Positions 1-64,000 of a stretch of DNA of 64,000 nt are shown here, in pieces. This DNA comes from Clostridium fermenticellae (GTDB lineage: Bacteria; Bacillota; Clostridia; Clostridiales; Clostridiaceae). The notes beneath the pieces are model-generated. The model saw only the letters and a program-made list of their open reading frames with translations. It was not told the origin of the DNA and searched no databases. The stretch is from positions 62,001 through 126,000 of the forward strand of contig NZ_CP032416.1 of the NCBI RefSeq assembly GCF_003600355.1. The letters are read 5' to 3'. Numbering within the stretch: the first letter of the stretch is position 1; every line of letters begins with the position of its first letter. The position numbers and the translations under genes were made by a program.

Positions 1-2
1 TA

Positions 3-440
3 TACTGCATATTTAATGTTCAAGAAAAAGTTGGACAAAGAGGAGCATTTGTATCTACTTTTAATGTAAGACCAGATATTTGTATAGTGGTAGATACATA
101 TAAAAGTAATGATATACCTGGAACTCCAAAATATCTAGAGATAAGCGATGTTGGATGTGGCCCTGTTATATCTATAAAAAATGGCAGTATACTTCTTAAT
201 AATAATGTTACGAATTCTATTATATCAACTGCTATTCAGAGTGGAATTCATTATCAGTGGAAAAGTGACTCTAAATTTAAAAATGAAGCTCATGCAATTG
301 ATATGATAGGAGAAGGTACAAATATAGCTGCAGTATCAATTCCTTGCAGATATATGCATTCTACTGTATCAGTATGTAGTTTGAATGATTACAATAATAC
401 TATAGACTTATTAATAAATTATCTTAAGTCTTGTAAGTAA
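3..440 (+). CDS. M42 family metallo-aminopeptidase, 3' part
   Basis: Only the C-terminal 145 residues are in the window; the frame is open from base 3, so the gene begins upstream. The first residues read as the M42 segment with the catalytic Glu (QEKVGQRGA). An aspartate ligand region (DICIVVDT) and the terminal IPCRYMHSTVSV follow, holding the conserved metal-binding His. M42 enzymes are cytosolic di-metal aminopeptidases that form large tetrahedral assemblies and trim peptides. A second M42-like gene starts 15 bp downstream with its own ribosome site, so the two probably share a transcript. Every M42 residue visible here is intact, unlike in the downstream partner. Confidence 0.88.
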   Translation, partial: YCIFNVQEKVGQRGAFVSTFNVRPDICIVVDTYKSNDIPGTPKYLEISDVGCGPVISIKNGSILLNNNVTNSIISTAIQSGIHYQWKSDSKFKNEAHAIDMIGEGTNIAAVSIPCRYMHSTVSVCSLNDYNNTIDLLINYLKSCK

Positions 441-455
441 AGGGAGGTAGTTTTG

Positions 456-1400
456 GTGGATAAATTACTTGGTAAGTTAATAGACAGTTTTTCGGTTAGT
501 GGAAATGAAGATTACGTTAAAAATATTATAAAAGAGGAGCTTAAAACTACTAATTGTGAATTAACTGAAGATAAAATGGGTAACCTTATAGCCAGTGTGG
601 GTAGCGGTGATAGTAAAATAATGTTGTGTGCGCACATGGATAGCATAGGATTTATAGTATCATATATAGAAGACAATGGACTTATACGTGTAGAAAAAAT
701 AGGGTGTTTTGAAAATGAATATGCAATTAATAGCTTTGTGAGATTTAAGAATGGAACAGTAGGCAGATTGTGCAATACTCATGATCAATTATTTATAGAT
801 ATAGGATTAGATAATAAAATAAAATCATCAGAAAAAGTTAAAATTGGTGATACTGCCTGTTTAGTTGGACCATATATTAAGGTAGGAAAAGGCAATATAA
901 TGAGTCCTTTACTTGATAATAAGGTGGGATGCTATATACTTATTAAATTAATAGAAAGAGCTGTTAGTGTTAAGGATAAAAAAGTTTTTTTCGTGTTTTC
1001 GACTGAAGAGGAATTAGGCGGTAGAGGTGCTAGAGCAGCAGCATATGGGATAAATCCTGATTATTGTATTGTACTTGGGCTTGAAAAAGCAAAAGATATG
1101 GAAAAATCAGATGGAAATGTTGAATTGGGAAAAGGACCGGTTCTAAAAATTATGGACAAGTCACTTATAATGCATATGGATATAAAAAATATGCTTGAAG
1201 AATCAGCAAAAAAGTCAGGAATTAATGTTCAGTACAGTATAAGTGCTGGAACTTCAGAAGGTGGATTGCTCCATAAGGAGAGAGCTGGAATAAAAACAGG
1301 AGAATTAGATATTCCGTGTAGATATAAACATTCGTGTTCGGAAATGATTTGTATAGATGATATAGAAGGTACTATAAAGTTACTGGAAAATATAATTTAG
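456..1400 (+). CDS. Divergent M42 peptidase homologue
   Basis: A protein of about 314 residues with the full M42 layout. The first metal-binding His is in AHMDSIG (about residue 60), the bridging Asp is in LLDNKVG (about 150), the TEEELGGRGA glutamates are near 183, and the C-terminal RYKHS His is present. Several usually invariant positions differ: DDR is DNK, the ligand Asp of the VDVT-type segment is missing (VLGLEKAKD), and GTDAG is GTSEG. The active site may therefore be altered or bind one metal. The start is GTG 456 or TTG 453; AGGGAGG at 441-447 fits GTG better. It follows the upstream M42 gene closely and ends before a 42-bp palindrome. Confidence 0.8.
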   Translation: MDKLLGKLIDSFSVSGNEDYVKNIIKEELKTTNCELTEDKMGNLIASVGSGDSKIMLCAHMDSIGFIVSYIEDNGLIRVEKIGCFENEYAINSFVRFKNGTVGRLCNTHDQLFIDIGLDNKIKSSEKVKIGDTACLVGPYIKVGKGNIMSPLLDNKVGCYILIKLIERAVSVKDKKVFFVFSTEEELGGRGARAAAYGINPDYCIVLGLEKAKDMEKSDGNVELGKGPVLKIMDKSLIMHMDIKNMLEESAKKSGINVQYSISAGTSEGGLLHKERAGIKTGELDIPCRYKHSCSEMICIDDIEGTIKLLENII

Positions 1401-1412
1401 ATTTAATATTTT

Positions 1413-1454
1413 TATAGGGGTTATAATTTTAAGCTTAAAATTATAACCCCTATA
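1413..1454. terminator. Perfect 42-bp palindrome between convergent genes
   Basis: Both halves of 1413-1454 are exact reverse complements with no loop other than the turn itself. It separates the M42 gene from the convergent glycosylase gene and probably ends transcription from both sides. Neither flank has a long T tract, so it is not a textbook intrinsic terminator. Confidence 0.6.
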
Positions 1455-1474
1455 CAGAATTTTCAGTATGTAGT

Positions 1475-2074
1475 TTAACTTAGTTTGGTTAAGGCTTTTT
1501 TTAAATTTATCCAATCAGTTTTATATAAATTGTGAAAATCCTCGTTCCTATTGTATATTAAAGATGAGGGATGATACATAGGAAAAACATTTCTATTAAG
1601 ACTTTCTATAAAATAAACTTTACCATGACATTCACCAATTGAATTAAAATTTGTCAGTCTTTTTAATGGAACATTTCCTAAGGTTATTATTATTTTAGGA
1701 TTTACTAGATCGATTTCTTCATCGAGTACTTTGCTAAATAGGGATATTTCATTTGATTTTGGAGGACGATTACTTATTGAAATTCTATTATTCTTTCCTA
1801 TCTTTTTCTTAATAGGTCTAAAGAAGCATGTATTCGTGATTCTTATATCTTCTCTTTTCATACCTATTGAATCTAAATATTTTTCAAAATTTTTGCCTGC
1901 AGCTCCAACAAAAGGTTTACCTGTTTCAACTTCTGTTTTACCAGGAGCTTCACCAACAAACAGAATATCGCAAGGTATGGGGCCATCACCCGTTATATAG
2001 CCACCTATATCATCTGAATTGTGATTCTCATAAATTTTTATAATTTCTTGTTTTAAATAATCTTTTGGATCCAC
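1475..2074 (-). CDS. Uracil-DNA glycosylase superfamily protein lacking Fe-S cysteines
   Basis: 199 residues, GTG start at 2074 preceded by AAGGGTGA. Family 4 type motifs are present: GEAPGKTE followed by GKPFVGAAG (about residues 41-60), NTCFFRP in the middle, and MYHPSSL near the C terminus, which carries the catalytic-loop His. The four cysteines that hold the [4Fe-4S] cluster of family 4 enzymes are absent; a second UDG in this window (43205-43765) has them. It probably excises uracil or another deaminated base from DNA, but the substrate cannot be read from sequence. It is transcribed alone, convergent with the M42 gene. Confidence 0.75.
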   Translation of the reverse strand: MDPKDYLKQEIIKIYENHNSDDIGGYITGDGPIPCDILFVGEAPGKTEVETGKPFVGAAGKNFEKYLDSIGMKREDIRITNTCFFRPIKKKIGKNNRISISNRPPKSNEISLFSKVLDEEIDLVNPKIIITLGNVPLKRLTNFNSIGECHGKVYFIESLNRNVFPMYHPSSLIYNRNEDFHNLYKTDWINLKKALTKLS

Positions 2075-2189
2075 TTAAAATCACCCTTTCTACAATCTTT
2101 TTCATAAATAATTTTAACATGAGAAATTATATTTATGTAAAATATTTAAATTATAGTGTGATTTACTACAAAAATTGTATCAGTACATT

Positions 2190-2217
2190 TTGAAATAAAA
2201 CAGTCAAATGGTATAAT
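2190..2217 (+). promoter_or_regulatory. Promoter of class V aminotransferase gene
   Basis: TTGAAA at 2190-2195 and TATAAT at 2212-2217 with a 16-bp spacer, about 35 bp ahead of the start codon. Confidence 0.6.
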
Positions 2218-2251
2218 TCTTATTAAAATTTGTTTAGGGAGTGAGTGATTG

Positions 2252-3385
2252 ATGAAAGTTCCATATATTATGACACCTGGTCCGACGCAAGTTAGAGAAA
2301 ATGTTAGGTTAGCAAGAGGTATTGAGTGTACAAATCCAGATCTAGATTTGAGATTTTATGATTTCTACAGAGATACATGTGATAAAATAGGCTGTCTTTT
2401 AAATACTAAAAATAGAGTAAGGATATTAAATGGAGAAGGTATAATAGCATTAGAATCTGCTTGTGCATCTTTAACTGAAAAAGGTGATAGGGTCTTAGTA
2501 ATTGATAACGGAATATTTGGAGAAGGATTTGCTGATTTTGTAAGATTATATGGAGGTGAGGTTGTATTTTTTAAGGGAGATAGAACTAGAGGTATAGATA
2601 TTGGTAAATTAGAAAAATTCTTAAATGGAGACAGTGATTTTAAATATGCTACAGTGGTTCATTGTGATACCCCGTCAGGTGTTTTAAATGATATTTCAAA
2701 AATATGCCCTCTTTTAAAAGAAAAAGGTATTTTAACGGTTGTTGATAGTGTATCTGCTATTGGCGGAGAGGAAGTTAAGGTTGATGACTGGAATATAGAT
2801 ATTGTATTAGGAGCCTCACAAAAATGTATATCTGCACCTCCTGGACTTGCAATAGTAAGTATTAGTGAAGATGCAATCAAAGCTATGAAATCAAGGGAAA
2901 CCCCAGTAGCATCATTTTATTGTAATCTGCTTATATGGGAAAATTATTATGATAATAAGTGGTTTCCATATACACAACCTTCAAGTGATATAGTTGGATT
3001 TAGTGTTGCATTGGATAATTTACTTGCGGATAAGAATGTATTTGAAAGACATAGTAAAATAGCAGAAGGTGTGAGATATGTCATACGAGAATCAGGATTA
3101 AAATTATATTTAAAAGATAGTTTTTCAAGTACTGTGACAGTTATAAATACTCCAGACAATGTGGATAATAAAAAGGTAATAGAGTATATGTATAATACTT
3201 ATAATATACTTATAGCTGGGGCATTTGATTATTTGGATGGTAAAGTTTTTAGAATAGGTCATATGGGTGAAAACGCAAGATTAGATAAAGTTGCTTATGC
3301 TTTATTTGCATTTCAAAGATCGCTTAAATATTTTGGAGTTGAATTAAAATGTGATTTAAGTAAAAAATTTTTAGAGAGATTTTAA
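2252..3385 (+). CDS. Class V PLP-dependent aminotransferase (alanine-glyoxylate/serine-pyruvate type)
   Basis: 377 residues. The N terminus has the family hallmark TPGPTQV. The PLP-binding lysine lies in GASQKCISAPPG (about residue 190), after DSVSAIGGE, which carries the Asp that contacts the pyridine nitrogen. This fold-type I group uses alanine, serine or related donors with glyoxylate or pyruvate as acceptor; the exact substrates cannot be told here. ATG 2252 is preferred over TTG 2249 because of the AGGGAG site at 2236-2241. It is a single gene with its own promoter, upstream of the rRNA operon. Confidence 0.85.
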   Translation: MKVPYIMTPGPTQVRENVRLARGIECTNPDLDLRFYDFYRDTCDKIGCLLNTKNRVRILNGEGIIALESACASLTEKGDRVLVIDNGIFGEGFADFVRLYGGEVVFFKGDRTRGIDIGKLEKFLNGDSDFKYATVVHCDTPSGVLNDISKICPLLKEKGILTVVDSVSAIGGEEVKVDDWNIDIVLGASQKCISAPPGLAIVSISEDAIKAMKSRETPVASFYCNLLIWENYYDNKWFPYTQPSSDIVGFSVALDNLLADKNVFERHSKIAEGVRYVIRESGLKLYLKDSFSSTVTVINTPDNVDNKKVIEYMYNTYNILIAGAFDYLDGKVFRIGHMGENARLDKVAYALFAFQRSLKYFGVELKCDLSKKFLERF

Positions 3386-3699
3386 TACTGAGTAGATTTG
3401 ATTTATTGTGTACATTTTAATGTGTGATATTACAGGGATTGTATAATTTAACTCTAAAATTAAAACAAACTAAACCTAGTGTATCAATAATAGGGAAATG
3501 ACGAAAAATGTATATATATTTAGAAATAGTAATTTAATTTAAAATAATTAAGCTTAAGTTTAATTTGTTAATTAGGATTTATGATAGAATAACATATGTT
3601 GCTTGAGGGAACTCAAGTTACGGTCAGGAAAAGTTTTCAGAGGAATTTTTAATTATATATAATGGAAATTAAAATAATTAAAAGTCTTAAAAAAAGTTC
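3386..3699. other. Spacer upstream of the rRNA promoter
   Basis: AT-rich intergenic DNA without a convincing reading frame. A short hairpin (CTTGAG-GGA-ACTCAAG type) lies near 3602-3617. No second strong promoter was recognised. Confidence 0.5.
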
Positions 3700-3728
3700 T
3701 TGACAGTTTAGAGAGTACATGGTAAGAT
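3700..3728 (+). promoter_or_regulatory. rRNA operon promoter
   Basis: TTGACA at 3700-3705, a 17-bp spacer and TAAGAT at 3723-3728. This near-consensus sigma-A promoter lies about 165 bp upstream of mature 16S rRNA. Confidence 0.85.
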
Positions 3729-3759
3729 GTATAAGTCGCTTGGATGAAGCGGTAATGAA

Positions 3760-3778
3760 CCTTGAAAATCAAACAGAG
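3760..3778 (+). other. 16S rRNA processing stem, 5' strand
   Basis: The segment ending AAAATCAAACAGAG is complementary to 5456-5473 (CTCTGTTTGATTTTGAGG) just beyond the 16S 3' end. The pair would loop out the 16S precursor for RNase III-type cleavage. Confidence 0.75.
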
Positions 3779-3892
3779 AAGAGTAAAAATAAACCAGCAA
3801 TTCTTTTGAAAGCTGTTTTAACAGCTTGAAAGTAAAGTAAATGAGCTTAAGTTGAACTCAAAACTCTGAATAAGAGTTTTATATAAGAAATT

Positions 3893-5412
<1,520 letters not shown>

Positions 5413-5606
5413 TCGTAAGATAGGTAACTCTATCTTAAAGACCGGTTTATACTTACTCTGTTTGATTTTGAGGGGTTAAAAACCCGAACGGTTTTTAACG
5501 GGTAATTTAGCTAAATGTATTTTGACGTTAAAATTACACCGGGCCGCAGGCTTAAATCTATAAGGTTTTTAACAGATAGCAGATGTTATCTGTCATCATT
5601 CTCATA

Positions 5607-5628
5607 TTGTTCTTTGAAAACTGCACAG
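5607..5628 (+). other. 23S rRNA processing stem, 5' strand
   Basis: This segment (core GAAAACTGCACAG) is complementary to 8787-8808 (core CTGTGCAGTTTT) downstream of 23S, forming the precursor stem around 23S. Element A lies inside this stem, ahead of the 23S 5' end. Confidence 0.75.
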
Positions 5629-5724
5629 AGAAGAAAGTTAAAGTAAAGTTATTACTTTGTAAAATTGATTAAAGATTCTTAATTATTTGATATATATTAA
5701 CATATATTATTATTAATTAACCGG

Positions 5725-5846
5725 TAAAAATTGATAGAAACGGGTAGCTTGAGGAAAATGTCGTGCGAAGGGTGGAGCTTACTTATGTAAGTGAGTATCC
5801 GGGCGAAACATTTGACAGAAAGATACGGAGTTTATAGCAATTTTTA
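5725..5846 (+). ncRNA. Structured spacer element, copy A (16S-23S spacer)
   Basis: A 122-nt element related to 8879-9002. It has an outer 9-bp helix (5725-5733 with 5838-5846), a 6-bp helix (5756-5761 with 5808-5813) and an inner hairpin (5778-5782 with 5787-5791). Each helix differs from copy B by at least one compensatory base pair, and single-stranded segments such as AGAAACGGG and CGGAGTTTATAG are kept. It sits directly before 23S rRNA and is probably part of the precursor transcript. A role in processing or assembly is inference. Confidence 0.75.
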
Positions 5847-5853
5847 CTTAAAA

Positions 5854-8752
<2,899 letters not shown>

Positions 8753-8878
8753 AATTACTTTTCTTAATCAATTTTTTCTATCTTTACTGTGCAGTTTTGA
8801 GAGAACAATCTCAATTAGCCGGGGTCTATTTATAAACCTCCGGTTAGTATAAATTTTATTAGAGTTTTAGTCAATGCA

Positions 8879-9002
8879 TAAAAATTAGTAGAAACGGGCA
8901 GATCAGGGAAAATATTGAAGTGGGGAACGGAGTTTACTTAATGTAAATGAGTACCGCAGTAAGATATTTGACGAAGAGATGCGGAGTTTATAGTAATTTT
9001 TA
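8879..9002 (+). ncRNA. Structured spacer element, copy B (23S-5S spacer)
   Basis: The second copy of the element, 124 nt, between the 23S 3' processing strand and 5S rRNA. Helices: 8879-8887 with 8994-9002, 8910-8915 with 8964-8969, and 8933-8937 with 8943-8947. The pairs 8887-8994, 8914-8965 and 8933-8947 are A-U or U-A where copy A has G-C or C-G. Two further hairpins (CCCAGC/GCTGGG and a longer one around 9038-9076) follow before 5S. Confidence 0.75.
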
Positions 9003-9077
9003 AACAGGAAACTCACCCAGCAAAGCTGGGGAGTACTGATTCTTTATCTAAATCAAAGATTTAGAAGCAATCAGCAA

Positions 9078-9195
9078 TCTGGTGGTTATTACATAAAGGT
9101 AACACTCCTTCCCATACCGAACAGGTAGGTTAAGCTTTATTGTGCCGATGGTACTTCAGGGGTAGCCCTGCGGGAGAGTAGGTCGCCGCCAGGTA
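9078..9195 (+). rRNA. rrf: 5S ribosomal RNA
   Basis: About 117 nt. The terminal helix joins CTGGTGG to CCGCCAGG, with the typical internal CCATACCGAACA and GGGAGAGTAGG. tRNA-Phe follows after about 15 bp. Confidence 0.93.
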
Positions 9196-9209
9196 ATCAT
9201 ACTATATTT

Positions 9210-9285
<76 letters not shown>

Positions 9286-9322
9286 AAGAGCATATTAGTG
9301 TTTTCTAATATGTTCTTTTTTT
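9286..9322 (+). terminator. rRNA operon terminator
   Basis: The stem AGAGCATATTAG/CTAATATGTTCT is followed by a run of T, directly after tRNA-Phe. Confidence 0.85.
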
Positions 9323-9399
9323 ATACTAATAAAAATGATGGTAAACTGTAGATATATATGGTATAACTATAATGATTAATATAATAAAGGAGAAGAATA

Positions 9400-10146
9400 A
9401 TGGAAAATAAAGTGTTAGCCACTGTAAATGGTGCTCAAATAACGGAAAAAGATCTAGAAGAAGCTATAATGAGATTTCCTAATGATAGAAGAGGATATTT
9501 GAATACTGATAATGGGAAAAAACAACTATTAGAAGAAATGATAGCATTTGAATTAATTTATAATTATGCCAAAGAATCTGGATTTGAAAATGATGAAAGC
9601 TACATAGGTAACCTTGAAACTGCTAAAAAAGAAATTTTAACTCAAACAGCTATATCAAAATTGATGAGTGAAGTTAATGTAAAAGATAGCGAAGTTGAAG
9701 ATTATTACAAAGTAAATAAAGATAAGTTTGTAAATCCAGAAAGTGTTGTTGCAAGACATATATTAGTAGAGACAAAAGAAAAGGCGAATGATGTACTAAA
9801 GGAAATAAATGAGGGAATGAGTTTTGAAGAAGCTGCCAAGAAATATTCTTCATGTCCATCAAAGGCACAAGGCGGTAATCTAGGACAGTTTACAAGAGGA
9901 CAAATGGTTCCAGAATTTGAGGAAGCTGCTTTTTCACTTGGTATTAATGTTATTAGTGAACCTGTTAAAACACAATTTGGATATCATTTGATTAAGGTTG
10001 AGAGAAAGACAGAGGCGTCTCCTAAATCTTATGAACAGGTAAAAAATACGATTAAAAACAATTTACTTCAACAAAGACAATCATATAAGTATAATGAACT
10101 CAATAAGCAACTAAAAGAAAAGTATACTGTTGAGTATGAAAAATAA
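9400..10146 (+). CDS. Cytoplasmic parvulin-type peptidyl-prolyl isomerase
   Basis: 248 residues. A SurA/PrsA-like N-terminal helical part (1-110, beginning VLATVNGAQIT) is followed by a rotamase domain at about 118-204, with the parvulin signatures ARHILVET, GGNLGQFTRGQMVPEFE and FGYHLIKV. There is no signal peptide or lipobox, so unlike PrsA it should act in the cytosol, perhaps as a trigger-factor-like chaperone and prolyl isomerase. AAGGAG precedes the ATG. It is monocistronic, between the rRNA terminator and a bidirectional terminator. Confidence 0.88.
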   Translation: MENKVLATVNGAQITEKDLEEAIMRFPNDRRGYLNTDNGKKQLLEEMIAFELIYNYAKESGFENDESYIGNLETAKKEILTQTAISKLMSEVNVKDSEVEDYYKVNKDKFVNPESVVARHILVETKEKANDVLKEINEGMSFEEAAKKYSSCPSKAQGGNLGQFTRGQMVPEFEEAAFSLGINVISEPVKTQFGYHLIKVERKTEASPKSYEQVKNTIKNNLLQQRQSYKYNELNKQLKEKYTVEYEK

Positions 10147-10153
10147 TTAATAT

Positions 10154-10204
10154 AAAAAGTGTATCTAATCACACTGAAATAGAGTGAATTAGATACACTT
10201 TTTA
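10154..10204. terminator. Bidirectional terminator (parvulin / sirtuin)
   Basis: A long stem (AAAAAGTGTATCTAAT with ATTAGATACACTTTTT, small loop) lies between convergent genes, with A tract and T tract suiting both directions. Confidence 0.85.
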
Positions 10205-10226
10205 ATTTATTATATAATTTAAAGTG

Positions 10227-10958
10227 CTAATCGCATGTAATACTTGATAGTACACTACCGATACTATCATGAATTACTATATCAGCTTTATTATCGTATG
10301 GTGTAGATGATTTATTTATCAATACAAGTTTTGAACCATTAAAATAGTCTATTATGCCTGCTGCGGGATAGACTACTAAAGAAGTACCACCTACGATTAA
10401 TATATCTGCATCTTGAGTAAATTTAATTGCATTATTTAGTGTATTCATATCTAAACCTTCCTCATAAAGCACAACATCAGGTTTTACAATTCCACCGCAT
10501 TTATCACATTTTGGAATTACAGATTTTGAATTAATGATGTAGTCTAAATCGAAGGATTTTCCACACTTAGTACAAAAATTTCTGTGTATTGAGCCATGAA
10601 GCTCGAATACATTTTTAGATCCTGCCATTTGGTGGAGACCATCTATGTTTTGAGTTATTACAGCTTTAAGTTTGCCAAGCTTCTCTAGTTTTGCTAAAGC
10701 ATAATGTGCACCATTGGGTTTGGCATTTTTATAGATCATCTTACTTTTATAAAAATTAAAGAAATCTTCTGTATGGGATTTGAAGAAGGAATGACTCAAC
10801 ATAACTTCCGGTGGATAGGAATAGTTATCCTTTGTTTTATATAGACCCGCTTCGGACCTAAAGTCTGGAATATTGGATTCTGTAGATACTCCGGCGCCAC
10901 CAAAGAAGACTATATTATTGCTTGATTTTATTGCAGATTTTAGATTCTCATAATCCAT
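10227..10958 (-). CDS. cobB: Sir2-family NAD-dependent protein deacetylase
   Basis: 243 residues. The Rossmann NAD-binding motif FFGGAGVSTESNIPDFRS is near the N terminus. QNIDGLHQ and the catalytic His in FELHGS follow, then a structural zinc site made by C-x2-C (NFCTKCGK) and C-x2-C (PKCDKCGG), and a C-terminal VGGTSLVVYPA NAD-binding segment. It should remove acyl groups from lysines and release O-acyl-ADP-ribose and nicotinamide. ATG 10958 is chosen because GAGAGGTG lies 6 bp upstream; the longer GTG start would overlap that site. Confidence 0.92.
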   Translation of the reverse strand: MDYENLKSAIKSSNNIVFFGGAGVSTESNIPDFRSEAGLYKTKDNYSYPPEVMLSHSFFKSHTEDFFNFYKSKMIYKNAKPNGAHYALAKLEKLGKLKAVITQNIDGLHQMAGSKNVFELHGSIHRNFCTKCGKSFDLDYIINSKSVIPKCDKCGGIVKPDVVLYEEGLDMNTLNNAIKFTQDADILIVGGTSLVVYPAAGIIDYFNGSKLVLINKSSTPYDNKADIVIHDSIGSVLSSITCD

Positions 10959-11115
10959 AACAATCACCTCTCTTAAAATATTATATCATTATTCGAATGT
11001 AATATATAAATTTCACCATATATTTAATCAAGAGTTAATTTATCTCTGAGTATAAATTAACTCTTTAGGTGAAAAACTATAAATATTATTAATTTTAAAA
11101 TTTAGTAATATGCTA

Positions 11116-11144
11116 TTGACAAATATAACTGTGATTGCTAAACT
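11116..11144 (+). promoter_or_regulatory. tRNA-Cys promoter
   Basis: TTGACA at 11116-11121, 17-bp spacer, TAAACT at 11139-11144, about 30 bp ahead of the tRNA. Confidence 0.7.
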
Positions 11145-11174
11145 ATAGTAGTGTTCTTAATCAGGAGAACATAT

Positions 11175-11248
<74 letters not shown>

Positions 11249-11261
11249 TTCTTTATATTAG

Positions 11262-11296
11262 AAGATAGTTTAGCATATGTTAGGCTATTTTTTTGT
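11262..11296 (+). terminator. tRNA-Cys terminator
   Basis: The stem ATAGTTTAGC/GTTAGGCTAT, with three G-U pairs, is followed by TTTTTTT. Confidence 0.7.
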
Positions 11297-11302
11297 TGGG
11301 CA

Positions 11303-11334
11303 AATAAAAAAAGAGAAGCCTGACTGCTTCTCTT
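11303..11334 (-). terminator. Terminator of amino-acid permease gene
   Basis: On the minus strand, AAGAGAAGC/GCTTCTCTT is followed by a T-rich tract just beyond the permease stop. Confidence 0.8.
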
Positions 11335-11344
11335 TCTATTTAAA

Positions 11345-12769
11345 TTATGCACTGGTTTTGCTCACTGAATTGCTATCAGAATGTTTACTTTGTAATAAGC
11401 TGTGTTTGTGTGAATATGTCATATAAACAATTGCACCTAGTAGAACCCATGCTCCAAAATATAACCATGTTATTTTGGATAAACTAAACATAAGGAATAT
11501 GCAAAATGCCATTGCTATTAAAGGCAATAATGGAACTAAAGGTACTCTAAATTCTCTTTTTAAATCTGGATAGCTTTTTCTAAACATTATTAAAGATAGT
11601 GCGACGAGTGAAAAGGATCCTAAGAAAATCATATTTGAAAGATCAGCTAACTGTTTTATGTTTACAACACCAGCTAATACAGCACCTATGCATCCTACTA
11701 CCCAAGTAGATAAAACAGGTACATTAGTCTTTTTATTTAATTTAGAAAAACCTTTTGGTAGAAGTCCATCACGACTCATTGAAAATAGTAGTCTTGATGC
11801 ACCGAAGAGATATGCAATTATAACTGCTAATATACCAATAACTGCCCCAACTGAAAGTATAGAAGCTGCCCATCCTTGTCCTACAGCACTTAAAGCATAA
11901 GCCATAGCATCACCAACGTTGAGATTAGTATAGTTAGTAAGGCCTGTAAGAATTAAGCTGACTACAATGTATATTAATGTACATCCTATCATTGATGCTA
12001 TAATACCTAAAGGCAAATTTTTCTGTGGGTTTTTTACTTCCTCGGCAGAAGTTGAAACTGCATCAAATCCAGTATAAGCTAGAAATACTGAAGCAGCACC
12101 AGCAAATATTCCTTTTACTCCAAATGGCATAAATGGCTGCCATCTTGATGGTTTTACAAAGAATACTCCTACAACTACAAATAAAGCTATGATACCTAAT
12201 TTTATAAATACTAGAATATTATTAACTTTTTTACTTTCACTTGTTCCTTTAGTTAGTAATAATGTTATGGCTAACATTACAATAATTGCTGGAAGGTTTA
12301 TGATTCCCCCCTGACCTGGAATGTTTATTAAGGCATGTGGTAAATTTATTCCGCAATTTTTTAATAAACCATTAAAGTATGCAGACCATCCACTACCAAC
12401 GGTTGCAGCGCATACAGTATATCCTATAAATAGTGACCAACCAACTAAATGTGCTATAAATTCACCTAATGATACATAAATGTAAGAATATGCACTTCCT
12501 GATGATGGTATTGATGATGCGAATTCAGAGTAACATAATGCTACAAGCGTACAGGCAATTGCAGAGAAAATGAATGATAAAACTACAGCTGGTCCTGCAT
12601 CTGTCGCGGCTACAAGCCCTGTTAAAACCATTACTCCTGTTCCAATTGTTGCACCTATACTCATTAAAGTAACATCAAATGCTCCCATAGTTCTTTTTAA
12701 AGAACTATTTTTATTGTTTTCCAAAATAGCGTTTACATCTTTTTTTCTAGTAAGATTAAATAAGTCCAT
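11345..12769 (-). CDS. APC-superfamily amino-acid permease (CAT/YfnA-like)
   Basis: 474 residues, about 12 membrane helices. The first helix carries the substrate motif SIGATIGTGVMVLTG of amino acid-polyamine-organocation carriers. FASSIPSSGSAYSYIYVSLGEF follows in helix 3, and VFLAYTGFDAVSTSAEEVKNPQKNLP in the middle is typical of the CAT (cationic amino acid) branch. It imports an amino acid with cations; the substrate is not fixed by sequence. AAGGAGG precedes the ATG. It lies directly downstream of a GlnL-like regulator on the same strand but beyond a terminator, so the pair may control it. Confidence 0.87.
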   Translation of the reverse strand: MDLFNLTRKKDVNAILENNKNSSLKRTMGAFDVTLMSIGATIGTGVMVLTGLVAATDAGPAVVLSFIFSAIACTLVALCYSEFASSIPSSGSAYSYIYVSLGEFIAHLVGWSLFIGYTVCAATVGSGWSAYFNGLLKNCGINLPHALINIPGQGGIINLPAIIVMLAITLLLTKGTSESKKVNNILVFIKLGIIALFVVVGVFFVKPSRWQPFMPFGVKGIFAGAASVFLAYTGFDAVSTSAEEVKNPQKNLPLGIIASMIGCTLIYIVVSLILTGLTNYTNLNVGDAMAYALSAVGQGWAASILSVGAVIGILAVIIAYLFGASRLLFSMSRDGLLPKGFSKLNKKTNVPVLSTWVVGCIGAVLAGVVNIKQLADLSNMIFLGSFSLVALSLIMFRKSYPDLKREFRVPLVPLLPLIAMAFCIFLMFSLSKITWLYFGAWVLLGAIVYMTYSHKHSLLQSKHSDSNSVSKTSA

Positions 12770-12971
12770 GTGGTAACCTCCTTAAAATATGATTATAATT
12801 TTAAACATAAAATTATTAGTAAAATGTGTGTAGAAATGTGTTTTATGAGATTAAATAATCAAAAAATAACCGATTAAAATTTAATTATTTTTTTATAATA
12901 ATGGGTACTCTATAATTATAATAGTGCGAATACAAGATACTTCAAAAATCTTCACAGATCTTCATAAAAAA

Positions 12972-13014
12972 ATAGACTACTTTCAAAAATTTTAAATTTT
13001 TGAAAGTAGTCTAT
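12972..13014 (-). terminator. Terminator of the two-component operon
   Basis: An 18-bp stem (ATAGACTACTTTCAAAAA and its complement) with a TTTTTT-rich minus-strand tail just after the regulator stop. Confidence 0.8.
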
Positions 13015-13034
13015 AAAAATTCTTCAAATAATTG

Positions 13035-13868
13035 CTAACTTTCCTCACATTGCAATAACAACCCATCAAAGAAATTACTTATCACTATTTTCCCACCAAC
13101 CCTACTTTTGCCTTTTATGTAGTCAATTTCAGCTTTTACACTTGCGAAGTCAAACATTCCATTGGAGTAGTCTTGAAAATTTTCACTATAGTAATTTTCC
13201 ATTTCCATATATGCAAGATTGGTTAAACCTATTTTTATAGTTCTTCTTATTCTTTGTTGTACAGTTTTAGGATTGTCACCAAGAAAAGCACATAAATCGT
13301 TAAAATTACATTCCTCAAAGGACTTTTTTGCTTTTAGCAGATAAACACAAATTTTTATAATATCGTTTGTTCCTTTCTTACCAAGCATTCCTAGTCTACT
13401 TAAAGTATGTTTTATTATTTTGATATTATCATTTTGAGAATTTTGCTTCTGAGGAGATTCTGTTTTAATTACTTTTTTTATGCCATCCAGCATATTTTCA
13501 ATTTCAATTTTTTCTGCAACCTTGCTTGTGACTTTTTCTACTTCTATTTTATTAATGGGTTTACTTATGAAAAATTCTATACCAGAATTGTAAGAGTCTC
13601 CTACTAAATTTTCATCAGACACTTGTGATATCATGATAAATTTGATCTTTGGCTTAAGCGATTTTACTTTTTTAACTAGACTATTACCATCAAGTTTAGG
13701 AAGAAGCAAGTCAACTAATACAATATCGGGATTGCAAAGTAATATCTCATTAAAGGCTGTTTGACCATCATTAGAACTTCCTACTACTTCATAAGATTTA
13801 TTTTCTTCAATTAGGTTGGTCAATATCTTGACTATATTGACATCATCGTCAATTATGTAATAACGCAT
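13035..13868 (-). CDS. Response regulator with YcbB-type output domain (GlnL-like)
   Basis: 277 residues. The N-terminal receiver has the acidic pair DDD (7-9), the phospho-acceptor D53 in VLVDLLLPKLDG and a lysine in ISKPIN. The C-terminal 130 residues match the YcbB domain of B. subtilis GlnL (LGMLGKKGTNDI, RIRRTIKIGLTNLAYMEMENY and FDFASV segments). In B. subtilis GlnK/GlnL responds to glutamine and activates glutaminase and transporter genes. The gene is 5 bp downstream of its kinase. Assignment to the family is firm; the signal is inferred. Confidence 0.82.
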   Translation of the reverse strand: MRYYIIDDDVNIVKILTNLIEENKSYEVVGSSNDGQTAFNEILLCNPDIVLVDLLLPKLDGNSLVKKVKSLKPKIKFIMISQVSDENLVGDSYNSGIEFFISKPINKIEVEKVTSKVAEKIEIENMLDGIKKVIKTESPQKQNSQNDNIKIIKHTLSRLGMLGKKGTNDIIKICVYLLKAKKSFEECNFNDLCAFLGDNPKTVQQRIRRTIKIGLTNLAYMEMENYYSENFQDYSNGMFDFASVKAEIDYIKGKSRVGGKIVISNFFDGLLLQCEES

Positions 13869-13873
13869 AATGT

Positions 13874-15133
13874 TTACCTCCTTAATGAATTCTCCGGTAT
13901 TTTTACTATAAAGGTTGTTCCTTTATTTTTCTCTGATTGCACGGTGATAGATCCTTTGAAAACATCTTGCACTAGATCTTTTACTAAAGTTAAACCTATC
14001 CCTCTGCATATATTTCCTGTTTCCTTATTATATTTAGTTGAAAAACCAGGATTAAATATAAAATCAAGGTCACCTTTATTTATGCCTGTTCCATTATCAG
14101 ATACAGTAAATATATAGTTATCGCTTTCTTTCTCAATATTAAGTTTAACCACCCCCTTTTTAGTGTCATCCACAGCTTCTATGGCATTAAAGATAAGATT
14201 TTTTATAATTGATACTAAATAAAAATGTTGTGAAACATAAAAATTCTCCTTTATCTTAAAATCAAGTTCTATATTCATATTTGCTGAATTAATATAATCC
14301 CTGGTATCTATTTTTAAGATATCTATGATGTCTTTTATATTCATATGCTCATTATCTATTTTTTCATTTGACATATCCTCAAGGCCTCTCATTACTCGTA
14401 AATAATCTTTTTTTATCTCATGAACATCTTTGGCAATATCGAGTGTAAGGTCTTTAAGTTTTTCCGGATAGTTATTTTTCGATACAATTTCGTATACAGA
14501 AAAGGATTTTCTCATAACATCTTCTACTTCTGAAGCATTTTTATTCATAAAATATATTTCACTTTTAAAGCTGGATGTTAATAATATTAAGTTTCTATAT
14601 CGTTCTTCATGTTCTTCTTTTATAAGGAATGATTTATAATATTTAAGTCCAATTAATATAATTAAGGCCATTAATGATCTTACACATGCAACTATTAAAA
14701 GTGCTCTGATCATGGTACTGTTTTCACCAGTTATTTGGGTTCTGATGCTTATCTCAAGTACATTCGAAATAAAATCGCAGCAGAATGTTGAAAGAATGAA
14801 TTTCGTCAAGTTCTTTTCTTTTATTTTATAGTATAAAAAATAAAATATAAGCCCATATGCAGTGTAAAATGCTATTTCTGGTGTTGTTATCTTAATAGTT
14901 TTTAGAAGGTTGGTATTAGTGGTATAAACTAATATTGATCTATACAGTGTTATAGATACACCTGTTATTATTGCAGTTATTATCGGATTTAATTCGGTAT
15001 AACTATAAAGAAATACTGAAAATATAACTACTGAAAAAGCTACTGTAAAATTTTTTATCAAAAAATTAAAATAGATTTGAGATGCTATTACTACACCGAT
15101 TATAACCGTTGCCGTATGTTTTAATTTCTCCAT
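13874..15133 (-). CDS. Membrane sensor histidine kinase (GlnK-like)
   Basis: 419 residues. The first 165 hold about six hydrophobic helices and no extracellular sensor domain. A short coiled-coil and phospho-acceptor region follows (H218 in AKDVHEIKKDYLRVMRGLE). The HATPase domain has an N box (NLIFNAIEAVDD), a G1 box (DNGTGI) and a GIGLTLVKDLV G2 box. The H box is of the short SpoOB/citrate-kinase-like type rather than HisKA. It pairs with the YcbB-type regulator downstream, and RBS GAAAGGAA precedes the ATG. It probably senses amino-acid availability through its membrane part. Confidence 0.82.
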   Translation of the reverse strand: MEKLKHTATVIIGVVIASQIYFNFLIKNFTVAFSVVIFSVFLYSYTELNPIITAIITGVSITLYRSILVYTTNTNLLKTIKITTPEIAFYTAYGLIFYFLYYKIKEKNLTKFILSTFCCDFISNVLEISIRTQITGENSTMIRALLIVACVRSLMALIILIGLKYYKSFLIKEEHEERYRNLILLTSSFKSEIYFMNKNASEVEDVMRKSFSVYEIVSKNNYPEKLKDLTLDIAKDVHEIKKDYLRVMRGLEDMSNEKIDNEHMNIKDIIDILKIDTRDYINSANMNIELDFKIKENFYVSQHFYLVSIIKNLIFNAIEAVDDTKKGVVKLNIEKESDNYIFTVSDNGTGINKGDLDFIFNPGFSTKYNKETGNICRGIGLTLVKDLVQDVFKGSITVQSEKNKGTTFIVKIPENSLRR

Positions 15134-15260
15134 GTATATATTCCTTTCAATTACTTTAAAAAATCGGTATCACAAAAACTGACAGGTATAGAAAGTTAAT
15201 CTTGCCTGTTAGAATAGTATAAGGCTCTGAAATTTTTTTCAGAGCTTTAAATATAAATTA

Positions 15261-16184
15261 TTATTTTACTATAGGTTCTAATGTCTCTATAATTCCAGAT
15301 TTAAAATCTATAGAAACCTTTGCACCTATTGGAAGTGTTAGTCTAGGGTAAGAATGTCCACTTTGAATACCAGATAGAGTTGGTTTATTTAAGGATAATA
15401 ATCTATCAGAGATTACTTCTTTTAATGTTAAACTTCTTTTATAATGTGGAAGGGAGCATTGTGTAAACTGCCCCAAAATAAATGCTTTACAATCCTGAAG
15501 TTTATTTGCTAAACGTAACTGAGTGAGCATTCTATCTATTTTATAAGGACTTTCTCCAACATCTTCTATAAATAATATTTTATCCTTTGTATTAAGTTCA
15601 TAAGGGGTTCCTATAGTGCTCGATATTAAACTTAAATTTCCACCAACTAATTCTCCAGAAATTTTATTTATATTACTTAGGCTTTTAGTAGGAAAATTTT
15701 CTGGATTTTGGATAGTGTAATTTTTATATCCATTCATAACTGTGTTAAAAAAACTTTCACAAGTTATTTTATCTGAAAGATTTGAAGTAAGCATTGGTGA
15801 ATGGAAGGTTATAAGGCCGCATTTAGAAGATATATTATTTAATAGTGTAGTTATATCACTAAAACCTGCAAATATTTTAGGATGATTTTTAACTATATTG
15901 AAATCTATCATAGGCAGTATACGCATTGCACCATAACCACCTCTTATGCACATAATCATATCAATGGAATTATCTAGAAACATATTATTAAAATCACTGG
16001 CTCTGTCATAATCATTCCCGGCAAGATAACCCCACTTATTGCGTATATATTTGCCTTCTTTAACTTTAAAACCTAGACCTTTAAGGAGCTCTATATTATT
16101 TTTTATTTTTTCATAGTCTTCAGGACCAGATGGAGCTATAATACCTATTGTATCACCCTTCTTTAGTCTTTTTGCTATCATCAC
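15261..16184 (-). CDS. LD-carboxypeptidase, S66 family (LdcA/MccF-like)
   Basis: 307 residues. Visible motifs are IAPSGP near the N terminus, IRGGYGAMRILP, the nucleophile serine in FAGFSDIT (about residue 110), a glutamate in FIEDVGE (about 212) and the His in SGHSYPRLTLPIGA (about 280); these form the S66 Ser-Glu-His triad. There is no signal peptide, so it should act on cytoplasmic muropeptides, removing the terminal D-Ala of tetrapeptides during wall recycling. The MccF branch cannot be excluded. The start is GTG 16184 or ATG 16181. It is 14 bp downstream of corA, in a three-gene minus-strand run. Confidence 0.85.
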   Translation of the reverse strand: MMIAKRLKKGDTIGIIAPSGPEDYEKIKNNIELLKGLGFKVKEGKYIRNKWGYLAGNDYDRASDFNNMFLDNSIDMIMCIRGGYGAMRILPMIDFNIVKNHPKIFAGFSDITTLLNNISSKCGLITFHSPMLTSNLSDKITCESFFNTVMNGYKNYTIQNPENFPTKSLSNINKISGELVGGNLSLISSTIGTPYELNTKDKILFIEDVGESPYKIDRMLTQLRLANKLQDCKAFILGQFTQCSLPHYKRSLTLKEVISDRLLSLNKPTLSGIQSGHSYPRLTLPIGAKVSIDFKSGIIETLEPIVK

Positions 16185-16198
16185 AAATCACTATCCTT

Positions 16199-17140
16199 TT
16201 AAAATAATTGCTTTTTGCGCAAAATTAGTATAGTAATAAAACATATTAATACAGCTATTGCATACACAATCCAAAATGCATTAGGATTATGAATGAATGG
16301 AATTCCAGGAATATTCATGCCAAATGATCCGAATATTATATTTGGTATGGACATTACTATAGTTATAGAGGCGAGAAGTTTCATAACCATATTGAGGTTA
16401 TTTGATATTACAGAAGCAAATGCATCCATAGTTCCACTCAATATGTTACTATAAATATTAGCCATTTCAATAGCTTGTTTATTTTCTATAATTACATCTT
16501 CTAAAATATCTTGATCTTCAGGATATTTTTTTAATAGTTCCAGTTTTAACATTTTCTCAAGTGTAATTTCATTTGACTTGAGTGAGGTTGAAAAATATAC
16601 AAGTGATTTTTCTAGTGATAGAAGTTGAATTAACTCTTTATTTTTCATTGATCTATGAAGTTTTTGTTCAATCATAAGGCTTTTCTTATCTATTTGTCTT
16701 AAGTATAGTAAATAATAACTTGCTATTCTGTATAGTATCTGAAGAATAAACCTTGAGCGTTTAAAAGTAAAAAAAGATTTAATCTTTTTGTCTATAAAAT
16801 CAGTTAATATTTTACTGTTTTTAAGACAAACTGTTATGATTAAGGAGTCAGTATGAATGATTGCAAGAGGATAAGAATCATACGTTAGTGAATTATCCTC
16901 CATTTCAGTAAAAGGAATATCTACTATAACCAAAAGGTTATGCTCCTCTAAGTCTATACGTGAAGTTTCTTCCTCATCTAATGCTGCTTTTAAGAAATCT
17001 AAAGGTACATTTGTTTTTTTTGAAACAAGTATAAGTTCTTCCCTGGAAGGGGCAACCAGGTTAATCCAGCAACCAGCTTCAATGCTGTCGGTGGATTTAA
17101 GTGTTTGTTCATTATCTATAGTTTTATAAATTGAAATCAT
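16199..17140 (-). CDS. corA: CorA-family divalent cation transporter
   Basis: About 313 residues. A large N-terminal cytoplasmic domain leads into two C-terminal membrane helices joined by the GMN signature (FGSFGMNIPGIP). The protein ends with a short charged tail (RKKQLF). It forms pentameric channels for Mg2+ and sometimes Co2+ or Ni2+. ATG 17140 is preferred over the upstream GTG, since GTGAGGT would then serve as the ribosome site. It sits between the M20-like gene (73 bp upstream) and the LD-carboxypeptidase gene. Confidence 0.9.
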   Translation of the reverse strand: MISIYKTIDNEQTLKSTDSIEAGCWINLVAPSREELILVSKKTNVPLDFLKAALDEEETSRIDLEEHNLLVIVDIPFTEMEDNSLTYDSYPLAIIHTDSLIITVCLKNSKILTDFIDKKIKSFFTFKRSRFILQILYRIASYYLLYLRQIDKKSLMIEQKLHRSMKNKELIQLLSLEKSLVYFSTSLKSNEITLEKMLKLELLKKYPEDQDILEDVIIENKQAIEMANIYSNILSGTMDAFASVISNNLNMVMKLLASITIVMSIPNIIFGSFGMNIPGIPFIHNPNAFWIVYAIAVLICFITILILRKKQLF

Positions 17141-17213
17141 AAGATACCTCACTGCTTACTAAATTTAAATATATAATTATTATACATTATAAAATATATT
17201 TGTGCAGGATATA

Positions 17214-18395
17214 TTAAAATGGTGCAGGTTCCTTTACACATTTATGTGAACTACAAAAGTCATTTCTTACGTCAAGCATTAAAGAGCGACTTTCTATTAA
17301 ATCTAATCCTGTCAGAGCAAGTGCTTGAGAAGCTCTAAAAACTTTATCCTGAGCGTAATATGAAACAGTAGCACTGGCAAACTCTTCTGAGGAATATTTA
17401 ATAGAGTTTCTACTACATATAGATATATATGGATGAATACAAGGTACTATATTGCTAACAGTTCCAAGGCTTAAACTTGAATTTGTATCTTTAGGACCAC
17501 AGATATCTATTATTCCGCTTTCCTTTAAGTTATGGCTAAATACCCTAGATAATGTTCTATTTGGAATAAATTCATCATAAGGTAGTTCATGCATACATAC
17601 ATTATATTTGATATTCATGAGTTCAGATGTAGTTTTTACGAGTGTACGAATTTTATTTTCTATTTTACAGCATTCAGCCATTTTTGGGGACCGTATATAA
17701 AATTTTGATTCGGATTTATCTGGCATAAGATATGGAGAATCGCCTCCGTTTATTATTACACTGTCTATTGATGAATCTTGACCAAGTCCTTTTTTTAAAA
17801 GATTTAATGAATTAAAGGTGAATAAACAGGCATCAAGTGCATTATAATTCCTTTGATTCCTATATGAAAGTCCACTTTCACTTTGATATGTTATTTTTAA
17901 TGGAAGAACTGCCATAGATTTTCCGCTTTCAGCGGTTACTACATCTGGATGTGCCATTAATACCACATCTATATCATTAAATGTACCCTGTTTTGCCATT
18001 GTGATTTTAGCACTTCCAACAAATTCACCAGGACATCCGAGAACAATTACGCTGCCATGAATTTTTGGTGTAATTTTTGAAAGAGATGTGGCAGCAGCTA
18101 TAGACATTGTTGATATTAGATTATGTCCAACTATATGTCCCAAATTTTTAATTGCATCATATTCACATATATAACATATTTTTGGATGACCAGAACCGAA
18201 TTGAGCATGGAAGGCAGTTGGAATATCAAGGTATTTCTCTATAACTTCAAAACCATTGGATTTTAAAATATTAATTAAATAATTACAAGCTTTGTATTCA
18301 TGGAAACTTTCCTCTGGATTATTGTAAAGATATTTAGATAAATCAGCAATTTCATTTCGTATAGAACTTAGATATGAGATTATACTTTGTTTCAT
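17214..18395 (-). CDS. M20-family amidohydrolase homologue, active site degenerate
   Basis: 393 residues, related to the AbgB/PM20D2 branch of M20 peptidases. The first motif, usually CEYDALPGIGHACGHN, here reads CEYDAIKNLGHIVGHN, so the metal-ligand Cys is Val. The catalytic Glu pair of the GTPAEE motif is GCPGEF, keeping only one Glu. The C-terminal TDMG-type Asp is also missing (SSLSLGTVSN). A HPD segment and the dimerisation region remain. It may be a non-catalytic homologue, perhaps a binding or regulatory protein, or a hydrolase with changed chemistry. GGAGGT precedes the ATG. Confidence 0.75.
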   Translation of the reverse strand: MKQSIISYLSSIRNEIADLSKYLYNNPEESFHEYKACNYLINILKSNGFEVIEKYLDIPTAFHAQFGSGHPKICYICEYDAIKNLGHIVGHNLISTMSIAAATSLSKITPKIHGSVIVLGCPGEFVGSAKITMAKQGTFNDIDVVLMAHPDVVTAESGKSMAVLPLKITYQSESGLSYRNQRNYNALDACLFTFNSLNLLKKGLGQDSSIDSVIINGGDSPYLMPDKSESKFYIRSPKMAECCKIENKIRTLVKTTSELMNIKYNVCMHELPYDEFIPNRTLSRVFSHNLKESGIIDICGPKDTNSSLSLGTVSNIVPCIHPYISICSRNSIKYSSEEFASATVSYYAQDKVFRASQALALTGLDLIESRSLMLDVRNDFCSSHKCVKEPAPF

Positions 18396-18607
18396 TTCAA
18401 TTTACCTCCAATAATGTGTAAACTTAATCTACTTAAAGTCTTGCTCTATTTATTATTAACACAACCTTTTTCGTTTATACGTATGAAATATATTACGATT
18501 TTATACTGCTTTATTTATGTGGACAAATTAAGTTTTTGTAAGTAACTGAATATTATATTAATTAGAGGTAATAATTTTTAATAGTAAATTATGATGGGAG
18601 GATTTAA

Positions 18608-18820
18608 ATGAAAAAACAAAGATGTATCATATGTGGCAAGCCTATGAATAATGGTATAATTATATATAGAAGAAAGATATGTAAATGTTGTGAAGAACGA
18701 TTACTTAATATGGAGTGTAATACTGATTTTTATAAATACTATATGGAATGTATAAAAAAGAATTTAGTACCGGTAATCATAAGAGGAGAGGAATTAAAGT
18801 GTCAAAATTACCACTATTAG
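18608..18820 (+). CDS. csfB: Sigma-G inhibitor Gin (CsfB-like)
   Basis: 70 residues with two zinc-binding pairs, CIICG (6-9) and CKCCEE (about 29-32), and the GIIIYRRKIC segment typical of Gin. In B. subtilis Gin binds sigma-G (and sigma-E) and prevents mistimed forespore transcription. The location just upstream of yaaO-tmk-yaaQ-holB-yaaT matches the csfB neighbourhood there. Its last 22 bases overlap the next gene. GGGAGG precedes the ATG. Confidence 0.85.
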   Translation: MKKQRCIICGKPMNNGIIIYRRKICKCCEERLLNMECNTDFYKYYMECIKKNLVPVIIRGEELKCQNYHY

Positions 18821-20226
18821 ATGGGGTTTTAAGATATGTAGATAAAAATAATAAGTTATTTTGTATGCCAGGACATAAAGGAGGAAAAGGTTTTTTAACT
18901 ACAAGTATTGGAAGAAAGTTTATTAAAAATATGTCTAAGGTTGATATTACAGAAGTAAATGGACTGGATAATCTCCATAAACCGAGCGGAATTATTAAGG
19001 ATTCATTAAAGGCACTTAGTAATTTTTATGGAAGTAAGAAATCATATTTTTTAGTCAACGGAAGTACATCAGGTAATTTTATAATGATATTTAGTGCATT
19101 TAATGAGGGAGATAAGGTGCTTGTAGAGAGGAATTGCCATAGATCTGTGTTTAACGCTATAATTATGAGAAAATTAAAACCTATATATATAAATAGTACT
19201 ATAGATAAAAGGTTAAATGCACCAGCCTTTATAGATTTAGATGATTTTTCGAGAAAGATAGATAAAAATAAGGATGCTAAAGGTATAATAGTTACTTATC
19301 CGAATTACTATGGATTATGTTCTAATCTTGAATATATTATAGAGAAAGCAAAAATTAATAAAATGAAAGTACTTGTTGATTCCGCACATGGGGCACATTT
19401 TGAAGTACACAAGGATTTACCAAAGAGCGCCTTACAATTAGGTGCTGATATGGTTGTAGCAAGTTCTCATAAAACGCTTCCAAGTTTAACACAAACTGCG
19501 TATTTACATATCAATAATTTAGAAGATATCCAAAGTATTGATTTTTATACGAGCATGTTTTTAAGTACAAGCCCCTCTTATATTCTCATGTGTTCTATGG
19601 ATTATGCACGTTTTTTCTTAGAAAAATATGGCAATGAAGCATATGATAAATTATTAAATATGTGTAGATATTATAGAGAGATGATAAATACAATAGACGG
19701 TATAAGTGTACTGGATAGAAATTATTTTATAGGTAGTTCAAATTTTTTTTATGATATTGATGAAACGAGATATATAATGAATTTAGATAAAGGATATAGT
19801 TCATATAAACTTTTGAATTATTTAAGGGAAAACAATATACAAGCTGAGATGAATGATGGTTCTAATGTTATACTTATTTTTTCACCATTTAATTATGAAG
19901 ATGATTTCCGTGTTTTATATGATGTCTTGAAAAAGTGTAATTTGGAAAAATTAAAGAGTAAGGAATTTGAGATATTGAAACCTCATATACCGAATTATAA
20001 GTTTTTACCATTTGAAGTTTTGAATATGGGGAAAAAGTCCATAAACTTAGAGGAAGCTTTAGGAAAAGTTAGTGCTGAAAATATAGTTCCATATCCGCCA
20101 GGAATACCGATTTTAAATATGGGTGAAGTTATAGATATAGAAACTATAAATTATATAAAGTATTATGTAGATAATAACGCGGAAATTTTAGGATTAAATG
20201 ATGGAAAAATAAAAATAGTAAAGTAA
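18799..20226 (+). CDS. Orn/Lys/Arg decarboxylase family protein (YaaO-like)
   Basis: 475 residues with GTG start at 18799 (AGAGGAGAGG 8 bp upstream), overlapping the end of csfB. Fold-type I PLP enzyme: MPGHKGG near the N terminus, DSAHGAH with the cofactor-contacting Asp and His, and the Schiff-base lysine in SSHKTLPSLTQ (about residue 230). The small C-terminal domain ends with YPPGIPIL. This family decarboxylates arginine, lysine or ornithine for polyamine synthesis; which one is not visible. It is shorter than the inducible acid-stress decarboxylases, because the N-terminal wing domain is absent. Confidence 0.87.
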   Translation: MSKLPLLDGVLRYVDKNNKLFCMPGHKGGKGFLTTSIGRKFIKNMSKVDITEVNGLDNLHKPSGIIKDSLKALSNFYGSKKSYFLVNGSTSGNFIMIFSAFNEGDKVLVERNCHRSVFNAIIMRKLKPIYINSTIDKRLNAPAFIDLDDFSRKIDKNKDAKGIIVTYPNYYGLCSNLEYIIEKAKINKMKVLVDSAHGAHFEVHKDLPKSALQLGADMVVASSHKTLPSLTQTAYLHINNLEDIQSIDFYTSMFLSTSPSYILMCSMDYARFFLEKYGNEAYDKLLNMCRYYREMINTIDGISVLDRNYFIGSSNFFYDIDETRYIMNLDKGYSSYKLLNYLRENNIQAEMNDGSNVILIFSPFNYEDDFRVLYDVLKKCNLEKLKSKEFEILKPHIPNYKFLPFEVLNMGKKSINLEEALGKVSAENIVPYPPGIPILNMGEVIDIETINYIKYYVDNNAEILGLNDGKIKIVK

Positions 20227-20244
20227 TTTTGAGGGGGAAAACAT

Positions 20245-20931
20245 ATGAATAAAAAAGGCAAACTTATAGTAATAGAAGGATGTGATGGCAGCGGAAAAGC
20301 AACACAAACTCAGATGCTTTATAATAGATTTGTAGATGAAAAATTTAATGTAAGAAAAGTTGAATATCCTAATTATAAAAGTGATTCATCAGCACTTGTT
20401 AAAATGTACCTTAATGGTACGTTTGGGACTAAACCAGAAGATGTAAATTCATATGTTGCATCCACATTTTATGCTGTAGATAGATTTGCTTCATATAAAA
20501 CTGATTGGAAAGATTTTTATGATAATGGAGGTATTGTAATAGCTGATAGATATACAACATCTAATATGATACATCAGGCTTCAAAGATTAATGATAAATT
20601 AGCTAAAGATAAGTTCTTAAACTGGCTTTGGAATTTTGAGTTTAATTTGTTCAGTCTTCCAGTACCAGACTGTGTAATTTTTTTGGATATGCCTCCGGAA
20701 TATAGTTTTGATCTTATGAAAGATAGAAAAAATAAAATAAATGGTGAAAATATTAAAGATATACATGAGAGAGATATTAATTATTTAAAAAAATCTTATG
20801 ATAATAGTAAGTATGTAGCGGATAAATATGCTTGGAATATCATAGATTGTATAGAAAATAGTAGAATAAAAAGTATTCAGAAAATACATAATGATGTTTA
20901 TAAAACTTTAAGAAATCATTTGAATCTATAG
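20245..20931 (+). CDS. tmk: Thymidylate kinase
   Basis: 228 residues. The P-loop is EGCDGSGKATQTQ (11-23), DRYTTSN is the DR motif, and DMPPEYSFDLM carries the nucleoside-binding region, with a LID-like segment DRKNKINGEN. It phosphorylates dTMP to dTDP. It is slightly longer than typical bacterial Tmk (about 205-213). A GAGGGGG ribosome site lies 18 bp after yaaO, so both are probably cotranscribed. Confidence 0.87.
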   Translation: MNKKGKLIVIEGCDGSGKATQTQMLYNRFVDEKFNVRKVEYPNYKSDSSALVKMYLNGTFGTKPEDVNSYVASTFYAVDRFASYKTDWKDFYDNGGIVIADRYTTSNMIHQASKINDKLAKDKFLNWLWNFEFNLFSLPVPDCVIFLDMPPEYSFDLMKDRKNKINGENIKDIHERDINYLKKSYDNSKYVADKYAWNIIDCIENSRIKSIQKIHNDVYKTLRNHLNL

Positions 20932-21045
20932 AATAAAATATTAGATTAAAATTTATTTTAATACATAAATTTCATACAAAATTATGATAAAATTAGGTTA
21001 ATAAATATATTATTTATTAACATTATAAAAGGGGAGATGAGTTTC

Positions 21046-21375
21046 ATGAAATTAATAATAGCTATTGTTCAAGATAATGATGCTAGTGCGTTAATAAATA
21101 CTTTAACTGACTTAGGATTTAAAGTTACTAAATTAGCTACAACAGGCGGATTTTTGAAAGCCGGTAATACGACTTTGCTTGTTGGAGTTGAAGCAGAAAA
21201 AGTAGATGAAGTCATATCTCAAATAGATAAAGTATGCAAGACTAGAAATCAAGTTGTTACAACTCCGTCACCTGTTGCTGGATCAACTGGTATATATGTA
21301 CCTTATCCTATGGAGGTTGAAGTTGGAGGCGCGAATATATTTGTGGTTGATGTAGATAAGTTTATTAAAATTTAG
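21046..21375 (+). CDS. darA: Cyclic-di-AMP-binding PII-like protein (YaaQ/DarA)
   Basis: 109 residues, starting MKLIIAIVQDNDA as in the PF06153 family. The glycine-rich phosphate-binding stretch TTGGFLKAGNTTLLVGVE is intact. Related proteins form trimers that bind c-di-AMP and resemble PII signal proteins; their downstream targets are largely unknown. ATG 21046 is chosen over 21037 because GGGGAG is 9 bp ahead. It lies between tmk and holB, as in B. subtilis. Confidence 0.88.
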   Translation: MKLIIAIVQDNDASALINTLTDLGFKVTKLATTGGFLKAGNTTLLVGVEAEKVDEVISQIDKVCKTRNQVVTTPSPVAGSTGIYVPYPMEVEVGGANIFVVDVDKFIKI

Positions 21376-21391
21376 TGGAGGTAATAATTTA

Positions 21392-22339
21392 GTGACATTT
21401 GATGAAATAATAGGATATGAAAGTATTAAAAATCAAATGTCTATTTCTATAGAAAATAATACCTTTTCCCATGCTCATTTGATATCAGGTGAGGATGGGA
21501 TAGGTAAAAGTATTATTGCAAGGGCGGCAGCAGAACAATTTTTATTAAGACAGGGACTTCATGGATTTAAAGCAGATATAGTGGAATTTAAATTACTTGA
21601 GGATAAAAAATCTATAGGAATAGATGAGATAAAGGATATAATATGTGAAGCGAATAAAAAACCGATTGTTGGAAATAACAAAGTTATAATAATATATAAA
21701 GCTGATACAATGACAGAGCCTGCCCAAAATGCATTATTGAAAACTGTGGAAGAACCTAAAGATGGAATAGTTATAATAATGTTATGTGAAAAACTTGATT
21801 TGATATTAGATACTATAAAATCAAGATGCCAAATTCATAAATTAAATAGGTTAAGAGAGGAAGAAATGAGGATATTTTTGAAACGTAAATTTCAAGATTT
21901 ATCTGATGAATATATAAATTCAGTATGTGCATTTAGTGATGGTGTACCTGGGAGAGCGGAAAAGTTTATAGAGGATGATGTATTTTATGAAATCAGAAAT
22001 AAGATTTTAGAGGTGTTAAAAAATTCTGGAAGAGATGAGTTTAGAGAAGTATTTCATTATAGAAATTTTTTTATAGAAAATAAGAATGAGTGGAAGGATA
22101 TATTTACATGTTTATTATCTTATATAAGAGATGCGCTAGTGTATAAGGAAACAGGAAATAGCAGTATAGTTGTAAATATAGATAAGTTTAATGATATAAA
22201 AATTATAGCGGAGGAATTCTCATTTAATAAGTTGATAAAGATTATAGATATAGTTAAAAATACACGCAGCAAATTAGAAAAAAACGTAAATTTTGCATTG
22301 GTTTTTGATTCAATGCTCTTAAGTATGCAGGAGGTATAA
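21392..22339 (+). CDS. holB: DNA polymerase III delta' subunit
   Basis: 315 residues, GTG start after GTGGAGGT. AAA+ fold: Walker A-like GEDGIGKSIIARAAAEQF, followed by KADTMTEPAQNALLKTVEEP and the sensor-like IKSRCQIHKL. It is part of the clamp loader that puts the beta sliding clamp on DNA. The C-terminal part is less conserved, as usual for HolB. It is immediately followed by ricT, 1 bp away. Confidence 0.88.
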   Translation: MTFDEIIGYESIKNQMSISIENNTFSHAHLISGEDGIGKSIIARAAAEQFLLRQGLHGFKADIVEFKLLEDKKSIGIDEIKDIICEANKKPIVGNNKVIIIYKADTMTEPAQNALLKTVEEPKDGIVIIMLCEKLDLILDTIKSRCQIHKLNRLREEEMRIFLKRKFQDLSDEYINSVCAFSDGVPGRAEKFIEDDVFYEIRNKILEVLKNSGRDEFREVFHYRNFFIENKNEWKDIFTCLLSYIRDALVYKETGNSSIVVNIDKFNDIKIIAEEFSFNKLIKIIDIVKNTRSKLEKNVNFALVFDSMLLSMQEV

Positions 22340-22340
22340 T

Positions 22341-23249
22341 ATGGTAACAGTAGTAGGTGTAAGATTCAAAAAAGCCGGGAAGATATATTATTTTTCACCA
22401 AAGAATTTAGATGTGAAGAAGGGTGATAAGGTTATAGTAGAAACTGCAAGAGGAATAGAGTTTGGAGAATGTGTAGTGGGACTTAAAGAGGTTCAAGATG
22501 AGAAAATTGTTTCTCCACTTAAAAATGTCATCAGGGTAGCTACGGGTGATGATGTAAATAAACATGATGAAAATAAAGCTAAAGAAAAGGAAGCTTTTGA
22601 TATATGTTTGGAGAAAATAGAAAAGCATAATTTAAAAATGAAACTTATAGATGTTGAGTATACTTTTGATAATAATAAAGTTATATTTTATTTTACAGCA
22701 GATGGAAGAATAGATTTTAGAGAATTAGTAAAAGATTTGGCATCTATTTTTAGAACTAGAATAGAACTTAGGCAGATTGGCGTTAGGGATGAAGCAAAAA
22801 TGGTAGGAGGTTTAGGTGCATGTGGAAGGACAATGTGTTGTTCAACTTTTTTAGGTGATTTTGCTCCTGTATCTATCAAAATGGCTAAAGAACAAAATTT
22901 ATCGCTAAATCCTACTAAAATATCAGGAATATGCGGAAGACTTATGTGTTGTTTGAATTATGAGCAGGAAACATACGAAAAAATAAGAAAGAAGTTACCT
23001 AAGGTAAAGTCTATTGTTGATACAGCTTATGGTAAAGGAGAGGTAATGTCAAATTCTGTAGTAAAGGAAAGTGTAAAGGTTAAAATAAAGATTGAAGACG
23101 GTGATGATATAGTTGAAGAGATTCCTATAGATGCAGTTACACTTATTTCGGGAGGTTATGAAGGAGCTGTAAATGAGGAAGATATAAAAATAGATGTACA
23201 AGATTCTGAGGATGCACATATAATGAAGGAATTGTTCAAGGATAATTAG
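22341..23249 (+). CDS. ricT: PSP1-domain regulator RicT (YaaT)
   Basis: 302 residues. The PSP1 C-terminal domain shows RIELRQIGVRDEAKMVGGLG, the Cys motif GRTMCCSTF, and SGICGRLMCCLNYE. In B. subtilis YaaT joins YlbF and YmcA in a complex that binds [4Fe-4S] clusters and FAD, helps RNase Y-dependent mRNA maturation and affects sporulation. The Cys residues needed for that are present. It is probably cotranscribed with holB. Confidence 0.87.
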   Translation: MVTVVGVRFKKAGKIYYFSPKNLDVKKGDKVIVETARGIEFGECVVGLKEVQDEKIVSPLKNVIRVATGDDVNKHDENKAKEKEAFDICLEKIEKHNLKMKLIDVEYTFDNNKVIFYFTADGRIDFRELVKDLASIFRTRIELRQIGVRDEAKMVGGLGACGRTMCCSTFLGDFAPVSIKMAKEQNLSLNPTKISGICGRLMCCLNYEQETYEKIRKKLPKVKSIVDTAYGKGEVMSNSVVKESVKVKIKIEDGDDIVEEIPIDAVTLISGGYEGAVNEEDIKIDVQDSEDAHIMKELFKDN

Positions 23250-23260
23250 GGAGGTATATT

Positions 23261-23464
23261 ATGAAATCCGTACTAAAAGTTTGCAATATAAATACAGTTA
23301 ATGATGTAGTTAAGATAAAAACGGCAATTTCAAATAATTCTGGGGTAATTGCTTGCCAGATAAATAAAGAAAATGGAGAAGTAAGTGTGGTGTATGATGA
23401 TCACTTTGTGAACAATGAACTTTTAATACAATCAATTGAAAATTTAGGTTATGTAGTATTCTAA
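23261..23464 (+). CDS. Small HMA-like protein without CxxC
   Basis: 67 residues with the length and pattern of a heavy-metal-associated ferredoxin-like fold (VVKIKTAISNNSGVIACQINKENGEVSVVYDD, then NELLIQSIENLGYVV). The Cys pair that binds copper in CopZ-like proteins is absent, so metal carriage by the usual route is unlikely. It is 11 bp after ricT with GGGAGG ahead, and is followed by a ferredoxin gene. Function unknown. Confidence 0.65.
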   Translation: MKSVLKVCNINTVNDVVKIKTAISNNSGVIACQINKENGEVSVVYDDHFVNNELLIQSIENLGYVVF

Positions 23465-23544
23465 AATTTACTTTAAAAATCAAGTTAAACGTGGTAAAAT
23501 ATAAGTCAGATGTACAATATCTAATTTTTAAGGAGGTGCTACAT

Positions 23545-23715
23545 ATGGCATATAAAATTTCAGATGCTTGCGTAAGCTGTGGAGCATGTGCTTCAGAGTG
23601 CCCGGTAAGTGCTATAAGTCAAGGAGATACTCAATTTGTAATAGATGCAGGAACTTGCATTGATTGTGGAAATTGTGCTAATGTTTGTCCAGTAGGAGCA
23701 CCAGCACAAGAATAA
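23545..23715 (+). CDS. 2[4Fe-4S] ferredoxin, clostridial type
   Basis: 56 residues with two C-x2-C-x2-C-x3-CP motifs (CVSCGACASECP and CIDCGNCANVCP) and the pseudo-symmetric fold of clostridial ferredoxins. It carries low-potential electrons in the cytosol. The start is ATG 23545, preceded by AAGGAGGTG; the longer frame is non-coding. A hairpin with a T tract (23722-23753) ends the transcript. Confidence 0.95.
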   Translation: MAYKISDACVSCGACASECPVSAISQGDTQFVIDAGTCIDCGNCANVCPVGAPAQE

Positions 23716-23721
23716 TTTTAA

Positions 23722-23753
23722 GAAAAAGGCTGTCTTAATTGATGGTCTTTTTT
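23722..23753 (+). terminator. Terminator after ferredoxin
   Basis: AAAGGCTGTC/GATGGTCTTT stem (with G-U pairs) and a run of seven T. Confidence 0.7.
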
Positions 23754-23856
23754 TAATGTTATACGATATAAAGGTTAAAATATAATAAACGAGTATTTAT
23801 ATGTATATATATATTTATATTTTGTTGCTGAAACTTTAATTGAATGGAGGATAAAA

Positions 23857-24651
23857 ATGGATATATCTGTTGTTATTTTTATCATATTTGGATTTGGTTC
23901 TGTTATAGCAGGTTTCCTGGTTGAAAAAGGAAGTTTACTAGGACTTGTAGGACTAGCACCATTTTTAATAGTATTCGGAGGAACAGCTGGTGCAGTTGGA
24001 CTTACATTTCCCTCAGATGTTCTAAAACGTCTGCCGGGAATATTAAAAGTAATTATAAATCCAAGAAAAATTGATTTGCCGGGACTTGTAGCGTATTTTA
24101 AAGATGTTTCTTATAAAACAAGAAAAAATGGATTATTAAGTTTAGAAGGAGAAGTATCCAGTGATCCTAATTTAGATCCATTTATAAAAAAAGGACTTCA
24201 ACTTGTAGTGGATGGTGTAGACCCACAGGCAGTTAGGAGTATTTTAGAGCTGGAGTTAGAGACTACATCGGAAAGACATAGAAAGGGTGCTGCTATTTTT
24301 GAGCAGGCAGGTGGATACTCACCGACTCTTGGAATTATAGGTACAGTAATGGGATTAGTACATATTTTAGCAGATTTATCTGATCCAACTTCATTGGGCC
24401 CTAAGATTTCATCTGGTTTTCTGGCTACATTATATGGTTTAGCAGCTGCAAACTTGTTATTTTTGCCTGTAGCAACAAGATTAAAAGCTATAGATGAAAA
24501 AGAATATAATGAAAAATCTCTTATAATTGAGGCAATATTATATGTTCAGGAGGGAATAAATCCTAATACAATAGCAGAAAAATTAAAAGGATTCTTAAGT
24601 AAAGCCGAAACAGTTAAATTTGAAGGAATGGATGGTAAAGTGAAAGAATGA
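23857..24651 (+). CDS. motA: Flagellar motor stator protein MotA
   Basis: 264 residues with four membrane helices (about 5-22, 30-48, 150-170 and 185-205). The MotA/TolQ/ExbB signature is AGGYSPTLGIIGTVMGLVHIL, and SGFLATLYGLAAANLLFLPVA forms the second channel helix pair. With MotB it forms the proton- or sodium-driven stator. It overlaps motB by four bases (ATGA). No other flagellar gene is in the window. Confidence 0.93.
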   Translation: MDISVVIFIIFGFGSVIAGFLVEKGSLLGLVGLAPFLIVFGGTAGAVGLTFPSDVLKRLPGILKVIINPRKIDLPGLVAYFKDVSYKTRKNGLLSLEGEVSSDPNLDPFIKKGLQLVVDGVDPQAVRSILELELETTSERHRKGAAIFEQAGGYSPTLGIIGTVMGLVHILADLSDPTSLGPKISSGFLATLYGLAAANLLFLPVATRLKAIDEKEYNEKSLIIEAILYVQEGINPNTIAEKLKGFLSKAETVKFEGMDGKVKE

Positions 24652-25448
24652 AGAAAAAAAAGCGTGAAGAACATACGAATAGTGAAAGGTGGCTTCTTAG
24701 TTATTCAGACTTTATGACTTTACTTATGATACTTTTTGTTGTTTTATATGCTATGAGTAGTATAGATCAGGCTAAGTTTGCACAATTGTCTCAGTCTCTA
24801 AATATGGCTATGGGTGGAGGTAAGTCTATAATAGCGAAAGAAAATGGAACAGATGCAAATAAAAAGACAACCCCTATAGATACTAATGTACAGCAGAGTG
24901 AACAAGCTAAAATGCAGGATTTAAAGAAGCAGGTTGATAAATACTTGAAGGATAATAATATGAGCAGCAGTGTGTCAACTCAGCTAGATCAAAGAGGGCT
25001 TATAGTAAGTTTAAATAATACTCTGTTTTTTGATACAGGAAATGCTGATATAAAACCTGATTTTCAGAATGAGTTAATAGGAATAGCCAAGATATTAAAT
25101 CAAATTAAGAATAATATAAGAATAGAAGGTCATACTGATACAGTACCTATAAGCAATAGTCAATTTTCTTCAAATTGGCAATTGTCATGTGCGAGAGCAG
25201 CTAATGTAACTCAGTTTCTGATAGATAAGGCCGGTATTCCGGCAAATAAATTGTCTGCAGTGGGATATAGTGAATATAGGCCAGTAAGTGATAATTCTAC
25301 TGAGGAAGGAAGAGCCAAGAATAGAAGGGTTGATATAATAATAGAAAATAGTGAATTTAATAAGATAGACAATAATGTAAAAGGAAATTCAAGTAATACT
25401 AATACAAACTCTAATGATAATACCAATAGCTCTGATAATACTAAGTGA
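24648..25448 (+). CDS. motB: Flagellar motor stator protein MotB
   Basis: 266 residues. The single N-terminal helix contains the ion-carrying Asp21 in SYSDFMTLL. A linker leads to the OmpA-like peptidoglycan-binding domain (about 110-235, with LFFDTGNADI, IEGHTDTVPI and GRAKNRRVDI). The last 25 residues are an Asn/Ser/Thr-rich tail. It anchors the stator to the wall. Translationally coupled to motA. Confidence 0.93.
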   Translation: MKKKKREEHTNSERWLLSYSDFMTLLMILFVVLYAMSSIDQAKFAQLSQSLNMAMGGGKSIIAKENGTDANKKTTPIDTNVQQSEQAKMQDLKKQVDKYLKDNNMSSSVSTQLDQRGLIVSLNNTLFFDTGNADIKPDFQNELIGIAKILNQIKNNIRIEGHTDTVPISNSQFSSNWQLSCARAANVTQFLIDKAGIPANKLSAVGYSEYRPVSDNSTEEGRAKNRRVDIIIENSEFNKIDNNVKGNSSNTNTNSNDNTNSSDNTK

Positions 25449-25460
25449 TACAAATAATTA

Positions 25461-25502
25461 ATAAAAAGATGCGCTTTTATTTTAAAAGGGTATCTTTTTT
25501 GT
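25461..25502 (+). terminator. motAB terminator
   Basis: AAAAAGATGC-GCTTTT stem closing onto AAAAG-GGTATCTTTTTT. Confidence 0.75.
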
Positions 25503-25619
25503 TATAATCAGTACGTGATAATAACATATCAATGTAACATAAGTAATCTGTTATTACACTTGAACTTATTTACAGGGAAATATTATAATATTTTTATGTA
25601 TAGAAGAGAGGAAAGGTTT

Positions 25620-26363
25620 ATGAAAAATAAATTTATAAATATAGATGAAACACTAGATGATTTACAGCTTAATAATATATTTATTATACAAAAAAAGGAT
25701 GCTTTTAGGTTTGGAGTTGATGCAGTGCTGCTTGCTAATTTTGTGAAAGATAAAAGAAATGCAAAAGTAATAGATCTTTGCACAGGGACAGGTATAATCC
25801 CATTTATATTGTCTCAGAAAACTAAAGTATCAGATATAACAGGTATTGAGATACAAGAAGAAATGGTAGATATGGCAAGTAGATCCGTTTTATTTAATAG
25901 ATTAGAAGGTAAAATAAGGTTTATAAATCATGATCTGAGAGATATAAAGTTTGTTAAAGGACTTGAGAAAGTTGATATAGTTACTGTAAACCCACCATAT
26001 AAATTAAAAGGATCTGGTATTATAAATTCAAATGATAAAAATGCTATAGCTAGACATGAGATATGCTGTACTTTAGAGGATGTAGTTAAAGCTAGTAAAG
26101 TTCTTTTGACCCATAATGGAAAGTTTTATATGATACATAGACCTGATAGATTGGTTGATATTATGTGTATTATGAGGAAATATAAAATTGAACCTAAATT
26201 TATAACTATGATATATCCTAATGTAAAAAAGGCACCTAACATGGTTTTAGTAGAGGGACAAAATAATGGAGGAAAATTCTTAAGGTGGGGAGAACCAATT
26301 TATATACATAGTTTAGATGGAAGTTATACTGATCAGATTGAAAAAATATATGGAAGAAATTAA
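25620..26363 (+). CDS. tRNA1(Val) (adenine-N6)-methyltransferase-like protein (YabB/TrmN6 family)
   Basis: 247 residues from ATG 25620 (AGAGAGGAAAGG ahead; the longer upstream frame has no start support). Class I SAM fold: motif I IDLCTGTGIIPFIL, the acidic residue in IEIQEEMVDMA, and the NPPY motif IVTVNPPYK of N6-adenine methyltransferases. It probably methylates A37 of tRNA1(Val). It is 21 bp upstream of rsmI, matching yabB-yazA-yabC in B. subtilis without the GIY-YIG gene. Confidence 0.83.
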   Translation: MKNKFINIDETLDDLQLNNIFIIQKKDAFRFGVDAVLLANFVKDKRNAKVIDLCTGTGIIPFILSQKTKVSDITGIEIQEEMVDMASRSVLFNRLEGKIRFINHDLRDIKFVKGLEKVDIVTVNPPYKLKGSGIINSNDKNAIARHEICCTLEDVVKASKVLLTHNGKFYMIHRPDRLVDIMCIMRKYKIEPKFITMIYPNVKKAPNMVLVEGQNNGGKFLRWGEPIYIHSLDGSYTDQIEKIYGRN

Positions 26364-26384
26364 AAGTAGAGGAAGGCAATAATT

Positions 26385-27227
26385 ATGTATGGAAAATTAT
26401 ATTTAGTTCCAACTCCGATAGGAAATTTGCAGGATATAACGCTTAGGGCGCTGGATACTTTAAGAAATGTTGATATAATAGCAGCAGAAGACACAAGACA
26501 AACCTTAAAGCTTTTAAATCACTTTGACATAAAAAAATCGTTGATTTCCTATCATAAGTATAATGAGTATGAAAAAGGTGATTATATAATAGAAAAGTTA
26601 AAACAGGGATTGAATATAGCAATTGTCAGTGATGCTGGAACCCCTGGAATATCAGATCCGGGAAGCGTTATTGTATCAAAATGTATAAGTCAGGGAATGG
26701 AATTTGAGGTGTTAACTGGTGCAACGGCTATAACTACAGCGTTAGTTTATTCTGGTATGGATACAACTAAGTTTATATTTAGAGGATTTTTACCGAGAGA
26801 TAATAAAGAAAGATCTGCAGTAATTGATTCTTTAAAAAATAGGATGGAAACATTAATTTTTTATGAAGCTCCTCATAGAATAAAAAATACTTTGAAGTTT
26901 TTAAGGGAAAATTTAGGAAATAGAAATATAGCTGTATGTAGAGAACTCACTAAACTTCATGAAGAGGTTTTGAGAATGAGTTTAGATGATGCATTAGATT
27001 ATTTTGCGGACAGGGATATAAAAGGAGAATTTGTGTTAGTGGTTAAAGGTAAGAGTGAAGAAGAAATAAATAAAGATGAAGAAGCATTATGGGATAAAAT
27101 TACAATAGATGAACATATAAAAATGTATATTAAAAAGGGATTAAGTAAAAAAGAGGCCGTGAAGAAGGTTGCAAAAGACAGAAACTTACCAAAATCCGAG
27201 ATATATAAGTATTCAATTGGAATGTGA
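26385..27227 (+). CDS. rsmI: 16S rRNA (cytidine-1402-2'-O)-methyltransferase
   Basis: 280 residues of the tetrapyrrole-methylase fold. VPTPIGNLQDITLRALDTL is at the N terminus, with AEDTRQTLKLL, SDAGTPGISDPG and LTGATAITTAL forming the SAM pocket. FYEAPHRI and CRELTKLHEEVLR follow in the second half. It methylates C1402 of 16S rRNA in the ribosomal P site. A terminator-like hairpin follows at 27312-27351. Confidence 0.92.
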   Translation: MYGKLYLVPTPIGNLQDITLRALDTLRNVDIIAAEDTRQTLKLLNHFDIKKSLISYHKYNEYEKGDYIIEKLKQGLNIAIVSDAGTPGISDPGSVIVSKCISQGMEFEVLTGATAITTALVYSGMDTTKFIFRGFLPRDNKERSAVIDSLKNRMETLIFYEAPHRIKNTLKFLRENLGNRNIAVCRELTKLHEEVLRMSLDDALDYFADRDIKGEFVLVVKGKSEEEINKDEEALWDKITIDEHIKMYIKKGLSKKEAVKKVAKDRNLPKSEIYKYSIGM

Positions 27228-27311
27228 TATATGTTCTTATTTGAAAGTTTAATAATAAAATCATTAAATAAGATTAAAATTAATATTTAAAAGTAGTTAT
27301 ATTGTTATATT

Positions 27312-27351
27312 AAAAAGAATAGTATCTCAAAGTTGAGATACTATTCCTTTT
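27312..27351 (+). terminator. rsmI terminator
   Basis: A 16-bp stem (AAAGAATAGTATCTCA with its complement) and a short T tract. Confidence 0.7.
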
Positions 27352-27696
27352 AATGTATAATATAAATGTGCATCTAAAATTTAAAGGATAATCATAATTT
27401 TAGTGCTTTTAATTTGCGTATAATTTGTATATGTAAAGAACTTTGAAAAAGGCTAGTCGCAGCAAATAATAAAAGTAAATAATCAACTTAATATTCTGGA
27501 TATAACTAAAATTGAATTTTTGCGCTTTAAAGCGGTCATTTTTTAAAACGTTTCTAAAATATGATCCTTTATTTTAAATATTGTAATATAAATTATAATT
27601 AATATAGTTCTAAATATCAATAATTTCTGCAGTAAATTATTAAGGTTTTAAAAGATATAACATAGTTGCTTTTTTCATCAATTAAGGAGGAGAAAA
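27352..27696. other. Leader of the first NlpC/P60 gene
   Basis: 345 bp of AT-rich DNA. It contains the 12-bp palindrome CGCTTTAAAGCG followed by a T tract (near 27523-27545). Its last 30 bases are almost identical to those ahead of the second NlpC/P60 gene. A c-di-AMP (ydaO-type) riboswitch was looked for because such genes often carry one; no recognisable core was found. Confidence 0.4.
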
Positions 27697-28701
27697 ATGA
27701 ACAGAAGAATGGTATCTATAGCTTTGGCTTTGACATTAGCTCTAGGAGTTAGCGGGAATGCACTAGCATCTACGACTGATGATTCTGCATCATTAAAACA
27801 AATTCAGGATCAGAGACAGGAATTAGAAATAAAAACAGAACAATTGGACAACCAAATAACTCAGGCTATGCAGCAAATACAGGATAATAAAGATAAGATT
27901 GCTGAGATAGCAAAAGAAATAGAACAAAATCAAGCTGATTTGGATGAAGCACAAGGCCAAATAGAAAATCAACAGGAATCGTTCAATCAAAGAGCAAAAT
28001 CTATGTATATAAATGGTAATGATGGCTATTTAGGTGTAATATTAGATTCTCAAAATTTAAATGATTTCGTAGCTAGAGTTGATAATATCAAAAAAATAAT
28101 GGGATATGATAAACAAGTAGTAGATGATTTAAATAATAAGAAAGACTTAATAGAAAGTAAAAAACAAACCTTATGTGACCAGAATAATCAATTAATATCA
28201 CTTAAAGCTGATAATGAAAAGAAGTTAGCACAATTAAGTAGTGATAAGTCACAGGAAACTGAATTGCTGGCAAGTTTAACACAAAAAGAAAAACAGCTAA
28301 CATCTGAAAACGAAGTTTCTGAATCGACATCACTTTCAAGGGGCGGAGCTAGTGTATCTTCAAATGCTGTAGTTGCCTATGCTTCAAATTTCCTTGGAAC
28401 TCCATATGAATGGGGAGGAAATGGGCCAAGCTCATTTGACTGTTCAGGTTTTACTTGTTATGTATTTGCACATTTTGGAGTTAGTCTGCCCAGGGTAGCA
28501 TCTGATCAACAAAATGTTGGAACTGCGGTATCAAAAGATAATTTACAACCTGGTGACTTAGTATTTTTTGGTTCAACAGCATATCATGTGGGAATTTATG
28601 TTGGTAATGGATCTTATATAAATGCACCTAAAACAGGGGATGTTGTTAAAATATCATCAATAGACAGATCCGATTACAGTGGTGCTAGGAGAGTTTTATA
28701 A
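27697..28701 (+). CDS. Secreted coiled-coil NlpC/P60 peptidoglycan hydrolase (copy 1)
   Basis: 334 residues. Signal peptide 1-24 (cleavage after NALA) and a Gln/Lys-rich coiled coil of about 30-200 resembling PcsB/CwlO regulators. A short Ser-rich linker leads to an NlpC/P60 domain of about 225-334. The catalytic Cys249 (FDCSGF) and His297 (YHVGIYVG) are intact, while the third triad position is Asn309 (YINAPKTG) instead of His. It probably cleaves the D-Glu-DAP bond of stem peptides at the cell surface. AAGGAGGAG precedes the ATG. It is a tandem duplicate of the next gene. Confidence 0.88.
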   Translation: MNRRMVSIALALTLALGVSGNALASTTDDSASLKQIQDQRQELEIKTEQLDNQITQAMQQIQDNKDKIAEIAKEIEQNQADLDEAQGQIENQQESFNQRAKSMYINGNDGYLGVILDSQNLNDFVARVDNIKKIMGYDKQVVDDLNNKKDLIESKKQTLCDQNNQLISLKADNEKKLAQLSSDKSQETELLASLTQKEKQLTSENEVSESTSLSRGGASVSSNAVVAYASNFLGTPYEWGGNGPSSFDCSGFTCYVFAHFGVSLPRVASDQQNVGTAVSKDNLQPGDLVFFGSTAYHVGIYVGNGSYINAPKTGDVVKISSIDRSDYSGARRVL

Positions 28702-29027
28702 TTAATTATATAAGTCTGTAAAATTGTACATATGGAATTATATAGATGTTGTATATATTTACTATAATTCCACATTTTTATAGGAACTTTAGTTGAAAAA
28801 ATGGTGTAATAAAGTTGAGATTTGATATTTTTTAATCTATAATATAATTGTATGACTAAAATTCGGGAGATATAAAAAATATTATTAATCTTACCGATTA
28901 ACGATGAATTGATGTATGAGATTTTAAAAAGTAGGTTAGACATACCTTTATTTTTAAATGGGGTGACTGCCTGATTTTTTACAAACATCTTATTTATGTT
29001 GTTTTTCATTAATTAAGGAGGGGGAAA
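28702..29027. other. Spacer between the two NlpC/P60 genes
   Basis: 326 bp without a gene. There is an inverted repeat around 28731-28774 (TGGAATTATA / TATAATTCCA). The final 25 bp (TTTTTCATTAATTAAGGAGG) repeat those of copy 1, showing that the duplication included the ribosome site. Confidence 0.4.
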
Positions 29028-30098
29028 ATGAATAGGAGAACAGTATCTTTGGCTTTGACTTTGACTTTGGCGTTAGGAATTAGTGGGAATGCCTTAGCGG
29101 CTCCTACAAGTAGTTCGTTATCACTAAAGCAAGTTCAAGAACAAAGACAAGATTTAGAAACAAAAACGGAACAGTTGGACAACCAAATAACTCAGGTTAT
29201 GCAACAAATAAAAGATAATAAGGATAAGATTGTAAAAACTTCAAATGACATAAAACAAGTACAAGCTGATTTAAATAAAGCAAAGAATGATATAGAAAGT
29301 CAGCGTAAATTATTTGATCAAAGAGTAAGAGCTATGTACATAAATGGTGCTGATAGTTATCTTGGGGTAATATTGGATTCTCAAAATTTAAGTGATTTTA
29401 TAACAAGAGTTGATAACGTCAAAAAAATAATGGGATATGATAAGCAGGTTATTAACAGTTTGAATAGTAAAAAGGCTGCAATAGAAAATAAAAAACAGTT
29501 ATTATGTAATGAGAATAATAAACTTATATCTTTGAAATCTGATAATGAAAAGAAATTGGTTCAGTTAAGTAGTGATAAGTCTCAGGAAACTAAGGTATTA
29601 GCTAGCCTTAAACAAAAAGAGACACAACTTACACCTCAGGAAAATGCTATGGTAGCTTCTGCAACTAATAAAGTTAATCAGGTGAAAAATAATACCGCTA
29701 ATACTACTGTATCGCCATCATATTCAAGAGGTAGTGGATCGTCAAGTAGTGTATCTTCAAATGCTGTAGTAGCTTATGCTTCAAATTTCCTTGGAACTCC
29801 ATATCAATGGGGAGGAAATGGTCCAGGTTCATTTGACTGCTCAGGATTTACTTGTTATGTATTTGCACATTTTGGTGTTAGTTTGCCAAGAATAGCATCA
29901 GATCAACAGAGTGTGGGAACTGCTGTATCGAGAGACAATTTACAACCAGGTGATTTGGTATTCTTCGGATCTCCAGCACATCATGTAGGAATTTATGTTG
30001 GTAATGGATGCTATATACATGCTCCAAAAACAGGAGACGTAGTTAAAATATCTCCATTAAATAGATCTGATTATAGTGGGGCTAGAAGAGTTCTGTAG
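29028..30098 (+). CDS. Secreted coiled-coil NlpC/P60 peptidoglycan hydrolase (copy 2)
   Basis: 356 residues, the same layout as copy 1: signal peptide 1-24, coiled coil of about 30-215, Ser/Thr-rich linker of about 215-245, and an NlpC/P60 domain at the C terminus. The triad is Cys271, His319 and His331 (YIHAPKTG), the usual set. The linker is about 20 residues longer than in copy 1. The protein should be an active D,L-endopeptidase regulated by its coiled coil. AAGGAGGGGG precedes the ATG; a strong terminator follows at 30127-30170. Confidence 0.9.
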   Translation: MNRRTVSLALTLTLALGISGNALAAPTSSSLSLKQVQEQRQDLETKTEQLDNQITQVMQQIKDNKDKIVKTSNDIKQVQADLNKAKNDIESQRKLFDQRVRAMYINGADSYLGVILDSQNLSDFITRVDNVKKIMGYDKQVINSLNSKKAAIENKKQLLCNENNKLISLKSDNEKKLVQLSSDKSQETKVLASLKQKETQLTPQENAMVASATNKVNQVKNNTANTTVSPSYSRGSGSSSSVSSNAVVAYASNFLGTPYQWGGNGPGSFDCSGFTCYVFAHFGVSLPRIASDQQSVGTAVSRDNLQPGDLVFFGSPAHHVGIYVGNGCYIHAPKTGDVVKISPLNRSDYSGARRVL

Positions 30099-30126
30099 AA
30101 AATTTATTTGAAATACATATTGTAGA

Positions 30127-30170
30127 GCCATATAAAATATGCCTAAGTTTATTTTATATGGCCTTTTTTA
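30127..30170 (+). terminator. Terminator after NlpC/P60 copy 2
   Basis: GCCATATAAAATA paired with TATTTTATATGGC-type sequence and TTTTTT. Confidence 0.8.
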
Positions 30171-30201
30171 GTGTAATAGCCTGATGATTATATATTAAAA
30201 A

Positions 30202-30222
30202 TCTCCACATAATATGTGGAGA
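30202..30222 (-). terminator. Possible abrB terminator
   Basis: CTCCACAT-AAT-ATGTGGAG hairpin; on the minus strand it is followed by ATTTTTAA. Confidence 0.55.
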
Positions 30223-30240
30223 AGTTAAAATTATTAGATT

Positions 30241-30486
30241 TTATCTTTCATTTTTTAACTCAGCTAAACAGTTTTTGCAGATATTTTTTCCTTTGTAATT
30301 AACAACATCTCTAGCATCTCCACAGAATATGCAAGCAGGTTCATATTTTTTAAGAATTATTTGTTCACCATCTACATAGATTTCTAAAGCATCTTTTTCA
30401 GCTATGTCCAAAGTTCTTCTTAATTCTATAGGGATAACAATTCTTCCTAATTCGTCCACTCTTCTTACAACACCAGTTGATTTCAT
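30241..30486 (-). CDS. abrB: AbrB-type transition-state regulator with C-terminal zinc motif
   Basis: 81 residues. A SpoVT/AbrB swapped-hairpin DNA-binding domain of about 1-50 (MKSTGVVRRVDELGRIVIPIELRRTL) is followed by a four-Cys motif (CIFCG and CKNC), replacing the usual AbrB C-terminal dimerisation region. It is presumed to repress stationary-phase and sporulation genes until Spo0A-P shuts it off. The position between rsmI and metG is the same as in B. subtilis. Promoter and 0A box are described below. Confidence 0.9.
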   Translation of the reverse strand: MKSTGVVRRVDELGRIVIPIELRRTLDIAEKDALEIYVDGEQIILKKYEPACIFCGDARDVVNYKGKNICKNCLAELKNER

Positions 30487-30517
30487 TTAAATTTCCTCCT
30501 CTTAATCTTCCTCAAAA

Positions 30518-30524
30518 TTCGACA
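30518..30524 (-). promoter_or_regulatory. 0A box (Spo0A site) just downstream of abrB promoter
   Basis: TGTCGAA on the minus strand, about +7 to +13 relative to the predicted start. This is the arrangement by which Spo0A-P represses abrB in B. subtilis. Confidence 0.6.
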
Positions 30525-30537
30525 CATTTATAATTAA

Positions 30538-30566
30538 ATAATAACAAAAGTGACATTAAAAGTCAA
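30538..30566 (-). promoter_or_regulatory. abrB promoter
   Basis: On the minus strand, TTGACT (30566-30561), a 17-bp spacer and TATTAT (30543-30538). Confidence 0.7.
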
Positions 30567-30918
30567 TATATAATTTTGAAAGCAAATTTACAAATTTCTT
30601 ACTTGTCTCTATATATGGTAATATACTACCTAAATATACAAATGTCAATATATTTTTGTTATCTAATACAGTTTTTTACTAAATTATTTATTATAAAAAA
30701 TTTATGTATAATTTATTATATGGCTTAGTTATATGATTGCATGGACGTTTTGCTTCTAAAATCATTTATAAATAAAATAGTTATTAACTGGATAATAATA
30801 AGTAAATGTCGAAATATTAAAAAAGACTATATAATATTTGATTTTGTAAATTTATTGTATTGTAAATTTAGTATATATATAGTTTTATATATGTTAAAAT
30901 AATTTAGTAGGTGATAAT
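30567..30918. other. AT-rich divergent region abrB / CCA-like gene
   Basis: About 350 bp without a gene. It holds TGTCGAA at 30807-30813 placed 17 bp before TATAAT at 30830-30835, a possible Spo0A-dependent promoter for the rightward gene. Confidence 0.45.
30807..30835 (+). promoter_or_regulatory. Candidate Spo0A-activated promoter
   Basis: A 0A box (TGTCGAA) occupies the -35 position and TATAAT the -10, spacer 17 bp. The predicted start is about 77 bp before the CCA-like coding region. The assignment is inferred from motif geometry alone. Confidence 0.45.
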
Positions 30919-32136
30919 ATGAAAGATATGTATAATTTTTTAAAACAAATAAAGAGTATAGGTGAAGAGACAGGTGAAGATATTTATATAGTAGGTGGAT
31001 TTATCAGAGATAAACTTTTTAATTCACAGATAGATGTTCATGATTTAAATTTAGTCTGTTCAGGAAGTATGCAAAAAGTAATAGAGGAATTAAGTAAACT
31101 TGGATATTATTTTAAGGTTTTAGATAATGGCAAATATAAATATAAAAATGATAATATGACAGTAGATATTGCACTTATTAATGGAAGTGATATTGTGGAG
31201 GATTTGAACAATAGGGATTATACAGCAAATGCAATAGCATTACGACTTACTGAAATTAAAATAATAGATCCTTTTGATGGCAGGAAAGCCATAAGGTCAC
31301 GGATAATAAAGCAGGTTAATAAAGGGAGCTTATCAGATGATCCCATTAGAATTTTGAGAGGTATTAGGATGTATATAAAATATGGGATGCATTTTAACTT
31401 TGAAACAGAAGAAGAGATCAGAAGAATAGCTTCTAGATTGTATTATTTTAATGGGCCGAATAAGTTTTATGAATTTATGAAGGTTATTGAAGCTGATTTT
31501 CAGGGAAAGGCTTTTGAAATATTATACGATTATGGGGTACTTTCAAATATATTTCCATACATAGAGGAACTAAAAACTGTTGGGAAATGTAAATATCATA
31601 TTGAAGATGCATTAACCCATATGAATTTAACATATCAAGTCTTTAAGGATTTAGTGAATGGAAGAATAAAACTTGGAGGAATTGATATTGGTAAAATTGA
31701 TGAGGTTATAGATGAATTCAATATTAAAAATTATATTGCACTTAGCTGCTTTTTGCATGATATAGGAAAGTTTAAGTGTTATAAAAAGCAGGGAGATAGA
31801 GTTAGTTTTTATGGGCATGAAATTGAAGGTGCGAAAATAGTTCATAATATATGCAATAATATGCAATTTTCTAAAGATGCTACTGAAATTGAAGAAACAA
31901 TTGTAGAAGCACACATGATGCCATTAGAAATTTTAAAAATGGAGACTGCAGAACAGAATGAGGCATTAAATAGTATGTTTTCTAGATACAGAAATTACAT
32001 ACCATATATATTTATAGTATCTTTTTGTGATAATTATGCGACTAACATGTTACTTAACAATAGTAATGAAAAAATTAAATTTAAACAATTTATAGAGAAT
32101 GCTTTACTTAAATACAGGAAATATAGATTTGTTTGA
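30919..32136 (+). CDS. CCA-adding enzyme/poly(A) polymerase family protein, divergent
   Basis: 405 residues. The nucleotidyltransferase head has VGGFIRDKLF, but the metal-binding DxD is HDLN, with the second Asp replaced by Asn. The usual RRDFT is NRDYTANAIA, and DDPIRILRGIRM is kept. A tRNA-binding helical region follows, then an HD domain (SCFLHDIGK, about residue 280) with further His residues. CCA repair or poly(A) synthesis is possible, but the changed DxD makes activity uncertain. The tRNA genes in this window encode CCA, so the enzyme would serve repair only. GTAGGTG precedes the ATG. Confidence 0.72.
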   Translation: MKDMYNFLKQIKSIGEETGEDIYIVGGFIRDKLFNSQIDVHDLNLVCSGSMQKVIEELSKLGYYFKVLDNGKYKYKNDNMTVDIALINGSDIVEDLNNRDYTANAIALRLTEIKIIDPFDGRKAIRSRIIKQVNKGSLSDDPIRILRGIRMYIKYGMHFNFETEEEIRRIASRLYYFNGPNKFYEFMKVIEADFQGKAFEILYDYGVLSNIFPYIEELKTVGKCKYHIEDALTHMNLTYQVFKDLVNGRIKLGGIDIGKIDEVIDEFNIKNYIALSCFLHDIGKFKCYKKQGDRVSFYGHEIEGAKIVHNICNNMQFSKDATEIEETIVEAHMMPLEILKMETAEQNEALNSMFSRYRNYIPYIFIVSFCDNYATNMLLNNSNEKIKFKQFIENALLKYRKYRFV

Positions 32137-32237
32137 TGGTAATTAGTCTTTATTTGGTGAAATAGATGAGATAAAATTTGTATTATTGAAGGATAACTTG
32201 TACGATATTAATGTAATATAATGGAATAAGATGAAAG

Positions 32238-32360
32238 ATATCAACATGTAAAGTTATCAACAATGTGAATAAGATTTTTATAAAGCCTATAAAACCTACA
32301 GTTTCAAAGGAATAAGTTATCAACAGAAATTGTTGATAACTTATTAAAAATTGTTGATAA
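32238..32360. promoter_or_regulatory. DnaA-box-like cluster I
   Basis: TTATCAACA on + at 32254-32262 and 32317-32325, and on - at 32331-32339 and 32352-32360. TTATTCACA (fits TTATNCACA) is on - at 32264-32272. ATATCAACA is at 32238-32246. Two of them lie in a 15-bp inverted repeat with a 5-nt loop (32311-32345). It lies in the spacer between convergent genes, where a terminator could also sit. Confidence 0.5.
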
Positions 32361-32408
32361 CTTTAATAATAGATTAATATAATGTGAATTTTGATGAATA
32401 ATTTATTA

Positions 32409-33065
32409 TTAAATCTCTTCTATACTTTGAAATGTTGATGCTATAAAATCAAACTCCTCTGGATCTGTAATCTCACCATAATCATCTTCGGATATTTTAG
32501 GATAAAAGTATAATATGAATTTTTCTTTATTGATACTATTTTGAATTATTATATATCTTCTATCTAACTCTATATCCTGAAGTATAGCTAGAACTAAATA
32601 TTTATCGGATTTTCCAGTTTTATTATTAGTAAGGTCAATTAATAACGTATCGGGTCTTACAATATTTATCTTTTTATGATCACATTGAATTACATTAGCA
32701 TTGTCTTTACACCCGAGACAACTATCAAATTTGCAGTCAGCGGAACAGTTTAGGCATTTGCATTCGCTGCATTTTTTAAATTGAGATAATGTGTCAGAAT
32801 GTTGATTTTTAAAGTCCCTTATGAGATCAACTACTTTATCTTGTTTTAATACATTGAAAAAATTACCTTTTTTTAGTTCATTTTCAGCACTTTCTATAGA
32901 ATTTATATATTTTTTTAATACAGGTAGTTTTGAAACATATTTTCTTTGTTTCAAAATATCATTCTCTAAAAATGGAGAAACATTATTAATTGCATAAGTT
33001 ATATCAATATATATTTTACTATAGATACTTTTTTCTGATTCTAAAAATTCTTTAGCTTTGCTCAT
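32409..33065 (-). CDS. Cys-rich clostridial protein of the PspA operon
   Basis: 218 residues from ATG 33065 (AGGTGA ahead). The N-terminal half is helical. The middle holds a dense cysteine block (CSECKCLNC, then CKFDSCLGC, about residues 99-118) and CDH, probably one or two zinc sites. The C-terminal half is beta-rich with acidic patches. No known family was recognised. It is 10 bp downstream of pspA on the same transcript, which suggests a partner role in envelope stress. Confidence 0.7.
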   Translation of the reverse strand: MSKAKEFLESEKSIYSKIYIDITYAINNVSPFLENDILKQRKYVSKLPVLKKYINSIESAENELKKGNFFNVLKQDKVVDLIRDFKNQHSDTLSQFKKCSECKCLNCSADCKFDSCLGCKDNANVIQCDHKKINIVRPDTLLIDLTNNKTGKSDKYLVLAILQDIELDRRYIIIQNSINKEKFILYFYPKISEDDYGEITDPEEFDFIASTFQSIEEI

Positions 33066-33074
33066 TAAATTCAC

Positions 33075-33734
33075 CTAACTTTGACTTTGTTGTTTATACT
33101 TTTTTAATTCTTCATTTAAATTAACTTCTGTAAGTTTTTCAAATTCTTTATCAAGAGAATTATCATCTCTAAGGTCACTAAGACCTTCTGCAAAGGACTC
33201 TTTCTTTTGAATTTTTCTTTCAATATCATCTAAACTTATTTTATTGCTTCGTGTGTTTACGTCTGATAATATTTCATTTACCTTCTTACTTGCTTCTGCA
33301 TTGTTATATCTAGCAGCAGCTTCATCTCTATAGCTTCTTGTCTTTTCTATTTCAGATTCTAATTCTCTTAATTTTGTTTTTAATACCCCAGCTTTTTGTG
33401 ATGTTTCATTATAACTATTTTTTAGATTTTCATAGGATTTATCGGCTTCCATTTTTTTAGCAAGAGCTTTTTTTGCTAATTCTTCATTATTTTTGCTGAG
33501 GGCAAGTTTTACTTTTTCATCAAAATCATTTGAAGTTAGTTTTGCTTCATTCATTTTCTTTTCAATTTCATGTACATTACCTAGAATTTGAGCAGAAGAA
33601 AGCTTTGCTTTGTTGAGACTCTCCTCCATATCCCTTATTTTCTGATCTAATAGTTCGACAGGGTTTTCAACATCATCCAATGCAGAATTGACCTTGGCGT
33701 TAAATATGTTTGATATTCTTTTAAAAACTCCCAT
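33075..33734 (-). CDS. pspA: PspA/IM30-family membrane-stress protein
   Basis: 219 residues, almost wholly coiled coil. It begins MGVFKRISNIFNAKVNSALDDVENPVELLDQKIRDME, the amphipathic helix and hinge typical of PspA/Vipp1, with long heptads of about 30-190. These ESCRT-III-like proteins bind damaged membrane from the cytoplasm. No PspB/C or LiaFSR genes are adjacent; the neighbours are a Ser/Gly-rich membrane protein and the Cys-rich protein. TTCCTCC (RBS, reverse strand) precedes the ATG. Confidence 0.9.
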   Translation of the reverse strand: MGVFKRISNIFNAKVNSALDDVENPVELLDQKIRDMEESLNKAKLSSAQILGNVHEIEKKMNEAKLTSNDFDEKVKLALSKNNEELAKKALAKKMEADKSYENLKNSYNETSQKAGVLKTKLRELESEIEKTRSYRDEAAARYNNAEASKKVNEILSDVNTRSNKISLDDIERKIQKKESFAEGLSDLRDDNSLDKEFEKLTEVNLNEELKKYKQQSQS

Positions 33735-33758
33735 AGAAATTTCCTCCTTAAAATTTAA

Positions 33759-34283
33759 TTATTTGCGTTTCTTAATATGTCTTAATAATAATCTTATGAT
33801 AAATATGATTATTACAATTTTTATTATAGTAAATATAAGGCTTATTAAAGGGTGATAGCCATACCCATAATTATATCCATATCCTCCGAAACTGTTATGT
33901 CCCCAAGGTATTGGTATGGGAATAGGTAAAAAAGACCTTTTTGTACTACTTTGTGTTTTAGAATTATTTGAGTTTGAATTCTGATAGCTTTTATATCCAT
34001 CCGAAGATGATTTTTTACTATTTGAAAAACTCCCTGATTTGAAGCTTCCACTTGATGAAGAACTTTTTGGGGATGAAAAGCTTCCAGATTTAAAACTTCC
34101 ACTAGAACTTCTAGCGCTTGAAGAATGTGAACTATGTCCACTAGATCCCCTTGCAAAAACTACTTGGAAATCAGTATTTATGCCAATATAGCTAGGTAGT
34201 TGGGTGTTTATTGCTCCTGTAAATGTAAATAGAAATATTATAAATAAGCATATTGTAAAATTTTTTTTCTTAATTTTAATCAA
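33759..34283 (-). CDS. Ser/Gly-rich membrane protein upstream of pspA
   Basis: About 174 residues. A hydrophobic N-terminal segment (signal or anchor, 8-26) is followed by about 75 residues rich in Ser/Gly/Lys with the repeated motif SGSFKSGSF (twice). A Gly/Tyr patch comes next, then a C-terminal membrane helix (about 148-168) ending in LLRHIKKRK. The start is uncertain: TTG 34283 lies almost on top of AGGGG, so a slightly later codon may be used. It is probably an envelope partner of PspA; no family recognised. Confidence 0.65.
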   Translation of the reverse strand: MIKIKKKNFTICLFIIFLFTFTGAINTQLPSYIGINTDFQVVFARGSSGHSSHSSSARSSSGSFKSGSFSSPKSSSSSGSFKSGSFSNSKKSSSDGYKSYQNSNSNNSKTQSSTKRSFLPIPIPIPWGHNSFGGYGYNYGYGYHPLISLIFTIIKIVIIIFIIRLLLRHIKKRK

Positions 34284-34632
34284 CCCCTAAATAATTATAA
34301 TCTCAATCATATATTAGCATAAGATTATAGATAAATAGTCTTTTTTATTATAAACTTATTATACAGTATATTATACTATTTAACAACCTTGAATCTACTA
34401 TATTTTAAGCAAAAAAGGTCTGTTTTGCTTAAAATTATTTAATAGCTTTATATATCGCTTGTAATCTGGCATTTATAATTGTTTTTATAATATTTAACTT
34501 GTAACATGGTAACACATACTGTATAATATTAATATATATTAAGGGTATGGTCTTAACATAATTAATTATATATGGGTTACATTAATATTTATGATATACA
34601 TAAAATATTATTTATGTAGAGGTGTTGTTAAA
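34284..34632. other. Divergent intergenic region (pspA operon / DUF1836 gene)
   Basis: 349 bp without a gene, very AT-rich. The only feature seen is a hairpin AAGCAAAA/TTTTGCTT around 34410-34433. No promoter is clear. Confidence 0.4.
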
Positions 34633-35226
34633 ATGAAGTATGACCATTTTGATGTAAAATATTTGGATGAATTGGCTAAAAAGGTATCAGAAAACAGTAT
34701 AATTCCATATGAAGATTTACCAAGATATGATTTATTTTTATCCCAGGTTATAGATTACTTGAATGATAAGTTTGCTGATGAAAAATATACTAATAATATA
34801 GTTCAGAATTATATAAAAAATGAAGTTATCTCCAGGCCTGAGGATAGTAAGAAGAGAGGGTATACAAAATTACATTTGGTTCAACTGGTACTTTTAAGTT
34901 ATATGAGGCCAGTTTTAACTACAGATGAGATTAAGAAAGTGTTTAAATTAGCTTTTAATGAAATAAATGATAATGAGGATGATATACTAACATGGGAGGA
35001 AACTTATAAGGTTTTTTCAGATATTCAGAAAAATAGTCTCGAAGAATTTATTTCTAAGAAATACTTTGATGAGGAAAAATTGAGAAATATAATAAAGGGT
35101 ATGAATTTAGATAGTAAAGAACAAGATAGAATATTTGTATTTCTCGTTGTAATGACATTAATTTGTGAAGCCAGTGCTATAAAAAAATTAGTTCAAAATA
35201 TAGTTGACAATTATGAAGAAGATTAA
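34633..35226 (+). CDS. DUF1836 family protein (MerR-like helix-turn-helix)
   Basis: 197 residues from ATG 34633 (AGAGGTG 8 bp ahead; the extra upstream codons lack support). The DUF1836 core is visible: NNIVQNYIKNEVISRP, a KKRGYTKLHLVQLVLLSYMRPVLTTDEIKK stretch, then a helical C terminus. The family occurs in Firmicutes, is presumed to bind DNA, and its targets are unknown. It has its own terminator. Confidence 0.75.
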   Translation: MKYDHFDVKYLDELAKKVSENSIIPYEDLPRYDLFLSQVIDYLNDKFADEKYTNNIVQNYIKNEVISRPEDSKKRGYTKLHLVQLVLLSYMRPVLTTDEIKKVFKLAFNEINDNEDDILTWEETYKVFSDIQKNSLEEFISKKYFDEEKLRNIIKGMNLDSKEQDRIFVFLVVMTLICEASAIKKLVQNIVDNYEED

Positions 35227-35237
35227 AATAAATTAAT

Positions 35238-35277
35238 GAAAATACACATTATGATTATTCATAATGTGTATTTTTTA
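35238..35277 (+). terminator. Terminator after DUF1836 gene
   Basis: AATACACATTATGA stem with complement and TTTTTT. Confidence 0.85.
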
Positions 35278-35374
35278 TGGTAAAAAATTATCTTTATAAT
35301 TTTGAATTAGTATATTTATAATAATTATAGATAAATAATACACTAGAATATTTTCTAAATATATTGTATAATCT

Positions 35375-35410
35375 AAGTATAATTATACATATTTAAGTAT
35401 AATTATACTT
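35375..35410. promoter_or_regulatory. Tandem ARG boxes (ArgR operator) upstream of argF
   Basis: AAGTATAATTATACAT (35375-35390) and the perfect palindrome AAGTATAATTATACTT (35395-35410). Their centres are 20 bp apart, two helical turns, as in ArgR/AhrC operators. They lie 34 bp before the argF start. Confidence 0.8.
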
Positions 35411-35443
35411 AGATTTAGCTATTTATAATAAGGAGATGTTAAC

Positions 35444-36442
35444 ATGTTTAATTTGAAGAATAGAAACTTCCTAACTTTAATGGATTATACAAAGAAAGAA
35501 ATAGACTTCTTAATAGAGTTGTCAAAAGATCTTAAAATTGCTAAATATACGGGAACAGAAAAGAAAAATCTTAATGGTAAAAATATTGTATTATTATTTG
35601 AAAAGTTGTCTACAAGGACAAGATGTTCATTTGAAGTAGCAGCAAAGGATCAGGGAGCAAATGTTACTTATATAGGGCCTAATAGTGGAAGCCAAATGGG
35701 TAAAAAGGAATCCATAAAGGATACAGCTAGAGTACTTGGAAGAATGTATGATGGAATAGAGTATAGAGGATATGGACAAAATATTGTAGAAACTCTTGCC
35801 AAGTATTCTGGAATACCTGTTTGGAATGGACTAACTGATGAGGATCATCCGACCCAGGTATTAGCAGATTTTCTTACAATGAAGGAACATCTTGATAAAA
35901 GTTGGAATGAAATGAAATTTGCTTATGCTGGTGATGGAAGAAATAATATGGCCAATGCACTTATGATAGGTGCCTCTAAAATGGGTATGGATTTTAGAAT
36001 TATTTCACCCGAAGAACTATTTCCAGATAAGGAACTTACTAGGAAGTGTAGTGATATTGCAGAAGAAAGTGGTGCAAAAATAAATATAACTTCTAATATA
36101 AATGAAGGTGTAAAAGATGTTGATGTAATTTATACCGATGTATGGGTATCTATGGGAGAAGACGAAAGTGAATGGGAAAAAAGAATAAATATTTTAAAGC
36201 CATATCAGGTAAATATGAATATGATTAAAGCGTCTGGTAATCCTAATGTTAAATTCTTTCATTGCCTTCCAGCTTTTCATGATTTAAATACTGAAGTTGG
36301 AAGGAGGATATATGATAAGTATGGGATTAAATGTATGGAGGTAACTGATGAAGTATTTGAAAGCAAATATTCATTGGTATTTGATGAAGCTGAAAATAGG
36401 ATGCATACTATAAAAGCTATTATGGTTGCAACCTTAATATAG
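35444..36442 (+). CDS. argF: Ornithine carbamoyltransferase
   Basis: 332 residues. The carbamoyl-phosphate motif is [12 protein letters not shown], the HPTQVLADF signature is present, and FHCLPAFHD carries the ornithine-site Cys. It makes citrulline from ornithine and carbamoyl phosphate. The double ARG box upstream indicates arginine-dependent repression and hence the biosynthetic role, although no arc or other arg gene is adjacent. AAGGAG precedes the ATG. Confidence 0.93.
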
Positions 36443-36541
36443 AATCAATCAAAAACTTCAAAAAACCTGAAAATTCGATCCAATTATGTATAACTAGTTG
36501 ACGTATATAGTTATTGAAAGTAAAATTGAGAAGAAATATAT

Positions 36542-37570
36542 TTGATTTATACAAAGTTGGGGATGGAGTATTTGGAGTTTTTGAAGGGTCTGTTCAAAAA
36601 GGATATAACTAAAGTAGCGTTAATATTTATATTTATAATTGTTGTCCTTTGGTTATTAAGATCGATTATAGACCTAATGTTATTGACATTTTTATTTACA
36701 TATTTAATTTATAGTGTGCAGCAGTTTATTTATCATAAGATAAGTAAATTTATAAAGATAAAGCAATCATTTATCACTATAATTTTGTACCTTTTTATAT
36801 TTACAACTTTATTTTATTTTACTTACAAGTATTTTTCTATAATAGTAAGTCAAAGCATTGTTATATCAAATAAATTAGCAAGAAATAGGATCGACAGGAC
36901 TATAGTTCGTTATTTGTCACCGATACTGGGAGAGCGTGAAATTAAAGAACATATAATGCAAAATTCAACCCTAATATTGAAATTTGTAGCAGATATCGGA
37001 ACGTGGGGATTTAATGCAGTGATAGCATTATTATTGAGTATGTTTTTTATAATCGAAAGGATGAATATAAAAAAATTTGTATCAAGTTTTGCAAATAGTA
37101 GAGTATCAGGAATATATAGTTATATTTATACATTTTCAAGAGATTTTATAGATTCTTTTGGTAAGGTTGTGCAGGTACAGGTACTTATTGCATTTATAAA
37201 TACCATTATTTCTATAATAATATTAAATATTATGAAGTTCCCTGCACTTATAGCACTGACATTTATGATATTTATATTTAGCCTTGTACCTGTTGCTGGA
37301 ACCATATTGGCATCAATTCCACTTGCAATAATTGCATATACTATAGGTGGAACCATAAAGGTTATATATGTGGTTATAATGATAATTCTTTTATATACTA
37401 TTGAAACATACATTTTAAATCCTAAGTTTATGTCTGAAAGGACCAGACTTCCAGTATTCTTTGTATTTATTATAATAATAATATCAGAACACTTTATGGG
37501 AGTTTCAGGTATGCTTATAGGGGTCCCACTATTTATTTATTTAGTTCATTTAGTTGGTGTGCATATATAG
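36542..37570 (+). CDS. AI-2E family membrane transporter (PerM-like)
   Basis: About 342 residues with seven to eight membrane helices. The family's helical pair ALIALTFMIFIFSLVPVAGTILASIPLAIIAY is in the second half. VEYTILNPKF-like TIETYILNPKFMSERTRLP and a final helix follow. The group includes exporters of small molecules and Na+(Li+)/H+ antiporters; the substrate is unknown here. No start is well supported: TTG 36542 is given, and ATG 36563 is an alternative that would remove seven residues. It is convergent with ispF with a 1-bp gap. Confidence 0.8.
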   Translation: MIYTKLGMEYLEFLKGLFKKDITKVALIFIFIIVVLWLLRSIIDLMLLTFLFTYLIYSVQQFIYHKISKFIKIKQSFITIILYLFIFTTLFYFTYKYFSIIVSQSIVISNKLARNRIDRTIVRYLSPILGEREIKEHIMQNSTLILKFVADIGTWGFNAVIALLLSMFFIIERMNIKKFVSSFANSRVSGIYSYIYTFSRDFIDSFGKVVQVQVLIAFINTIISIIILNIMKFPALIALTFMIFIFSLVPVAGTILASIPLAIIAYTIGGTIKVIYVVIMIILLYTIETYILNPKFMSERTRLPVFFVFIIIIISEHFMGVSGMLIGVPLFIYLVHLVGVHI

Positions 37571-37571
37571 G

Positions 37572-38060
37572 TTATATATTTTTATCATTAATTTTGTATA
37601 AAAGGCATACACTTTGGGCGGAAATGCCTTCTTTTCTTCCTGTAAATCCAAGTCCCTCCTCAGTGGTTGCCTTTATACTTATATCTTCTTTTTGTATATT
37701 TAGAATGTCTGCTATGTTTTCTCTCATGTCATTTATAAATGGAGTTAATTTTGGACTTTGTGCAATTATAGTTGAATCTATATTTCCTATTCTGTAGTTG
37801 TTTTTTTTAATGATTTCGTAGGTTTTATTTAGTAAGATAAGGCTCGATATATTTTTATATGATTCATCGTAATCCGGAAACATTTTCCCAATATCTCCTA
37901 AAGCAAGTGCACCTAAAAGGCTGTCCATTATGGCGTGTAATAAAACATCGGCATCTGAATAGCCCAAAAGTCCTTCAGAGTTTGGAATGTTGACGCCTCC
38001 AAGTATAAGTGGTCTGCTTTTATCAAATTTATGTACATCATAACCAGTACCTATCCTCAT
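37572..38060 (-). CDS. ispF: 2-C-methyl-D-erythritol 2,4-cyclodiphosphate synthase
   Basis: 162 residues. The N-terminal [11 protein letters not shown] supplies the zinc ligands Asp and His, [19 protein letters not shown] gives the third His, and the CDP-binding motif [15 protein letters not shown] lies near the end. It is the MEP-pathway enzyme, forming homotrimers. The other MEP genes are not here. AAGGAGG precedes the ATG. Confidence 0.95.
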
Positions 38061-38121
38061 TTTAAATCCTCCTTATTAATTTTTATACTATATTTTAACA
38101 TATATTATTGATAAAAAAAAA

Positions 38122-38147
38122 TCAGGTGCTAATATAAAGCACCTAAG
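38122..38147 (-). terminator. Terminator of the 56-codon gene
   Basis: On the minus strand, AGGTGCT-TTATATT-AGCACCT is followed by GATTTTTTTTT. The stop codon of the small gene is inside the stem. Confidence 0.85.
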
Positions 38148-38313
38148 ATATGTCTCGATTATAATGTATTACTTTTTTACTGTTGTTATTAGTTGAGGAG
38201 TTATTATATCCCAATAATCCTTTTATAAAGGATTTTATTCCAGAAAGGAATGTTAATTTATTATTTTTTCTTTTGTTTTTCGAAAAATCTACATAAATAA
38301 TTTTATTACGCAT
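38143..38313 (-). CDS. Small basic protein, 56 residues, hypothetical
   Basis: ATG at 38313 with AAAGGTAGGG about 8 bp ahead, and stop TAG overlapping a strong terminator. The product is basic (starts MRNKIIYVDFSKNKRKNN) with a central hydrophobic/amphipathic part (LTFLSGIKSFIKGLLGY) and an Asn/Ser-rich end. The ribosome site plus terminator make a genuine short gene likely. It does not resemble a family known to me. It is transcribed toward ispF but ends before it. Confidence 0.55.
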   Translation of the reverse strand: MRNKIIYVDFSKNKRKNNKLTFLSGIKSFIKGLLGYNNSSTNNNSKKVIHYNRDIS

Positions 38314-38733
38314 AAATAGGCCCTACCTTTCATTAAAAATAATTCCCCTTGATAAAATAATAGCATAAAAGTGTATAAATGTTAAGAAAATTCTAAAAAC
38401 ACATTTTTATAAAATAAAAAGAAAAGTTTGTTTGCTATTTATAGTATAAACATAAAGTTTGTAAATATGTATTTAATTTATAAGGGATACTATTATCCCT
38501 TATAAATCAAAGAGAAAAAAAGTATGAAAAATGGACTTTACTTTAAACTATCAGGTAATAGTATTATATGCTGTATACGTTTAACTAGTTACTATATTAT
38601 CAATTATAGTATAATTTTACGTAAATAGGTTAATTTAAAATATATAAATTTAAATTTTGTATAATATCATAGGTAAGTATATATTAATTACAAATTTATT
38701 TGAGAAATATTTATAAATTGATAAAACAAAAAG
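38314..38733. other. Long AT-rich spacer with perfect hairpin
   Basis: No reading frame seen. A 14-bp perfect inverted repeat (38476-38489 with 38494-38507, loop of 4, core AAGGGATA/TATCCCTT) stands alone, without a T tract. Confidence 0.5.
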
Positions 38734-39057
38734 TTATTAACACATTGTCCACAAAAATGTGGATAATTTATGATAATTATTTCAATATAATAATTAATTT
38801 TTATAATATAAAAAAATCAACAGTAATTTCACATGTTATCAACATATTTTCTGTGGATAACTATAATAAATGTTGATAAATAAAATTTACTTAGTATATA
38901 ATTTTCAACAAAAAAGTTTTATCAATGTAAGATAAATAAAGAATATTGTACATATATATCAAGCAATAGTGTAGTAATATAGATATTGATAGAATTATGT
39001 GAAAAAAGATGATATTAAATATAATCAACAAGTTATTCACAAATAATATGTTGATAA
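38734..39057. promoter_or_regulatory. DnaA-box cluster II
   Basis: Nine to ten DnaA-type 9-mers in 324 bp. Perfect TTATNCACA sites are at 38758-38766 (-), 38852-38860 (-) and 39033-39041 (+). TTATCAACA variants are at 38836-38844 (+), 38871-38879 (-) and 39049-39057 (-). TTATTAACA is at 38734-38742, TTGTCCACA at 38745-38753 and TTTTCAACA at 38902-38910. AT-rich stretches lie between them. There is no dnaA or dnaN nearby, so this is not taken as oriC. Confidence 0.6.
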
Positions 39058-39146
39058 ATTAGTTGAATTTGCATATTATAATATAAAATATTTTATATTA
39101 TAATTATCTATAAGTATTAATAATTATGTATGAAAGAAGTGACACT

Positions 39147-40031
39147 ATGAGACTTAAAAATAAAGTTATTTTTTTAATTTTGGGAATTATATTAATAGCA
39201 GGTGTTTTTACATATTATTTTAATAATGAAAAATTAACTTCTCAAAAGAAAACTCAGGTTATATCTAAGAATCAAGAGAAAAAGATACCTCAAGAGAATA
39301 AAAAGAAAAGAAATAAACCTAGAGAATTCCAAAATACACAACTCATATATAATGATAAATCAATTCCAGTTCTTATGTATCATTCTATAGATTATGAAAA
39401 AAATAATGAATTAAGAGTCCCTAAAGAACAATTTAGACAGCAGATGAAATACTTAAAAGATAATGGATATACTACATTAACATTAGATGAGTTTTATAAT
39501 TTTTTAATAAATAATAAACCAGTTCCCTTAAAATCAATTATCGTAACATTAGATGATGGATATAAGGATAATTATATAAATGCATATAAAATATTAAAAG
39601 AATTTGGTTTTAATGCTACCGTTTTTGTGATTACCAGTACTATAGATAAAGATGGCAGTTATTTAACAAGCTCTGAACTAAAGGAGATGGATCAAAATGG
39701 TTTTGATGTAGAGAGTCATACAGTAAATCATGATAAATTAAATGAGCTTACCTACGAAAAACAATATCGGACTTTAAAGGATAGCAGGGAATGTATTGAG
39801 AAAATATTGAATAAACAAGTTAAATATATAGCATACCCATTTGGAAAATTTAATAATTATACTCAAAAAGCTACTGTGGATGCAGGATATATTATGGCAT
39901 TTACAACTAATTCAGGATGGGCAAATAAAGGGCAAGGTACATATAAATTAAATAGAGTGTATATATCGGCTAATCATGATATAAATGAATTTATTAGAAG
40001 AATTACAAATGCTAAATACAATCTTAATTAA
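39147..40031 (+). CDS. Membrane-anchored polysaccharide deacetylase (NodB domain)
   Basis: 294 residues from ATG 39147; an ATG seven codons upstream has no ribosome site. An N-terminal membrane anchor (8-25) and a Lys/Gln-rich linker lead to the deacetylase domain (from about 85). Motif 1 is TLDDGY with two metal-site Asp, motif 2 is SHTVNH with the His-x3-His ligands, and motif 3 is AYPFGKFN. It probably deacetylates peptidoglycan or another surface glycan. The DnaA-box cluster lies just ahead of it. Confidence 0.87.
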   Translation: MRLKNKVIFLILGIILIAGVFTYYFNNEKLTSQKKTQVISKNQEKKIPQENKKKRNKPREFQNTQLIYNDKSIPVLMYHSIDYEKNNELRVPKEQFRQQMKYLKDNGYTTLTLDEFYNFLINNKPVPLKSIIVTLDDGYKDNYINAYKILKEFGFNATVFVITSTIDKDGSYLTSSELKEMDQNGFDVESHTVNHDKLNELTYEKQYRTLKDSRECIEKILNKQVKYIAYPFGKFNNYTQKATVDAGYIMAFTTNSGWANKGQGTYKLNRVYISANHDINEFIRRITNAKYNLN

Positions 40032-40111
40032 AAATAAGCATTTATATCTAAAATTTTATTGGAAAAATTAATTAAATTTTTTATAATAGTATTATAGGAG
40101 GGATTTAATTA

Positions 40112-41605
40112 ATGAAAAAAATTAGGTTAGTGTTGATTATATTTTCGTTTATTTTGTTTGTCAGCGGATTTAAGGTAAAGGCATCATCAACTCAATTGAC
40201 TACACGTACCAATATTGATACTAATAAGGAGTGGACTGTAAAATTTAATAGTGAACTTAATGAAAGTACTGTAACTAGTGACAATTTGAAGGTTACTGAT
40301 TCAAGTGGTAATGTGATTCCTGTCTATGTAAAGTTAGGTGCTGATAGGAAAACAGTTATAGTTAGTCCTCAAGTTTCTGGATATGCACCAGATGCCAAGT
40401 ATACTCTAACTGTGGGAAATGAATTTAAGTCTGTGACAGGTAAAAGTCTAGCAAAATCTGTCCAAATGGAATTTGATACTATAAATAAATACAGTGATGG
40501 AACTGATTATATGAACTTGCCTAAAGTAACCTCCTGTGATTTTGAGTACACACCGCTTCTTTCTAATGAAAAGCAGGTATTTACTATAGGGACAAGCTAT
40601 TCTGGAAGTGTTGAATATAGGATATTTGTACATAGTTATTCAGATTCTCAAGATGTTTATACTGAATTAACTAATGGATATACAGAAACTCAAGATGGAA
40701 AAATAACTTCACTTAAAACACTTAAATCAAATGATAATGGTCAAAAGTATAAGGCTATTATATATGTAAGAAGAAATGGACAAGATGGTGCTCATAATGA
40801 TGTCAATACAGATTATGATAATTATTATGTTGATTATTTTAGATGTATAGATAGTGTCGATAATGGAGAAGATTCATATACAAGCTATGATTCTACACTA
40901 AGTCAGCTTGTGGATACTCAATATAATCAAAACCCTGTATTTGTAGAAGCATATGATTTAAATAATAAGGCTAGTAAAAATCAGATTAAATATTACATGG
41001 ACCCAAACAATTTTTTGGATAGTTACGGGAAATATCAATTTATGAGATTAAGTTATGTAGATTCAAGTGTAACTGCTGATTCTTTAAATAATATATTAAA
41101 GGGAAAAGGTATATTGGAAGGAAAAGGACAGGTATTTTTAGATGCTGCAAAAGAAAGTAATATAAATGTAGCGTATTTGATATCTCAATCATTGCTGGAA
41201 ACTGGAAATGGACAATCTGTTTTAGCTAATGGAGGAAAACGTGATACTGATGGAAATTATATATTTGGATCCCCTGCATATAATTTCTTTTCTATAGGAG
41301 CCTTTGACTCTGACTCAGATTATTATGGTACTAAAATGGCCTATGATAATAAATGGTTTACTCCAGATGAGGCAATTAAGGGTGGAGCAGAATGGATTGC
41401 TTCAAGTTATATAAATAACACGCAAACTAAACAAGATACCTTGTATAAAATGAGATGGAATCCACTTAATTCAGGTACTCATCAGTATGCAACTGACATA
41501 AGTTGGGCATATAAACAAATAAGTGATATGATAAAGGGTTTAAAAGCTATCCTTGAACAAGCTCCTGATATAAAAATAATTTTTGATATACCCCAGTTTA
41601 AGTGA
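40112..41605 (+). CDS. Secreted N-acetylglucosaminidase (autolysin) with Ig-like domain
   Basis: 497 residues. Signal peptide 1-25 (ends VKASS). A Big_5/SbsA-like Ig domain of about 28-125 (EWTVKFNSELNESTVTSDNLKV...VTGKSLA) and a middle beta-rich region follow. The C-terminal glucosaminidase domain is about 330-480, with the catalytic Glu in ISQSLLETGNGQSV and FFSIGAFDSD as in LytD/LytG enzymes. It cleaves the GlcNAc-MurNAc bond of peptidoglycan at the surface. GGAGGG precedes the ATG; a bidirectional terminator follows. Confidence 0.85.
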   Translation: MKKIRLVLIIFSFILFVSGFKVKASSTQLTTRTNIDTNKEWTVKFNSELNESTVTSDNLKVTDSSGNVIPVYVKLGADRKTVIVSPQVSGYAPDAKYTLTVGNEFKSVTGKSLAKSVQMEFDTINKYSDGTDYMNLPKVTSCDFEYTPLLSNEKQVFTIGTSYSGSVEYRIFVHSYSDSQDVYTELTNGYTETQDGKITSLKTLKSNDNGQKYKAIIYVRRNGQDGAHNDVNTDYDNYYVDYFRCIDSVDNGEDSYTSYDSTLSQLVDTQYNQNPVFVEAYDLNNKASKNQIKYYMDPNNFLDSYGKYQFMRLSYVDSSVTADSLNNILKGKGILEGKGQVFLDAAKESNINVAYLISQSLLETGNGQSVLANGGKRDTDGNYIFGSPAYNFFSIGAFDSDSDYYGTKMAYDNKWFTPDEAIKGGAEWIASSYINNTQTKQDTLYKMRWNPLNSGTHQYATDISWAYKQISDMIKGLKAILEQAPDIKIIFDIPQFK

Positions 41606-41615
41606 TTATATAAAT

Positions 41616-41650
41616 ATAAAGGATTAAGTTTTTAAAACTTAATCCTTTAT
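41616..41650. terminator. Bidirectional terminator
   Basis: ATAAAGGATTAAGTTT with complement between convergent genes. Confidence 0.8.
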
Positions 41651-41656
41651 TAATAT

Positions 41657-41899
41657 CTAATTTAAGATATTTTTAGCTTTTTTAAGATTGTTTTCTTCAA
41701 TAAAAGGGGCATAAAATTCGAAGAGCTTTTCATGTCCGCAACTTGAACATATACAAGTGCACATGTCATAAGGAACATCGTCAATAATATCTATTTCTAA
41801 ATTTTCTGCTATGTACTCTCCTCCACATATTTCACAGGGAGTATCATTTATAACAGAATATTCACTTTCGATATATTTCATTATTTCTTTAATGGTCAT
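41657..41899 (-). CDS. Small zinc-ribbon-like protein, hypothetical
   Basis: 80 residues, acidic, with CEICGG (about 21-25) and CTCICSSCG (about 46-54), which could form one zinc ribbon. GGAGGTTC precedes the ATG. Transcribed alone, between the autolysin and spmA. No function can be named. Confidence 0.7.
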   Translation of the reverse strand: MTIKEIMKYIESEYSVINDTPCEICGGEYIAENLEIDIIDDVPYDMCTCICSSCGHEKLFEFYAPFIEENNLKKAKNILN

Positions 41900-42057
41900 T
41901 TGAACCTCCGATAACTATATAAAATTGCATACGTCAATGTTAACACTCTTTTATTTTTATTTCAATAAAGAATTTAGTTTTGGGGTTAACTTTGAAGATT
42001 GTCCTCATATATTTAAATATGAGTATTTTACATAAATGTTTCTCGGAGGAAATATAT

Positions 42058-42633
42058 ATGATAAATGTTATATGGTTTGTAATTCTGATTTTTAGCATAG
42101 TATTCGGACTTTTTACAGGAAGAGGGGATGAACTTTCTAAAGCAATAATATCTTCTGCAGATTCATCTATAAAACTTATAATAGGTCTTATTGGGATCAT
42201 GAGTTTATGGTGTGGAATAATGAACATTGCTAAAGAGAGTGGAATAACATCTAAACTTGCTAGTCTCTTAAAACCTATTTTAAGGTTTGTTTTTAAGGAT
42301 GCAGCTAGAGATGAAAAGACACTAGGGTATATAATTATGAACTTAACTGCTAATATGATGGGGCTTTCAAATGCTGCCACACCATTTGGAATAAAGGCTA
42401 TGCAGGAACTTAGTAGATTGAATAATTACAAGAGTGCGGCTAGTAATGATATGGTATTATTTCTTGTTATAAATGCTGTTTGCATACAACTTGTACCAAC
42501 AACTGTGATTTCTATAAGAGCAGCTTCTGGATCTCAAGATCCAGCTGTAATTATACTGCCAACAATAATTTCAAGTACTATATCAGGTATATGCGGAGTT
42601 ATAATTTGCAAGATACTTCAGAGATATTTTTAA
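42058..42633 (+). CDS. spmA: Spore maturation protein A
   Basis: 191 residues from ATG 42058 (GGAGG ahead). Membrane protein of the nucleoside-recognition (Gate) fold: GIMSLWCGIMNIAKESG, MNLTANMMGLSNAATPFGIKAM and a C-terminal helix pair. Together with SpmB it is needed for spore core dehydration and heat resistance, probably as a membrane transporter subunit. 14 bp before spmB. Confidence 0.93.
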   Translation: MINVIWFVILIFSIVFGLFTGRGDELSKAIISSADSSIKLIIGLIGIMSLWCGIMNIAKESGITSKLASLLKPILRFVFKDAARDEKTLGYIIMNLTANMMGLSNAATPFGIKAMQELSRLNNYKSAASNDMVLFLVINAVCIQLVPTTVISIRAASGSQDPAVIILPTIISSTISGICGVIICKILQRYF

Positions 42634-42647
42634 ATAAGGAGGAAAAT

Positions 42648-43166
42648 ATGCAATATATTACTAAGTCTATAATTCCTATATTAATTCTTGTAGTAGTTAC
42701 ATATGGTATGATTAAAAATGTTAAAATATATGAATGTTTTGTAGATGGAGCTAAAGATGGAATAGGCATATGTATAAAAATTTTCCCGTATCTTCTTGCT
42801 ATGTTTATTGCAATAGGAGTATTTAGAGAATCCAATGCCTTAAATTATTTCATAAATATTATACGACCTGTGGTAAAGCTTATAGGACTTCCACCTGAAG
42901 TAGTACCTCTGATTATTGTAAAGCCACTGTCTGGCAGCGGAGCCCTTGGTGTATTTGCAGAAATACTAAATAAATTTGGCCCGGATAGCCAAATAGGATT
43001 AATATCATCTATAATAATGGGTTCTACAGAGACAATATTTTATACTATTACAGTTTATTTTGGAGCTGTTGGGATTAAAAAAATAAGACATGTACTTTGG
43101 GCAGCATTTTTTGCAGATTTAATATCTGTTATTTGTGCTGTTACTTTGATTAGAATTATGTTTTAA
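42648..43166 (+). CDS. spmB: Spore maturation protein B
   Basis: 172 residues from ATG 42648 (AAGGAGG ahead). Gate domain membrane protein: DGAKDGIGICIKIFPYLLAM, the conserved KPLSGSGALGVFAEI and IMGSTETIFYTITVYFGAVGIKK. Partner of SpmA in spore dehydration. Together with spmA it forms a two-gene unit upstream of the family 4 UDG gene. Confidence 0.93.
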   Translation: MQYITKSIIPILILVVVTYGMIKNVKIYECFVDGAKDGIGICIKIFPYLLAMFIAIGVFRESNALNYFINIIRPVVKLIGLPPEVVPLIIVKPLSGSGALGVFAEILNKFGPDSQIGLISSIIMGSTETIFYTITVYFGAVGIKKIRHVLWAAFFADLISVICAVTLIRIMF

Positions 43167-43204
43167 TATACTTATAGAATCAATTATTCTTAGAGGTGAA
43201 AAAA

Positions 43205-43765
43205 TTGTTAAAGTGGAGAGAACTATATGATGAGTGTTTAAAGTGTGATAAATGTGAACTGTGTAAAAATAAAACTAATATGGTATTTGGAGACGGAAAT
43301 CCTAGATCAAAGCTTATGTTTATTGGTGAAGCTCCTGGAGCTGATGAGGATAGAACTGGAATCCCATTTGTAGGAAGAGCAGGACAACTCTTAAATAAAG
43401 GATTACTTGAGCTTAATTTGGTAAGAGAAAGGGACTATTACATATGTAATATATGCAAGTGCAGACCTCGAAATAATAGAACGCCGTATGAAGAAGAGGC
43501 TAAAGCTTGTATTCCTTATCTTAGAAATCAGACTGCACTTATAAAACCTAAAATAATAGTTTGTTTGGGAGCTACAGCGTTAAAATATATATTAGGGAGC
43601 GATTTTAGAATAACTCGAGATAGAGGAAAGTGGATAGAGAGGAAGGGAATACTCCTGACATCAACATTCCATCCATCTGCTATACTTAGAGATCAAAGTA
43701 AAAAAGCTTCTTTCTGGAAGGATCTAAAAGATATAAAGCAAAAATATGATCAAATAAAAGAATAA
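43205..43765 (+). CDS. Family 4 uracil-DNA glycosylase with [4Fe-4S] cluster
   Basis: About 186 residues. TTG 43205 is likely the start, with GAGG 8 bp upstream (GTG 43196 would overlap it). Cys residues [10 protein letters not shown] near the N terminus together with CKCRP and KACIPYL supply the iron-sulfur ligands. The active-site motifs are [19 protein letters not shown] and the HPSA loop (TFHPSAILR). It excises uracil from DNA in base-excision repair. Confidence 0.88.
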
Positions 43766-43823
43766 AAAATTATTATATTGGGAAATATGTTATGTAAAGG
43801 CATTACAATTCAATAAGATTATA

Positions 43824-43852
43824 TTGACATATATGTATTTGTGGAATAATAT
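43824..43852 (+). promoter_or_regulatory. metG promoter
   Basis: TTGACA 43824-43829, 17-bp spacer, TAATAT 43847-43852. Confidence 0.8.
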
Positions 43853-43858
43853 ATTGTT

Positions 43859-44140
43859 AAAGTGCTATGAAGGAAAGAGTAGTAAAAATGAGGTATCTAT
43901 AAGAGAACCGAGATTGGTGAAAGTCGGTGGTTACTTAATTTTATGAATATGGTTCCAGAGCAGGTTATCTGAATAACTATTAGTAGGGTGACACGGCACG
44001 CAGCCGTTATATTGCAGGGTAATAGAAGTTTTTTACTGAGTTACTTAGTGAGATTCTTATCGTGAGGTAAGAGTGAATTAGAGTGGTAAAGCGTATGATT
44101 ATGCCTCTATATGGATTTATATCCATATAGAGTTTTTTTT
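43859..44140 (+). ncRNA. T-box leader of metG
   Basis: A leader of about 280 nt. The stem I segment AAGAGAACCGAGATTGGTGA is followed by an ATG that could be the Met specifier (about 43942-43944). The T-box AGAGTGGTAAAGCG (44080-44093) has the UGGU bulge, which pairs with the ACCA end of uncharged tRNA-Met. A terminator hairpin (12-bp stem 44105-44132, then eight T) follows. Uncharged tRNA should favour the antiterminator and raise metG expression. Confidence 0.82.
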
Positions 44141-44186
44141 ATGCGTATTATTCTAAATATAAATAAACTGGAAAGGAAGAAGAATA

Positions 44187-46124
44187 ATGAAAAAGAGAAC
44201 CTATTATGTTACAACACCAATTTATTATCCATCTGCAAATCTTCATATAGGAAATACTTATACTACTGTTGCAGCAGATGTCCTAGCAAGATTTAAGAGA
44301 TTAACAGGATATGATGTAATGTTTTTAACTGGAACAGATGAACATGGTCAAAAAATTCAGAGATTAGCGGAAGCAAAAGGAGTTACACCAAAGGAATATG
44401 TTGACGTTATTGTCTCCGGGATTAAGGACCTTTGGAAAATAATGAATATAAGTTATGATAAATTTATAAGAACTACAGATGATTATCATATAAAGGGAGT
44501 TCAAGATATATTTAAGAAATTATACGATCAGGGAGATATATATAAAGGATACTATGAGGGATGGTATTGTACACCATGTGAATCTTTTTGGACAGAAACA
44601 CAGCTTGTAGATGGCAATTGCCCTGATTGTGGCAGACCGGTTGAGAAGACAAAGGAAGAAGCATACTTTTTCAAGATGTCTAAATATGCCCCAAGATTAA
44701 TAGAATATATAGAAAATCATCCGGATTTTATACAGCCGGAATCAAGAAAAAATGAAATGTTAAATAACTTTTTAAAGCCAGGACTTCAGGATTTATGTAT
44801 ATCAAGAACATCATTTGACTGGGGAATTCCTGTCACATTTGATGAAAAACATGTTATATATGTTTGGATAGATGCACTTTCAAATTATATTACTGCTCTG
44901 GGATATGGGAGTAACAATACAGAAGCGCTTGATAAATACTGGCCAGCTGATATACATCTAGTAGGAAAAGATATACTTAGATTTCATACAATTTATTGGC
45001 CTATTATGCTTATGGCCCTTGGAATGCCACTTCCAAAGCAAGTTTTTGGGCATGGATGGCTTCTTGTAAATGGTGGGAAGATGTCAAAATCAAAGGGAAA
45101 TGTGGTGGATCCAGTTGTTCTTGTGAATGAATTCGGGACAGATCCTGTGAGATATTATCTTTTAAGGGAGATACCATTTGGATCAGATGGATTATTTAAC
45201 AATGAAATATTTATAAATAAAATAAATTCTGATCTCGCAAATGATCTTGGAAATTTATTATCAAGAACTTGTGCCATGGCCGAAAAGTATTTTGACGGAA
45301 TTATACCTGCACCAACTGCAAAGGAAAATGTTGACGATAATCTTATAGAGTGTGCATTGTCTACACCTAAAAAGTTAGAGGATAGTATGGATAAACTCAG
45401 GATACCTGAAGCACTTGATACTATTTGGGAGCTTGTAGGTAAGGCAAATAAATATATAGATGAAACAACTCCCTGGATTCTTGCGAAAGATGAGGATAAG
45501 AAAGACAGGCTTGGCACTGTTATTTATAATTTAGTTGAATCCTTAAGATTTATATCGGTATGTTTAGTACCTTTTTTGCCGGAAACAAGCGAAAAAATAA
45601 ATAAACAGTTAAATGTAGATATTGCAACCTGGGATAGTCTTGCCTCATTTGACGGAACTCAAGCAGGAAATAAGGTACAAAAGGGAGATATTCTATTTCC
45701 TAGAATAGATGTGGAAAAGAAGATAGAGGAACTTAATAGAATTAAGGAACAGAATAAGGCAGCTGCAAAGAAGACCGAAATGCAGCCAATAAAGGATCAG
45801 ATAACAATAGATGATTTTGAAAAGATAGATTTAAGGGTTGCCAAAGTTTTGGAGTGTGAGTCAATTAAAGGTGCAAAAAAACTGTTAAAGTTCAAGGTTG
45901 ATTTGGGAGGAGAACAAAGACAGATCGTATCTGGAATATCTAAATATTATAAACCAGAAGAATTAGTTGGTAAATCTGTAATAGTTGTAGCGAATTTAAA
46001 GCCAGTTAAACTAATGGGAGAAATTTCTCAAGGAATGATACTTTCTGGAGCTACAGATGATAACAGCAAGCTATTTACTGCTACATTAGATGGAGAGCTG
46101 CCAGCCGGAAGCATTGTAAGATAA
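44187..46124 (+). CDS. metG: Methionyl-tRNA synthetase
   Basis: 645 residues. PIYYPSANLHIGN is the HIGH motif and KMSKSKGNVVDP the KMSKS motif (about 300). A four-Cys zinc knuckle lies in the connective peptide (CTPCESFW...CPDCGRP, about 127-147). The C-terminal 105 residues are a tRNA-binding EMAP/Trbp111 OB domain (FEKIDLRVAKVLECESI). It charges tRNA-Met. Expression is under the T-box; GGAAAGGAAG precedes the ATG. The stop codon touches a long palindromic repeat. Confidence 0.97.
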   Translation: MKKRTYYVTTPIYYPSANLHIGNTYTTVAADVLARFKRLTGYDVMFLTGTDEHGQKIQRLAEAKGVTPKEYVDVIVSGIKDLWKIMNISYDKFIRTTDDYHIKGVQDIFKKLYDQGDIYKGYYEGWYCTPCESFWTETQLVDGNCPDCGRPVEKTKEEAYFFKMSKYAPRLIEYIENHPDFIQPESRKNEMLNNFLKPGLQDLCISRTSFDWGIPVTFDEKHVIYVWIDALSNYITALGYGSNNTEALDKYWPADIHLVGKDILRFHTIYWPIMLMALGMPLPKQVFGHGWLLVNGGKMSKSKGNVVDPVVLVNEFGTDPVRYYLLREIPFGSDGLFNNEIFINKINSDLANDLGNLLSRTCAMAEKYFDGIIPAPTAKENVDDNLIECALSTPKKLEDSMDKLRIPEALDTIWELVGKANKYIDETTPWILAKDEDKKDRLGTVIYNLVESLRFISVCLVPFLPETSEKINKQLNVDIATWDSLASFDGTQAGNKVQKGDILFPRIDVEKKIEELNRIKEQNKAAAKKTEMQPIKDQITIDDFEKIDLRVAKVLECESIKGAKKLLKFKVDLGGEQRQIVSGISKYYKPEELVGKSVIVVANLKPVKLMGEISQGMILSGATDDNSKLFTATLDGELPAGSIVR

Positions 46125-46125
46125 A

Positions 46126-46383
46126 TATAGGGTTTATGAATGTAAGCTTAACTTATGCTCCGACCGGGATTTCCAAAATACGTCATGTGAAAAATTTCTA
46201 GTAAGTTTAGACTTGCGCTTAAAAAAATCTAAGCAGATTTTATAAACTCGCTGTGTTCAGACATATAAAATCCATTAAGATTTTTAAGAACGCTTCACTA
46301 AGACTTACTACAAAATTTTTTAATGTGCCTTAATTTTAGAAATCCCGCTAAGGGCTAAGTTAAACTTCTACTTGTAAATTTTA
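46126..46383. repeat. Long palindromic repeat P1
   Basis: About 258 bp whose two arms (each about 120 bp) are imperfect reverse complements. The tip (from about 46243) carries AAACTCGCTGTGTTCAGACA. The left end is TATAGGGTTTATGAA. It is closely similar to P3 (58737-58999) along its whole length. It begins one base after the metG stop codon. No open frame of note. Confidence 0.85.
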
Positions 46384-46384
46384 A

Positions 46385-46646
46385 TAGAGTTTGTAATTTT
46401 AAAGTTAATTTATACCAGAGGGGGATACTAACAAAATATAGGTACATTAAATTCTTTTATTGTAATTCTTGGCCCGGTATTTTAGAAAATATATAAATAT
46501 TGATACTGTTTGAGCACAGCGAGTTTATCAATATTTATTAGATTTTCAAAATACCGGGCTTTAGAATTACTAAAAGCATTTATAGTACCGGATTTTGTCA
46601 GCATCTCCCGGGGGATGGATTAACTTTTCATTTACAAACCCTGTAT
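46385..46646. repeat. Long palindromic repeat P2 (inverted relative to P1)
   Basis: About 262 bp, again two complementary arms of about 120 bp. The tip on the minus strand reads AAACTCGCTGTGCTCAAACA, matching P1, and the end AAACCCTGTA is the complement of the P1-type terminus. The stem sequence differs from P1 although complementarity is kept. It directly abuts P1, tip orientation reversed. Confidence 0.8.
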
Positions 46647-46762
46647 AAAATCGTCCTTCAAGATAATTAAAAATTAAGTTTGTATAATAGCCCATATTAA
46701 TGCAGATTATATTATAAAACGGAGTAATTTTTATAGAAAACAGAAATGGAGGAAGATTTATT

Positions 46763-47350
46763 ATGAAAAGTTTACAAGGAACTAAAACAGCAGATAATCT
46801 TGCAAAGGCTTTTGCGGGAGAGTCTCAGGCTAGAAATAGATATACATACTATGGAAGAAAGGCAGATAAGGAGGGATATAAAAAAATTGCAGCAGTATTT
46901 TTAGAAGTGGCTGACAACGAGAGGGCTCATGCAAAGGTATTTTTTGATTTACTTGTGAGGGGACTAGGCAAAGCACATATAAAAGTTGACGCAGAGTATC
47001 CTATTGGATATGGGGATACAGAGCAGAATCTTCAGTATGCAGCGGAAGGTGAAAAAGAGGAATGGGGAACTCTTTATCCAAATTTTGCAGATCAAGCGAA
47101 AGAGGAAGGTTTTTCCGAGGTTGAAAGTGCATTTAGGGAGATAATAAAAATAGAAACATCTCATGAACAAATTTATATAAATTTACTTAATAATTTAAAG
47201 AGTGGTACTTTATATAAAAGAAACACAACTAAGAAGTGGAGATGTCGAAATTGTGGATATATTTTTGAAGGTACCGAGGCGCCTAAGGTATGTCCAGCAT
47301 GTAAGCATCCTCAAGGTTATTTTGAAATTATGGATAATATTGAACTATAA
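46763..47350 (+). CDS. rbr: Rubrerythrin
   Basis: 195 residues. The ferritin-like di-iron domain has GESQARNRYTYYGRKA, EVADNERAHAKVF and EIIKIETSHEQIY (ExxH ligands). A C-terminal rubredoxin-like domain (WRCRNCGYIFEG...CPACKHPQGYF) holds a FeS4 site. It reduces hydrogen peroxide to water in anaerobes, taking electrons from rubredoxin. GGAGGAAG precedes the ATG. Palindromic repeats lie on both sides. Confidence 0.95.
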   Translation: MKSLQGTKTADNLAKAFAGESQARNRYTYYGRKADKEGYKKIAAVFLEVADNERAHAKVFFDLLVRGLGKAHIKVDAEYPIGYGDTEQNLQYAAEGEKEEWGTLYPNFADQAKEEGFSEVESAFREIIKIETSHEQIYINLLNNLKSGTLYKRNTTKKWRCRNCGYIFEGTEAPKVCPACKHPQGYFEIMDNIEL

Positions 47351-47360
47351 TGGTCAAAGT

Positions 47361-47496
47361 GTTTTTATAAATGAAAGTTTAACTTATACGTAAGCGAACA
47401 ATACTTCACTAAGGCTTACTAAAAAATTTTCTAATGTGCTTACATTTTGGAAATGTCAGCTTACGTATAACTTAATCCTGGAATTACAAACCTCAT
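47361..47496. repeat. Partial palindromic repeat P4
   Basis: About 136 bp. The outer arms pair (ACTTATACGTAAGC with GCTTACGTATAACT). The right inner arm (from CTTCACTAAGGCTTACTA to TTACATTTTGGAAAT) resembles that of P1 and P3, but most of the left arm and the conserved tip are missing. It looks like an internally deleted member of the family. Confidence 0.7.
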
Positions 47497-47635
47497 AAAT
47501 AATAAGTACTAGGGGTTTTAGAACGATTTGTTGTGAGAGATTCTGAAATTACGGACAAGCATTATGAGAAACTTATAAATTTTGAGTAAATCTGATATAA
47601 TCTTAAATTAAAAAGATATATTCATGAGAAATAAC
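47497..47635. other. Spacer upstream of tatD
   Basis: With P4 and the tatD promoter and leader this makes a 402-bp gene-free stretch after rubrerythrin. Nothing else was recognised in it. Confidence 0.4.
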
Positions 47636-47663
47636 TTGACTATACAGCCATATGTAATAAAAT
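47636..47663 (+). promoter_or_regulatory. tatD promoter
   Basis: TTGACT 47636-47641, 16-bp spacer, TAAAAT 47658-47663. Confidence 0.6.
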
Positions 47664-47752
47664 GGAAATGTGTTGTATGGTTATTTTACACACTTTATAA
47701 CAATTATAAAGTAAATATTTAAAAAGTTAAGATTTGAATGGAGAGAGATACA

Positions 47753-48556
47753 ATGGATGAATTTAATGATAATTTAATTAAAAACGAAGTTAAAATATTT
47801 GATGCACATGCACATTATGATGATGAGGAATTTGATAACGATAGAGATGAGTTAATAAAAGAACTTCAGAGAAATAATATTGTAGGTATATTAAATTGCG
47901 GGTCTTCTATGAAGGGTTCAGAGGACTCTGTTAAGCTTGCTCGAGAATATGATTTCTTTTATGCAGCAGTTGGTATACATCCAGAGTATGCAGATAAATT
48001 TAATCAGGAACAAGTGTTAAAAATAAGAAATTTATTAATGAACGATAAAGTTAAAGCTATAGGAGAAATAGGACTCGATTATCATTATGATGAAAATCCG
48101 TCTAGAAATATACAGAAAAAAGCCTTTGTAAGTCAGATGAAGATTGCTGAGGAATTTAATTTACCTGTTATTATACATGATAGAGATGCACATGAGGATA
48201 CATTAGAAATTGTGAAATCATTTCCAAATGTAAAAGGTGAAATTCACTGTTTCTCTGGAAGTGTTGAGTTTGCAAAAGAATATTTAAAATTGGGATATTA
48301 TCTAGGGATTACAGGTGTTGTTACATTTAAAAATGCGAAAAAAACAGTTAAGGTTGTAGAACAGATTCCTATTAACAGAATTTTAGTTGAAACGGATTGT
48401 CCTTATATGACGCCTGTGCCATATAGAGGCAAGAGAAATATGTCTCTGTATATATATTACATAATGAATAAAATATCTGAAATTAAAGGAATTCCAATAC
48501 AAGAGGTGAGTTTTAATACTATTAATAATATAAAAAACTTGATTGGTTTAAGGTAA
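47753..48556 (+). CDS. tatD: TatD-family metal-dependent DNase
   Basis: 267 residues from ATG 47753, with GGAGAGAG upstream. TIM-barrel metal ligands: FDAHAHYDD (HxH), GEIGLDYHY with the Glu, VIIHDRDAHEDT, IHCFSG and LVETDCPYM with the Asp. TatD enzymes are 3'-5' exonucleases on damaged or single-stranded DNA. It corresponds to B. subtilis yabD, which also follows metS. Confidence 0.92.
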   Translation: MDEFNDNLIKNEVKIFDAHAHYDDEEFDNDRDELIKELQRNNIVGILNCGSSMKGSEDSVKLAREYDFFYAAVGIHPEYADKFNQEQVLKIRNLLMNDKVKAIGEIGLDYHYDENPSRNIQKKAFVSQMKIAEEFNLPVIIHDRDAHEDTLEIVKSFPNVKGEIHCFSGSVEFAKEYLKLGYYLGITGVVTFKNAKKTVKVVEQIPINRILVETDCPYMTPVPYRGKRNMSLYIYYIMNKISEIKGIPIQEVSFNTINNIKNLIGLR

Positions 48557-48808
48557 TGGTGTATAATGGAAAATGTTATTATAAATTTCCATTTATGTAA
48601 TAAAATTAAAAATTGCTTGTATAATTATATTATATAGGATCCACTATAAAAATAAACTCTTTCAAAAAGCTATTATAATATTTATAATTTATACATTTTA
48701 TGCACAAAGCTGCATTTTAGATTTAAAATTGGAGTGCTATTTTACTTGCTTAATTTTGTTGAGTTTTAAGATTTTGAATGTCGCTCCTGCCTGAAGGAGG
48801 TATTTCTT

Positions 48809-49852
48809 ATGGTGGAAAGATTGAAAATTTATTTTAATAAGTATTTTTCTAATGGCCCAAAGGTTATAATAGGTGTTTTTCTGGTAATTTTGGTATCCTT
48901 AGTAGCTATAGTATATAATTCTAGAAAAGTAGTAACGGTTTGTATAGGTGATAAGCAGATGAGAATTACTACTTTTAGTAGTAATTATAAAAAAGCACTT
49001 GAAAATAATCATATAGTATTAGGGCCAAAGGATAAGACAACACCAAGTTTGGACGGTAAAGTAGTAGATAAAGGTAAAATCACAGTAAAGAAAGCAGTAA
49101 ACGTAGAAGTAAAGGTTGATGGCAAAAAATTAAACATAGAATCTGCAGAAGATAATGTCCAAAAAATGTTAACAGCTGAAAAAATAAAAGTAAACAAATC
49201 CGATGAAGTCAATCCAGTTAAAAGCCAGCCATTGAGGCAAGGGTTAACAGTAGTGGTAACTAGATTAGAAACTAAAGATATAAAGGGTACAAAACCTATA
49301 GGTTATGAAACTGTTGTAAAGAAAGATAGTACTAAAGAGCAGGGAAATAATCAGGTTTTACAAGATGGACAATCAGGAGAAAAAGAAGTAGTAACAAGAG
49401 TTTTATATAGAGATGGAAAAGAGATCTCGAGAAAGATTATAAGTGAAGTAGTAAAGAGACAACCAGTCCAAAAAATTATAGCTGTTGGTACTTTAGGAGC
49501 ATATACACCTTCGCGTGGTGGAAAGATTTTATATAGAAATGCTGTGTCAATGAGAGCTACAGGGTATTCAGCTGGCTATGAAAGTACTGGCAAATCGCCA
49601 GGAGATAGTGACTTTGGAATTACAGCATCTGGTACAGTAGCAAGAAGAAGTATTAATGGATATAGTTCAGTGGCTGTTGATCCAAGAATTATTCCTCTAG
49701 GTACCAAACTATATGTTGAAGGATATGGATATGCAATTGCAGAGGATACAGGTGGTGCAATAAAGGGCAATAGAGTGGATTTATTTTTTGATTCTGCTTC
49801 AGAAGCCAATGTTTGGGGAGTAAGAAATGTAAATGTATATATAATTAGTTAG
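48809..49852 (+). CDS. yabE: YabE-like protein: ubiquitin-like repeats, G5 and 3D domains
   Basis: 347 residues. An N-terminal membrane segment (18-37) is followed by two DUF348 ubiquitin-like repeats (about 40-135). A G5 domain of about 140-225 contains GYETVVKKD and VVKRQP. The C-terminal 3D domain is named for its three Asp (SVAVDPRIIPLGTKLYV, AEDTGGAIKGNRVDLFF). Resuscitation-promoting-factor/lytic-transglycosylase-like wall enzyme acting outside the cell. GAAGGAGG precedes the ATG. The next genes rnmV and ksgA keep the Bacillus order. Confidence 0.9.
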   Translation: MVERLKIYFNKYFSNGPKVIIGVFLVILVSLVAIVYNSRKVVTVCIGDKQMRITTFSSNYKKALENNHIVLGPKDKTTPSLDGKVVDKGKITVKKAVNVEVKVDGKKLNIESAEDNVQKMLTAEKIKVNKSDEVNPVKSQPLRQGLTVVVTRLETKDIKGTKPIGYETVVKKDSTKEQGNNQVLQDGQSGEKEVVTRVLYRDGKEISRKIISEVVKRQPVQKIIAVGTLGAYTPSRGGKILYRNAVSMRATGYSAGYESTGKSPGDSDFGITASGTVARRSINGYSSVAVDPRIIPLGTKLYVEGYGYAIAEDTGGAIKGNRVDLFFDSASEANVWGVRNVNVYIIS

Positions 49853-49876
49853 GGGCTCTTAGGCTCCTATTTTTTT
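49850..49876 (+). terminator. yabE terminator
   Basis: TAGGGGC/GCTCCTA stem and TTTTTTT. Confidence 0.75.
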
Positions 49877-49951
49877 ACCTGTTAGAATGTAAGGAATCGA
49901 CTTAATATATTGTTTTATATTATAATGTACCTATAAGGAGGAATACTTTTC

Positions 49952-50497
49952 ATGATAAAAGAAGTTATAGTTGTTGAAGGCAGAGATGATGTAACAGCGG
50001 TCAAAAATGCCGTAGATGCAGAATTAATAGCTGTTGGTGGTTTTGGAATAAATAAAAAAGTGATACAAAAAATAGCTGAAGCTCAAAGGAGACAGGGTGT
50101 AATAGTATTAACTGATCCTGATTTCGCGGGAGAAAAAATAAGAAAGATAATTTCAAAGAGGGTCAAAGGGATAAAGCACGCATATATATCACAGAAAGAT
50201 GGAATCAAAGATGGAGATATAGGTGTTGAAAATGCAAATCCGGATATAATAATAAAGGCTCTTAAGAATGCGAAATGTGAAATCAAAGACAAAAGATCAG
50301 AATTTAATATGGATGATATGATATATTTTGGATTAACGGGAACCTCCGAAGCTAAATGTAAGAGAGATGAATTAGGGAAAAAACTTGGGATAGGATATTG
50401 TAATGCTGCCCAATTTTTAAGAAGACTTAACAATTATGGAATAAGTAAAGAAGAATTTATAAAAGCTTTAAATAATATAAGTGAGGATAAGAAGTGA
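49952..50497 (+). CDS. rnmV: Ribonuclease M5
   Basis: 181 residues. TOPRIM domain: [15 protein letters not shown] with the catalytic Glu, and [14 protein letters not shown] with the DxD. It cuts precursor 5S rRNA to its mature form, so its substrate is the 5S precursor of the operon in this window. AAGGAGG precedes the ATG. It overlaps ksgA by one base. Confidence 0.93.
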
Positions 50498-51336
50498 TGA
50501 GCATTGATGTATATACTAGAGATATAGTAAAAAGGTACGGTTTTAAATTTTCAAAAAGTTTAGGACAGAATTTTTTAATTGACAATTCGGTCTTAGAAGA
50601 TATATTGGGTAGTGCAGATGTATCAAGTGATGATGTTGTTTTAGAGATAGGACCTGGAGTAGGTACCCTCACTAGAGAACTTTTAAAGAAAGCTAAAAAA
50701 GTGTATGCAGTAGAGGTTGATTCTACTTTGATACCGATTTTAAAGGAAGAATTAAAGGAATTTGATAATTTTGAACTTATAAATAAAGATATACTTAAGC
50801 TAGATATTAAGGAAATACTCAAGGAAGAAAATAATGTGAAAGTAGTAGCCAATTTACCATACTATGTAACAACGCCAATAGTACTTCAACTTTTAAATGA
50901 AGACTTGAATTTTAAGTCATTAACTGTAATGGTTCAAAAAGAGGTTGGCGAAAGGATGGCAGCAGATCCAGGATGTAAAGAATATGGTTCTCTATCAGTA
51001 CTTGTGCAATATTATTGTGATATAGAAATTATAAGGAAGGTTAGTTCTAGTTGCTTCGTGCCCAGCCCCAAGGTTGATTCAGTAGTTATAAAATTGTCTA
51101 AATGTAAAAATCCACGTGTTACTATAAAGGATAAAGATCTATTTTTCAAAATTGTAAGATTTTCTTTTAATATGAGAAGGAAAACTTTGTGGAATGCACT
51201 TAAGCCACTTAATATAGATAAAGAAGAATTAAGAAAGATCTTTGAAATATGTGACATAGATCCGAAGAGAAGAGGAGAGACTCTTTCCTTAGATGAATTT
51301 GGAAGGCTTTCTGATTTTATATATGATTTTATATAA
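50497..51336 (+). CDS. ksgA: 16S rRNA dimethyladenosine transferase
   Basis: 279 residues, ATG 50497 sharing a base with the rnmV stop. [14 protein letters not shown], the SAM motif [22 protein letters not shown], and [14 protein letters not shown] (motif IV). It dimethylates A1518 and A1519 of 16S rRNA. It is translationally linked to rnmV. Confidence 0.95.
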
Positions 51337-51424
51337 TCTTTTTTATAAGTTTACAAGTATTTGTTCACTTTTTGAATTTTATCTCATATATTATAATGAA
51401 TAAGAATATATGGGGGTAGCGAAG

Positions 51425-52774
51425 TTGGCTCAAAAAAAGAGTTATAGTAGATATTTTATAATACTGCAAGAAGATGAGAAGGGATACTCTTTATCTGCTG
51501 ACAAAATAGTTTCTGGTTATTTAAAATCGGAACTTAAAGGTGACAAGTGTAAAATATCTTATTACGTGCAGAACTTGAAAAAACAATCAATTCCGTATCA
51601 TATGGTTTTGATATGTAATAAAAAAGATATGAAAAAGATTATCAATATGGGAAAAATGAACATAGATGACTATGGAAGAGCAGATGTGTCTTATGAGTAT
51701 CCTGCAAGTAACATAGCAGGAACTGGTATAGCTATGGATAAAATTTGCGGTGCAGCTATAGTTAAGTTCCTGGATTCAAGTTTGATATCTATAATGAGTG
51801 GGTTTACGAGCAAACAGATACCAGATTGGAAAAATTTTGAGGTAGTTAAAGTTAATCTACATGAAGATTTGAATGACTCAGTAAGTTCTAAACAGAAACA
51901 GGAGGAGCCGCATAAAAATAGTGAACATAAGATTTTGAAACAAAAAGAGGATAACAAGGGAAAATACCATGAATTATCGAAGAAATCAGATAGGAATGAT
52001 GAGAAGGTTCCTGTAGATGTTGAAAGTGTAGAAACCTCAGAAGCACAGAATCAAGAGAAGAGTATATTTGATAAGTATGAAGAGATTATAGAAGAGAACA
52101 AGGGTTCAGAAGATGAGATAGAAAAAGAGAAAGTTTTAAAGGATAAAGAGACAGTAAATGTTATTGATGCGGATGATAGTATTAATAATGAAAATAAAGA
52201 AAAGCAAGTGCACGAAGTAATACCTTGTGAAGAAAATAAACCTAGAAATTCTGATTTTGAATTTAACAGTAGTGAACGGATTCCAGATATAAATATGAAT
52301 GAGAAATTTGAAAAAACTCAAAGTATTTATGAAGATGATATTAAAAAGACTGTTCCAGAATTTTTTAGCAGCCTTGTAGACAAGTTTGAATCTGTTGGGG
52401 ATATCTGTGGTGAAATTAAAAGATGTGACTGGTATAAGGCTAAGGTTAATTCAGTTGAAGATATGTATGATTCGTCTAATGTTAATAAGTATAATATAAT
52501 ATATCGTCCTATGTTGCCTTATTATGATTATATAAGTAGGTATGGATATTACATGATAGGATATAAATATGATAAAATGGGTCATGTAAAATATTTGGTT
52601 TATGGGGTGCCGGGGACCAGAAATAAATATGATCAGCCATTTGATGGAAGATCAGGTTTTGTTACTTGGACGCCTTTATGGAGAGGGGAAGATAATCCTA
52701 ATAGTATAGGATGCTGGCTTATGTTTTATGATTTTAGAACATCTACTGTACTCATACCTGTTAAAAGTAATTAG
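51425..52774 (+). CDS. Clostridial two-domain protein of unknown function
   Basis: About 449 residues. TTG 51425 is the likely start (GGGGG 9 bp ahead), giving MAQKKSYSRYFIILQEDEKGY; ATG 51410 would contain the ribosome site. The N-terminal domain (1-145) is beta-rich. An acidic, Glu/Lys/Asn-rich low-complexity linker (about 150-300) follows. The C-terminal domain (about 315-449) is aromatic-rich, with RPMLPYYDYISRYGYYMIGY, GVPGTRNKYDQPFDG and WTPLWRGEDNPNSIGCW. There is no signal peptide. The architecture suggests a structural protein, possibly of spores, but this is inference. Confidence 0.7.
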   Translation: MAQKKSYSRYFIILQEDEKGYSLSADKIVSGYLKSELKGDKCKISYYVQNLKKQSIPYHMVLICNKKDMKKIINMGKMNIDDYGRADVSYEYPASNIAGTGIAMDKICGAAIVKFLDSSLISIMSGFTSKQIPDWKNFEVVKVNLHEDLNDSVSSKQKQEEPHKNSEHKILKQKEDNKGKYHELSKKSDRNDEKVPVDVESVETSEAQNQEKSIFDKYEEIIEENKGSEDEIEKEKVLKDKETVNVIDADDSINNENKEKQVHEVIPCEENKPRNSDFEFNSSERIPDINMNEKFEKTQSIYEDDIKKTVPEFFSSLVDKFESVGDICGEIKRCDWYKAKVNSVEDMYDSSNVNKYNIIYRPMLPYYDYISRYGYYMIGYKYDKMGHVKYLVYGVPGTRNKYDQPFDGRSGFVTWTPLWRGEDNPNSIGCWLMFYDFRTSTVLIPVKSN

Positions 52775-52781
52775 CAATTAT

Positions 52782-52819
52782 AAATGACATTAAAAATATT
52801 AATATTTTTAATGTCATTT
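52782..52819 (+). terminator. Terminator
   Basis: AAATGACATTAAAAATA with its complement, ending TTTT. Confidence 0.8.
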
Positions 52820-52890
52820 TCATATAATCCTAGTATGATATTTTAATTAAACTAATGACTGGTACTTTTATGAGATAAGGTGGGGTTTAG

Positions 52891-53478
52891 ATGAAATTTA
52901 TAATATTGGACAGAAAAAAGATAGGGGTAACTGTAATTATAATTGGACTTATGTTTATTTTGTTAGGGTTTGAAAGGCAATTTGAAGATAGATTAAAATT
53001 TACGGTACTGCTTCAGAACAATATAAACTCTTTTGTAGAATACAATGCTTTAAACAAAACTTTAAATTATGAACTTCCCAAAGGGTGGTCGACTAAAGAA
53101 CAAAAGTTTTCGGGAGGTGAAATTATATATCATAATGATTTTGTAAGTAATGATAATAAAATCTATGGTTATGTTCAAGTCTGGAATTCAAACAAAAATT
53201 TAAAAGCGTTTCTGGAGGAAAGTAAGAAAATATCAAGTAAGCAAAATTTATATGAGGCATATAAATTGGAACCTATAATTATAAACAATATAAAGGGATA
53301 TCTTGTAAAATATATTATCCTTACTTCGTATGATGCTGAATTTAATGGGTATGAATATTTTTTAAATCAAGATGGTAAATTTTTAAGATTTTCGTTTTTT
53401 ACAAAAAAGGATAATTTTAAGGAGGATATGCCGATTATATTTGAAAATATAGTTAAAACACTACATTGTAGTAATTAA
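52891..53478 (+). CDS. Membrane-anchored hypothetical protein
   Basis: 195 residues. A short basic N terminus and one membrane helix (about 11-27, VTVIIIGLMFILLGF) are followed by an extracytoplasmic domain with an antiparallel pattern (LNYELPKGWSTKEQKF, YGYVQVWNSNKNLKAFL, YEYFLNQDGKFLRFSFF). This resembles PsbP-like or DUF1795-type folds, but the match is weak. RBS GGTGGGG precedes the ATG. It is a single gene with a terminator on both sides. Confidence 0.65.
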   Translation: MKFIILDRKKIGVTVIIIGLMFILLGFERQFEDRLKFTVLLQNNINSFVEYNALNKTLNYELPKGWSTKEQKFSGGEIIYHNDFVSNDNKIYGYVQVWNSNKNLKAFLEESKKISSKQNLYEAYKLEPIIINNIKGYLVKYIILTSYDAEFNGYEYFLNQDGKFLRFSFFTKKDNFKEDMPIIFENIVKTLHCSN

Positions 53479-53480
53479 AC

Positions 53481-53523
53481 AAAAAAATCCACTTCAGTAT
53501 AAATGTGTGCAGTGGATTTTTTT
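53481..53523 (+). terminator. Terminator
   Basis: AAAATCCACT / AGTGGATTTT stem with T run. Confidence 0.8.
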
Positions 53524-53590
53524 ATATATAAATATGCTATAATTAATATAAAATAATTAAGATACTTTATAATTCAGGAGGTAGCAGTAG

Positions 53591-54430
53591 TTGCATATAG
53601 GAATTAAAAAATTAAATAAGATTTTTTTATGTATATCTTTGATAGCGTGTTTATTGCTGTCAGGTTGTAGTAGTGTTCATGAAGCAGAAATTAAGTTAGG
53701 TATTAAAAATAATGATTTTGAATATATAAAGGACAATAAAGTGCAGAAGATAGTTATACAGAGTACTAGAGATGAGGGATTTAGATTTACACTTGAGGAT
53801 AAAAATGCAATAGAAGATTTATATGATATTTTATCTAGTGCAAAATCCGTAAAAAATAAATCCTCACTTAAATCTGATTACATATTTGAAATATATCAAG
53901 GAAATAAAATTCATAAATTTAATTATATTGCAGGATTAGATAAAAGAGATCAGGGCAATCTGTATGGAGATAATAAGGTGTTTGCTGTATCTAAAAGGAT
54001 AGATAACAGTATTATTCAAAACTTTTGGACAATTAAAGAACCGAAAAATTTTAATGATGTTTATTATAATTCCATAATAAGTGCAATAGATGATTATATT
54101 AAATCCCAGAAAAAACAAGGTAAGTCTATTGGCATAAATTTAAATGATGATGTAGAGGTTGCAAAATATATATTATCGATAGATATGGAAAGTTTTAAAA
54201 GCGATTTGAAAAGTAAGCTTAAAAATGTTGAGATTATAAGTAAGGATAAGCAAAGTTATGATATTGTAGCTACTATAAAAACTGAGGGTTATAAACTAAC
54301 ACTATATAAGGGCATAGTTACATTTTGGGATAAATCAAATAAGAGTGAAAAAAAATATTATATATATGACAAATATGAAAATGCACATTGGAATATTAAG
54401 GTTACAGATAGTAAACCGAGTAATTTTTAA
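53591..54430 (+). CDS. Lipoprotein of unknown function
   Basis: 279 residues, TTG start with AGGAGG 8 bp ahead. The lipobox is LLSGC with the modified Cys26. After the signal, about 250 residues of mixed structure show YIFEIYQGNKIHKFNYI, an aspartate/lysine-rich middle, and YYIYDKYENAHWNIKV near the end, which suggests a cystatin- or NTF2-like surface domain. Exposed on the outer face of the membrane. Function unknown. Confidence 0.65.
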   Translation: MHIGIKKLNKIFLCISLIACLLLSGCSSVHEAEIKLGIKNNDFEYIKDNKVQKIVIQSTRDEGFRFTLEDKNAIEDLYDILSSAKSVKNKSSLKSDYIFEIYQGNKIHKFNYIAGLDKRDQGNLYGDNKVFAVSKRIDNSIIQNFWTIKEPKNFNDVYYNSIISAIDDYIKSQKKQGKSIGINLNDDVEVAKYILSIDMESFKSDLKSKLKNVEIISKDKQSYDIVATIKTEGYKLTLYKGIVTFWDKSNKSEKKYYIYDKYENAHWNIKVTDSKPSNF

Positions 54431-54436
54431 TTTATA

Positions 54437-54481
54437 GAGAGTGGAGTTATCATAACTAAATTATGATAACTCTCCTTTTAA
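54437..54481. terminator. Bidirectional terminator
   Basis: GGAGTTATCATA with its complement TATGATAACTCC, flanked by A/T tracts, between convergent genes. Confidence 0.75.
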
Positions 54482-54652
54482 TATATGGTTGTCATTGTCA
54501 TTTTTCATATTACATAAGGTTGGATTTATATTCACAGTACTGCCTATAGTACAATTTGAAGGAAGATGAGCCAGACCTATTTGTATTGTTCTGTTGTCTT
54601 GTAATGCTACAAATGCTTCACTTATATTCATATCTATAACTTTTCCGATCAT
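54461..54652 (-). CDS. Small OB-like protein, hypothetical
   Basis: 63 residues, starting MIGKVIDMNISEAFVALQDN. A valine-rich beta pattern with LPSNCTIGSTVNI resembles small RNA-binding or translation-related OB folds. GAGGTGA precedes the ATG, so expression is likely. It overlaps the terminator at its 3' end. No function can be assigned. Confidence 0.65.
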   Translation of the reverse strand: MIGKVIDMNISEAFVALQDNRTIQIGLAHLPSNCTIGSTVNINPTLCNMKNDNDNHILKGELS

Positions 54653-54819
54653 TTATATCACCTCATTAGTTAGTCTTTCATTTTTTGTAGTGATTATTCA
54701 GGTAATTTGTTTCTATGAAAAATATAAATATCAAATCTTAATCTATAGCAAAAATCAATAGAATAACGAGATATGTAAAAGTAAATCCGTGTAATATATA
54801 ATGAGTACTAATTTAAAAA

Positions 54820-54848
54820 TTGCTTAAAAATTTTTTCCATAGTATAAT
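54820..54848 (+). promoter_or_regulatory. nrdDG promoter
   Basis: TTGCTT 54820-54825, 17-bp spacer, TATAAT 54843-54848. Confidence 0.7.
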
Positions 54849-54861
54849 ATCAACGTAATAA

Positions 54862-54877
54862 ACACAATATATTGTGG
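54862..54877 (+). promoter_or_regulatory. NrdR box
   Basis: ACACAATATATTGTGG, one base short of a full palindrome and close to the NrdR consensus (ACACTATATATAGTGT). It sits just after the predicted start, so repressor binding would block transcription when dATP is plentiful. A second, weaker copy was not convincing. Confidence 0.65.
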
Positions 54878-54893
54878 ATAGGAGGTATTTAAT

Positions 54894-56999
54894 ATGCTAT
54901 ATGTTGTGAAAAGAGATGGCAGGAAGGTTGAATTTGATCCTGGGAAAATAAGAAATGCTATAAAAGGTTCTTCAGAGGAAATAGGATATGATCTCAAAGA
55001 AAGTGATTTTATAGACTTAACTCAAAAGGTTATAAAGAGGATAGAGGAACTTAACATAGATGAAATCGAAGTTGAAAACATACAAAATATAGTCGAAGAT
55101 ACTTTGATGAAAAATGATTATAGACAAATAGGAGTTGCTTATTCAAATTATAGAAAAGAAAGAACTGAGATAAGAGAAATAAAATCTGATTTGATGAAGG
55201 TTATAGAAAAAATAGGTGTAGAAACCGATAGAGATAATGCTAATGTTGGAAATAATTTTAGTTCTAAATTACTTAGAATAGCTAGTGAATCAAATAAGTG
55301 GCATAACTTAGCATCTATGCCCAAGTATTTGGCTAAAGCACATGAAAATGGAGATATTTATTATCATGATCTAGATAGTTATAATCTTACTATTAATTGT
55401 CTCCATATACCAACTAAAGAAATACTAGAAAGAGGATTCAATACAGGATATGGAACTATAAGAAAACCAAGGAGAATAGAATCTGCTGCTGAATTGTCTT
55501 GTATATTATTACAGTCAACTCAAAATGATATGTTTGGAGGCCAGAGTCATCCAGACTTTGATAATGATATGAGTGAATTTGTTGAACCTACAAGGGAAGA
55601 AATAAGGAATGAATTATTAGAGGTTGGCGTTAGTGAAAATATAGAAGAATTAGTTGATAAAAAACTTGAGAAAACAGTACATCAGGCAATGCAGGGGATA
55701 GTATATAATTTAAATACTATGCATTCACGTGCTGGTTCACAGGTCCCATTTTCATCAGTTAACATAGGAGTGCCAAATTCTAAAGATGCCGCCCTCATAT
55801 GTGAAGTGTTTTTAATGGAATATGAAAAAGGACTTGGCAAGGGAGAACAACCTATATTTCCTAATATAATATTTAGAGTAAAAGAAGGGGTTAATAAAAA
55901 CCCTGAGGATCCTTATTATTACTTATTTAAGTTAGCATGTAGGGTTGCTGCTAAAAGAATGAATCCAACTTTTATGAATTTGGATGCAGATTTTAATAAA
56001 TACTACTATGATAAAGGAATATTACCAGCTACCATGGGATGCAGAACATATGTGATGTCGAATATAAATGGAGAAGCTGGTACAAAGGGAAGGGGGAATA
56101 TTGCGCCTACTACTATAAATCTTCCTAGGCTTGGAATAATTGCAAAAGGTGATGTAGATAAATTTTTTAATTTGTTAGATGCAAAACTTGATATGGCTAA
56201 AGAATCACTTATCCATAGATATAATGTATTAAAAAGATTGAGGGTTAAAGATCTTCCATTTGTTGTAGGCCAAGGGCTTATGAAGGGATCTGAAGATTTA
56301 AAGCAGAATGATTCAATAGAACCAGTACTTAAGCAGGGAACTTGGGCAATTGGATTTATAGGTTTAGCCGAAACATTAATTGCCTTAACAGGACATCACC
56401 ATGGAGAAACTAAAGAAGCTAGAGAACTCGGATTTAAGATAATATCATACATAAGAGAATATGTTGATAAAACTACAGAAGAAACTCACTTGAATTGGAG
56501 CTGTTATGCAACTCCGGCAGAAGGTCTTAGTGGAAAGTTTATAGTTCAGGATAAAAAAATATTTGGAGAACTCAAAGGGATAACTGATAAAGATTATTAT
56601 ACTAATTCATATCACATACCGGTAAGTTTTCCTATATCTATAAAGGATAAGATAGATATAGAGGCTCCTTATCATAAATTATGTAATGGTGGACATATAA
56701 GTTATGTGGAGTTAGATGATTATCCTTCTCAGGAAACAGTAATGGATATATTGAAGTATGCTTATACTACCAATATAAATTATTTGGGGATTAATTTTCA
56801 TATAAGATATTGCAAGAATTGTGGGACATATCTTCATGGAGAAACTGAATGCCCTAAATGTGGGAGCAGTGATATACAGGGAATTTCAAGAGTTACAGGA
56901 TATCTTTCATTGGATGAGAGGTTTGGATCAGGAAAGTCAGCAGAAAGATCAGATAGATTGTCACATTCTAGTCAGAAAAAGGTGTATGAAAGAATATGA
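54894..56999 (+). CDS. nrdD: Anaerobic ribonucleoside-triphosphate reductase
   Basis: 701 residues. ATP-cone regulatory domain 1-90 (VKRDGRKVEFDPGKIRNAI), then a glycyl-radical barrel with active-site Cys residues. CKNCGTYLHGETECPKCG is the zinc site near the C terminus, and RVTGYLSLDERF holds the radical Gly669. It makes dNTPs from NTPs without oxygen, with formate as reductant. The C-terminal tail ends SHSSQKKVYERI. It overlaps nrdG by four bases (ATGA). A single NrdR box controls the pair. Confidence 0.96.
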   Translation: MLYVVKRDGRKVEFDPGKIRNAIKGSSEEIGYDLKESDFIDLTQKVIKRIEELNIDEIEVENIQNIVEDTLMKNDYRQIGVAYSNYRKERTEIREIKSDLMKVIEKIGVETDRDNANVGNNFSSKLLRIASESNKWHNLASMPKYLAKAHENGDIYYHDLDSYNLTINCLHIPTKEILERGFNTGYGTIRKPRRIESAAELSCILLQSTQNDMFGGQSHPDFDNDMSEFVEPTREEIRNELLEVGVSENIEELVDKKLEKTVHQAMQGIVYNLNTMHSRAGSQVPFSSVNIGVPNSKDAALICEVFLMEYEKGLGKGEQPIFPNIIFRVKEGVNKNPEDPYYYLFKLACRVAAKRMNPTFMNLDADFNKYYYDKGILPATMGCRTYVMSNINGEAGTKGRGNIAPTTINLPRLGIIAKGDVDKFFNLLDAKLDMAKESLIHRYNVLKRLRVKDLPFVVGQGLMKGSEDLKQNDSIEPVLKQGTWAIGFIGLAETLIALTGHHHGETKEARELGFKIISYIREYVDKTTEETHLNWSCYATPAEGLSGKFIVQDKKIFGELKGITDKDYYTNSYHIPVSFPISIKDKIDIEAPYHKLCNGGHISYVELDDYPSQETVMDILKYAYTTNINYLGINFHIRYCKNCGTYLHGETECPKCGSSDIQGISRVTGYLSLDERFGSGKSAERSDRLSHSSQKKVYERI

Positions 57000-57523
57000 A
57001 AACTCAAATGAAACAAACTAAAACTATAAGATTGGCAGGAATATCTTATGAAAGTCTTGTAAACGGACCTGGAATGAGGAGAGTATTTTTTTCTCAGGGG
57101 TGTAAACATAATTGTAAAGGTTGCTTTAATCCATCAACACATTCATTTGATGACGGAGAGTTAAAAGATATGGATGAACTTGTTAATGATATAAAGCAGA
57201 ATCCAATACTTCACGGAGTGACATTTTCTGGAGGAGATCCGCTTGAACAGGCAGAAGAGTTTGCCTATATGGGTGAAAAAATAAAAGAATTAGGTCTTGA
57301 TATATGGTGCTATACTGGATACAAATTTGAATATATTTTTGAAAATAGATTTGAAATAAAAGGTTGGAATAGACTCCTAAATTGTATAGATGTACTTGTT
57401 GATGGAAGATTTGAAGAAAAAAAATATAATCCTAAACTTAAATTCAGAGGATCCTCAAATCAAAGAATTATAGATGTGAAAAAAACTCTTAAATCTAAAA
57501 GTATTCAAATATTAAATTATTGA
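56996..57523 (+). CDS. nrdG: Anaerobic ribonucleotide reductase activating protein
   Basis: 175 residues. Radical-SAM CxxxCxxC motif in QGCKHNCKGCFNP (about 32-39), SFSGGDP-like FSGGDPLEQAE and a YTGYKFEYI segment. It uses a [4Fe-4S] cluster and SAM to form the glycyl radical on NrdD. Translationally coupled to nrdD. Confidence 0.95.
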   Translation: MKTQMKQTKTIRLAGISYESLVNGPGMRRVFFSQGCKHNCKGCFNPSTHSFDDGELKDMDELVNDIKQNPILHGVTFSGGDPLEQAEEFAYMGEKIKELGLDIWCYTGYKFEYIFENRFEIKGWNRLLNCIDVLVDGRFEEKKYNPKLKFRGSSNQRIIDVKKTLKSKSIQILNY

Positions 57524-57585
57524 AAAAAGTTTAATTCACATATATAATTACATATGAATGTATTTTCATGTGTAGGAGTGATAAG

Positions 57586-57978
57586 ATGAAAGAAGATATG
57601 AATAACATAGAAGTTTGTGATTGCAGTGGATGTGATGATTGTGACTGTAATGAAATTCATGAAGATTGTATAAAATGTGTTAGAGACAACATGCTTGAAG
57701 AAGAAACATTTTTAAAATTATCAGATTTATTTAAGGTACTCGGGGATAATACTAGAATAAAAATAATATATGCACTTTTTAAAAAGGAATTATGTGTTTG
57801 TGATATTGCACAAGTCCTAAGTATGAGTCAATCATCAATATCTCATCAGCTTAGAATCTTAAAATCTGCACATTTGGTAAAATTTAGGAGAGAAGGAAAA
57901 GTAGTTTATTATTCTTTGGATGATGAACATATATTCCAATTATTTAATGCAGGACTTGAACACATTCAACACAATTAG
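57586..57978 (+). CDS. ArsR/SmtB-family metalloregulator with Cys-rich N terminus
   Basis: 130 residues, ATG 57586 with TAGGAG ahead. Winged-helix domain: FKVLGDNTRIKIIYALFKKELCVCDIAQVL (metal-binding CVC), then the recognition helix SMSQSSISHQLRIL and a beta-wing. The N-terminal 35 residues are unusual, with seven Cys and one His at positions 11-31, more than the one or two usual for CadC. It is presumed to derepress a metal-resistance gene on binding soft metals such as Cd, Pb, Zn or Bi, but no efflux pump is adjacent. A convergent terminator follows. Confidence 0.83.
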   Translation: MKEDMNNIEVCDCSGCDDCDCNEIHEDCIKCVRDNMLEEETFLKLSDLFKVLGDNTRIKIIYALFKKELCVCDIAQVLSMSQSSISHQLRILKSAHLVKFRREGKVVYYSLDDEHIFQLFNAGLEHIQHN

Positions 57979-58004
57979 TCAAATCGTGGTAAGTGAATTT
58001 ATAT

Positions 58005-58056
58005 AAATACTGGTGAACTAAAGATATATAAATATCTTTGATTCAGCAGTATTTTA
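58005..58056. terminator. Bidirectional terminator
   Basis: AATACTG-TGAA-TAAAGATA paired with TATCTTTGATTCA-GCAGTATT. Confidence 0.7.
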
Positions 58057-58073
58057 TTTTGTTTCTAATATAT

Positions 58074-58706
58074 TTATTTATAGTTTAAAATTTTAACTAT
58101 ATTTATTCCGCTAAGAGGCCCATTTAATACAAGAGTATTACTATTAACTCTTTCACCATTTTTCATATATAGTAGGAAATTTTCAAGGCCGTCTAATTTA
58201 AATGAAAGTAAGGGAGTTTTATAGTGCATGGGTATTAATATGTGACTCTTAACTAATTTTGCTAATTCCGAAGCTTCATGTCCATCTATTGTATAATTTC
58301 CTCCGATAGGTATAAGCAGTACATCAATGTTTCCTAATTTATTTATTTCATCGCTTGAAAGAATATAACCAAGGTCACCGAGATGGCATATTCTATATCC
58401 ATCCATTTCAAAAATAAAGATTGTATTTTCCCCTCTTTTTGCACCCTTTACCTTATCATGATATGATTGAAGACCAGTTATTTTTATATTACATAAGTTG
58501 AAGCTGCCTGGTTTGTCAATTATATTATCATATTTCAAATTATCGACATAATCATGATCAAAGTGATGATGGCTTATTGATACTATGTCGACTTTTTCAT
58601 TGCAGCACTCGTAACCAACTGTTTCATCAAATGGATCAGTAAGTATTTTTCTACCATTGGAGTCTTCTAATAAAAACGAAGAGTGTCCAAGCCATTTAAT
58701 TATCAT
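58074..58706 (-). CDS. Metallo-beta-lactamase-fold hydrolase (UlaG/UPF0173 type)
   Basis: 210 residues. MIIKWLGHSSFLLED at the N terminus, metal ligands SHHHFDHD (about 45-52), SYHDK, CHLGDLGY with the Asp, and PMHYKTP with the last His. The group hydrolyses lactones or phosphoesters, such as L-ascorbate 6-phosphate; its substrate here is unknown. GGAGTGA precedes the ATG. The P3 palindrome lies just upstream. Confidence 0.85.
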   Translation of the reverse strand: MIIKWLGHSSFLLEDSNGRKILTDPFDETVGYECCNEKVDIVSISHHHFDHDYVDNLKYDNIIDKPGSFNLCNIKITGLQSYHDKVKGAKRGENTIFIFEMDGYRICHLGDLGYILSSDEINKLGNIDVLLIPIGGNYTIDGHEASELAKLVKSHILIPMHYKTPLLSFKLDGLENFLLYMKNGERVNSNTLVLNGPLSGINIVKILNYK

Positions 58707-58736
58707 AAAATCACTCCTAACTTTTTAGGTAAAATC

Positions 58737-58999
58737 TATATAGGGTTTGTAACTGAAAGCTTAACTTATGCTCCGGCCGGGACTTTCAAAATATGTCACG
58801 TAAAAAATTTCTAGTAAGTCTAAGCTTGCATTCATAAAAATCTAAGCAGATTATATAAACTCGCTTTACTTAAACATATATAATCTACTAAGATTTTTAA
58901 GAACGCTTCGCTAAGACTTACTACAAAATTTTTTAATGTGCCTTAATTTTAGAAATCCCGGTCTACGCATAAGTTAAACTTAGAATTATAAATCCTATA
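58737..58999. repeat. Long palindromic repeat P3
   Basis: 263 bp. The left end TATATAGGGTTTGTAACTG matches the complement of the right end AATTATAAATCCTATA, and the arms (each about 120 bp) are imperfect complements. The tip carries AAACTCGCTTTACTTAAACA. It is very similar to P1 over the whole length. It lies in the 750-bp gap between the MBL gene and ileS. Confidence 0.85.
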
Positions 59000-59097
59000 A
59001 TTGTATTTTAAATTTATATTATAATTATAAACATTGAATGAGAAAATATATACAATTATCGGTATTAAAAGCTTTAATTTTTAATTATTAAAAAAAA

Positions 59098-59126
59098 TTG
59101 ACAAGAAAAAAAGCTTATAATATAAT
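59098..59126 (+). promoter_or_regulatory. ileS promoter
   Basis: Exact TTGACA (59098-59103), 17-bp spacer and exact TATAAT (59121-59126). Confidence 0.9.
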
Positions 59127-59132
59127 GAAGAA

Positions 59133-59386
59133 AAGTTATAATTATAATATGTTGAACAGGAAAAGTATTTAAGGTAAATTACTTATAGAGAGTGGAGATG
59201 GTGAAAAACCACAGGATAGCCTTAAAGAAAATCACCTGGGAGTTGGGAAACTGAATATGCATTTATATTTAGTAAGTTTCTTCGTAATCCTGCGTTTAAG
59301 GATAGAGTATACTTGTACTTGAATTTTACCCATAGGTGGTATAGCGAATAAACTTCGTCCTATTTTGGATGGAGTCTTTTTTATTT
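59133..59386 (+). ncRNA. T-box leader of ileS
   Basis: A leader of about 250 nt. T-box sequence ATAGGTGGTATAGCG at 59332-59346, with the UGGU bulge that pairs with the ACCA end of tRNA-Ile. The terminator CTTCGTCC/GGATGGAG (59353-59374) is followed by TCTTTTTT. Stem I begins with AGAGAGTGGAGATGGTGAAA. The specifier codon was not resolved. Uncharged tRNA-Ile should relieve termination. Confidence 0.82.
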
Positions 59387-59459
59387 AAAGTATTATAAAT
59401 AACAAAAGAGGTTAAAATAGTAAAATATTACATATATGATTAGAAAGGGGCAGGTTTAC

Positions 59460-62400
59460 ATGTACAAAAAAGTTGATAATAACACAAGTTTTGTTGATAT
59501 GGAAAAAAACGTATTGAAATTTTGGAATGATAAACAAATTGTAAAAAAGAGTTTCAATTTAAATAAAGGTGGAAAGTATTTTACTTTTTATGACGGCCCA
59601 CCGACAGCAAATGGAAAACCACATGTAGGTCATATTTTAACAAGAGTTATAAAAGACTTAATACCAAGATATAAAGTTATGAAAGGATACCAAGTTTTGA
59701 GAAAGGCTGGATGGGATACTCATGGGCTTCCAGTAGAACTTGAAGTTGAGAAAGCTCTTGGTATATCTGGAAAGCCTCAAATCGAGAAGTACGGTGTGGA
59801 AAAATTTATTAAAAAATGCAAAGAAAGTGTTTTTACTTATGTAAGTGAATGGAAGGAAATGTCTGAAAGGACAGGATTCTGGGTTGATATGGAAAATCCA
59901 TATGTAACATACCATAATGATTATATAGAGTCAGTGTGGTGGGCCTTAAAACAAATTTGGGATAAAGGGCTTTTATATAAAGGAGATAAGATAGTGCCAT
60001 ATTGTCCTAGATGTGGAACAGCATTGTCATCACACGAAGTGTCTCAAGGATATAAAGAAGTAAAAGAAGTCTCTGTATATGTAAAATTCAAGTTAAAGGA
60101 TCAAGATAAATATATGCTTGCATGGACAACTACACCCTGGACTTTACCAAGCAATGTAGCTTTGGCAGTTAACAAAGCATATGATTATGTTGAAGTAGTT
60201 AATAATGGGGAACATTTAATATTGGCTGAAGCATTACTTAGTAAACTTGAGGGAGAATATGAAGTAGTTAGAAAATTTAAGGGAGAAGAATTAGTTGGCC
60301 TAGAGTATGAACAAATGTTCAATTTTGCGCAGCCAGAAAAAGATAAAAAGGCGTTTTGTGTTGTTCATGCAGATTACGTAACTCTGACAGATGGTACCGG
60401 TATAGTCCATACTGCACCTGCTTTTGGTGAGGATGACAGTAATACAGGGAAAAAATACAATCTTGCGTTTATAAATCTAGTAGATACACAGGGACGTTTT
60501 GTTGATGCTGTTACAGACTGGAAAGGCATGTTTGTAAAAGATGCGGATCCTAAGATTGTTAAATATTTAGAGGAAAAAGGTATACTATATAAAGCAGAAA
60601 AATTTAAACATTCATATCCATTTTGCTGGAGATGTGATACTCCATTATTGTATTATCCAAGAGATACCTGGTTTATAAGAATGTCTGCTTTAAGGGATAA
60701 ATTAGTTAAGAATACTAATAACACTAATTGGTATCCAGATAATATAAGAACGGGAAGATTCGGAAACTTTGTTGAAAATGTAATAGACTGGGGTTTAAGT
60801 AGAGAAAGATACTGGGGTACACCACTTCCTATATGGCAATGTGAATGTGGCCATAAGGAGTGCATTGGAAGCATAAAGGAATTAAAAGAAAAAGGTATAA
60901 ATGTTCCAGAAAATATAGAACTCCATAAGCCATATATAGATTCAGTTAAATTAAGATGTCCGCATTGTGGAAAAGAAATGACAAGAACAAGTGAAGTCAT
61001 AGACTGCTGGTTTGATTCAGGTTCAATGCCTTTTGCTCAGCATCACTATCCATTTGAGAATAAAGAAGTATTTGAAAAGAATTTTCCTGCACAATTTATA
61101 TCAGAAGCAGTTGATCAGACTAGAGGATGGTTTTATACATTAATGGCTGTATCAACAGTATTGTTTGATAAAAGTCCATTTGAAAATTGTGTGGTATTAG
61201 GCCATGTACTTGATAAATATGGACTTAAGATGTCAAAACATAAGGGGAATGTACTAGATCCTATGATAGTTCTTGAAAATGAAGGAGCTGACGCATCAAG
61301 GTGGTATTTTTATACAGCAAGTGCACCATGGCTTCCATCTAGATTTTATGAAGAAGCAGTACAAGAGAGTCAAAGAAAATTTTTGGGCACTCTTTGGAAT
61401 GTATATTCATTTTATGTACTTTATGCTGAAATAGATAAATTTAATCCACTTGATTATGATAACTTCGTAAGCCAAAATGTAATGGATAAATGGATAATTT
61501 CAAGATTAAATTCATTAATAAAAGAAACAGAAGACCATTTGGATAATTATAGAATAACTCAGGCAGCTATTAATATAGGCGATTTTGTAGATGAGCTTTC
61601 CAACTGGTATGTAAGAAGAAATAGATCGAGATATTGGAGTGAAAGCTTAACAGATGATAAAATAGGAGCTTATGTAACTTTATACAAGGTACTTGTTACA
61701 CTAGCTAAGATTTCAGCTCCATTTGTACCATTTATGACTGAAGAATTGTATCAAAGTCTTGTAGTAGCACTTGATAAAGATGCACCTGAAAGTGTTCATC
61801 TTTGCAAATGGCCAGAATATGATGAAAGAGTTGTAGATAAGCAATTAGAAACCGATATGGAAGAAGCATATAGAATAGTTAAGCTTGGAAGAAGTGCGAG
61901 AAATTCTGCCAACATCAAAAATAGACAGCCGCTTTCTGAAATGCTTGTAAGTGTAAAGAACCTTCCAGAATATTATGGTGACATAATAAAAGATGAGTTA
62001 AATATAAAGAAAGTAGTGTTTAATGCTGACTTATCAAAATACGTCAATTTTGATATAAAACCTAATTTACCTGTACTCGGAAAGAAATATGGTAAATTAA
62101 TACCAGCTATAAGAAAACAAATATCATCAATGAACCAAATGGAATTAGCTCAGAAGATAAGAAATAGCGAGATGGTATTAATATATGTTAATGATATTGA
62201 GATAGAACTTAATGAAAATAATTTACTTGTGACTATGCAGGGATTAGAAGGTTTTGCATTTGCTGGTGAGGATAATGTTGGAGTAGTTCTAGATACAAAT
62301 ATAACACAAGATTTAAGAGAAGAAGGCGACTTAAGAGAGATCTTAAGTAAAATTCAGAATATGAGAAAGGAAAGTGGATTTGAAGTCGCTGACAAGATAA

Positions 62401-62570
62401 AACTTTATATTAATGGTAATAATGGATTAGAAGCTGTAGTTAAGAAATTTGAAGATAGGCTCAAAAAGGAAACCTTAGCAGTTGAGGTAATATATAACGA
62501 GAATAAGGATTACAGTAAATGTAAAATAAATGGTGAAGAACTTGGGATGCTTGTAGAAGTAGTTAAATAA
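59460..62570 (+). CDS. ileS: Isoleucyl-tRNA synthetase, eukaryote-like (type 2)
   Basis: 1036 residues from ATG 59460, with GGGGCAGG ahead. The HIGH motif reads [11 protein letters not shown]. The editing domain lies between about 200 and 390, including [23 protein letters not shown] is the KMSKS motif. Long insertions, length above 1000 and a C-terminal region (about 830-1036) are those of the eukaryote-like IleRS2 branch. Family knowledge links IleRS2 to low sensitivity to mupirocin. T-box regulated. Confidence 0.93.
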
Positions 62571-62587
62571 TATATTTAAATATTAAA

Positions 62588-62628
62588 GATGCGTGTAAAA
62601 CTTAATTGCATTTACATGCATCTTTTAA
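62588..62628 (+). terminator. ileS terminator
   Basis: GATGCGTGTAAA paired with TTTACATGCATC, followed by TTTTAA. Confidence 0.8.
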
Positions 62629-62717
62629 GTTTATATAAATAATTTGGTAATAAACTTGTAATAAACAGCTTTTATAAGTATAATAATTTAAAAGAACACA
62701 GGTAGGAGTTGATAAAA

Positions 62718-63719
62718 TTGCCAGCATCAATAAAAGACGTTGCTAAAGAAGCAGGAGTTTCTATTGCTACAGTATCAAGAGTTTTGAATGATGTAGACGT
62801 TGTAAATGAAGAAACTAAAAAGAAAGTATTAGAGGCTATAGATAAATTAGGATACAGACCTAATATAGTTGCAAGAAGTTTAAAAACACAAAAAACTAAA
62901 ACAGTTGGAATAATAATACCAGATATATCAAGTCCTTTCTATCCCGAGATAGTAAGGGGAGCTGAAGATGTATCAAATATATATGATTATAACATGATGC
63001 TTTGTAATACAGATTTGGATTTCGAGAAAGAAATGGAATATTTAAGAGTTCTTAAGGAAAAAATGGTTGATGGAGTTCTTTATATGAGCAGTTCTCTTAA
63101 AAGCAATATATTAGAACTTATAAATAAACTTCAGATTCCTATGGTTATGGTTGAAACTACAAGTGAAGAGGGAAATATTCCAAGCGTAACTATAAATAAT
63201 AAGCAGGCAGCAGAGGATGCCGTAGAGTATCTCATAAAAAAAGGAAGCAATAATATAGCTTACATAGGAACGGATAAGGATGAGATAAATGCCAGGGCAT
63301 TAAGATATAAGGGATATCGATCCGCACTTAAAAATAATAATTTAACATTTAATGAAGATATAACTTGCTTTGGTGGTTTAAAAGCTAAAGATGGATACGA
63401 AGGTATGAAGAATATACTGGAGAAAACACAAAACATAGATGGAGTTTTTTGTACTGGCGATGAAATTGCTATGGGAGCAATAAACTTTTTAAGAGAAAAA
63501 AATATAAAGGTTCCAGAGGATATAAATGTTATAGGTTTTGATAATATTTACTCGGCTGCAACATTTTATCCTAAACTTACAACTGTTGCTCAACCTATGT
63601 ATGATATGGGATCAGTTGGTATGAGAATGCTCATAAAGATTATAAATAAACAAGATCTTGAAAATCAAAATTATGTTCTGAAGCATGAAATAATAGAAAG
63701 AGATTCTTGTCGAAAATAA
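62718..63719 (+). CDS. LacI-family regulator (CcpA-like)
   Basis: 333 residues from TTG 62718, with TAGGAG 9 bp ahead; TTG 62709 is an alternative. HTH of about 3-25 (SIKDVAKEAGVSIATVSRVLN), hinge YRPNIVARSL, and a periplasmic-binding-protein-type effector domain of about 60-333. The region VGIIIPDISSPFYPEIVRGAEDVSN closely follows CcpA. It may govern carbon catabolite control together with HPr-Ser-P; a specific-sugar repressor is possible, but no sugar operon is adjacent. Confidence 0.83.
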   Translation: MPASIKDVAKEAGVSIATVSRVLNDVDVVNEETKKKVLEAIDKLGYRPNIVARSLKTQKTKTVGIIIPDISSPFYPEIVRGAEDVSNIYDYNMMLCNTDLDFEKEMEYLRVLKEKMVDGVLYMSSSLKSNILELINKLQIPMVMVETTSEEGNIPSVTINNKQAAEDAVEYLIKKGSNNIAYIGTDKDEINARALRYKGYRSALKNNNLTFNEDITCFGGLKAKDGYEGMKNILEKTQNIDGVFCTGDEIAMGAINFLREKNIKVPEDINVIGFDNIYSAATFYPKLTTVAQPMYDMGSVGMRMLIKIINKQDLENQNYVLKHEIIERDSCRK

Positions 63720-63795
63720 TCTGAGATATTTAATATCATAGATTGTATGGAATGTTTATGGTAAATTTATAAGATGGGGTACGGTAAGGCAAAAT

Positions 63796-64000
63796 ATGGT
63801 AGAGAGTTTAATAAACTTAGTAATTTTTATATTAGATAAACTCGGATATGCAGGTGTATTCTTAGGTATGGCCCTGGAGAGTGCTTGTATTCCTATTCCA
63901 AGTGAAGCAATACTGCCATTTGGAGGATATTTAAGCTATACTGGTAGACTAAATTTAATTTCTACTATAATTATAGGAACGCTTGGTGGTACATTTGGTT
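63796..64000 (+). CDS. DedA-family membrane protein, 5' part
   Basis: The first 68 codons of a gene cut by the window end. The product starts MVESLINLVIFILDKLGYAGVFLG, then ALESACIPIPSEAILPFGGY, the DedA signature with its Pro and Glu residues. DedA proteins help membrane lipid or polyprenyl-phosphate flipping and proton-dependent homeostasis. Only a weak TAAGG lies upstream. Confidence 0.85.
   Translation, partial: MVESLINLVIFILDKLGYAGVFLGMALESACIPIPSEAILPFGGYLSYTGRLNLISTIIIGTLGGTFG

Follow-up and report, generated by a model that had tools for sequence, protein, structure and literature searches.

Several described systems of short palindromic repeats come close to the family reported here. 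Bacterial MITEs (Correia, Nezha, RUP and Bcr1) are likewise gene-free and short, with AT-rich inverted-repeat ends, many intergenic copies and the capacity to form hairpins; in the present family, however, a single palindrome takes up the full length, the size stays fixed at ~260 bp while the stem changes, the tip is common to other phyla and no parent transposon was found. The REP/BIME sequences with RAYT (Y1) are also high-copy palindromes, are recognized as a folded single strand and lack the gene in most copies, but they measure 20–40 bp rather than 260 bp and carry a GTAG/CGTC tag that is missing here, as is a Y1 transposase in this genome. The replication-linked orientation and the hairpin-based recognition of IS200/IS605-derived palindrome-associated elements have counterparts in the present family (the second a proposed one), which differs in its inverted-repeat ends, in a stronger fold on the opposite strand and in having no Y1 gene. 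Repeated stem-loops are known from Clostridium itself: in the survey of Cozzuto et al. (2008; PMC2267715), C. tetani has only the 74 bp Clot-1 family (19 copies) and CRISPR-containing families, with no 260 bp family, and Clot-1 is set apart from our elements by its description (74 bp versus 260 bp).

The BoxC/PIT intrastrand triplex motif measures ~36–40 nt (Holder et al., 2015; PMC4666352). Several of the palindromes found outside Clostridium start with a pyrimidine–purine hairpin and a second purine run, which is a resemblance only; the Y9-loop-R9-N3-R9 triplex motif is absent from the elements of this genome, and E. coli BoxC was set aside as a candidate for the same element, the intergenic space examined being too short. 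Long palindromes bounded by a pyrimidine–purine hairpin and a purine run (CAAAGAAA-like) were seen in L353 (2990–3420), L354 (2000–2450) and L408, a Pasteurella palindrome copy has the pyrimidine–purine layout inverted at both ends and matches lie at six places on an Ilyobacter megaplasmid. The core boxes of integron attC sites were not seen by eye in the elements, and strings of the tip sequence gave no relevant context in the literature searched. The family is apparently undescribed in that literature and in Rfam; the kind to which it belongs, a non-autonomous mobile palindrome, is already known, and the tip shared across phyla has a fair chance of signalling something less ordinary.

In the 64 kb window (the whole stretch of DNA analysed), the family is represented by the following features; here and below, the names metG, rubrerythrin, ileS and hydrolase-like were assigned by reading translations.

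1413..1454 (genome 63413), no strand: 42 bp hairpin of the shortest size class, with the family ends; the sister species G001 lacks it
46126..46382, + strand (the strand of tip AAACTCGCTGTGTTCAGACA): palindrome P1, P1/P4 class
46244..46263, + strand: P1 tip, the conserved apex; model R1 match at 46230–46277, minus, E 1.1e-7
46383..46645, − strand: palindrome P2 (P2 class), abutting P1 back to back
46507..46526, − strand: P2 tip; model R1 match at 46492–46540, plus, E 2.4e-9
~47362..47497 (limits approximate), no strand: shortened family relic downstream of rubrerythrin, from alignment
58739..58999, + strand: palindrome P3, P1/P4 class, flanked by a divergent hydrolase-like gene and the ileS T-box leader
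58857..58876, + strand: P3 tip; model R1 match at 58843–58890, minus, E 8.7e-8

The first-pass annotation had described P1–P3 as three palindromes that each form one long hairpin, and all three are present, with folding far beyond that of shuffled controls (z = −5.3 for P1, −15.1 for P2 and −12.5 for P3; 0 of 200 shuffles were as good). As it had also stated, P1 and P2 adjoin in opposite orientation right after metG (44187–46124); rubrerythrin follows at 46763–47350. P3 had been called nearly identical to P1, a description that does not hold at an identity of 86.7%. P2 is 74% identical to P1 and 77% to P3, and its stem does, as claimed, differ from theirs yet pair with itself. The tip said to be common to all three was recovered, whereas the common ends are approximate only, the right end of P1 being degenerate (TTGTAAATTTTAATA). 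No full-length member other than P1, P2 and P3 occurs in the window; the relic at ~47362–47497 and the hairpin at 1413–1454 had been missed.

P1–P3 belong to a large family of mobile DNA that carries no genes and has more than 100 copies in the genome. In the single-contig genome of 2.82 Mb, blastn with P3 returned at least 40 P1-type copies (85–100% identity), and P2 has about a dozen long relatives together with many partial ones. The elements end in TATAGGGTTT; the end motif TATAGGGTTTRTAA occurs 139 + 120 times at no more than one mismatch, compared with 7 + 4 times for the reversed control. Curation of 488 kb of genome stretches around elements gave 104 palindromes with this motif at one end and its inverse at the other, a minimum for the genome; the proposed search for copies outside the window had a favourable outcome. 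Among the curated palindromes, 57 of 104 measure 259–263 bp, and smaller ones fall into discrete size classes (41–47, 58–60, 72–81, 107, 122–124, 139–149 and 159 bp). The genome holds about 109 tips, and the family is intergenic: of 107 tip centres, two fall within predicted ORFs. P1-type copies are mutually only ~85–92% alike, so recent movement is unsupported. The small forms correspond to full elements minus the centre, often between two copies of the self-complementary AAGCTT and in both possible directions, which looks like repeated independent deletion of the centre. The P1 + P2 pair is itself a repeated composite, with a second copy at genome positions 374296–374808 (91% identity, similar TAATA junction). 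Back-to-back dimers of two element classes with a TAATA-type junction recur at 408483, 725945, 1038459, 1054815 and 2568528, and the dimer may move as a unit. P5-class elements are clustered at 2.40–2.56 Mb, in some cases as an oppositely oriented pair within one intergenic region, and have an additional conserved left end, GCATATATTGCGTATTAAGCATTGATCATA.

The proposed check for empty sites in relatives was favourable in the sister species G001. At the orthologous site of P3 there is no element in G001, where the flanks match (81% and 86%) and are separated by 47 bp compared with 364 bp here; five other elements (at 63413, 215084, 2448903, 2501175 and 2634532) are also absent from G001, all as sites without base resolution, since its intergenic sequence is too diverged, and with none from within the species itself. 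Both species have an element at the site downstream of rubrerythrin, a full-length one in G001 and the shortened relic here, and the P5 class is common to orthologous sites in both, with copies 82–88% alike between them. The first-pass proposal of a non-autonomous mobile element is supported on several counts: over 100 copies are spread through the genome, their ends are fixed, they sit between genes, and they are missing from orthologous sites in the sister species. P1–P3 are probably copies of such an element, ~260 bp in size, palindromic over its whole length and moved in trans.

The stems are maintained as paired structures. When 58 full-length copies were aligned, two-sided Watson–Crick changes were seen at 34 of the 82 consensus pairs, each type being present in at least two copies; the count is 5–9 when the partners are slid. 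Subfamilies differ by such paired, compensating changes (for example, GCTTAACTTATGC..GCATAAGTTAAGC versus GCTTAAGTTATAC..GTATAACTTAAGC), and the covariation for which a test had been suggested is confirmed both within the genome and across phyla. The bottom strand, carrying TGTTTGAGC, folds better in 93–97% of P1/P4 copies, and the strand with TGTTTGAGC folds better in 81% of the elements of other species. Alternatively, quasi-palindrome correction in the course of replication could maintain the pairing with no need for recognition.

The tip (other strand TGTTTGAGCnnAGCGAGTTT) forms the apex of long, unrelated palindromes in phage contigs and in six phyla (Bacillota, Bacteroidota, Elusimicrobiota, Pseudomonadota, Calditrichota and Patescibacteria). 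An exact scan for TAAACTCGCTnnGCTCAAACAT with one genome per species gave 92 stretches with the tip, the invariance of which across phyla is partly built into this search pattern; the isolates that bear it include Thiomicrorhabdus, Flammeovirga, Carboxylicivirga, Tepidibacter, Geosporobacter and Clostridium. It was present in 29 of 227 genomes of the order, with the reversed control nearly zero, and in 14 of 399 genomes of a phylum sample. In 90 distinct inner stems, which lay outside the search query and were unselected for pairing, the first seven pairs are 80% Watson–Crick in one register only, with all four pair types at each. A set of 25 sequences gave a covariation score of 0.927 (0.178 when shuffled), but this set was pre-selected for good pairing and the 80% in the 90 stems is the less biased figure. 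The covariance model built from these 25, none of which comes from this genome, matches only P1, P2 and P3 in the window (E ≤ 1.1e-7), with nothing further there at E ≤ 1.

The superfamily is defined here by the apex TGTTTGAGC-nnA-GCGAGTTT and a self-complementary stem in a fixed register, and both are found in the tip-bearing palindromes. As read from the sequence, the order on the tip strand is stem, AT bulge, G.T, T.T, T.T, T.G, G.A, A.G, G-C, C-G and the loop nnA. In DNA, both GNA triloops and tandem G.A pairs have very high stability. In a tip variant of this genome, CTCACTTTGTTCA, the mini-stem is kept by a paired change. Variants with a longer mini-stem between GA..GA occur in L101 and L409, which suggests that growth of the apex loop is possible with the G.A pairs retained. 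In cold-adapted Clostridium (L089, L104, L124 and L191), a tip-bearing palindrome lies near a fructose-bisphosphate aldolase-like gene, apparently in the same place, and some copies may have been kept across species. The inoviruses L173 and L175 contain the tip letters without a palindrome centred on them and were rejected as members. The combination of a shared tip and differing stems points to a common machine that recognizes the folded strand.

Two cases on viral contigs add to this picture. In L176 (4022–4279), within a clostridial phage tail operon, the element lies between exact 25–26 bp copies of the stem-loop AAAGGTACCTTGAATAGGTGCCTTTT, and its relatives L402 and L403 have a single stem-loop and no element; a whole-hairpin target duplication in L176 is possible. 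In L170/L408 the element lies upstream of a terminase-like gene, and the relatives L410–L414 are without it. As single cases, L176 and L170/L408 show carriage on viral contigs and insertion. Plasmid and phage collections searched with the window element gave no match.

The orientation of the elements was compared with replication, on the assumption that the origin lies close to coordinate 0 and that the change point falls within 1.26–1.52 Mb. The top strand of the tip runs along replication in 67 of 74 P1/P4 copies. Predicted genes follow the same replication halves at 70%, and of the 33 P1/P4 copies flanked by convergent or divergent genes, 30 still run with replication (binomial p = 1.4e-6). 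The P5 class, which is the older one, has no such bias (8 of 17; Fisher p = 1.8e-4 versus P1/P4). Survival offers one account, limited to the bias and consistent with a mobile element: copies with the stronger hairpin on the lagging-strand template would be deleted. The better-folding bottom strand does avoid the lagging-strand template in those 67 copies, and centre-deleted forms are many. We nevertheless consider survival as the only cause rather unlikely. The P5 elements have the same folding preference as P1/P4, with a strand difference that is equal or larger, yet no bias, so survival alone is insufficient; age and rearrangement might explain the contrast between the classes.

For the mobile element moved in trans, we propose a mechanism in which the folded single strand with TGTTTGAGC-nnA-GCGAGTTT would be the form recognized by the mobilizing enzyme. 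The recognized tip would be a GC-nnA-GC mini-hairpin closed by tandem G.A pairs, with a two-base AT bulge below. The enzyme would read the tip and the hairpin shape rather than the stem sequence, for which reason the stems may drift or be exchanged. Insertion would be linked to passage of the replication fork, which would explain why P1-type copies point with replication. Copies would then decay into the 41–159 bp forms through loss of the palindrome centre at short repeats, AAGCTT being one example. The first-pass annotation was right that no transposase is nearby, and the whole genome (G000) has no match to either Y1_Tnp (PF01797) or DDE_3. No gene family recurs beside the tips in other phyla, and none there looks mobile. 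Pairs of P5 elements ~1 kb apart were considered as the ends of an autonomous element and rejected, as no transposase-like ORF was seen between them. The mobilizing enzyme may be of another family, be phage-borne or have been lost from this genome.

The ends and junctions bear on a more conventional reading, a classical MITE of the IS630/Tc1-mariner type, in which a DDE transposase would cut the terminal repeats, TA would be duplicated and the long palindrome would be incidental. The ends read TATAGGG...CCCTATA, the intergenic sites are AT-rich and two back-to-back pairs that abut cleanly share a TATATA junction, which is compatible with TA duplication and is expected if a TAGGG..CCCTA core is flanked by duplicated TA. 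There is no duplication beyond the TATA ends of elements, and long imperfect direct repeats flanking the elements of this genome show no excess over the control. We regard this reading as unlikely, as G000, G001 and all but one (G149) of four further related genomes lack DDE_3, and as neither the cross-phylum tip with unrelated stems and ends nor the replication-linked orientation of a nearly symmetric element would be explained.

In its most specific version, the favoured explanation would be movement of the IS200/IS605 or REP type, in which a Y1 HUH transposase excises the folded strand and inserts it at the lagging-strand template. The replication-linked orientation (in P1/P4 copies, not in P5), the conserved hairpin with mismatches and the lack of target duplication outside TATA would all fit. 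This specific form is nonetheless quite doubtful: PF01797 is absent both from G000, with its many copies, and from G071, with four exact tips, and the elements are 260 bp long with no 20–40 bp unit tagged GTAG/CGTC. Judging from the orientation, moreover, the better-folding strand would lie on the leading-strand template; IS608 uses the template strand opposite to that of the better-folding strand of P1/P4 elements.

The first-pass annotation had also raised a structured RNA. Its observation of conserved pairing with changing stems stands, and a transcript-level element (an attenuator, an mRNA stabilizer or a processing site) spread by recombination would agree with the strong compensating changes, with G.U-type pairs that favour one strand and with the intergenic sites. 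An RNA role is improbable, however, because in most cases the better-folding strand is the template for the genes beside it, and so antisense to them, and because orientation follows replication rather than transcription, even between divergent genes; in addition, Rfam gave no match above the gathering score and P3 sits between divergent genes, before a T-box leader. A host signal for chromosome organization or repair, kept by selection for its replication polarity, would fit the orientation and the conservation of P5 copies at some orthologous sites, but is very improbable given the patchy distribution (29/227 and 14/399 genomes), the copies on phage contigs, the tolerance of recurrent centre deletions and the absence of polarity in P5.

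Beyond the mobile element of this genome, a wider reading is conceivable, and we offer it tentatively. The palindromes may represent a bacteria-wide class of gene-free elements without a conserved stem, with the tip on the folded strand as their sole shared identity; they would be moved at the replication fork and carried between cells by phages, by an enzyme family not yet linked to them, and at least one phage insertion would have duplicated a whole stem-loop. The family would account for many unannotated intergenic repeats. With more than 100 copies of known strand, size and decay state in one genome, it also provides a natural test of the survival of long palindromes in replication. If one enzyme reads the same tip in six phyla, these palindromes would be the tracks of a mobilizing system that annotation has missed.
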